Notes under the pieces: generated by a model
What the model was told of the DNA's origin: nothing
Database searches by the model: none
Seen by the model: the letters and a program-made list of their open reading frames with translations, nothing else
Part shown: one piece after another, positions 1 to 33,690 of the stretch
How the letters are laid out: the number at the start of each line of letters is the position of its first letter
Position numbering within the stretch: the first letter of the stretch is position 1
Program-made: the position numbers and the translations under genes
Assembly (NCBI GenBank): GCA_020056225.1
Contig: JAGVIE010000026.1
Span: 1-33,690, forward strand
Direction of reading: 5' to 3'
Source: Bacteroidota bacterium
GTDB taxonomy: Bacteria > Bacteroidota > Ignavibacteria > UBA10030 > SZUA-254
DNA: 33,690 nt

Positions 1-5
1 ATTGT

Positions 6-344
6 ATGTCTAAACAACTTTTGTTTCTTCCCCTTATCTTATTAGTTTTTCTGTCGTTCAATTGTGTGAAGCAGCCACAACTTGAAACTGTTTTAATTCA
101 TTCTCCCGGTATCGGATGCTCACACTGTGAGGATAATATTAAAAAAGCAGTTTACGCACTCGAAGGTGTTAAGGAGGTTAATGTTGATCTGGAGAAGAAA
201 AGTATTGAAGTTAAATTTGTCCCAGCCCAAACTAATCTTCTAACAATTGAGATTACATTGACCAGAGCCGGTTATGATGCAAATGATAAGAAACGTGATC
301 CCGAAGCTTATGAAAATTTGGATGAATGCTGTAAACATGGCTGA
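6..344 (+). CDS. Small HMA-domain (heavy-metal-associated) secreted or lipoprotein
   Basis: This 112-residue protein begins with a hydrophobic export signal (about residues 4-20) ending in a Cys at residue 20 (SFNC). That is a non-canonical lipobox, so it may be a lipoprotein or simply secreted. A single ferredoxin-like HMA domain follows, with the metal-binding loop GIGCSHCEDN (CxxC) near residue 37 and the usual beta-alpha-beta pattern. The C-terminus ends in DECCKHG, a second Cys/His cluster not typical of HMA domains and a possible extra metal ligand set. It lies 36 bp upstream of copA in the same direction, so an operon and a role as periplasmic copper chaperone or sensor is a reasonable inference. 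Only five bases precede the start, so its promoter lies outside the window and an earlier start cannot be excluded. Confidence 0.8.
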   Translation: MSKQLLFLPLILLVFLSFNCVKQPQLETVLIHSPGIGCSHCEDNIKKAVYALEGVKEVNVDLEKKSIEVKFVPAQTNLLTIEITLTRAGYDANDKKRDPEAYENLDECCKHG

Positions 345-380
345 TATTTTGATTTCTATATTTGATAGCCAATATAACCT

Positions 381-2597
381 ATGACAGAAATCTCAGATTC
401 GTTAAAATATCAGAAGATCATCTTACCAATTCAGGGAATGTCGTGTGCAAGCTGTGTCAGCCGTATCCAAACAAATCTTTCGAAACTTGATGGCATTAAC
501 TCCGCTTCTGTCAATCTCGCCACAGAATCAGCAACAATCGCATTCGACGACTCCACGATTTCAATTGAAAGTATCAAGAAATCAATTGAAGATATTGGTT
601 ATCAAGTTGTTGTGGCGGAAGAAGATAATCTTGAAGATGTAAAAGAAAATCTCGAGCAAAAAGAATCTGCATCTTTGAAAAGAGACTTCATCTTAAGCGC
701 AGTCCTGACAGTTCCAATTTCATTTTTGAATATGTTTTTTGCTCATTCATCTTTTTGGGTGAATTATTTACTTTTTGTTCTAACGGCTCCTGTACTCCTT
801 TGGTCTGGTAGACGATTTTTCATTGGCTTCTGGAAAATGCTGAAGCACCTTTCTGCCGATATGAATACTTTGGTTGCAGTAGGTACATCTATCGCTTTTA
901 TTTTCAGCGCTGTCATCACCTTCTTTCCTAAAATACTACAAGGTATAGGACAACATCCGATAACTTACTACGACACTTCTGCGGTGATTATTACACTCAT
1001 TCTTATGGGGCGGTTACTTGAAGCACGAGCTAAAGGTAAAGCATCTGCGGCACTCAAAAAGCTCTTGCACCTACAATCAAAAACCGCACGGATCATACGA
1101 AATGGCAAAGAAATAGATATCCCCATCAAGCAAGTCGTAATTGATGATCTGGTTATTGTTCGACCTGGAGAGCGAATTCCCGTGGATGGAATTCTAACTG
1201 AAGGATATTCATTTGTCGATGAATCGATGATAAGCGGAGAAAGTCTTCCTGTTGAGAAACAGATTGGAAGTGAAGTAACCGGCGCAACTATAAATCAGTC
1301 AGGCAGTTTCATATTTCAAGCAAAGAAAGTTGGGAAGGAGACACTCTTTGCTCAGATCGTTAAGTTAGTGGAGGATGCTCAAACATCTAAAGCTCCAATC
1401 CAACAATTGGCGGATCGTGTAGCTTCTGTATTCGTTCCCTCAGTAATTCTTATATCAATGTTAACATTTACACTTTGGTATTTGTTTGGCGGTGAGCATA
1501 ATTTAGTTCATGCCATTTTCAGCGCGGTTGCAGTATTAGTGGTTGCTTGTCCATGTGCTTTGGGTTTAGCAACTCCTACTGCCATTATGGTTGGTACAGG
1601 TGTGGGAGCGGAGCATGGAATCATTATCAAAAATGCACGAAGTTTAGAAATAGCTCATAAAATTGATACGATTGTTTTGGATAAAACTGGAACTGTCACT
1701 TATGGCAAGCCATCCGTTAAGGAGGTAATAGCATTTCAACCATATACCCAAAATGAATTGATCTACCATGCTGCAATAGTTGAGAGATATTCCGAGCATC
1801 CAATTGCTCATGCAATTATAGAACATGCGAATAAATTAGAAATCAAATTGGATACTCCCTACCAGTTCGATTCTGTTCCCGGAAAAGGCAGCGAGGCAAT
1901 TGTTGATAAGAAACTTGTTAAAGTGGGAAATTATAAATATTTAGAAGAAGTAATAAAATCATCCGGTGAAGATTTATCAGGCGTTACGAAATTTGAATCG
2001 ACAGGGCACACAGTTGTCTTTGTTTCAATTGCTCAAAAACTTTCGGGTCTCATAGCAGTTGCTGACAGAATAAAAGAAACATCCATGTCCGCTGTGGCTG
2101 CAATGAGCAGGTCCGGCTTAACTGTTTGGATGATAACAGGCGATAACAAGCGAACTGCAGAAAACATTGCAAACGAAGTTGGAATTACTGATTATCTTGC
2201 CGAAGTTTTGCCGCAGGATAAAGTTGTAAGAGTTAAAAGACTTCAGGAGCAAGGTAATACAGTAGCCATGGTTGGCGATGGTATAAATGACTCCCCCGCC
2301 CTTGCCCAAGCTGACCTTGGTATAGCTATAGGAACTGGTACCGATATTGCCAATGAGACTGGCGACATAATTCTTGTTAAAGGTGATTTAAGAAATGTAA
2401 ACACAGCGATAGAGCTTTCAAAGCGGACGATGAAGACTATACGCCAGAATCTCTTCTGGGCTTTCATATATAACATCATCTTAATACCAATAGCGGCATT
2501 CGGTATTCTTGATCCTATGCTCGCGGCGGGTGCGATGGCATTAAGTTCGGTCTCAGTAGTAAGTAACTCTCTCCGATTGAGGCGTTTCAAACCGTAG
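381..2597 (+). CDS. copA: Cu+-exporting P1B-type ATPase CopA
   Basis: This 738-residue inner-membrane pump moves monovalent copper (or silver) outward at the cost of ATP. One N-terminal HMA domain carries GMSCASC (Cys22 and Cys25). Then come transmembrane helices, the actuator loop with SGES, the CPC metal-transport motif (residues 390-392), the phosphorylation site DKTGT (Asp434), the P1B-specific His-Pro in SEHPIA and the hinge [10 protein letters not shown] (from residue 632). The C-terminal helices hold the YN and MxxSS residues that mark the Cu+ subgroup. Length is normal for a one-HMA CopA. The upstream HMA protein is probably co-transcribed. The TAG stop lies inside the palindrome at 2594-2653, but the protein ends at the usual CopA position (RLRRFKP), so it is not truncated. 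Confidence 0.97.
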
Positions 2598-2653
2598 AGT
2601 CCGATTCATAAATCGGACCAGCCCAGTTGTCCGTTCTGAAGAACGGACTCTAC
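2594..2653. repeat. 60-bp double-hairpin palindrome between convergent genes
   Basis: The outer arms GTAGAGTCCG (2594-2603) and CGGACTCTAC (2644-2653) form a perfect 10-bp inverted repeat. Inside are two perfect 8-bp hairpins with 4-nt loops: GTCCGATT/AATCGGAC (2599-2618) and GTCCGTTC/GAACGGAC (2629-2648). The stop codon of copA (2595-2597) and the stop of the MEMO gene (2650-2652, minus strand) are both TAG and sit at mirror positions in the outer arms. The element could be a bidirectional terminator or a REP/BIME-type repeat. No clear T tract is present. Confidence 0.8.
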
Positions 2654-3672
2654 TTTAAATAAAACACTGCTGAAAGAAATCCGCACCAATGTTTCAGCGA
2701 GAATGGCGCGGTTGTGCCTAACCCAGTCCCTTTAATCGGGAGCACTCCTTCTGTATATGTATCTGAGTATCGGAGTAGCTCTCCAGTTAAATTTTTGTTG
2801 AGAACTTTCTTCACAACTTTCTCTGTTGTCAGCAAGCCAAATGGGATAGAAAACTTCCCGCACCAGACAACATTTTTCATTTCCTCAGTGAACTTTTGGA
2901 TCTTAATTGGCTCAAGAATTCCAGTAAGATTCTCGTTCGCAATTCGGCGATCTTGATTTGTTGCCCTCGCATGAGCCGCGGAATCTTCTCCAAATGGAAT
3001 ATTGTTAAAGTCTTTCCCATAATGGTTTGCATCGGATGAGATCAGGAAAATAATATCCTTCCCAAGTTCTAAATTGTTTTGCTTGATGTAATCTGAAATT
3101 ATAACAGACAATTTTTCTGAAACCGCTTCCATCCTCTCGTACGTCATAGCCGTTACCATAATCGGTGTGATCTTAATCTCTGGATTGAAATATTGAAGGA
3201 ATGGGAGCAACCCTTCGATAGAATGCTCAAGCTCGTGTGCCTTGCAATTGACCTTGAAGTACGATGTATCAAGCCGATCCTTTATAAACTCTCGAAGCGG
3301 AGAGATCTCAATATTCTTTCTTGGTCCTCTCCACTTTTCAAACTCATCAAGCATCAAAATATTTTGTGGATCGCCTATCTCCTTCCGCACTGTCCCGTGT
3401 GTTACTCCAAAAATTACTGCTTCTTTAGCTTTAATGGTCTCAAAGAGTGGATAGTAAACTCGTCCGGCATATAAATAATCATCGTGTGGTGAAATACCTG
3501 CGATGATATTTCCGACTTTTTTATCCGTTTCATTCTTCTTCAGATAATCGAGTAATTTAGTCATCTCATCCATTTTCCAACAGTAACCCACATCATCACG
3601 GATGAATCGGATTTCTTGGGCATTTGCACAGGAAAGGTAGATGACTGTAACGATTATAATGATCTTATTCAT
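2650..3672 (-). CDS. Secreted MEMO-family protein (AmmeMemoRadiSam protein B-like)
   Basis: This is a 340-residue protein of the MEMO1 / AmmeMemoRadiSam B family, which is structurally related to class III extradiol dioxygenases. Family hallmarks are present in order: SPHDDYLYAGR (His of the PHxGY motif), FGVTHGT, SSDANHYGKDF (His of the SDxxHYG motif) and VWCGKFSIPFGLL (conserved Cys). These supply the three His and one Cys associated with metal binding in human MEMO. Unusually, it starts with a Sec-type signal peptide (MNKIIIIVTVIYLSCANAQ), implying an extracytoplasmic protein, whereas family members are usually cytoplasmic. The usual partners (AMMECR1-domain and radical SAM proteins) are not in the window. 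GGAG lies before the ATG. The biochemical function of the family is unsettled. Confidence 0.85.
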   Translation of the reverse strand: MNKIIIIVTVIYLSCANAQEIRFIRDDVGYCWKMDEMTKLLDYLKKNETDKKVGNIIAGISPHDDYLYAGRVYYPLFETIKAKEAVIFGVTHGTVRKEIGDPQNILMLDEFEKWRGPRKNIEISPLREFIKDRLDTSYFKVNCKAHELEHSIEGLLPFLQYFNPEIKITPIMVTAMTYERMEAVSEKLSVIISDYIKQNNLELGKDIIFLISSDANHYGKDFNNIPFGEDSAAHARATNQDRRIANENLTGILEPIKIQKFTEEMKNVVWCGKFSIPFGLLTTEKVVKKVLNKNLTGELLRYSDTYTEGVLPIKGTGLGTTAPFSLKHWCGFLSAVFYLK

Positions 3673-3779
3673 TTAGAAACTCCAAGAGGAAAATATAAAT
3701 TAGATGTTTTATGTTTTTTCAGGAACATTTTTATATATTCAATATGTTATATGTATGTGATTAACAATAATAAAATATT

Positions 3780-4016
3780 ATGAAAAAACCGATACTGATT
3801 CCCGAAGATTCAATCCAGGATAAAACTAAATTTTGTATAGAATGCGACACAAAGCTGGATAACTTTTGTCTTTCGGAGGATGCTGATAACCTCGATGCTG
3901 TTCGTAAACACCATGAACAGTGCAAGAAAATTGACCGATTTAAGGGCGATCAATGCTCCAGGGTATTCATTGCTGAACCTGTTGGCGATATTGATCTTGA
4001 AGAAATTAATGACTGA
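3780..4016 (+). CDS. Small Cys-rich hypothetical protein
   Basis: The 78-residue product is not recognised. It carries five cysteines (FCIECD, NFCLS, EQCKK, DQCSR) and a His-His pair within residues 19-60, then an acidic tail (GDIDLEEIND). This could bind a metal such as zinc, but the spacing matches no family I can name. It is divergent from the MEMO gene and convergent with the UPF0173 gene, whose stop lies 8 bp away. No clear ribosome binding site precedes the ATG. An opposite-strand frame of similar length is open here, but the acidic, Cys-bearing reading looks more protein-like. Confidence 0.55.
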   Translation: MKKPILIPEDSIQDKTKFCIECDTKLDNFCLSEDADNLDAVRKHHEQCKKIDRFKGDQCSRVFIAEPVGDIDLEEIND

Positions 4017-4024
4017 TATTAACA

Positions 4025-4741
4025 TCAAAATGTAATTTGTTGCCCCACTTCAAGTTCGACCACACTATCTTTTAAAGCTAAAGGCAGTAATTTTAGTAAT
4101 TCATTTGGTGTACCAGTCAGTGCAGGAAAAGTGCCATAGTGCATACCGATAATATACTTTGGCATTAATAACCGGCAGGCATAAGCCGCCTCTTCTGGTC
4201 CCATTGTGTACAATCCGCCGATAGGCAGTATAACCAAATCTGGTTTATAAAATTCTCCAATGAGTTTCATGTCGCCGAAAAGTGCCGTATCACCTGCATG
4301 ATAAATTCTGAATCCATTTTCAAATTCAATTACATATCCAGCCGGCTCACCGCCTTCGATTAGCCTTCCGTCATAATCTATACCTGAACTGTGCTTAGCA
4401 TCCACCATTGTCACTTTAACACCATCGATATCGACCGTTCCTCCTTTATTCATCCCTTGCGTATTTGTTATTCCATGCTCTGAGATGTAGAGAGAGATTT
4501 CGAAGATAGAAATAATTTTAGCGTTGGTTCGTTTTGCAATCTCAATACTGTTTCCGATATGATCGGAATGTCCGTGTGTGATAAGGATAAGATCGACATT
4601 GGCGATATCCTTCGCTCCCGCAGGCGCTTTAGGATTATCAAGCCATGGATCGATAAGAATATTCTTGCCTCTATGTGATTCGAACAAAAATGCTGAGTGT
4701 CCAAACCAGGTAATTTTAATTCCATTATTATTCGGTTTCAT
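4025..4741 (-). CDS. UPF0173 family metal-dependent hydrolase (metallo-beta-lactamase fold)
   Basis: The 238-residue protein has the compact UPF0173 (YtkL/UlaG-like) arrangement. It opens with ITWFGHSAFLFES, then the metal site THGHSDHIGN (His56, His58, Asp60, His61), a later His in DAKHSSG, HAGDTALFGD and the C-terminal GMHYGTFPALTG. These give the full ligand set for a dinuclear zinc site, so it is probably an active cytoplasmic hydrolase of unknown substrate. AGGAG precedes the ATG at a good distance. It lies 44 bp downstream of rsgA on the same strand and may be co-transcribed. Confidence 0.9.
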   Translation of the reverse strand: MKPNNNGIKITWFGHSAFLFESHRGKNILIDPWLDNPKAPAGAKDIANVDLILITHGHSDHIGNSIEIAKRTNAKIISIFEISLYISEHGITNTQGMNKGGTVDIDGVKVTMVDAKHSSGIDYDGRLIEGGEPAGYVIEFENGFRIYHAGDTALFGDMKLIGEFYKPDLVILPIGGLYTMGPEEAAYACRLLMPKYIIGMHYGTFPALTGTPNELLKLLPLALKDSVVELEVGQQITF

Positions 4742-4785
4742 AAATTCAACTCCTGAATTTAAATTAATGGCTCGTGACCGGAATG

Positions 4786-5850
4786 CTAATTCTTCCTAAT
4801 CTGTTTCATAGCTGTTTTGATCATTCGCCCGAACTGCTTGTCCTTTTTGCGCCTCTCGACATATGACATTTGATGGAACTTAGATTCTTTCATCAATTTC
4901 ATGTAACTCTGGTATCGCTCTTCATTTAATTCTTTGTTCTGAACCGCCATGAGGATTGCGCAACCAACCTCCACTGAGTGAGTGCAATCGTTGAACCGAC
5001 AATTCTGGGAGAGTTCGTGAATATCAGAAAAACTATCATCGATGCTGGTACTGACGGCAATCATACCCAGTTCCCTCATACCCGGTGTATCAATGAGAAG
5101 TGCTCCGTTGTCAAGAACTATTAATTGCCGACGTGCTGTTGTATGTCTTCCTCTGCTGTCCTTCTCGCGCACAGGGTTTGTTTCAAATACTTCACGACCC
5201 AAAAGGTGATTTAGGAGTGTAGTTTTGCCTACACCCGATGAACCAAGCAAACAATACGACTTTCCCTTTTCAAGCACCTGTTGTACTGTGTCCAATCCGA
5301 GAGCAGTCTTGTTGCTGAATGCGATGACTTTTGCACCGATGTGCGCTTGTCGTATTTCTGAAATCCTTTTTTCTAATTCTTCAGAACTGACGAGATCACT
5401 TTTGCTAAGAAGGATTATTGGCTCTACATGACCTTCGTTTGCCATGACAAGATACCGTTCCATCCGGCGCAAATTAAAATTGAAATCGCACGACTGGATG
5501 ATGAACGCAATATCGATATTCGATGCTATCATTTGGTAGTCAACTGTATTGCCGGCAGATTTCCTGCGCAAGAAGGTTTTTCTTGGGAAAAGATCATGAA
5601 TGATTGCAAGTGTGCCATCGTTGTAGTACTGCACGAATGCCCAATCTCCCACACAAGGTAGGTCTTGAGTAGAGTCGGTAAAGAAGAGAAGCTTGCCTGT
5701 TGGCTCCGCTTGAATTTCATTCTCCTCATTGCGAACGAGGTATCGATTCCGGTCGACTCTAGTTATCCTTGCGACACTGAAATCCGGTTTCTGCGATTCT
5801 TCTCGCTTCTTTTGAAACCAACTATCAAATCCTAGGTCTGCTAATTCCAT
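4786..5850 (-). CDS. rsgA: Ribosome small-subunit-dependent GTPase RsgA
   Basis: The 354-residue protein is a circularly permuted GTPase that assists late 30S subunit maturation. After an N-terminal OB-fold region (about 25-90), the G motifs appear in permuted order: G4 as SKSD (149-152), the P-loop GSSGVGKTT (203-211), GRHTT (234-238) and G3 DTPGM (254-258). The C-terminal zinc finger follows with Cys284, Cys289, His291 and Cys297. The G4 residue is Ser rather than the common Asn or Thr, as in the longer YloQ/YjeQ paralogues. The N-terminal extension and length of about 350 fit that group. It is followed after 44 bp by the UPF0173 gene. Confidence 0.95.
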   Translation of the reverse strand: MELADLGFDSWFQKKREESQKPDFSVARITRVDRNRYLVRNEENEIQAEPTGKLLFFTDSTQDLPCVGDWAFVQYYNDGTLAIIHDLFPRKTFLRRKSAGNTVDYQMIASNIDIAFIIQSCDFNFNLRRMERYLVMANEGHVEPIILLSKSDLVSSEELEKRISEIRQAHIGAKVIAFSNKTALGLDTVQQVLEKGKSYCLLGSSGVGKTTLLNHLLGREVFETNPVREKDSRGRHTTARRQLIVLDNGALLIDTPGMRELGMIAVSTSIDDSFSDIHELSQNCRFNDCTHSVEVGCAILMAVQNKELNEERYQSYMKLMKESKFHQMSYVERRKKDKQFGRMIKTAMKQIRKN

Positions 5851-5901
5851 TTGCTAGTATCACTTTATAATATTTCATGATATACGTCGAAGTGAGGTTC
5901 A

Positions 5902-6084
5902 CTATCTGATCTTTTCGACAATAAACAGAAAATCAACTTTTGCAGTTGCCCCCATCCACAAAAAAGTCGGCTTTACATTCGGAATAATTGAAACTATATC
6001 GCCTTCCATATTATTCAGAAATTGCTCTAACTTAGCTTGGTCTTCATTCATTTTAATTGGGAACCGATGGACTCGATATTTCAT
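5902..6084 (-). CDS. Small hypothetical protein (60 aa)
   Basis: The product is not recognised. It is a short, charged, soluble-looking protein (MKYRVHRFPIK...) with an alpha/beta pattern and a C-terminal hydrophobic strand (KVDFLFIVEKIR). The N-terminal YRVHRFPI resembles the start of small DUF4177-like proteins, but this is weak. Its start overlaps the 3' end of the membrane-protein gene upstream by 32 bp, so translational coupling is likely and the pair probably acts as one unit. It is the last gene of the minus-strand run that begins near 11.6 kb. Confidence 0.55.
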   Translation of the reverse strand: MKYRVHRFPIKMNEDQAKLEQFLNNMEGDIVSIIPNVKPTFLWMGATAKVDFLFIVEKIR

Positions 6085-6487
6085 TTTGCGTCTCCTTATA
6101 CTTTTTATAAATTAATTCATATATACCCAAGGATATTAATCCTGCTATAACAGTTGCAACTATATCCCTCCAATCACAAGTATTCCTTCCAGGCAATATA
6201 GCTTGGACCAACTCATAAATGATCAATCCAATTATAATAATAAGTATGAACCATCTCCCCTGTTTATGCTTAGGATTTACACCTGCAAGATCGAAAAATA
6301 TTACCGCCATAGTCCCTGTAAAGTTTCCGATAGTGTCGGCAATCCAAAAATCAAAAATGTTATTTGAATAAATATACGGTCTGTATATCTTTCTGCCTAT
6401 TTCGGTTATTATAAACATCGAAACAAATATTAAAAAGAGAATTATTCTCTTTTCATCAACCCTGAATATTCTGTTTTTATCTATCAT
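6053..6487 (-). CDS. Small integral membrane protein, VanZ-like in layout
   Basis: The 144-residue protein has about four hydrophobic segments (about 16-29, 48-68, 81-96 and 107-125). Between the last two lies LPGRNTCDWRDIVATVIAGLI, and the Asp-x-x-Asp followed by a glycine-bearing helix resembles the VanZ-like family. The resemblance is only by eye and the substrate is unknown. It overlaps the 60-residue gene downstream by 32 bp. The spacer before its start carries an attC-like half-site (6500-6520) and a solitary RAYT-type hairpin (6534-6602), so it may be the first gene of a cassette. Confidence 0.6.
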   Translation of the reverse strand: MIDKNRIFRVDEKRIILFLIFVSMFIITEIGRKIYRPYIYSNNIFDFWIADTIGNFTGTMAVIFFDLAGVNPKHKQGRWFILIIIIGLIIYELVQAILPGRNTCDWRDIVATVIAGLISLGIYELIYKKYKETQNEISSPSVPN

Positions 6488-6499
6488 ATTTCTTTAACT

Positions 6500-6520
6500 A
6501 CATAACGTGCTGGAGCTAAG
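6500..6520 (-). other. Candidate attC-type half-site (R'/L' boxes)
   Basis: On the minus strand the segment reads CTTAGCTCC, five bases, then GTTATGT, the order L'-spacer-R' of an integron attC right half. The same 9-mer at the same five-base spacing recurs at 10938-10958. The adjoining left half is not visible because a RAYT hairpin occupies the place. GTTATGT deviates from the GTTRRRY consensus at one position. Confidence 0.4.
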
Positions 6521-6533
6521 CTGACATGCAGAT

Positions 6534-6602
6534 GTGCGACTCACTTTTCACGAAGTGATTACTTTGTAACAGGTTAACTGCAAGGTTGGAAGTGTATCGC
6601 AC
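6534..6602 (-). repeat. Solitary RAYT-type (REP-like) hairpin, expanded
   Basis: The ends GTGCGACTCACTT and AAGTGTATCGCAC pair with two mismatches. The minus-strand inner sequence contains CCAACCTTGCAG-TAACCTG, nearly identical to the loop of the hairpin at 12478-12524 beside RAYT 1, followed by about 22 extra bases. It is in the opposite orientation to the four hairpins at the RAYT genes, and it lies 8 bp downstream of the stop of the gene at 6611. Confidence 0.85.
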
Positions 6603-6610
6603 ATTAAACC

Positions 6611-7165
6611 TTACTCCGTTCTTTTCAATACAACTTTTGTATAAACCTCAAATTCCTTATCGGGCGGAGCAAGTTCGAATGTTTCCGAAAACTCGTTATC
6701 GCCAAGTATCTGATAAGTTTCTTTCGCACGCCATCCGGCTTTTATATTCTCTATCGACTCGGAAATAAAAACAATTCTTTTACCATCGGCTGATATACTA
6801 TCGAGCTTATATTGGTTCACAAATCCTTCGATGTGAAATTGCCTCAGGATAAAAGTATTTCTCAATTTATCGAAACTTATATACCCGACATCTTCATGAA
6901 CCTCACCTTCGGGATTATTTTCCGAAGGAGGGTAGACAGATTTATTGTGAACCTCGATAAATTTATTGTTGAAAATATATTGATATTTACGCTCATAGTT
7001 ACCTTCTCCCGGCTCTCCACCGCCCTTGCCTGTCCAGCTACCGATAATGAACTTGAAAGGTTTCCAAATGCTGTCTTGCTTCGTAGTCTGACCGAATGTT
7101 AGAATAGGAAAAAGCAGAATTGCTGCAATAAATGTATTTCTGATGAACAAATATTTTGATGTCAT
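6611..7165 (-). CDS. Secreted lipocalin/nitrobindin-like beta-barrel protein, function unknown
   Basis: I start this at the ATG at 7165, which gives a clean signal peptide (MTSKYLFIRNTFIAAILLF to LTFGQ); an in-frame ATG at 7213 would add 16 residues before it. The mature part is all-beta in pattern and opens with WKPFKFIIGSWTGKGGGEPG. The GxWxGxG signature is seen at the start of calycin-like barrels such as nitrobindin and DUF1579-type proteins. Later strands follow (VGYISFDKLRN, FILRQFHIEGFVNQYKL, RAKETYQI). No catalytic residues are evident and ligand binding is inference. A second protein of similar design is encoded at 7827-8336. Confidence 0.7.
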   Translation of the reverse strand: MTSKYLFIRNTFIAAILLFPILTFGQTTKQDSIWKPFKFIIGSWTGKGGGEPGEGNYERKYQYIFNNKFIEVHNKSVYPPSENNPEGEVHEDVGYISFDKLRNTFILRQFHIEGFVNQYKLDSISADGKRIVFISESIENIKAGWRAKETYQILGDNEFSETFELAPPDKEFEVYTKVVLKRTE

Positions 7166-7248
7166 AATAACCTCTATTCCTGAGTTGACATTTGAAAGTT
7201 CAAAAAGCCTCATAGACTAACGGTCGCAGTGAAACCATAGTTCGGTGA

Positions 7249-7626
7249 CTAATTACCTTTCTCCAAAGTCTCTTTAAGTTTACTAAAAGGTATTAATATT
7301 ACTCTTTCAACAAACACATACTCACCCTTCGGTCCCACATGCACTAATCCAAGAATATGCGTAGTCTCCGGATTAACCCCCCGCCGTTTATATTTCTGTG
7401 AGATTAGGGCGGAATACTGGCACCCGTGCCCACCACACATTGAATCATAGAACACAATACTTGGTTTGCCTAACTCGCCTCTCTTTCCAAATTCCTTTTG
7501 CGCCTTGATAATTTCAGGGCAGTCCAGAAAAGCTTGGATGAGCTCCTTTTCGCTCATTCTCTCCTGAGCATTTGCAAATGAGGCTATCAGCATTGCCATC
7601 ATAGTAAACGCAATCACTATTCTCAT
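7249..7626 (-). CDS. Small secreted hypothetical protein with cysteines
   Basis: The 125-residue product has a good signal peptide (MRIVIAFTMMAMLIASFANAQ). The mature domain of about 104 residues holds three cysteines (FLDCPEI, DSMCGGHGCQYS) and a Gly-His-rich loop, followed by predicted beta strands (ILGLVHVGP, YVFVERVILIPF). The CGGHGC motif could bind metal or form a disulfide; I cannot name the family. AGGAG precedes the ATG. The next gene on the strand begins 83 bp downstream of its stop. Confidence 0.65.
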   Translation of the reverse strand: MRIVIAFTMMAMLIASFANAQERMSEKELIQAFLDCPEIIKAQKEFGKRGELGKPSIVFYDSMCGGHGCQYSALISQKYKRRGVNPETTHILGLVHVGPKGEYVFVERVILIPFSKLKETLEKGN

Positions 7627-7690
7627 CTCCTGTTTATCTCCTAATGGTTCTAACTATAAATTATGGTTCAATATAAAACTATTTCATATA

Positions 7691-7821
7691 AGAGATTTCT
7701 GAAAAATAAATAAGTGTCATGGTGAGCCTGTCGAACCATGACTTCTTGACTCAAAACCACGCTTCGACAAGCTCAGCGTGACTGTTATTTTGTTGATTAA
7801 AATAATTTTTCAGAAGTCTCT
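7691..7821. mobile_element. 131-bp MITE-like element carrying two opposed REP-type hairpins
   Basis: Terminal inverted repeats of 17 bp, AGAGATTTCTGAAAAAT (7691-7707) and the complement of AGAGACTTCTGAAAAAT (7805-7821), match at 16 positions. Inside are two palindromes: GTCATGGT...ACCATGAC (7716-7742) and CACGCT...AGCGTG (7758-7782). Read on opposite strands they share a core TGAGC-TGTCGAA. No transposase is present and no clear target duplication was found. The element lies about 5 bp past the stop of the gene at 7827. Confidence 0.75.
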
Positions 7822-7826
7822 AAAAA

Positions 7827-8336
7827 CTATTTCCTTATTAGCTTCACACGTGCGAAGGGTTGACTCTTCTCTTCATTATCCATCTGCCATTGCCAGGTAT
7901 CAGTATCTCTGGTGTACGTGAATGTCGTGTAGAAGAGCCCGCCATCACTACCCTTGAATAAAAACGCAATCTTATCACCGCTCCGTTTTGCATGACCGAT
8001 TGCCTGAGCCGAGAGACCACCGCCGCCTGTTACATCGAGCCAAAGACAAGCGTACCGGCTCGACGGTTGATCCCAGCAGATGAAGACAATCGCTTCATAC
8101 TCCGCTTCACCGTTAGCATTCTTTTCGCGAGAGGTTTCGTGAAGTTGCAGGTACTGATGACCCAGCACCCATTCTGCGATAATATCGTGTGTCGTCTCTT
8201 TTCCATCTATGGTGCCCTGAAGAACCCACTTCCCGATCATATGATCGAGCAAGGAATCCTGAAATGTCGTTTGCTGTGCCGACATGGGTAGTGAAACCAG
8301 AACAACTAATAAGATGATTTTTATAAAAGTTATCAT
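7827..8336 (-). CDS. Secreted DUF1579-like beta-barrel protein
   Basis: The 169-residue protein has a signal peptide (MITFIKIILLVVLVSLPMSA) and then DSLLDHMIGKWVLQGTIDGK, the opening typical of DUF1579/lipocalin-like barrels. Alternating beta strands continue to the C-terminus (ARVKLIRK). HDIIAEWVLGHQYLQLHE and CLWLDVTGGGG also fit that family. The ligand is unknown. It resembles the product of the gene at 6611 in design rather than in sequence. The spacer upstream (8337-8540) contains the best attC-like site of the region, and the MITE-like element begins just after its stop. Confidence 0.7.
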   Translation of the reverse strand: MITFIKIILLVVLVSLPMSAQQTTFQDSLLDHMIGKWVLQGTIDGKETTHDIIAEWVLGHQYLQLHETSREKNANGEAEYEAIVFICWDQPSSRYACLWLDVTGGGGLSAQAIGHAKRSGDKIAFLFKGSDGGLFYTTFTYTRDTDTWQWQMDNEEKSQPFARVKLIRK

Positions 8337-8365
8337 TGAGTGCTTTCTTCAATAAATGTGATGGT

Positions 8366-8470
8366 GCCCTAACACTCTGGCTAACCTGCCGCGCCAATGA
8401 CTTTCCTGCGTAGCACCGCTGCGTTGCCCGCGGCCTCATTGGAGCTGTCAAAGCTCCAAACCTTGTTAAA
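8366..8470 (-). other. Candidate integron attC recombination site
   Basis: On the minus strand it starts TTTAACAAGG (R''-like) and ends GGTTAGCC-AGAGT-GTTAGGGC (L'-spacer-R'-like). In between, GGAGCT/AGCTCC (7-nt spacing or less) and CAATGA/TCATTG form nested stems around a GC-rich core. Length of 105 bp, placement directly after a gene and before the next start, and orientation match attC. The overall plan recalls Vibrio VCR repeats. The GTTRRRY consensus is imperfect and outer-arm pairing is weak. Confidence 0.45.
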
Positions 8471-8540
8471 TATATTGCGCAGCTATTAGGCTCCATTGCC
8501 GTATTGGCAATGTTGGATCTTTGACGGCCATTTGCTTGCA

Positions 8541-9356
8541 TCACTCGTCGATACTTGGTTCTGAACCAAGCTGCTGCTCGAGCACCTTGACAATCAGGGC
8601 CTCAGTCTCCGGATGGCGGTCCATGGCCGCCAGAAAGCCTGGAGAAAGATCGAAGGTTGCGCCAGCGTACATCCCCCCGTATTTCTGTTTGAGCAAGTCG
8701 TGATAGTTCATATGGACCTTGAGACCATATGAACACATCGCACCAAGCTCGATCTCGTCCAGTTCGAGTGCTTCCCTAACCTGATCGGGAAACGTCACCG
8801 GCTCCGCTTTATCCATCAAGAAAGAACGCCGAAACCAATAATCTTTCAGCAGCATTCTTGCAAGGATCAGGGCTTGAGGTCGAACGAGCAAGCGATTCGA
8901 ATGATCGGTTCGAGCTTCTTCTGGTCTTGTCGTTCGATATTCCGCTGCCATCTCTAGAAGCTTTTGTTCCCGATGGAGAACTGTACGAATCATTGCATAG
9001 GTCTTGCCCTCGTTCCTGATCGACTCAAGTACAGATCTTGCCTTACCCAGGTCCTCCACCGCTTCCTCATGACGGCCAACGGTGGCCAGGGCAAGTCCCC
9101 TGTTGAGCAGGCAACTCGCCTGATCATTTTCTGTTCCTTCAATCCCCTCGAAAATGGTCGCCGCTTTCCCCCATTGGTCGATTGCTCGAGGCACATTTCC
9201 GTTGTGAATGGCCGCAAACCCAGCATCTACAGCGTCGGCCGCTACGGCGTAAGGTTGTTTTGATATGGTCGGTTGCCTTTTTTTACCGTCGCTGTTGCAG
9301 GCACTAAAGGTGATTGATCCTGCGAGGATGACAATGTGGGCCACCCTCGCCAGCAC
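8541..9356 (-). CDS. TPR-containing lipoprotein of foreign composition
   Basis: I choose the GTG at 9356, which gives a lipoprotein signal (MLARVAHIVILAGSITFSAC) with an Arg before the hydrophobic stretch. The frame stays open upstream to an ATG at 9491, across a run of ten G/C pairs (9401-9410). The mature protein contains at least two TPR-like helical hairpins (AAIHNGNVPRAIDQWGKAA; ASCLLNRGLALATVGRHEEAV), so a scaffold or binding role is likely. The C-terminal half, with charged helices and HRE and DEIELG stretches, is not recognised. Codons are visibly GC-richer than in the neighbours, which suggests transfer. It is flanked on both sides by attC-like spacers and so may be one cassette. Confidence 0.65.
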   Translation of the reverse strand: MLARVAHIVILAGSITFSACNSDGKKRQPTISKQPYAVAADAVDAGFAAIHNGNVPRAIDQWGKAATIFEGIEGTENDQASCLLNRGLALATVGRHEEAVEDLGKARSVLESIRNEGKTYAMIRTVLHREQKLLEMAAEYRTTRPEEARTDHSNRLLVRPQALILARMLLKDYWFRRSFLMDKAEPVTFPDQVREALELDEIELGAMCSYGLKVHMNYHDLLKQKYGGMYAGATFDLSPGFLAAMDRHPETEALIVKVLEQQLGSEPSIDE

Positions 9357-9491
9357 CCATAAACGTAACGGCTCCGAGTCCGATTTAGAATATGTCCACT
9401 GGGGGGGGGGAAATTCTGCATATTTCTTGAGCATTGTTTGATTCCTTTCAACAAACGCGATCGAGTTATGAGAAATTTTTTCTTCAATCAT

Positions 9492-9740
9492 GTTTGCTTA
9501 ACGGCGTTGCCGATAAGCGGCTTCCCTGATTTACCCGCCAATCTTTTATTGTGGGACAAGAAAACCGCAAATAATACAACACCAATTGTTATTAAAATAT
9601 TCATTTAACAGCATTACTTTATACAACTAACACTAAACGGAAGAAAAAAATAATAATTACACAAATGCCAAATGCGAAACCGGCATCCACTTGATTGGCT
9701 GGTTATGTAAAGATTATATAAATGTATTCATAATATTGAT
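9492..9740 (-). other. Structured spacer with candidate attC-like ends
   Basis: This 249-bp gene-free stretch, read on the minus strand, has CATAACCAGCCAATCAAG (9707 downward) after the gene at 9741. It ends in GCTTATCGGCA-ACGCC-GTTAAGC (9496-9502), 4 bp before the next possible ATG. GTTAAGC is an exact GTTRRRY match. A second internal GTTAGTT occurs near 9625-9632. The distance between outer boxes (212 bp) is long for one attC, so it could be two degenerate sites or a site with an insertion. Confidence 0.35.
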
Positions 9741-10346
9741 TTAATTCATCATCAAATTAATATCTACCTCCGATTTTTTTAGAAGGCTTTTTGTCAAATC
9801 CACTATTGCTTGGGCAATCAATTTTTCTGCATTTTGGCCAGCTTCAGTTTGTCCTTTTTTCGATATTTCACCTAACTCTTCCCACGTGGGTTTAAAGGTA
9901 CTTTGTGCCGACATTAATAAATTTTGTCTGGCAACAGGATCCATTTCTTTAATTGCTAGAACTACTGTAAGATATTCATTGCTTTTCTGAAGATTCAACT
10001 TTATTACATTAGGGATATTCTTTGAGATGAAATTTTGCAAATCACTCTCAGTAAAACATTGATAATCCATCTGACCAATACTTTCTTTTACATAAATACT
10101 TTGTTGTTCTTTAATTATTCCAATAATTCGGTCAGGAGATATTATTACTTTTTTATGGATAGAATCAGAAATTGTTGATGAAGTTGTCTTTTCATCTGCG
10201 GTTTGTTGAGCAATAGTATATTCGGATTTTGTTTCAAGTTTTAAAAGCTTTTGATATAGCGTAAAATACGCACTTACTCCAGCAAGTATTAAACCCACGA
10301 TAATTCCAGTTATCAATTGTGAATAATTAATTTTAGTATTTGACAT
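9741..10346 (-). CDS. Membrane-anchored hypothetical protein
   Basis: The 201-residue product is not recognised. One N-terminal transmembrane segment (residues 9-29, LITGIIVGLILAGVSAYFTLY) is followed by a Ser/Thr-rich linker and a helical domain (residues 60-195) rich in Lys, Glu and Gln, suggesting a signal-anchored protein with an exported or cytosolic helical bundle. It lacks cysteine apart from one in YQCFTE. It lies 24 bp downstream of the gene at 10371 and is probably co-expressed with it. The two may work as a membrane pair. Composition is AT-rich, unlike the TPR gene downstream. Confidence 0.6.
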   Translation of the reverse strand: MSNTKINYSQLITGIIVGLILAGVSAYFTLYQKLLKLETKSEYTIAQQTADEKTTSSTISDSIHKKVIISPDRIIGIIKEQQSIYVKESIGQMDYQCFTESDLQNFISKNIPNVIKLNLQKSNEYLTVVLAIKEMDPVARQNLLMSAQSTFKPTWEELGEISKKGQTEAGQNAEKLIAQAIVDLTKSLLKKSEVDINLMMN

Positions 10347-10370
10347 ATTTTTACCTCTTGATAAATATAA

Positions 10371-10895
10371 TCAGTAATAACGTATAGAAATTGGATTAGA
10401 TGATACACTAAAATATGGTAATAAATTATTGAACTCGAATCCATCTGAAAGAAGATCACGACCACAGGAAATTAAAATAACTTGTATTGTGTTAGAACTA
10501 TCTTTTGATGATAAATATGATAAGTCAATAGTAAAATATAATTCTCCATCATCTCTTATAATTGGGCGCGGATAGACTCTCCAATTACCGAGAGGAACAG
10601 TTCTACGTGCAAGAGGATATATATCGAGATTTCTTTCTTTTAAATAAAATACAGCAGATTTTTTAGATTCTCTTAAAAGAACACTTCCATTTATACTTAT
10701 TGATTTACCAGATATTTTATTTATAGATGATTCATTAAGTGTAATGTCTAATAGCTCGGTTTGATTTGACAAAATAGTTTTAATGTCGCCAACACCAAAA
10801 AAAATGAGAGCAGAAAATATTGACGAAACAATTCCAAGTATAATACTTGTATTTTGGATATAATTCCACGTAGTATTTATTTTTTCTCTAGCCAT
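10371..10895 (-). CDS. Membrane-anchored hypothetical protein with beta-rich domain
   Basis: The 174-residue product is not recognised. A hydrophobic segment near residues 16-36 (SIILGIVSSIFSALIFFGVG) anchors it, and the remainder is mostly predicted beta strand (SISINGSVLL, SAVFYLKE, LYFTIDLSYL, TIQVILISCG), consistent with one extracytoplasmic immunoglobulin-like or sandwich domain. It precedes the helical membrane protein at 9741 by 24 bp. The spacer upstream of its start carries an attC-like half-site, and the pair 10895-9741 would then form a two-gene cassette. Confidence 0.6.
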   Translation of the reverse strand: MAREKINTTWNYIQNTSIILGIVSSIFSALIFFGVGDIKTILSNQTELLDITLNESSINKISGKSISINGSVLLRESKKSAVFYLKERNLDIYPLARRTVPLGNWRVYPRPIIRDDGELYFTIDLSYLSSKDSSNTIQVILISCGRDLLSDGFEFNNLLPYFSVSSNPISIRYY

Positions 10896-10937
10896 TAGTA
10901 AGTTTATATTTTTGAGTTATCAAAATATATTACTCCA

Positions 10938-11119
10938 GTATAACAGAGCGGAGCTAAGTTGCGGAGTAGAATATCTCGGTTTGTACTGCTCGCACCCGTG
11001 TCTCTGAGCCTATGATTTTTTCTTTTCACGATCTACTGCACCTGAGCAATTACAATTCGCCGACGCTCATTCCGTCAACTTGAGCCACGGTTCAGGTCGG
11101 CTAGATTTACTGGTTATAG
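10938..11119 (-). other. Candidate attC-like spacer with long imperfect palindromes
   Basis: On the minus strand the stretch opens with CTATAACCAGTAAATCTAG, overlapping the stop of the gene at 11114, and closes with CTTAGCTCC, five bases, then GTTATAC (10938-10958). The opening resembles that of the spacer at 9707 (ATAACCAG--AATC-AG). The closing repeats the half-site at 6500-6520. The interior has several short inverted repeats. At 182 bp it is longer than a typical attC, and GTTATAC deviates from consensus. Confidence 0.35.
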
Positions 11120-11623
11120 GGTTTTGCTTATTGCCTGTTTTATTTTTTCTTCGAGCTGTTTTGTTATGTCTTTTGGAATCGGGATATCTATTTCAATTAA
11201 ATTCTCTTCTTCAATTTTTCCTTTGATAATTTGTCTTTTTGAAATTTTAATCCGCGGTGTTTGTTTTCTATGTTCGCTTGATAAGCCCTTAATGATAGTG
11301 GTGATAAGGTCAATAACTGATTTTGCGAGTGTTGCCGATGCGGTCGCTAAAGCAAAGTATACAATTATCTCTGGGCCACTTTCATGCTGTTCAAGAACAA
11401 ATTTGTTTCCGTCTTTCTCGATTAATGCGTCGCCTTCATGTTTCACCGGACCACAGGGCTCTATAAATCTATTAATCATTCGCCATGTTTCTGACAAACA
11501 ACCAGAACAACAGCAGCCAACATCCAAAGGGGAAAGTTTTATTGAAATATAATTTTCGTATATTTTTGGAGTTTTCAATAAAGCAATTGCACGATCCATG
11601 CTCCTTTGTAATTTTTCTTCCAT
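11114..11623 (-). CDS. Hypothetical protein with CCCSGC cysteine cluster
   Basis: The 169-residue product is not recognised. Residues 37-42 are CCCSGC, with one more Cys in EPCGPV (near residue 56), a possible metal or cluster site. A hydrophobic helix follows (EIIVYFALATASATLAKSVIDLI, about 84-106). The rest is a charged strand-helix domain with a proline-rich step (EIDIPIPKDI). The helix followed by a basic beta segment loosely recalls effector-associated small components of conflict systems, but I would not assign it on that. A strong AAAGGAG precedes the ATG. It is the most upstream gene of the candidate cassette run. Confidence 0.6.
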   Translation of the reverse strand: MEEKLQRSMDRAIALLKTPKIYENYISIKLSPLDVGCCCSGCLSETWRMINRFIEPCGPVKHEGDALIEKDGNKFVLEQHESGPEIIVYFALATASATLAKSVIDLITTIIKGLSSEHRKQTPRIKISKRQIIKGKIEEENLIEIDIPIPKDITKQLEEKIKQAISKTL

Positions 11624-11818
11624 GTTTTCTCCTTTATTTTATTTTTTCCCCCTTAACTATTAATCATCCCGCCATCTTACCTGATAACATTCCGGTGGAG
11701 AGAATGCTATACAACACCTTCCTTAATAAAACATTTTATATATGGAAAACTCAAAAGGTGGCAGAAAATACAGTAGTAAAATACTATTCTTATTTTATAA
11801 AATCAACTTGTTGTTGAA
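11624..11818. other. Gene-free AT-rich spacer
   Basis: This stretch separates the gene at 11114 from the first RAYT unit. It contains the ribosome binding site of the minus-strand gene, and on the minus strand a GTTATC box at 11698-11693 preceded by CTCTCCACC and a five-base gap, a weak match to the other attC-like half-sites. I see no coding frame or RNA gene in the remainder. Confidence 0.4.
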
Positions 11819-11865
11819 GTGCGACTCACGTCCAACCTTGAGTCTTACCTGAACGTGAGTCGCAC
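11819..11865 (-). repeat. RAYT-associated 47-nt hairpin, subfamily A
   Basis: GTGCGACTCACGT and ACGTGAGTCGCAC form a perfect 13-bp stem around a 21-nt loop containing CCAACCTTGAGTCTTACCTG. It lies 6 bp past the stop of RAYT 1 and is in the same orientation as the copy at 12478-12524. The compensating change at the inner stem pair (CGT/ACG against CTT/AAG) shows the stem is maintained. Confidence 0.93.
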
Positions 11866-11871
11866 ATCTGT

Positions 11872-12450
11872 TCAATCAAAATAATACTTCTGCAAATCTT
11901 TATCAATTTTCTTTGGCGAAACATATTCCATAACAAATGTTTCATAATCTTTAGAAGATGGAAAGTTCTCTTTAATAAATTCTCGATCTACCAATATATC
12001 ATCCCTCAAACCAATCCAATCTGGATAGTTGGAATACTGCCATTTCTCGATATCAGTAACCAATCCTGCGTCCAATGGATTACGATGGATGTATCGACAT
12101 AAATGTATTAAGTGGCTGAACTTTTCAATCAATATTGCTTTGAAGGGAGCTTCGAACAACGTACCTGTTCTGTTGTACTTCTGATTGAAAGCTTTACTGT
12201 ATCCATTAAATATCGTTTGTACCATTCCTCCTACGCTCTTATCACCATCCTGCCTCAACAAGAAATGATAATGATTCGGCATCAAGCAGAAAGCTATAAC
12301 ACTCACCTTCGTACTTATAAAATATTTTCTGAGTTTTCTTAAAAGAAACTGGTAGTTTTCATCGGAGTGGAAAATCTTTACCCGGTTGCATCCACGGTTG
12401 TATATGTGATAATACTCGCCTTGAGTAAATTGTATGTTTCTTCTTGCCAT
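11872..12450 (-). CDS. REP-associated tyrosine transposase (RAYT 1, Y1/IS200-like)
   Basis: The 192-residue protein belongs to the Y1_Tnp / TnpA-REP family of single-strand HUH transposases. It opens with YYHIYNRGCNR, has the HUH metal motif in LMPNHYHFLLRQ, a Tyr-bearing helix (GYSKAFNQKYNRTGTLFE) that probably holds the nucleophile, and the family signature LCRYIHRNPLDAGL. All core motifs are intact and the length is normal, so it may be active. It is bounded by two hairpins (11819-11865 and 12478-12524), giving a 706-bp unit with the plan of an IS200/IS605 or REPtron element. It is collinear without gaps with RAYT 2 and, by eye, more than half identical. Confidence 0.95.
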   Translation of the reverse strand: MARRNIQFTQGEYYHIYNRGCNRVKIFHSDENYQFLLRKLRKYFISTKVSVIAFCLMPNHYHFLLRQDGDKSVGGMVQTIFNGYSKAFNQKYNRTGTLFEAPFKAILIEKFSHLIHLCRYIHRNPLDAGLVTDIEKWQYSNYPDWIGLRDDILVDREFIKENFPSSKDYETFVMEYVSPKKIDKDLQKYYFD

Positions 12451-12477
12451 ACTATCAACCTATGTGTGAATCATCAA

Positions 12478-12524
12478 GTGCGACTCACTTCCAACCTTGC
12501 AGCTAACCTGAAAGTGAGTCGCAC
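12478..12524 (-). repeat. RAYT-associated 47-nt hairpin, subfamily A
   Basis: GTGCGACTCACTT and AAGTGAGTCGCAC form a perfect 13-bp stem. The loop contains CCAACCTTGCAGCTAACCTG, close to the partner at 11819 and to the solitary copy at 6534. It lies 27 bp upstream of the RAYT 1 start and 9 bp past the stop of the ABC permease. Confidence 0.93.
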
Positions 12525-12533
12525 ATTTCTTGT

Positions 12534-13850
12534 CTAAAACACATGTCCCTTTTTAAATTGCCAGATGCTGATGCTTGTTATCAGGACAGCTATACCAATC
12601 AATATCCCAATGTGCGGAAGAATATCGAATATACTAGCATTACGCCACAGAACCTGTAATATTCCATCCATCGACCAATAGACGATTGTAAACTTACTGA
12701 TCGTCTGTATGAAATCGGGCATGAACGATGTTGGGAACCATGCGCCACCAATTGAACTCATCGCCAGAATTAAAAACATACCGTAACCGTTGGCTTGTCC
12801 GGCAGTTCTGCTGATTGACGAAAGAAGCATACCGAATGCCGTGCATGCCGTTGCAGCAGCGATGATGATAAGAACGAGATTAATAAAGTTAGAAAAAATA
12901 TCGATTTGGTAAAGCAAGCAACCGGCAGTGAAGAGAATAAGAAGCTGAATGAAACCAAGCGACATATTGTAAAGATACTTGCTCCAGAGTATCTGAACAC
13001 GTGAAATCGGTGAGGCAAGAAGCCGCAACACAACGCCGCTCTTTTTCTCTTCGAACAAAGCCGATGATGTGGCAGTGAGCGTAAACAAAAGAAACATCAT
13101 CGCCCAGCCGCCCACACTGCGCGTTGCCCAGGGGTTAGCGATGTCCTGTCCGACTAACTGCACTTTATCAAGTTGAAGTATGTTTTGGAAAAAACTATTC
13201 TTAGCACTATCACTTCCACCAGCCATTGACATAACTGAATCAACAGGTGGATTGGTTATCCATTTCGGGTCTATCTTGAAGTATTTCCCTACCGTCTTTG
13301 CAATTTCATTATTAAATGCTTTACCTGAATCCAATCCCAGAAACTTGACCGCTTGATTTTTCATCCCTTGCATAAAGATATCGGGTATTTCAGTCATAAT
13401 TGTTTTTTGCAGCATACCGTCTATCATTTGCATTTCGAGATCGTTCTTGGGATCGTAATAAAACTTCAGCTTCAATCCGAAAGCCGTATCGGATAACGCA
13501 TCAGCAGGAATCACAAGCGCCGCAGATACACTCCCCTTCCTCACATAATTCTGGATGGAAGAAGTATCGAATGGAATACGCTTGCCGTTTTCGTCCTTGT
13601 ATGATTTGATAAGCACAAAAGTTTTGGAAGAATCAAGAACTCGCTCGATTTTCTTTCCGATGGGTGATGTACTGTTATTCAGGAAGGCAATGTGAAGCTT
13701 TGTTGCAGTTCCACCCTTATTCAGATTACCAAAAACCGCTCCCCAAATTATTATCAACGCAATTGGAATGATGAACGTCATCGTGACTGCACGCCTGTCG
13801 CTCCAGAATAATTTATAATCTTTTCGGATCAGTTGAAGAATAGTTTTCAA
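12534..13850 (-). CDS. ABC-2 type transporter permease
   Basis: The 438-residue membrane subunit of an ABC exporter has one N-terminal transmembrane helix (about 22-42), a large extracytoplasmic domain (about 50-240) and five or so C-terminal helices. That is the usual layout of long ABC-2 permeases such as YhgE/NatB/DrrB-like proteins. The conserved segment FEEKKSGVVLRLLASPISRVQILWSKYL before the helical core is typical. The substrate cannot be told. Its ATG overlaps the TGA of the ATPase by 4 bp, so the two are translationally coupled. A RAYT hairpin follows the stop by 9 bp and could act as a 3' mRNA hairpin. Confidence 0.92.
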   Translation of the reverse strand: MKTILQLIRKDYKLFWSDRRAVTMTFIIPIALIIIWGAVFGNLNKGGTATKLHIAFLNNSTSPIGKKIERVLDSSKTFVLIKSYKDENGKRIPFDTSSIQNYVRKGSVSAALVIPADALSDTAFGLKLKFYYDPKNDLEMQMIDGMLQKTIMTEIPDIFMQGMKNQAVKFLGLDSGKAFNNEIAKTVGKYFKIDPKWITNPPVDSVMSMAGGSDSAKNSFFQNILQLDKVQLVGQDIANPWATRSVGGWAMMFLLFTLTATSSALFEEKKSGVVLRLLASPISRVQILWSKYLYNMSLGFIQLLILFTAGCLLYQIDIFSNFINLVLIIIAAATACTAFGMLLSSISRTAGQANGYGMFLILAMSSIGGAWFPTSFMPDFIQTISKFTIVYWSMDGILQVLWRNASIFDILPHIGILIGIAVLITSISIWQFKKGHVF

Positions 13851-14764
13851 TCTCTCAGCCTCCTTCCGGTCAGGTGCAGGAAATAAGATTCGAGCGTCGG
13901 TTTGTGCAGCTCAACAAACTTGTAGCTGATTGTGTGCTTTTCTAACGATTCGAAAAACTGAGATAGCTGGAATCCGGCGTTTGGCTTGAGTTGGTAATGA
14001 TCATTCTCATCAATTACAGAACCGAACTGTTTTAAGATATCAATCTTTGCAGTAGTGATTTGATTTTTTGTTATCAGAATAGTCTCATCGTATGGAAGCT
14101 TCTCTATCAACTCATCGATTGTCCCTTCAGCTATAATCTTTCCAAAGTCGATGATGGCGATACGTTTGCACAGGCGTTCCGCTTCCTCCATATAATGAGT
14201 TGTGTAAACGATAGTTTTACCTTTTTCATTAAGCATCAATAGATAATCGAAGATAGCATTGCGCGATTGCGGATCGATGCCAACTGTCGGTTCATCGCAT
14301 AAGAGTATCGGTGGGTCGTGAAGCATACTAGCGATGAGATTCAATCGCCTCTTCATTCCACCTGAAAATGTTTTTACTTTATCTTTGCGGCGCTCGTAGA
14401 GTTGAACCGATTCTAACTTCTCCTTGATGCGTTCTTTGAGAAATGTTTTCTCGATGTGATAAAAGCTTCCGAAAATATCTAAATTATCCTGTGCAGATAA
14501 ATCATCGTAGAGTGCTAACGATTGCGGCACCAAGCCGATGTTCTTGCGTGTGTGCAAACAATCCTGCGTTACCTTTTCGCCTGCGATATGAATCTCACCC
14601 TGGTCGGGATTGAGATAACCGACGAGTAAATTCATCAGTGTCGTTTTACCAGCCCCATTTGGACCAAGCAACCCGAAGAACTCCTGCTTGTTGATTGTGA
14701 GTGAGATATTATCCAACGCGGTAACTGTTGGATATTGTTTTGTGATGTTAGAGATTTTAATCAT
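13847..14764 (-). CDS. ABC transporter ATP-binding protein
   Basis: The 305-residue nucleotide-binding subunit pairs with the ABC-2 permease. It has Walker A GPNGAGKTT (about 35-43), a Q-loop VPQSLALYDDL, the signature FSGGMKRRL, Walker B ILLCDEPTVGIDP and the switch His in YTTHYMEEAE. The DrrA/CcmA-like C-terminal extension (about 225-305) follows. It exports an unknown substrate, perhaps a lipid or drug, as inferred from the subfamily. It is the first gene of the two-gene operon. The operon sits exactly between the two RAYT units, with hairpins 45 bp upstream of its start and 9 bp after its end. Confidence 0.95.
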   Translation of the reverse strand: MIKISNITKQYPTVTALDNISLTINKQEFFGLLGPNGAGKTTLMNLLVGYLNPDQGEIHIAGEKVTQDCLHTRKNIGLVPQSLALYDDLSAQDNLDIFGSFYHIEKTFLKERIKEKLESVQLYERRKDKVKTFSGGMKRRLNLIASMLHDPPILLCDEPTVGIDPQSRNAIFDYLLMLNEKGKTIVYTTHYMEEAERLCKRIAIIDFGKIIAEGTIDELIEKLPYDETILITKNQITTAKIDILKQFGSVIDENDHYQLKPNAGFQLSQFFESLEKHTISYKFVELHKPTLESYFLHLTGRRLRD

Positions 14765-14809
14765 GCTTTAATATACGAAAAGGAATATAGATGTTTCAAA
14801 CAAAGAAAA

Positions 14810-14856
14810 GTGCGACTCACCTCGTGTGGAGTGTAAGCACTGAAGGTGAGTCGCAC
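14810..14856 (-). repeat. RAYT-associated 47-nt hairpin, subfamily B
   Basis: GTGCGACTCACCT and AGGTGAGTCGCAC form a perfect 13-bp stem. The loop reads CGTGTGGAGTGTAAGCACTGA and differs from subfamily A. It lies 12 bp past the stop of RAYT 2 and is nearly identical (one loop base) to the copy at 15464. Confidence 0.93.
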
Positions 14857-14868
14857 TTATCCAATCGA

Positions 14869-15447
14869 TTATTCACAATAATATTTTTTCATTTCTCGTT
14901 CAATATGTTTAGGTGAAACATAATCAAGAACGAACTCTTTATATTCTTCTGGACTTGCATAATGCTCCTGGACAAAATCCAGATCAACAAGAATATCCTC
15001 TCTCTTGCCGATCCATTCCATATAATTCGAAAATTTCCAATCTTCAATCTTTGCTACCAATCCTGCATCAAGCGGATTTCTATGGATGTATCTACATAAG
15101 TGAAGCAAATGGCTATCCTTTTTAATTTCCAGTGATTTAAACGGACCTTCGAATAATGTCCCACTCCGCTTATACATGGCATTGAATGCCTTCGTGTAGA
15201 CGTTAAATAACCATTGTACCAACGATTCAACACTTTTTGAGCTACCCTGCCGCAATAAGAAATGATAGTGATTCGGCATTAAGCAATAGGAAATCACGGC
15301 AATATCATACTCAATTACTTTTTCTTTTAGCTTTCTCAAAAGATAGAAATAGTTTTCCTCAGATTGAAAAATATCTTCCCGATTACATCCGCGGTTGTAA
15401 ATATGATAATAACCGTTTTTTTCAAATTGTACGTTTCTTCGTGCCAT
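14869..15447 (-). CDS. REP-associated tyrosine transposase (RAYT 2, Y1/IS200-like)
   Basis: The 192-residue protein is collinear with RAYT 1. It keeps YYHIYNRGCNR, the HUH motif in LMPNHYHFLLRQ, the Tyr-bearing helix VYTKAFNAMYKRSGTLFE and LCRYIHRNPLDAGL. It is intact and likely functional in cutting and joining the adjoining hairpins as single-stranded DNA, an inference from the family. The unit from hairpin to hairpin (14810-15510) is 701 bp. Differences from RAYT 1 are concentrated in residues 30-55 and 68-85, which together with the different loop sequences suggests that each enzyme recognises its own hairpin subfamily. Confidence 0.95.
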   Translation of the reverse strand: MARRNVQFEKNGYYHIYNRGCNREDIFQSEENYFYLLRKLKEKVIEYDIAVISYCLMPNHYHFLLRQGSSKSVESLVQWLFNVYTKAFNAMYKRSGTLFEGPFKSLEIKKDSHLLHLCRYIHRNPLDAGLVAKIEDWKFSNYMEWIGKREDILVDLDFVQEHYASPEEYKEFVLDYVSPKHIEREMKKYYCE

Positions 15448-15463
15448 GACTCCCTTTCAGTAA

Positions 15464-15510
15464 GTGCGACTCACCTCGTGTGGAGTGTCAGCACTGAAGG
15501 TGAGTCGCAC
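15464..15510 (-). repeat. RAYT-associated 47-nt hairpin, subfamily B
   Basis: A perfect 13-bp stem GTGCGACTCACCT/AGGTGAGTCGCAC encloses the loop CGTGTGGAGTGTCAGCACTGA. It lies 16 bp upstream of the RAYT 2 start and 15 bp past the stop of the tricorn-type protease gene. Confidence 0.93.
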
Positions 15511-15525
15511 ATTCTTGGTTAAGTT

Positions 15526-18500
15526 TTACTTCTTAATCGGATACTCTGGAACTGGCGGTACGTTCTTTTCCTGAGTCTTTAATTCTTCGAGAATAACTTC
15601 GATTGCTTTGTTAAGCTGCTGATCATTGCCGGCGAATTCCTGTGCAGGATCATTATCGACAACAATATCAGGATCGACACCGTGACCTTCCATTATCCAT
15701 TTACCTTCGGTGCTGTAGCGGGAAAATTCCGGTTTCATCAGAAAACCACCATCAAGAAGCGGCAGAGATCCACGAATACCAACCACTCCACCCCACGTTC
15801 GTTTGCCGATGAGCTTACCGAGTCCATACTTCTTGAAGCGATACGGGAAGATGTCACCATCAGAAGCCGAGAACTCGTCTATCAGGCAAACCTTTGGTCC
15901 CCAAATCATACCATCGGGATCCGGTGTTGGAACAGTATTCCGAGCGATACTAATCATTGCAATTTCACGCTTTAAGCGTTCTACAATCATCGATGACACA
16001 TTGCCACCACCATTACCACGATCATCGATTATAACAGCTTTTTTGCGCAACTGTGGATAATAATGCTTAACGAACTCGTTCAATCCATGCACACCCATAT
16101 CCGGGATATGAATGTAGCCGACTTTTCCGCCGGTAGCGTCTTCAACTTTCTTCGTATTATTTTGAACCCATCGGTAGTAATACAGATTGGCTTCATCACC
16201 TATCGGTAGCACAGTAACCTCACGACTTCCCTTTTCATCGGAAGAAGAATTGAGTTTCAGTTTCACCTGCTTATCTACTTTGTTAACGAGTGATTCATAG
16301 ATGTCGTTCATCGTGCTTGTTGATTTGCTGTCGACTGCAATTATGAAATCGCCTTCTTTTGCATTCACACCGATTTCAGTAAGCGGTGATCGTGAACCTT
16401 TATCCCAATTTTCACCTTTCAGAATTGTCTTTATCCGATAGTAACCGGATTTTAAATCTCGTTCAAGCTGAGCGCCGAGCAGTCCGGTTTGAATACGTTT
16501 CGGTTTTGGATATTCACCGCCGCCTACATAAGTATGACCTGCACTTACTTCCCCAATCATCTCGCCGATTATGTAAGTCAAATCTGCACGGTGGTTAACA
16601 GATGGAACAAGCTTCTGATATTTTTCGCGGATTGATGGCCAACCAACGCCATGCATGTTCGGATCGTAGAAGAAGTCGCGCAACTGCCGCCAGCACTCGT
16701 TATAAATCTGATTCCACTCGGCACGTTTATCGAGATTAACTTCCATACCCGATAAATCAAGTTTATCCTTTAAATCTATTTTAGCTTTTGGAACATCTAT
16801 GATATAATATGATTTATCCTTTCCAACAAGCATCTTCTTTTGATCTGCGGAAATCTCATAACCGTCAACTTCACCGAGATTGGTTTCTTTCAACTCAGAC
16901 AGATCATACATCTGAAACTGTGATTTTTCATCCTTGCTTCCGTTACGGATGTAATAAAGATTACTTCCAACCGATTGAAGATTTCTGTACCCTGCGGCTT
17001 GAATCGGAAGTCCGGCAATGCGGTCTTTCAATCCGTCAACATCAATCTTAACAACAATCGGTTTTTCTTCTTTCTTCTCGTCTTTCTTATCTTTCTTCTC
17101 ATCCGTTTTTGGTTTATCTTCTTTTATGGAAACTTCATCGCTCTTCGGCTTGAATGGAGATTCGATTTCTTTCGTCAGAGTTACAAGATAAATTCTTGCC
17201 ATATCCTGATAAGCGTGGTTCCATTCCGTTGCACTGTAGGTTGGATTGAAATCACGGTCGGATACAAAGAACATATATTTTCCATCCGAGCTGAAAGTCG
17301 GCTGTCCCGAAGAATACCATTTATCGGTTACTTCGAATTCCTTTTCATTCTCCAATGAGTACAAATAAATCCGAGACATCCAATCATCTTCCGGTTTTAC
17401 GTAAGTTATCCACTTGCTATCCGGTGACCAGTGGTAATCGTTGAACTCGAACGCATTAGATTTTGATACTTCTTTAATTGCTTTTGATGCTACATCGATA
17501 TAATACAACCTCTGCACGCGGTCAGCCCATAAGATTTTTTTTGAATCGGGCGACCATTCAATTTGGTATTTGTAATTACTGCTATTCATTGTAAGCTGAG
17601 TAGCCGGAGCGCTTCCATCCTGCGGTTCAATATAAATTTCATCTTCACCGGTTACATCCGAGATGTAGGCAATATATTTTCCATCAGGTGACCATTTGGA
17701 GCTGCGTTCGTGGATGCCCGATGTTGCAGTAAGATTTCGTGTTGCACCATATTTGGCAGGCACCGTAAATACATCTCCGCGTGCACCGAATAACGCACGC
17801 TTTCCATCAGGACTAATCTCGTAGTTCGAAATGTTGTCTGCAACTTTAACTATTCCTCCTCTTCCACCAATTAAATCTTCATCAATTTGAATTGAGACCT
17901 TCTCTGCTTTTTCAGTCGTCAAAGCAAAACGAAAAATGTTTCCGCCGTTCTCAAAGACAATTGCATTGTCACCCAATGATGGAAATTTAATGTCGTATTC
18001 AAAAAATGTAGTAAGTTGTTTAGTTTCCTTTGTTGTTAAATCATAAGAATATAAATTCATTCTCTTGTTAACATCGCGGTCGGAGATGAAATAAATCTTG
18101 TTACCAGACCACATCGGTATTATATCGAGAGATTCATTGTTGGTGATGTTTTCTGTTTTTTTAGTTGTGAAATCATAAATCCAAATATCATCTGCCATGC
18201 CGCCTCGATAACGCTTCCAAGTTCTGAACTCCCGGAAGATCCGATTATAGGCGAGCTTATTATCACCAGGAGAATATGAGCAAAATCCTCCACGAGGAAG
18301 AGGAAGTTGTTCAGATAATCCACCATCGATCGAAGCAAGATAAAGTTGTCCTTTGAAATCGTTGAACTCTCTCATGCGCGAGCGGAATACTATATGTTTG
18401 TTATCATGCATCCAGCCCATCACTAAATTATTCGGTCCCATTCTATCCGAGACATCATCACGTCCGAGTGTGGCAGTATACGTCAACCGTTTCGGAATTC

Positions 18501-18789
18501 CACCCGATGATGGTATTAGGAATACTTCTGTGTTGCCGTCGTATTGCCCGGTAAAGGCGATCCACTTTCCATCGTTTGAAAATCGTGGAAACATTTCAAA
18601 GCCGATATCGTTCGTCAGTTTACGCGCGACTCCGCCCGATGTTGGAACTGAATAGAGATCACCTGAATAGGTAAAAACTATCTGTGACCCGTAAATTGCC
18701 GGGAATCGAAGCAATCCGGTCTCTTCTTGCGCGATAATATTTCCTGCCAGAAGAAAGATCGCTACCAATACATATTTACAGTTAATCAT
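15526..18789 (-). CDS. Secreted tricorn-type protease (S41 family)
   Basis: The 1087-residue serine protease degrades peptides and is exported (signal peptide MINCKYVLVAIFLLAGNIIAQ). The N-terminal two thirds holds repeated PD40/WD-like beta-propeller blades (SNDGKWIAFTG, SPDGKYIAYIS, SPDSKWITYVK, SSDGKYMFFVS). A Lys/Glu-rich low-complexity linker lies near 565-590. Then come the C1 domain (SAGHTYVGG supplies the catalytic His), a PDZ domain (about 780-855) and the core with IDDRGNGGGN, the nucleophile region EFSASDGD and GHGVDPDIVVDNDP. This order matches archaeal tricorn, and the catalytic Ser-Asp pair is intact. GGAG precedes the ATG. It was probably once followed directly by its 3' flank; now a RAYT hairpin lies 15 bp after the stop. 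Confidence 0.95.
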   Translation of the reverse strand: MINCKYVLVAIFLLAGNIIAQEETGLLRFPAIYGSQIVFTYSGDLYSVPTSGGVARKLTNDIGFEMFPRFSNDGKWIAFTGQYDGNTEVFLIPSSGGIPKRLTYTATLGRDDVSDRMGPNNLVMGWMHDNKHIVFRSRMREFNDFKGQLYLASIDGGLSEQLPLPRGGFCSYSPGDNKLAYNRIFREFRTWKRYRGGMADDIWIYDFTTKKTENITNNESLDIIPMWSGNKIYFISDRDVNKRMNLYSYDLTTKETKQLTTFFEYDIKFPSLGDNAIVFENGGNIFRFALTTEKAEKVSIQIDEDLIGGRGGIVKVADNISNYEISPDGKRALFGARGDVFTVPAKYGATRNLTATSGIHERSSKWSPDGKYIAYISDVTGEDEIYIEPQDGSAPATQLTMNSSNYKYQIEWSPDSKKILWADRVQRLYYIDVASKAIKEVSKSNAFEFNDYHWSPDSKWITYVKPEDDWMSRIYLYSLENEKEFEVTDKWYSSGQPTFSSDGKYMFFVSDRDFNPTYSATEWNHAYQDMARIYLVTLTKEIESPFKPKSDEVSIKEDKPKTDEKKDKKDEKKEEKPIVVKIDVDGLKDRIAGLPIQAAGYRNLQSVGSNLYYIRNGSKDEKSQFQMYDLSELKETNLGEVDGYEISADQKKMLVGKDKSYYIIDVPKAKIDLKDKLDLSGMEVNLDKRAEWNQIYNECWRQLRDFFYDPNMHGVGWPSIREKYQKLVPSVNHRADLTYIIGEMIGEVSAGHTYVGGGEYPKPKRIQTGLLGAQLERDLKSGYYRIKTILKGENWDKGSRSPLTEIGVNAKEGDFIIAVDSKSTSTMNDIYESLVNKVDKQVKLKLNSSSDEKGSREVTVLPIGDEANLYYYRWVQNNTKKVEDATGGKVGYIHIPDMGVHGLNEFVKHYYPQLRKKAVIIDDRGNGGGNVSSMIVERLKREIAMISIARNTVPTPDPDGMIWGPKVCLIDEFSASDGDIFPYRFKKYGLGKLIGKRTWGGVVGIRGSLPLLDGGFLMKPEFSRYSTEGKWIMEGHGVDPDIVVDNDPAQEFAGNDQQLNKAIEVILEELKTQEKNVPPVPEYPIKK

Positions 18790-19033
18790 TTATTACTCCA
18801 TTAATTGATTTGATAACTGGTGAGTTAACAACAGTATTTATTTTGATGTTATACGAGTGAATTTAGTGAATGTTCGCACCTGATTAAGGGAATCTACTCG
18901 AAAACCTATTTCAGTGAAAATATATAAAAAGCGCGTTTTAATATCAACCCTTGATATTTACATGAGAGGTTCGTAATTTATAGTTGTGCAACATAAGATT
19001 TCAATGCCCCATAACTTTTAATGATGAGAAGCC
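18790..19033. promoter_or_regulatory. Divergent promoter region with a dyad
   Basis: This 244-bp gap between the tricorn gene and the response-regulator gene must hold both promoters. A dyad GATAACT-GGTG-AGTTAAC (18812-18829, six of seven pairs) lies about 23 bp upstream of the tricorn start and might be an operator. No convincing -35/-10 pair was found. I see no RNA gene or coding frame. Confidence 0.3.
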
Positions 19034-19498
19034 ATGAATATTTTACTTGTTGACGACGAGCCGGAATACCGATTACTCCTTGGAAATTTTCTTGAGACAG
19101 ACGGTAATGTCGTTTATCTGGCAGAACATGGAGAAGATGCCTTGAAGAAATTAGATGACGCTCCGATGGACATCATCATCTCCGATGTTTATATGCCGGT
19201 AATGGACGGACTTAAATTTCACAAGGCAGTTAGAGCAACGCCGCGATTTGAAAAAATTCCTTTTCTCTTCGTATCCGGATACGACGACCAGCATACGATA
19301 TCGGCAGCCAAGCAATCAAAGCTCGATGGTTTTGTACGAAAAGCGCGACCGATGAGTGAACTGAAGGCGTGGATAAAATATCTTACAACCCCGATCGATA
19401 AGCGACCGCTAACGCCTCCAGGTGAAGAGCAGAGACAAACTCAACGAGAGCGTGATCGCGATCGCGATCGCGATCGTTCTATCCGTTCAAAACGGTAA
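19034..19498 (+). CDS. CheY-like response regulator with Arg-Asp repeat tail
   Basis: The 154-residue protein is a single receiver domain (residues 1-120). The acidic pair is Asp7-Asp8, the phospho-acceptor is Asp51 in IISDVYMPVMDG, a Ser lies in LFVSGYDD, and Lys in VRKARP replaces the usual KP by Lys-Ala-Arg-Pro. There is no output domain. The C-terminal tail (about 125-154) is a disordered charged stretch with an (Arg-Asp)n repeat encoded by tandem GATCGC hexamers at 19454-19477, prone to slip without changing frame. Its start is preceded by GATGAGAA. No kinase lies nearby, so it is an orphan regulator. It converges with cbiO. Confidence 0.88.
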   Translation: MNILLVDDEPEYRLLLGNFLETDGNVVYLAEHGEDALKKLDDAPMDIIISDVYMPVMDGLKFHKAVRATPRFEKIPFLFVSGYDDQHTISAAKQSKLDGFVRKARPMSELKAWIKYLTTPIDKRPLTPPGEEQRQTQRERDRDRDRDRSIRSKR

Positions 19499-19515
19499 TA
19501 CAAAAAATATTATTC

Positions 19516-20265
19516 CTAGTGCGGATGTCTGTGCTTCAGACTGTGAGGTTTTTCTAATCCGTGCTCAAGCATCAGTCTTTCATCTGCGAGAAGTTCAATG
19601 GTTCTGCCTTCTGCTGCGATAATTCCCTGATCTAAGACAATTGTTCTATCGCATAACTCGACGATTAACTCCAGATCGTGGGATGCGATTATTTTTGTTG
19701 TCGGTATTGTTTTTAACAACTTGATGAGTTCACGTCTTCCACGGGGATCAAGATTTTTGGTCGGCTCGTCCAATGCTAATATTTTCGGATTACACGATAG
19801 AATACCCGCCAAACATACCCGTTGTTTCTCACCTCCGCTTAGATGATGAGGCGAACGTTTTTCAAACCCTGAGAGTCCGACCATCTTTAACACATTACCA
19901 ACGTGATTCAGCAGATCATTTTCATTTATTCCAAACTGCTGAGGTCCGAATGCTACATCTTCAAAAACTGTCGGGCAAAATAATTGATCATCAGGATCCT
20001 GAAACAGCAAACCAACTGTTCGGTGAATCAACTCAAGAGATTTTGAGTTGACTGGTTTGCCGTTAACGAAGACAGAGGGATTATCGGTTTTAATTTCAGG
20101 TAGTAACCCGTTCATATGCAACAATAAAGTAGATTTACCGGCGCCGTTAGGACCGATTAATCCTACGCATTCTCCTTCTTTTATATCCAAACTTATTCCG
20201 CGAAGGGCTTCAGTTCCATCGTGATATTTAAAAGATAAATTATTTATCTTAAGGGCAGGTATCAT
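19516..20265 (-). CDS. cbiO: Cobalt/nickel ECF transporter ATPase CbiO
   Basis: I start at 20265, where the ATG overlaps the cbiQ stop (ATGA), giving 249 residues; the frame is open further upstream but only inside cbiQ. It is the ATPase of an energy-coupling-factor metal importer: Walker A GPNGAGKST, Q-loop LFQDPDDQLF (typical of CbiO/EcfA), signature LSGGEKQRVCLAG, Walker B ILALDEPTKNLDP and the switch His in IASHDLELI. It is translationally coupled to cbiQ and is the last gene of cbiMN-cbiQ-cbiO. A single ATPase would act as a homodimer. Confidence 0.95.
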   Translation of the reverse strand: MIPALKINNLSFKYHDGTEALRGISLDIKEGECVGLIGPNGAGKSTLLLHMNGLLPEIKTDNPSVFVNGKPVNSKSLELIHRTVGLLFQDPDDQLFCPTVFEDVAFGPQQFGINENDLLNHVGNVLKMVGLSGFEKRSPHHLSGGEKQRVCLAGILSCNPKILALDEPTKNLDPRGRRELIKLLKTIPTTKIIASHDLELIVELCDRTIVLDQGIIAAEGRTIELLADERLMLEHGLEKPHSLKHRHPH

Positions 20266-20873
20266 TTCCATCCTCGTGCGAGCATTGCCAAATAAATTCG
20301 TTCTGCGCGTTCTGTAGACCGGACAAATAGTTGAGCGATTAATATTGCTCTCGTCTTCCATATTTGTGAATTGTTCCTAGTGAAAGTTCTGCTTTCTCTG
20401 GCTCGCTGCATTTTTTCTGCTTCATCAATTAACACGAAAAGATAACGATACATCAGAGCAAGAATCGTTACTAATAGACCGGGTATATACAGCTTCTTCA
20501 GAAAGCTCAACAACTCAGAAAATGGAGTTGTGTTGGACAGTAATAACATAGTTGATAAACAAAGAGTGCTTTTTATGACAACATTGATGAAGGTTCCGAT
20601 CCCTCCAGGTTGGAATAATACGAGAACCGATATTCCCAGTACGAATGGCTCCATCAGCAAGAGTCGTTTTACCAAAAATAATTTCGGTATTCGGCTAACA
20701 AAAGCGGCAACAATCAGAATAAATCCGTGAAAAAGAAAATACCATAAAAATGAGATCGGCAGAATTATTGCCCCGATTACCGCAATGAATGCCGCTAATA
20801 CTTTTACAGATGTTGCAATCCGATGTATCGGACTATCGATTCGGCTGAAACGGTCAATAAAATCGTGTCGCAT
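20262..20873 (-). CDS. cbiQ: ECF transporter transmembrane component CbiQ
   Basis: The 203-residue T-component couples the ATPase to the substrate-binding membrane protein. It has four to five hydrophobic segments (about 25-60, 68-86, 91-103 and 118-147). The cytoplasmic coupling region holds RARESRTF and the conserved Ala-Arg-Gly in LAMLARGWK. The protein stops directly after this second Arg motif, so it is shorter than most CbiQ proteins (about 220-260) and lacks the final helix. Whether this is natural or a truncation is unclear. It begins 12 bp after the cbiM stop. Confidence 0.92.
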   Translation of the reverse strand: MRHDFIDRFSRIDSPIHRIATSVKVLAAFIAVIGAIILPISFLWYFLFHGFILIVAAFVSRIPKLFLVKRLLLMEPFVLGISVLVLFQPGGIGTFINVVIKSTLCLSTMLLLSNTTPFSELLSFLKKLYIPGLLVTILALMYRYLFVLIDEAEKMQRARESRTFTRNNSQIWKTRAILIAQLFVRSTERAERIYLAMLARGWK

Positions 20874-20885
20874 AATTATTAATTC

Positions 20886-21839
20886 TTATGTGGGAATCCG
20901 TTCATCTGATTTTGAAACTAATATTTTAGAGATCATATATGCAAGTATGAATACGATTACTGCGCCAATCAAACCTGCAAGAGAAGTGGCTAATGCCGGC
21001 GATCCGATGCCGGGTAATTTATAATCGAATATCGGAGATGATACAAGAGAATAATCGAGCGTCTTCGATTCGAACCCGAGTAGTGCCGCTGTCTTCTCTA
21101 AACCATCGGGCCATTGGGAAACAAAAGGTGAAACGAATAATAACAAACCAATTGCAGTAATGGCGCCATATATAATCAGCTCACGGTGCCGGGAATTAAA
21201 TCCATTCAATTTGTCCGTATCCAATAAATCGGCTCTTGTCTTCAAGACTGCCGCAATCACCAGAGCAGTTATCAAACCTTCACCGATACCGATCAACATG
21301 TGTACATTAGCCATTACCGGAAACGCGGCATTCCATCGAACAATACCGGACCATGCTAATTCACCGGCGCAGAATATCGAAGCGATTACAGTTGAACACC
21401 AAGCGGCAAAAATTATCGCTGTGAACCAGCCGCGCCGACCCGGGATGATTTTACTTACGATACGAAAGATCGAATAACCTATGAACGATCCGATAATTGC
21501 CATATTGAAGATATTCGCTCCGAGTGCAAGCACACCTCCATCTGCAAATAAAAAACATTGTACGATTAATACCGAAGTCATAACAACTACTGCCGCACTC
21601 GGACCGAGCAACACTGCTATGAGTACGGAACCGATCAAATGGCCCGATGTTCCGGCAACAACGGGAAAGTTCAGCATTTGCGCGACGAAAATAAATGCAG
21701 CCGTTAAACCGATCAGGGGAATTTGGCGCGGTAATATTGTGTTCTTGAGTCTGTGCAATGCAGTCCCGAACCCAACGGCAGAGAAAACCGTTGTTGAAAT
21801 AATTGTTTTGGCATCAAGAAAACCATCGGGTATATGCAT
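20886..21839 (-). CDS. cbiM: CbiM-CbiN (PDGLE) fusion, metal-binding component of cobalt/nickel ECF transporter
   Basis: The 317-residue membrane protein begins MHIPDGFLDAKT. The N-terminal Met-His of CbiM/NikM is known to bind the metal ion and must remain unprocessed. About seven helices (to residue 205) form the S-component. The C-terminal part (about 222-317) has two more helices around SQWPDGLEKTAALLGFE, the PDGLE signature of CbiN/NikN, so both small subunits are fused, as in NikMN. Co2+ or Ni2+ cannot be told apart from sequence alone. No cobalamin riboswitch is visible in the 114 bp upstream. Confidence 0.93.
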   Translation of the reverse strand: MHIPDGFLDAKTIISTTVFSAVGFGTALHRLKNTILPRQIPLIGLTAAFIFVAQMLNFPVVAGTSGHLIGSVLIAVLLGPSAAVVVMTSVLIVQCFLFADGGVLALGANIFNMAIIGSFIGYSIFRIVSKIIPGRRGWFTAIIFAAWCSTVIASIFCAGELAWSGIVRWNAAFPVMANVHMLIGIGEGLITALVIAAVLKTRADLLDTDKLNGFNSRHRELIIYGAITAIGLLLFVSPFVSQWPDGLEKTAALLGFESKTLDYSLVSSPIFDYKLPGIGSPALATSLAGLIGAVIVFILAYMISKILVSKSDERIPT

Positions 21840-21902
21840 TCGAGCAGATTTATTGTTAAACTTCGGAAATATACGAATAAATTGGCAGATTACATAAAAT
21901 TC

Positions 21903-21931
21903 TTGCTAATGAACTATCGTCTTCTTATGTT
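21903..21931 (+). promoter_or_regulatory. Possible sigma70-type promoter of the peroxiredoxin gene
   Basis: TTGCTA and TATGTT are separated by 17 bp and lie about 20 bp upstream of the ATG at 21954. GAAGGAG then serves as ribosome binding site. The hexamers are imperfect, so this is tentative. Confidence 0.3.
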
Positions 21932-21953
21932 TAAAGGTATTTGAAGGAGTGTT

Positions 21954-22493
21954 ATGAGAACTGTATACTTGTTATTTCTAATCATGTTGATTTCAGGATT
22001 TGGATATTCCCAAATCACAGATTCTGTTAAGGTTGGTGATGAAGCGATTAATTTCTCACTCCCTTATGCAACAAAAGATTCTATCGTACTGAATGAAATT
22101 ACTCTATCCGACTTCATAGGAAAGCGCAATATTGTACTTGCATTCTATCCTGCCGACTGGAGCGGAGGATGCACCAAAGAGATGTGCACACTGCGCGATA
22201 ACTTCGCGGCATTAAATGAACTCAATGCGGAAATATTTGGAATTAGCGGAGACTATATTTACTCACACCATGAATGGGCGAAACATCATAATCTCGCGTT
22301 CAAATTACTATCCGACCATAATCATGCGGTTGCGCAGAAATACAAAAGTTATAATCTATCATCCGGTTATAATAAACGAACGATCTATATAATCGCTAAG
22401 AACGGAAAAATTGTTTATATTGATCCGAAGTACAATGTAACAGATCCGGCTTCTTTTATGAAGATCAAGACCGTATTGAGTAATCTTCCTTAA
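21954..22493 (+). CDS. Exported peroxiredoxin (AhpC/TSA, BCP-like)
   Basis: The 179-residue thiol peroxidase has a signal peptide (MRTVYLLFLIMLISGFGYS), so it acts outside the cytoplasm. The thioredoxin-fold core holds the active site YPADWSGGCTKEMC, with Ser in place of the usual Thr of PxxxTxxC and the peroxidatic Cys at GGC. The second Cys five residues later (EMC) could be the resolving Cys, as in atypical PrxQ-type enzymes. GAAGGAG precedes the start. The M28 peptidase follows after 34 bp, so the two may be co-transcribed. The reductant is unknown. Confidence 0.92.
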   Translation: MRTVYLLFLIMLISGFGYSQITDSVKVGDEAINFSLPYATKDSIVLNEITLSDFIGKRNIVLAFYPADWSGGCTKEMCTLRDNFAALNELNAEIFGISGDYIYSHHEWAKHHNLAFKLLSDHNHAVAQKYKSYNLSSGYNKRTIYIIAKNGKIVYIDPKYNVTDPASFMKIKTVLSNLP

Positions 22494-22527
22494 TAATTCT
22501 TTATCAACAATATATCAGAGTATAATT

Positions 22528-24345
22528 ATGAATCGTAATTTTAGTTTTACCATTTTTAGTATTCTTCTTTTATTCTTCGGATGCTCTCCGGCTATTCAGG
22601 AATTCGTTTCCAACGATGTCACAACACAAGAGCTGCAGCAACATATCAAATATTTATCATCTGATGAACTCAAAGGACGTAAATCGGGTGAAGAGGGGAA
22701 TATTCTGGCAGCGAGATATATAGCAGACAGATTTAAAGAATACGGTCTTCTTCCCCGCGGTGATAACGGAACGTATTTTCAGAATTTCTCTTTCGTATCA
22801 ACCATGAGGATCGGACCCAAAAACAAGCTTGATGTTTTTCATGATGATAAGATAAAAACATACAGCCTCAACGAACAATATAAACCATTATTGATTTCTG
22901 TCGATACTGCAATTACCACATCATTAGTATTTGTAGGTTATGGTATTTCTGCTTCCGACTCACTGCATTATGACGATTACAGTAATATTGACATTAAAAA
23001 TAAAATCGTTATGGTGTTGCGTTATTCACCGGACACATCTGTCGACAGTAAATTTGCCCAATATACAAGTATGATGGCAAAATTATTTACCGCAAGAGAT
23101 AAAGGCGCGGCGGGTGTGATTCTGGTGACTGCCCCGCCGGGCGAAAAGGGTGATAATTTTATTTCTTCCGACGATCCTCGGCTTGGATCTTCAAGTATCG
23201 CAGTCGTGAGCATGAAATGGACTGATGCAGTTTTAATGTTAAACAATGCAGGAAAGAATCTACACGAAATAAAGCAGACTATCGATAAAGAAAAATCTCC
23301 TAAATCATTCGAGGTCCCGGATATTAAGATTACACTTCAAACTCAGATAGAGAGAATATTCGCCCAATCCGCTAATGTCGTAGGATATTTGCCCGGAGCC
23401 GATTCCGTTTTAAAAGACGAACTGCTCGTGATGGGCGCGCATTTTGATCATCTCGGTTTAGGCGGTGAAGGCTCAGGCTCGCTGAAACCCGATACAACAG
23501 CCGTTCATCCCGGCGCCGATGATAACGGATCGGGAACTGCGGGACTTCTTGAAGCCGCGCAATACTTATCATCTAATTCTCAAAGATTTAAACGTAGTAT
23601 TCTCTTTATCGCGTTTACCGGTGAAGAATTGGGCGTTCTCGGGTCAGACTATTACGTCAAGCATCCCTCCTATCCACTGGATAAAACCATTGCAATGTTG
23701 AATATGGATATGATCGGGCGTATGAAGGACAGCATTCTGGTCGTGGAGGGAATGGGCACATCTCCTGATTTTGAAAAATTAGTGAAGAGAGAGAACAGAG
23801 ATTCACTGACTTTACGATTGAAACCGGACGGCTTCGGTCCGAGCGATCAAGCTTCATTTTACAAAAAAGATTTACCGGTTATATTCTTCTTCACTAATCT
23901 TCATTCCGATTATCACAAACCTGCCGATACATGGGATAAAATAAATTATGCCGGTGAACAGAAGGTTGTTGAGTTAGCAGCAAGGATCGCGATTGATCTG
24001 GTGAATGTAGATAAGAAACCTGAATTTACCAAAGTAGTCACATCTACTCCTATGGGTATGGGCGGGGACCGCCAGAGTGCAAGAGTGAGCCTTGGTATCA
24101 TACCGGATTTTGCGGGTGATACACCCGGAATGAAAATATCCGGCACACGACCCGGCAGTGCAGCAGAAAAAGCCGGATTAAAAGCCGATGATGTAATCAT
24201 CAAATTCGGCGGTAAAGAGATAAAAAATATTTATGACTTCACATATATGCTTGGACAATCCAAACCCGGCGATGAAGTTGAAATTGTCGTTAAGCGAGCA
24301 GAGCAGGAAGTTGTTTTAAAAGCAAAATTGGAAGCAAAGCAATAA
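22528..24345 (+). CDS. M28-family zinc aminopeptidase lipoprotein with PA and PDZ domains
   Basis: The 605-residue protein carries a lipoprotein signal (LLLFFGC, Cys near residue 19). A PA domain (about 130-260) follows, then the M28 core with all zinc ligands in order: GAHFDHLG, GADDNGSG, TGEELGVLG, LNMDMIGR and SDYHKPADT. The C-terminal PDZ domain (about 515-600) reads LGIIPDF to GSAAEKAGLKADDVI. It is probably an extracytoplasmic aminopeptidase that takes part in peptide use. The intact metal site argues for activity. It converges with a response regulator, with only 5 bp between the stops and no visible terminator. Confidence 0.95.
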   Translation: MNRNFSFTIFSILLLFFGCSPAIQEFVSNDVTTQELQQHIKYLSSDELKGRKSGEEGNILAARYIADRFKEYGLLPRGDNGTYFQNFSFVSTMRIGPKNKLDVFHDDKIKTYSLNEQYKPLLISVDTAITTSLVFVGYGISASDSLHYDDYSNIDIKNKIVMVLRYSPDTSVDSKFAQYTSMMAKLFTARDKGAAGVILVTAPPGEKGDNFISSDDPRLGSSSIAVVSMKWTDAVLMLNNAGKNLHEIKQTIDKEKSPKSFEVPDIKITLQTQIERIFAQSANVVGYLPGADSVLKDELLVMGAHFDHLGLGGEGSGSLKPDTTAVHPGADDNGSGTAGLLEAAQYLSSNSQRFKRSILFIAFTGEELGVLGSDYYVKHPSYPLDKTIAMLNMDMIGRMKDSILVVEGMGTSPDFEKLVKRENRDSLTLRLKPDGFGPSDQASFYKKDLPVIFFFTNLHSDYHKPADTWDKINYAGEQKVVELAARIAIDLVNVDKKPEFTKVVTSTPMGMGGDRQSARVSLGIIPDFAGDTPGMKISGTRPGSAAEKAGLKADDVIIKFGGKEIKNIYDFTYMLGQSKPGDEVEIVVKRAEQEVVLKAKLEAKQ

Positions 24346-24350
24346 CAGAT

Positions 24351-24746
24351 TCAAACGGAAGGCAGATATTTTTTTACAACAGAAATAATATCTTCGAGGT
24401 TATAAGGTTTTGTAACGTAATCTACGAGATTGTGTTTTGTTATTGTTTCAATCACGTTCTTATCGTTGTATGCGGAGATAAAAATAAACGGAATATTCTG
24501 AAACCGGGGTTGCTTGCGAACCTCTGAAAAAAAAGTAAACCCATCAACGCCGGTTAATTTTACGTCCGAAATGAATAGTTGAAAGTCTAATCCACCCAAT
24601 TCCTTTAATACCTCCTCAGCCGAAGAAGCACCTCTGACTTTATATCCTTCTGCTTCCAACAGCATAGTCAACACTTCACGCTGTTGGTCTTCATCTTCAA
24701 CTAACAAAATTGTAGAGATATTTTCTGTAGGCGAGTTATTCATCAA
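24351..24746 (-). CDS. CheY-like single-domain response regulator
   Basis: The 131-residue receiver domain has the acidic pocket VEDED (Glu17, Asp18), phospho-acceptor Asp61 in FISDVKLTGVDG, a Ser in IFISAYND and the conserved Lys-Pro in YVTKPYN. There is no output domain. It lies 14 bp downstream of the dimeric-barrel gene at 24761 and is the last gene of the minus-strand block from tryptophanase. It resembles the orphan regulator at 19034 (both have a -PRF--IPF-F-S-Y-D segment), so both may belong to one regulator family. Confidence 0.9.
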   Translation of the reverse strand: MMNNSPTENISTILLVEDEDQQREVLTMLLEAEGYKVRGASSAEEVLKELGGLDFQLFISDVKLTGVDGFTFFSEVRKQPRFQNIPFIFISAYNDKNVIETITKHNLVDYVTKPYNLEDIISVVKKYLPSV

Positions 24747-24760
24747 TACGAGGGCGGTAA

Positions 24761-25060
24761 TTACTCAAGCTCGATGAGTGTAGTATACTTCATCTTTCCG
24801 TCTGCCAGAAGGGATTCGAGTTGCTGAACGAGATTATCCATGTTCTCATCGTGATCTTCTAACTGATCGTATTCCTCTATGCTATTAAAAATGAATACCT
24901 CAGAAAAGCTGTTCTTCTTTCCTTTTTGTTCGTAGATGGAATACTCCCTTCCATTAACTTTTTTGAAGTAATCCTTCATTGCCTGTGAAACTATCATATA
25001 TTCAGCGCGTCTATCAGGATTCACATCGTACGAAATTGTAAATATTACTTTGCCCATCAA
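24761..25060 (-). CDS. Small dimeric alpha/beta-barrel-like protein
   Basis: The 99-residue product has a beta-alpha-beta-beta-alpha-beta pattern (KVIFTISYDV, a helix, FSEVFIFNSIEEYDQLED, a helix, YTTLIELE), typical of ferredoxin-like dimeric barrels such as ABM or Dabb domains. No catalytic residue is apparent and the family is not certain. The next codon is also Met, so the start could be 25057. It lies 41 bp downstream of the zincin gene and 14 bp upstream of the response regulator. Confidence 0.6.
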   Translation of the reverse strand: MMGKVIFTISYDVNPDRRAEYMIVSQAMKDYFKKVNGREYSIYEQKGKKNSFSEVFIFNSIEEYDQLEDHDENMDNLVQQLESLLADGKMKYTTLIELE

Positions 25061-25101
25061 TACATCCTTCTTTGTTTTATTTAATATACAAAAAATATTT
25101 T

Positions 25102-25479
25102 TTAATATCCTGCTTCACGAATTTCTTTTTCATTCATTCCGAAATAATGCCCTATCTCGTGTATCAGTACATCATAAATAGCTTGTTCGATTTCATGTTG
25201 TGTCCGGCAATGTGATTCAATATTTCGCTGGTAGAGTGAAATCTTGTCGGGCGTTACCGGCGTCATCCCATACCACGTCCCTCTTTCGGTTAGCGGAATA
25301 CCGTGATATAGTCCCAGCAGATTATACTTTGAAGGCAATTGCATTTTTTGTACAAGTGCGTCATCAGGATAATCTTCAACTACGATACCGACATTCACAA
25401 TTGCCCGCTTAAAAACTTCCGGTAATTTTTCGAAGGATTCCTCAACTATTTTTTCAAATGCATCACGTTCCATACTCAT
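25102..25479 (-). CDS. Minimal zincin-like metallopeptidase family protein
   Basis: The 125-residue protein has the C-terminal zinc motif HEIGHYFGMNE (HExxHxxGxxE) and belongs to the small DUF1025 / metallopeptidase family of about 115-130 residues. A helix with FEKIVEESFEKLPE and the strand VGIVVEDYP open the domain, and LLGLYHG with SLYQRNIE precedes the active site, as in the family. Cytoplasmic peptidase activity is assumed rather than shown. Its ATG directly abuts the stop of the Yip1-family gene; a second in-frame ATG two codons on is possible. Confidence 0.88.
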   Translation of the reverse strand: MSMERDAFEKIVEESFEKLPEVFKRAIVNVGIVVEDYPDDALVQKMQLPSKYNLLGLYHGIPLTERGTWYGMTPVTPDKISLYQRNIESHCRTQHEIEQAIYDVLIHEIGHYFGMNEKEIREAGY

Positions 25480-26190
25480 TTATATCTTCGATAACAGATA
25501 ATAAATTATTCCGACCATTATTACAGAATATAACAACATGGCGATCAGGGAAATGATGAGAGAATAAACCCAACCCTTGTCGGTTATTTTTTTTACCCCG
25601 ATCCATATTAAGATTAAAGACCAGAGTCCCAGTATACTGTCTAACGATATCAACGTAAAGTATGAAACCGGTTTCAGCTCGTATGGCGGCGGATTCGATG
25701 AAAAGAAAAATAGTCCGAACGTCATTATCTCTATCGGTAGAATTATTATTACCGAGATGACAATCGGGACAAGCGAATATGCTACAACAGCAAATGTGCT
25801 TCTGAAATTTATCTTTACCCGGCTTAATTTGACAATCGCCATCATCAGCAATGAAAAAATGAGAACGCTGAAAATTCCAATTACAGGTCCGATTACAAAA
25901 CCGGCAATAAGAAAATTTAATAATGACTGCGTATAATCAGCCGCTTTGATGCACCAAAAAATAAAGTATACTATTGCAATGCCTGCAACCGCTGATAACA
26001 CTAAGCCGTAATTCTTATGCTTGGCTATTGCAACTCTGTGAAAAGTTTTCTTCGGCTTCTCGAGAATATTCCAGGCTGTAGTAAATAAATCAAGATTATC
26101 GATAGTTGTCTGGATATAACTTCCACATGTCGAACATGTAACCGAGAGATGATGATTTTGATTATTACATACCGGGCAAGGAATCATCAA
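25480..26190 (-). CDS. Yip1-family membrane protein with N-terminal zinc ribbon
   Basis: The 236-residue protein starts with a half zinc ribbon pair (CPVCNNQ and CSTCGS, residues 5-22). A juxtamembrane helix (WNILEKPKKTFHRVA) and five hydrophobic helices follow, the plan of Yip1/YIP1-domain proteins. The role in bacteria is unknown. It lies 4 bp after the tryptophanase stop and abuts the zincin gene, so expression is probably coupled. Confidence 0.82.
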   Translation of the reverse strand: MMIPCPVCNNQNHHLSVTCSTCGSYIQTTIDNLDLFTTAWNILEKPKKTFHRVAIAKHKNYGLVLSAVAGIAIVYFIFWCIKAADYTQSLLNFLIAGFVIGPVIGIFSVLIFSLLMMAIVKLSRVKINFRSTFAVVAYSLVPIVISVIIILPIEIMTFGLFFFSSNPPPYELKPVSYFTLISLDSILGLWSLILIWIGVKKITDKGWVYSLIISLIAMLLYSVIMVGIIYYLLSKI

Positions 26191-26194
26191 GAGC

Positions 26195-27574
26195 CTATAA
26201 TTTTATAGGTTCAAATTGAGCAGTGAAATGACGAAGCATTGGCGCTTCATAAGTGATTTTGTATCCGGGAAGTTTCGAGCGATTGTTGAATACTTCTTGT
26301 ACCGATTCTATGACATAATCGATATGGCTTTGTGTGTAAACACGTCGCGGTATTGCGAGACGGACAAGTTCAAGGGCAGATGGAATAAATCTCCCAGTAT
26401 TTTTCTCAGTCTTCCCGAACATTACACTACCTATTTCGACAGAGCGGATTCCACCGGTCTTATATAATTCACAAACAATCGATTGACCCGGATATTGATG
26501 GGCTGGAATATTAGGTAAAAAACGCTTTGCATCTAAATATATCGCATGCCCACCCGGCGGTTGAAGAATCGGTACACCAACAGCAGTTAATTTTTCACCC
26601 AAATATTCTACAGAACGGATTCGATAGGTTAGATAATGTTCATCCAGAATTTCCTCAAGTCCTTGTGCCATAGCTTCAAGATCGCGTCCGGCTAACCCAC
26701 CGTAAGTAGGAAATCCCTCGGTGACAATTAAAATATTGCGGGCTTTCATCGCCAAGTCATCATTATTGATTCCGAGAAATCCACCCATATTGACAAGTGC
26801 ATCTTTCTTGGCACTCATAGTACAACCATCGGCGTACGAAAAGATTTCCTTCGCGATTTCCTTGGCAGATTTATTCTCGTAACCTTTTTCTCTTTTCTTG
26901 ATAAAGAAAGCATTCTCTGCAAAACGGCAGGCATCGAGGAAAAGAGGAATACCATATTTTGCAGCGACTTCTTTAGTCTTCCGAATATTATCCATCGATA
27001 CCGGCTGACCACCGCCTGCGTTGTTAGTAATGGTGATCATAACCAGCGGAATGTTTTCCCTGCCTTTCTCCTTGATAAATTGCTCTAACTTCTCGATATC
27101 CATGTTACCTTTAAAATCGGCGATAGTGGATGTATCTTTACCGATCGGTGTTAAGAAATCTACAGCTTCAGCACCTGAAAATTCTATGTTAGCGCGTGTT
27201 GTATCAAAATGGGTGTTGTTCGGAAAATATTTACCCGGACCGCCCAAAATAGTAAAAAGAATTTTTTCTGCCGCTCTGCCCTGATGGGTTGGGATGATAT
27301 ACTTGAAGCCGGTAATTTCTTTTGCTATCTTTTCGAACCGGAAGAAACTTCGTGCACCTGCGTACGATTCATCTCCATCCATAATTCCAGCCCACTGCTT
27401 CGAGCTCATCGCCGATGTACCGCTATCAGTTAAAAGATCGATGAGTACATCTTCGGCATGTATCAGGAACGGATTATATCCAGCTTCATGGAGAATTTCT
27501 TGCCGATCTTCAACAGTAGTGAATTTGATCGGCTCTACCGACTTGATTTTAAATGGTTCAATTATGGTTTTCAT
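26195..27574 (-). CDS. tnaA: Tryptophanase (beta-eliminating lyase)
   Basis: The 459-residue PLP enzyme probably splits L-tryptophan to indole, pyruvate and ammonia. PLP-binding features are THQGRAAE (97-104), NNAGGGQP and the Schiff-base Lys257 in SAKKDALVN. The C-terminal stretch EGFPTYGGLAGRD, CELYKTGGIRSVEIGS and YTQSHIDYVIE matches tryptophanase; tyrosine phenol-lyase has a Met-Glu-Arg step where this protein has Val-Glu-Ile. Tyrosine phenol-lyase remains a minor alternative. No tnaC-like leader peptide or attenuator is visible upstream, so regulation differs from that of E. coli. Confidence 0.92.
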   Translation of the reverse strand: MKTIIEPFKIKSVEPIKFTTVEDRQEILHEAGYNPFLIHAEDVLIDLLTDSGTSAMSSKQWAGIMDGDESYAGARSFFRFEKIAKEITGFKYIIPTHQGRAAEKILFTILGGPGKYFPNNTHFDTTRANIEFSGAEAVDFLTPIGKDTSTIADFKGNMDIEKLEQFIKEKGRENIPLVMITITNNAGGGQPVSMDNIRKTKEVAAKYGIPLFLDACRFAENAFFIKKREKGYENKSAKEIAKEIFSYADGCTMSAKKDALVNMGGFLGINNDDLAMKARNILIVTEGFPTYGGLAGRDLEAMAQGLEEILDEHYLTYRIRSVEYLGEKLTAVGVPILQPPGGHAIYLDAKRFLPNIPAHQYPGQSIVCELYKTGGIRSVEIGSVMFGKTEKNTGRFIPSALELVRLAIPRRVYTQSHIDYVIESVQEVFNNRSKLPGYKITYEAPMLRHFTAQFEPIKL

Positions 27575-27656
27575 ACCTGTAACGTTATAATTTTATGTAA
27601 GTTACAAGAAAATACTTTGTTAAGCAATGAAAATCTTAGATTTTTCTCCTGTACTC

Positions 27657-27685
27657 TTGACATTAAAGAATATCTTTTGTACAAT
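27657..27685 (+). promoter_or_regulatory. Near-consensus sigma70-type promoter
   Basis: TTGACA (27657-27662) and TACAAT (27680-27685) are separated by exactly 17 bp, one mismatch from the bacterial consensus. It lies about 20 bp upstream of the expected transcript start and 26 bp before the ATG at 27712. It would drive the surface-protein cluster 27712-33690. Confidence 0.65.
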
Positions 27686-27711
27686 ACTCACGAAACCGTG
27701 GAAGTTTATAT

Positions 27712-29010
27712 ATGAGATTCCAGACTATTATTATATCGGTAATCTTGATCCTATTAGCCCTGACTGCTTGCAGGGATAAAGGGACAGAGCCATATGTAAA
27801 AAGCATTTGGCTGAGTGCTGAGGATATCGGTGTGACGGATGCGTCCATTCACGTTATCCTTTCCAACGACAACAAGCCGGGCAGTTTCTCACTTAAGCTT
27901 AATGGTAAAACGATATTAAGCGCTAACAAAAATGATACGCTGATATTTATTGACTCACTTCTCCCAAAGCATACCTACACATACAAAGCATACCGTCTTA
28001 ATGGCAGCATAGTCTTTGACTCCAGCGATGCACTTACAATTACAACCATGGACACCACAAGCCACAACTTCACGTGGGAGATTGATACGTTGGGCGACGG
28101 CGGCTCCAGCGTACTGTACGACGTGGCAATCATTAACGACACACTGGCGTATGCGGTGGGGGAGATTTACAAGCGGGATAGTTTAGGGAATTGGGACCCG
28201 CTGCCGTACAATCTGGTGAAATGGAATGGACAACGATGGGAGTTGAAGAGAGTAACTGTGATATTCCGGGGTAATCCAGTTACTGTACCTCTCGAAGGAA
28301 TCTTTGCATATTCTCCAAGCGATATATGGGTTACAGGTAGTATCCCAATACATGGAGATGGAGTACGTTGGATCGGCTACGATATTCCAACACTGGTGGG
28401 AACTGGTGCAACGGTCTCTCGGATGTGGGGAACGCCATCGAGAATGTATTTCGTAGGACGCGCAGGTAATATTATCCACTACGATGGTGTGCAGTGGCGT
28501 CGATTGGAGAGCGGGACGAGTGCAGGATTGCTTGATGTATGGGGGCACACCGATCCGTTCAGTGGACACACAACGATCTTTAGTGTTGCTTCATCCGCTG
28601 AGGAAACGAAGATCCTTTCGCTATCTGCGGTAGCAGCTCGCGATACTCTTGCTTGGCCCCCAAGTGAACGTTTAAGCGGTATCTATATGAGTAACGCGTT
28701 CACGGTGTACGTGAGTAGTGCGGGTGTTTGGCGGCACAAAAACGCTGGATGGAAACAAATGCTTGAATTGCCACACAACATTTTCTTCACAGGATTACGC
28801 GGAACGACTGAGAACAACATTTTCGGAGTTGCTTGGAGTGGTATACTTGCACATTATAACGGGATGAATTGGTACCAATACACAGAGATACCAGAGTATT
28901 TTAATTTTTGGAAGGTAGCAGTTTCGCAGAACATGGTTGTAGCCGTCGGTTTCATGGGAGGATTGCCGGTTGATAAAGCAGGTATTCTCATAGGGAGGCG
29001 TAAGCAATGA
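27712..29010 (+). CDS. Surface lipoprotein with beta-propeller-like repeats
   Basis: The 432-residue product has a lipobox LTAC (Cys20) after a hydrophobic signal. An FN3-like domain (about 28-112) is followed by a repeat region (about 120-430) with Trp-rich strands such as NLVKWNGQRWEL, IIHYDGVQWRRLESG and ILAHYNGMNWYQYTE. This is the -H(Y/W)(D/N)G--W- motif of beta-propeller surface proteins from Ignavibacteria-like genomes. No catalytic site is seen; binding or a structural role is inferred. It is the first gene of the surface cluster and has a strong promoter. Confidence 0.8.
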   Translation: MRFQTIIISVILILLALTACRDKGTEPYVKSIWLSAEDIGVTDASIHVILSNDNKPGSFSLKLNGKTILSANKNDTLIFIDSLLPKHTYTYKAYRLNGSIVFDSSDALTITTMDTTSHNFTWEIDTLGDGGSSVLYDVAIINDTLAYAVGEIYKRDSLGNWDPLPYNLVKWNGQRWELKRVTVIFRGNPVTVPLEGIFAYSPSDIWVTGSIPIHGDGVRWIGYDIPTLVGTGATVSRMWGTPSRMYFVGRAGNIIHYDGVQWRRLESGTSAGLLDVWGHTDPFSGHTTIFSVASSAEETKILSLSAVAARDTLAWPPSERLSGIYMSNAFTVYVSSAGVWRHKNAGWKQMLELPHNIFFTGLRGTTENNIFGVAWSGILAHYNGMNWYQYTEIPEYFNFWKVAVSQNMVVAVGFMGGLPVDKAGILIGRRKQ

Positions 29011-29017
29011 CCCATAT

Positions 29018-29055
29018 GAAGAAGGGATAAATCAACATGAAGAAGCTTGTACATA
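29018..29055 (+). repeat. 38-nt duplicated translation-start segment, copy 1
   Basis: This copy spans the ribosome binding site and first codons of the outer-membrane protein gene. It matches 29801-29838 at 34 of 38 positions, and all four differences are transitions. Confidence 0.85.
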
Positions 29056-29738
29056 GGGCAGTTGCCATCGCTAATTACAGTCGTATCATAGTTAGAAAGA
29101 ACCTCCTTTTGTTTCTGATGATTGCGCTCATTCCTGTTCAACTGAATGCTGGTGGCTTTTCTATCAACATTGGAGTTAATCACTCCTGGTTAGTGTATCC
29201 GAACTCCTCACTCCCGTTTGAGAACCAGTTTAGGCCAAGTTATAGTATCGGTGTCAATTCAATCCAGCAGGTATTACAAGATGTTGAATTATCAATTGGG
29301 CTACGGTTATTCAATATAGGCCGTTATAATAGCTTTGAGAGCGGTATGTCCGATTATGATGTCACGATAAGTCACATATATATTTCATTACCGATTAGAG
29401 TTGGGTATCAGATAGTTGAAAATGTCTATCCTTTTGTTGATGTGGAGACTGGTGTGCAGTTGCACAGTGGTTCTAAACTTACGACATCAACGGGACTGAA
29501 TGAAGAAAAAACATTTACTGACGAAATGAACAGACTTAATATCTTTGCCGGATTCGGCCTCAAGTATCTTTTCAGAATAGATCAACATCAATTTGGAATT
29601 AGTGGGCAGTATAATTTTGGACTGCTTCGAGTATCAAAGGACGAACAGTTTGATATCACAGAAACCGGGTCACACGGCTGGATTGATTGGAGAACAAGAG
29701 AGGTCGTGATGCACGTTGAATACTATTTCGATATCTGA
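29037..29738 (+). CDS. Outer-membrane beta-barrel protein
   Basis: The 233-residue product has an N-terminal signal (hydrophobic near residues 22-38, ending VQLNAG), preceded by an unusually long basic stretch (MKKLVHRAVAIANYSRIIVRKN). The mature part is a run of amphipathic beta strands (FSINIGVNHSWLVY, VELSIGLRLFNIG, ISLPIRVGYQIVENV, FGISGQYNFGLLRV) ending in an aromatic terminal strand (VVMHVEYYFDI), as in OmpA/OprF-type porin-like barrels. The barrel has about eight strands. It lies 27 bp downstream of the lipoprotein gene and is probably co-transcribed. Confidence 0.82.
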   Translation: MKKLVHRAVAIANYSRIIVRKNLLLFLMIALIPVQLNAGGFSINIGVNHSWLVYPNSSLPFENQFRPSYSIGVNSIQQVLQDVELSIGLRLFNIGRYNSFESGMSDYDVTISHIYISLPIRVGYQIVENVYPFVDVETGVQLHSGSKLTTSTGLNEEKTFTDEMNRLNIFAGFGLKYLFRIDQHQFGISGQYNFGLLRVSKDEQFDITETGSHGWIDWRTREVVMHVEYYFDI

Positions 29739-29800
29739 GGAGAAGAATGGCTGAAGCAGATTTTGGAACTTCAAAAGAAACGGGCAAGAGAAATGGATAA

Positions 29801-29838
29801 GAAGAAAGGACAAATCAACATGAGGAAGCTTGTGCATA
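29801..29838 (+). repeat. 38-nt duplicated translation-start segment, copy 2
   Basis: This copy spans the ribosome binding site (AAAGGA) and first codons of the second lipoprotein gene. It mirrors copy 1, with the ATG at the same offset. Confidence 0.85.
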
Positions 29839-30221
29839 TATTAGCGGTTGTTCTCAACTTGCAATTCGGGTGTAAGGACAATCCGGTCAATACTGAGAAA
29901 CCCGAGAATCGCAGTCCTGTAATATTCTCTTTAACTGTATTTCCAGATGTTATCAGTCCGACAGATTCGGCTATTGTAATATGCAATGCCCTGGATCCAA
30001 ACGGCGATACGTTGGTCTATGATTGGATTACAGATTCAAGATTAAAGATAAAAGGTGCTTTCGCTAACGAGCGCTCTCTATATCATACACATGAAAATTC
30101 GCGTATTTTCTATCCAGACTGGATAAATACTCCCATTGATACCCCATGGGTTCAGTGCATAGTTAGGGACTTCAAAGGGGGAGCGGTAGGGAAAGTAATT
30201 TGCTTTATTATAAAGCAGTAA
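29820..30221 (+). CDS. Small lipoprotein with Ig-like domain
   Basis: I choose the ATG at 29820 (MRKLVHILAVVLNLQFGC), which gives a lipoprotein signal with FGC; upstream ATGs at 29763 and 29793 would put 19 or 9 charged residues ahead of it. The mature part of about 115 residues has a short linker (KDNPVNTEKPENRSP) and one beta-sandwich domain opening PVIFSLTVFPDVISPTDSAIVICNALDPNGD, the pattern of cadherin- or PKD-like surface domains. It belongs to the surface cluster, 81 bp after the barrel gene. Confidence 0.72.
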   Translation: MRKLVHILAVVLNLQFGCKDNPVNTEKPENRSPVIFSLTVFPDVISPTDSAIVICNALDPNGDTLVYDWITDSRLKIKGAFANERSLYHTHENSRIFYPDWINTPIDTPWVQCIVRDFKGGAVGKVICFIIKQ

Positions 30222-30414
30222 TGAGGAGGTGTTTAATATGATCAAGAGAAAATAACCCCCTTCCCGTGTTAGTGGCACAGGAAGGGGAAATACGAAACAA
30301 AGCGGACGAGCTTTTCGCAACATCAAAGTTGAAAAAGAAGCCGTTCTGTCTCGTTTTTAATATAGACAGACTCGGCTCAATAATCAAATTCATAAATATA
30401 GAAAGGAGTTTGTC
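30222..30414 (+). promoter_or_regulatory. Structured leader with mini-ORF and two hairpins
   Basis: This 193-bp stretch before the large hydrolase gene starts with AGGAGGT and a five-codon frame (ATG at 30238, Met-Ile-Lys-Arg-Lys, stop). A GC-rich hairpin CCCCTTCC/GGAAGGGG extended by GTG/CAC follows (30257-30287), then a second hairpin (30340-30376, TCTGTC/GACAGA plus GCCG/CGGC). It could be a processive terminator, an attenuator or a transcript stabiliser. No long T tract follows either stem. Confidence 0.45.
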
Positions 30415-33400
30415 ATGAAATTGAAAATATCTAAGGTATCGCTGATTGTAACTTTGTCTTTTGTTTGTTTAGTCACTTCATCTGTTCCTCTTCTTGCACA
30501 GAGTGATTTCAGCAGAAACGATACTCTTGACTTTCGCGGTGAGCACCATCTTTCGGCGGGTGGAAGCGACCTTGATCAATTTAATATCTTTATCGAAAGT
30601 AATAGTGATTTTCGCTTGTTCAAACTACATACCACAATAAGTCGCTTAGACCTCGGTGCCGTATGGAGAGCCTATCAATACAGGGTAGATATGAATAATG
30701 ATGGCACATGGGAACAAGATTGGACCACATCGAGTGGGATTGTTTCGTACAATTATCCCAATCCTTCCAACGGCATCAGTGCTAATCACACTATTAAGGT
30801 TGAAATTCAATATGCGAACATCTTGGGGCAAACTTACAATAGAACGAAATATAAGGAGATTACAATCCTCTCTACCCCCAGGGTGTACGTTAATTCCGAG
30901 AACGATGCATTTGTACAGCTTCGCAGCGAAGACTGCACTGCCAAAATACCTGTACTGCTTGTGGAGGGATTTGATCCCACGAACGATAAATTTCCGGATT
31001 TGTACTACAACTTAACGTGGGATCTTGTCAATATCGACCTGTACCCGGATGGGTATGAGGTATTCATTCTTAACTTTCATGACGGCGGCGGGGATCTGCG
31101 GCTGAACGCCAATGTGTTGTTGAAGGCGCTCGAAAAAATCCATGAGATCTGTCCGAACTACAAAATAGCTGTGGCAGGTTTGTCCATGGGTGGACCTATC
31201 ACAAGGTATGCTCTCGCTAAAAAGGAGGGTCAAGGCGGTACTCATGACGTTGGATTATTTCTCTCCTATGATTCACCACAGGATGGTGCACATGTAAATC
31301 CCGGTTTGCAGGATTGGATTAAAGATCAGAACGCAAGCCAAGAAGCTATTCGTATCATGCAAGATAATTTAAAATCAGTAGCTGCCAAACAAATGTTGCG
31401 TTATAATACCTATGAACCGGATCATGCTTCACGTATAGCATTTTATAATGAAATGAATGCATTGAATGGTGATGGTTATCCACACCAAAGTTATACTGCC
31501 TCAGTTAGCAACGGCAATTTCAATGCGACATGGGGTTATGAATCTGTCGGCAGGCATTTGTTAACTCTAAAAGTTAATGATCAAATGATTCATGATGTTC
31601 CGGCTGTTGAGTTGGATTGTGGAACCGGAAGTACGATAACTGATATAACAATGAACAGGTACGGAGATATTTATTACAATCCGTTTATTCATATTTTTTA
31701 CGAATTACAAATTATATTTAATCCTACCTACATCCCCACATATTCTGCGTTGGATTTAGTTAATTATCATGTAGATAATTTGACTGGCAACATTACATCA
31801 TTTGATCGTTCAAAGTTTGATGATTATGTCGTGCAAACAACTTCTTTGCAGCATCACGAACTGAGCACAGCTACACGAAATAAAATAACCTATTGGCTGA
31901 ACAAGAATTTTAACATTGGTGTCAATTACAATTTTGTCGAAGGAGGTTCAGCAGACCCGGATAATTACCAAGTGAAGATTCTGCACGGCGTACCCATTAC
32001 AGTTCAACCAAAAAATATAAATGTGAACGGCCGACAGATCACGTATAATTTTGCAGCATGGGAAGATGGAAATACCGACAATCCCCGGATCTTTTATACT
32101 GGACACGATGTTTCTCACACTGCAACTCTGAAAGCCCATCTTGTTTCCTCCGCCAGTACTGCGACAACTGGCAACAACCAGCGAAAAATAGTTTCTTTAG
32201 GAAATGATTTACATTCAGTTTATATATCAGCAGGTTCTATCTGGTATACAAAATATCATAATGGCAGTTGGTCGCCCGAGGTTCTTGTTTCCTCTATCTC
32301 AAATCCGACTGCGAAGAATCCCTCTATCGCTGTGTATTGGCCCTACGTTCATATTGTTTGGGAGGAAAAAATCAATAACATCAATTACGTCTGTTATAAG
32401 AGATTGGATGGGAACACTTCAACATGGAGTAACACCGTTCAATTATCGTATGTTGACGGAGATTTCGATGCGACTCCAGTTCTCTCAACAATGGGATACT
32501 CAGGGAAGGCAGTCGTGGTTTGGAAACAATGTGATGGACATCCAGCTCTCAACGGCTGTGGGACTAATTTGAAAGTTCGTTTAGATCCACTCGATCCGGT
32601 AACGCAAGCAAATGATCTTGGTTTCTTAGAAGCAAAACTTCCAAGCATCGCAGATCCCAATGCACAGAATGCATATTCTCTTGCATATGTAAACGGTGAA
32701 GGTGGTAATATAGATTTCTTACAGTTTACGTTAAATACCCAAGGCATACCGACCATAATAACACAAGCATCCACAATTTCTGGAACACTAACCCAATGTT
32801 CCAATCCAAGCATAACAAAAGCAATCGATGGAAGGGTATTTGTATCATGGGATGCTCTGAATGGGTCACTTCGCCATGTATTTGCAAGAGAGCGAAACGC
32901 ATCTGGCGTTTGGCAAACAGCAGTCGAATTCAGTCACGGTAGCCATCAAGGAAGTCGTCCCTCGATTGGAATTGATGATGCATCAAGTGCTGTGAATGTT
33001 GTATTTGAGTGTACTGACCATCTTGCTCGAAAATCTCGGCCACTCTCATCCTCAACGTGGGATGGTCTCTGCAATCTCCTCCAGGGATATGTGCCTGCAT
33101 TACCTGGATATAATGCTTCATGGATGTTTTGGACATCAGGTTCTGCACAACCTTACAATCTCCAATATGCAAACATTGCAGCAGCACCACAACAACCTGT
33201 TACGTACAGTCCTCCAAATGGTCAGCAGAATGTGGGACTTGGTATTTGGCTTGGTTGGTATAGTGCATTCAATGCGGCAACATACCGCGTTCAAGTATCA
33301 ACCACAGCCCCGCCAAGTTTTGATGGCGGAGTTTTCCGCGATCAATCCGGTATCACAAGTACCTCGTATCAGCCCGGCGGCTTGACATATTCAACATGGT

Positions 33401-33690
33401 ACTATTGGCGGGTCAACGCAACAAATAGTAATGGCACGAGCAGTTGGTCGGAAGTGAGGTCTTTCAGAACCTTGGACTACTCACCTCCCGGTTGTCCGTA
33501 CGTGTTCGCGTGGAACGGGAATAATTTCATCATCGATAACAACATACTGCCTCAGAGTGAATATTCTGCTAACAAAAACAAAACGGTCACCGATCATTAC
33601 AAGCTCCTCGCATCTCCCACACTTGATGATGGCAAGTATATACTTGAACTGCGAGAGTTTGAGCGTGAGCGAACAAAACTTGACGAAGTG
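30415..33690 (+). CDS. Large secreted alpha/beta-hydrolase with beta-rich and FN3-like modules, partial
   Basis: The reading frame starts at an ATG preceded by GAAAGGAG and remains open for 1092 codons to the window end, so the C-terminus is missing. A signal peptide (about 1-31, ending PLLAQ) is followed by an N-terminal beta-rich region. A lipase/esterase-like domain (about 180-420) opens IPVLLVEGFDP and has the nucleophile elbow AGLSMGGP (Ser257) and FLSYDSPQDGA, where an acid residue or substrate loop would be. A repeat region with SIWYTKYHNGSW- and VFVSWDALNG-like strands (about 590-880) suggests a propeller. An FN3-like domain (923-1020) and then CPYVFAWNGNNFIIDNNILPQ open the surface-export style C-terminal part. 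Substrate unknown. Confidence 0.8.
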   Translation, partial: MKLKISKVSLIVTLSFVCLVTSSVPLLAQSDFSRNDTLDFRGEHHLSAGGSDLDQFNIFIESNSDFRLFKLHTTISRLDLGAVWRAYQYRVDMNNDGTWEQDWTTSSGIVSYNYPNPSNGISANHTIKVEIQYANILGQTYNRTKYKEITILSTPRVYVNSENDAFVQLRSEDCTAKIPVLLVEGFDPTNDKFPDLYYNLTWDLVNIDLYPDGYEVFILNFHDGGGDLRLNANVLLKALEKIHEICPNYKIAVAGLSMGGPITRYALAKKEGQGGTHDVGLFLSYDSPQDGAHVNPGLQDWIKDQNASQEAIRIMQDNLKSVAAKQMLRYNTYEPDHASRIAFYNEMNALNGDGYPHQSYTASVSNGNFNATWGYESVGRHLLTLKVNDQMIHDVPAVELDCGTGSTITDITMNRYGDIYYNPFIHIFYELQIIFNPTYIPTYSALDLVNYHVDNLTGNITSFDRSKFDDYVVQTTSLQHHELSTATRNKITYWLNKNFNIGVNYNFVEGGSADPDNYQVKILHGVPITVQPKNINVNGRQITYNFAAWEDGNTDNPRIFYTGHDVSHTATLKAHLVSSASTATTGNNQRKIVSLGNDLHSVYISAGSIWYTKYHNGSWSPEVLVSSISNPTAKNPSIAVYWPYVHIVWEEKINNINYVCYKRLDGNTSTWSNTVQLSYVDGDFDATPVLSTMGYSGKAVVVWKQCDGHPALNGCGTNLKVRLDPLDPVTQANDLGFLEAKLPSIADPNAQNAYSLAYVNGEGGNIDFLQFTLNTQGIPTIITQASTISGTLTQCSNPSITKAIDGRVFVSWDALNGSLRHVFARERNASGVWQTAVEFSHGSHQGSRPSIGIDDASSAVNVVFECTDHLARKSRPLSSSTWDGLCNLLQGYVPALPGYNASWMFWTSGSAQPYNLQYANIAAAPQQPVTYSPPNGQQNVGLGIWLGWYSAFNAATYRVQVSTTAPPSFDGGVFRDQSGITSTSYQPGGLTYSTWYYWRVNATNSNGTSSWSEVRSFRTLDYSPPGCPYVFAWNGNNFIIDNNILPQSEYSANKNKTVTDHYKLLASPTLDDGKYILELREFERERTKLDEV

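Follow-up and report, generated by a model that had tools for sequence, protein, structure and literature searches.

A solitary hairpin, probably a decayed copy of a RAYT-associated family, in the genome of an uncultured Bacteroidota bacterium

The window, the whole stretch of 33,690 bp analysed here, is contig C32 of the 3.5-Mb, 62-contig genome (G000) of an uncultured bacterium. Between two small genes it contains a hairpin of 69 bases, which together with its outer bases (6532-6604) is probably decayed and non-autonomous, a copy of the hairpin that HuH/Y1 single-strand transposases of the RAYT1 lineage would recognise; the copy was likely made in trans from RAYT1. Comparative sequence analysis established the hairpin family, its co-location with RAYT genes, the covariation in its stem, its spread across genera and the kinship of the solitary copy to the hairpin at 12478. 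The features concerned are listed in Table 1.

Table 1. Location of the hairpins, RAYT genes and surrounding features in the window
Feature	Position	Strand	Description
Solitary hairpin	6532-6604	-	With conserved outer A...T; centre TCCA...TGAA reads on minus strand
First arm of solitary hairpin	6534-6546		GTGCGACTCACTT
Second arm of solitary hairpin	6590-6602		AAGTGTATCGCAC; two decayed bases (TA for AG)
Insert in solitary hairpin	6548-6569	-	22 nt, TTACAAAGTAATCACTTCGTGA; two tandem 11-nt mini-hairpins (TTAC-AAA-GTAA, TCAC-TTC-GTGA)
attC-like surroundings	6497-6625		Putative; TAAC-5 nt-GGAGCTAAG before hairpin, CTTACTCC after
Downstream gene	6053-6487	-	No family match
Gene ending at solitary hairpin	6611-7213	-	Stop codon 8 nt from hairpin; weak THAP4-like beta-barrel match, below cut-off
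Block	5886-7821		Hairpin and three genes; absent at orthologous place in G007 and G013
Hairpin 3' of RAYT1	11819-11865	+	6 nt behind stop codon; oriented as 12478
RAYT1	11872-12450	-	192 aa; IS200-like HuH/Y1 transposase (NHYH ... YIHRNP); Pfam Y1_Tnp above cut-off
Hairpin 5' of RAYT1	12478-12524	+	Nearest kin of solitary copy
Hairpin 3' of RAYT2	14810-14856	+	
RAYT2	14869-15447	-	192 aa; 62% identical to RAYT1
Hairpin 5' of RAYT2	15464-15510	+	

The solitary hairpin

The arms of the solitary hairpin are 13 nt long and differ at two positions (CT versus TA, arm positions 7-8). Folded as DNA, 6534-6602 had z scores of -3.9 and -4.3 on the two strands, and none of 200 shuffles was equally stable. 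The stem 11-mer GTGCGACTCAC has nine exact matches in the window, all of them inside the five hairpins, and 15 matches when up to two mismatches are allowed, versus 4.25 expected. The comparison of the fold with shuffles and the counts of stem matches rule out a chance inverted repeat at this position.

Compared on the opposite strand, 6534-6602 was 91% identical to 12478-12510 over 33 nt. When the insert is removed and the remainder is reverse complemented, 22 of the 23 inner bases are those of the 12478 copy, which has the closest centre among all copies compared and lies in the same contig; the two hairpins also have the T-A pair 12-36 in common. The initial annotation, which described a relative of the 12478 hairpin on the opposite strand with about 22 added bases and two stem mismatches, was therefore borne out, the insert being exactly 22 nt. 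Only 17 of 300,000 base shuffles of this 22-mer formed both mini-hairpins. A second copy of the insert, allowing up to three mismatches, was not found in the window.

RAYT genes and their flanking hairpins

RAYT1 and RAYT2 scored 43.6 and 47.3 bits with Y1_Tnp, against a cut-off of 23. The NCBIfam model REP_Tyr_transpos (NF047646) was not reached (71.5 and 67.1 bits versus an equivalog cut-off of 80); two other RAYTs of the same genome exceed it. A PDB sequence search with RAYT1 as query gave no match, and neither did an Rfam scan of the window. A hairpin of 47 nt is present on both sides of each of the two genes, and all four hairpins have the family stem. They are arranged as direct, not inverted, copies: within the RAYT1 pair the identity was 19/23 in direct versus 9/23 in inverted orientation, and within the RAYT2 pair 22/23 versus 9/23.

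In other genomes, several RAYTs that are 54-60% identical have the GACTCAC stem, and more distant RAYTs have other stems. The RAYTs that share the stem were found in Bacteroidota and Kryptoniota MAGs. On the RAYT tree, in which one row (G053_L157) looks mistranslated and has a very long branch, the stem label is clustered, with 3 changes versus 5.6 in shuffles (3 of 500 shuffles were as low). Counter-cases exist: at 55-59% identity to RAYT1, some RAYTs (L149, L151, L152) have a different stem.

The hairpin family

The genome-wide check for more copies that was proposed in the initial annotation yielded 11 copies in a full-motif pattern search and, using a covariance model, 31 two-strand matches, corresponding to about 15 copies. 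The designation "solitary", which stems from the same annotation, thus holds in the window but not genome-wide, where about ten further copies lie away from RAYT1 and RAYT2.

A typical copy has a length of 47 nt and consists of a near-invariant GTGCGACTCAC/GTGAGTCGCAC stem and a fast-changing centre of 21 nt (15 nt inside the innermost pairs; longer in the solitary copy), with a constant outer A...T. In the pattern-search set, bases 1-11 and 37-47 are invariant partly as a result of the search pattern itself. Outside this pattern, stem pair 12-36 is Watson-Crick in 26/26 copies and occurs as all four pair types, i.e. it covaries; T-A is found throughout at pair 13-35, and a mismatch at pair 14-34 in 25 of the 26. 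In 48 of 50 copies (from G000, G001, G007, G009 and G013) there is an A at -2 and a T at +2 of the stem, with a usually mismatched pair in between. Based on the conserved A and T, the solitary copy runs from 6532 to 6604, and the family unit has about 51 nt, with conserved irregularities. The two bases ahead of the stem are nearly always A followed by A, T or C, and a GTAG/CGTC foot is absent. Irregularities of this kind are read by single-strand transposases in the hairpins of IS200 and REPs.

In the same 50 copies the foot mismatch (A.A or T.T) and the centre mismatch (C.A or T.G) were not coupled in their polarity, which looks as if centres flip or swap within fixed stems. Larger copies were also found, with a total length of 54 nt on another contig of this genome (C36), 68 nt in G001 (C122), 50-70 nt in G020 and G030 and 73-77 nt in genus g4. 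In the latter genus (G003, G011, G014) the same stem encloses AT-rich centres of about 50 nt which, judged by eye, are mostly unrelated between copies, and one hairpin pair flanks a RAYT that is 60% identical to RAYT1. In G007 and G013 several copies (L056, L244, L253, L255 and L256) are wholly or partly nested in a second palindrome, AAACCTCCGGTATCTC ... GAGATACCGGAGGTTT; nesting in an outer palindrome scored high for a few G007 and G013 copies, not for 6534.

Mobility and age of the copies

Comparison of individual copies supports a family that moves, while old copies stay and diverge. Identical 25-nt centres are present in two genera, on contig C50 of G000 and in G007 (C2:22158), at non-orthologous loci with unrelated flanks. 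The C50 hairpin, whose inner pair is G-C as in 11819, matches each of the RAYT1 hairpins at 21/23 bases, and its site is without hairpin in G007 and G013. G013 also lacks hairpins at the place of RAYT1 itself, where both G000 and G007 have them. With near matches for both 12478 (the 6534 copy) and 11819 (the C50 copy), the young-looking solitary copies track both RAYT1 hairpins; for the RAYT2 hairpins no close solitary relative was found among the copies compared.

In G007 the place of RAYT1 (L064:12028-14143, versus window 11819-12524) retains both hairpins and lacks a RAYT, and the space between the hairpins is taken by two unrelated genes; the centre polarity of these hairpins is opposite and the foot-base polarity is kept.

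Five pairs of hairpins were found at orthologous places (G007/G013 twice, G000/G007 twice and G000/G001 once), which shows that some of the family's copies are old and have been passed on by vertical descent. Within these pairs the centres diverge by about 10-33% and the stems by 0-19%. Orthology of the genes beside the L008 and L054 hairpins was rejected, as their similarity is that of a shared C-terminal sorting domain only. The G007 genome, which is 99% complete in about 10 contigs, has kept about 15 hairpin copies and gave no match at all in a RAYT-family search, so persistence of the hairpins does not need the transposase. The initial view of the solitary hairpin as a decayed RAYT-associated copy from a mobile, non-autonomous family can be retained, with the restriction that, as the five orthologous pairs of other copies indicate, part of the family is old.

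Origin of the solitary copy

In the explanation that we favour, a RAYT would bind the folded hairpin in single-stranded DNA, with its 13-bp stem and conserved mismatches near the loop and the foot, cut beside it and join it to a new single-stranded site. Landings just behind stop codons would be the copies that are tolerated. The 6534 copy would afterwards have lost two stem bases, and its centre would have gained 22 nt, probably via hairpin-templated replication slippage. That RAYTs perform the binding, cutting and joining, and that RAYT1 of this genome was the source, is what we infer; in E. coli and other systems TnpA-REP cuts and joins REP hairpins in vitro (PMC8266576), and for the subclass of RAYT1 no biochemical data were found. 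In view of the near-identical centres to the RAYT1 hairpins in other genera (21/23 in G009, 21/23 in G007 and 22/23 in G013), the source of 6534 may also lie outside this genome.

Counting against this explanation, neither a target duplication nor an empty site was found for 6534, since the entire block that contains it is absent from both syntenic relatives. G007 and G013 are the two nearest relatives that keep the genes neighbouring the block, and in both the region upstream of rsgA (window 5885) is joined directly to window 7822, so that about 1.9 kb are missing as a unit. The outgroups G038, G058 and G031 share rsgA, but not the adjacent genes that polarising the block would require.

The hairpin could have arrived within the block, by horizontal transfer or a cassette-style insertion, already located behind the 6611-7213 gene and never moved by RAYT1 here. 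Apart from the absence of the block, this agrees with the different gene content of all three genomes (G000, G007 and G013) between rsgA and the ABC transporter operon (window 5886-12530), a stretch which looks like an insertion hotspot, and with the close copy in G009, which has similar surroundings and is next to a fragment of the 7827-8336 gene. We nevertheless consider such an arrival unlikely: the closest centre lies in the same contig, and in other genomes the homologues of the 6611-7213 gene are followed neither by such a hairpin nor by a recognisable copy of the 6487-6611 spacer.

Two other features were observed in this part of the window. At 7687-7840 there is another palindromic repeat, with GTCATGGTGAGCCTGTCGAACCATGAC and CACGCTTCGACAAGCTCAGCGTGAC inside outer inverted arms, which is probably a second REP-like family. 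A run of about ten G (9402-9411), close to where the minus-strand ORF 8541-9491 starts, is possibly a phase-variable tract or an assembly slip.

The hairpins, 6534 among them, may also have been kept as 3'-end structures, in transcription termination or in protection of mRNA 3' ends, which would be compatible with a RAYT-made copy. Among 19 RAYT-free copies at most 15 nt from a long ORF, 18 are at the 3' end and one is at the 5' end (p = 8e-5), although selection against insertion near 5' ends yields the same bias. Orthologous copies persist across genera, the hairpins of G007 persist with no RAYT match in that genome, pair 11-37 is compensated in two copies, and in the five orthologous pairs the stems differ less than the centres (15/130 versus 24/105, p = 0.02); some orthologous sites, however, are empty. 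The candidate function as intrinsic terminators was rejected for the window hairpins, which were not listed by a terminator scan that allows loops of 3-8 only, and which are not followed by a T-run. As the account of 6534, we judge retention for such a function to be rather improbable, and a decayed copy made in trans from RAYT1 remains our preferred reading.

According to the initial annotation, the hairpin interrupts an attC-like site and would thus be younger than the cassette. The resemblance is partial: TAAC-GTGCT-GGAGCTAAG and CTTACTCC mimic R''-L'' and L' with an extra base, L boxes are present, and the former motif recurs at 10941-10958, with its core once on another contig. Yet the motif has only 3 matches genome-wide (by our own estimate about 0.5 are expected), the R' box is a poor match, shuffled sequences fold as well as the outer stem with the hairpin left out (z 0.3), the flank pairing of 6534 is not among the high scorers, and no integron integrase was found above cut-off in the genome (TIGR02249 below cut-off only). 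A genuine integron attC site with the hairpin as its apical part is most improbable, and the dating after the cassette, which relied on a motif of nine bases and a fold that was not significant, was abandoned.

Comparison with known systems

REPs are among the commonest repeats of bacteria, and to our knowledge their transposition has not been watched in cells. The family described here includes both old copies that are positional orthologues and young ones with matching centres, and it offers copy-free sites and, in G007, a RAYT-free genome with hairpins. In this uncultured, non-proteobacterial lineage the question of selfish copy or useful 3' structure thereby becomes testable.

Like classical REPs and their RAYTs (Nunvar et al. 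2010, PMC2817692; PMC3733652), the family consists of short extragenic palindromes that are located on both sides of rayt genes and scattered elsewhere, and its stem type appears broadly to track the RAYT. The clustering of the stem label on the RAYT tree does not imply a single origin, and G007 has copies and no RAYT. In contrast to classical REPs (PMC2817692; PMC3733652), the family has no GTAG/CGTC foot, a centre of 21 nt instead of a loop of 2-5 nt, and about 15 copies instead of more than 100, and its flanking hairpins are direct, whereas those described by Nunvar et al. (PMC2817692) are inverted.

With IS200/IS605 elements the family shares a HuH/Y1 transposase flanked by a pair of subterminal hairpins that point the same way, as well as conserved irregularities in the stem. 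Unlike these elements, the two transposases are diverged (62% identity), no tnpB was noticed beside RAYT1 or RAYT2, and solitary hairpins are common.

TnpA-REP/RAYT subclass 2.6 (Quentin et al. 2018, PMC6006769; RAYT group 5 of Bertels et al.) is similar in that its members are mostly from Bacteroidetes, have about 180-190 aa and contain WQ and YIH-NP motifs, and in that atypical secondary structures flank the gene and have copies elsewhere in the genome. Of its three motifs only WQ fits exactly, as RAYT1 has NHYH instead of NH[LIV]H and YIHRNP instead of YIH[QN]NP (PMC6006769); RAYT1 is therefore compared with the subclass by motifs and description and is not filed as a member. Tentatively, and as a somewhat doubtful proposal, the hairpins may form a distinct RAYT-dependent kind that lacks a guide tetranucleotide and combines an invariant stem with a free centre of genus-set length (21 nt here, about 50 nt in genus g4). 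They would spread between genera, settle at stop codons and be kept by hosts as 3'-end structures after loss of the transposase. The closest assignment is that of a REP/RAYT variant, nearest in description to the poorly known "atypical" Bacteroidetes class, subclass 2.6.
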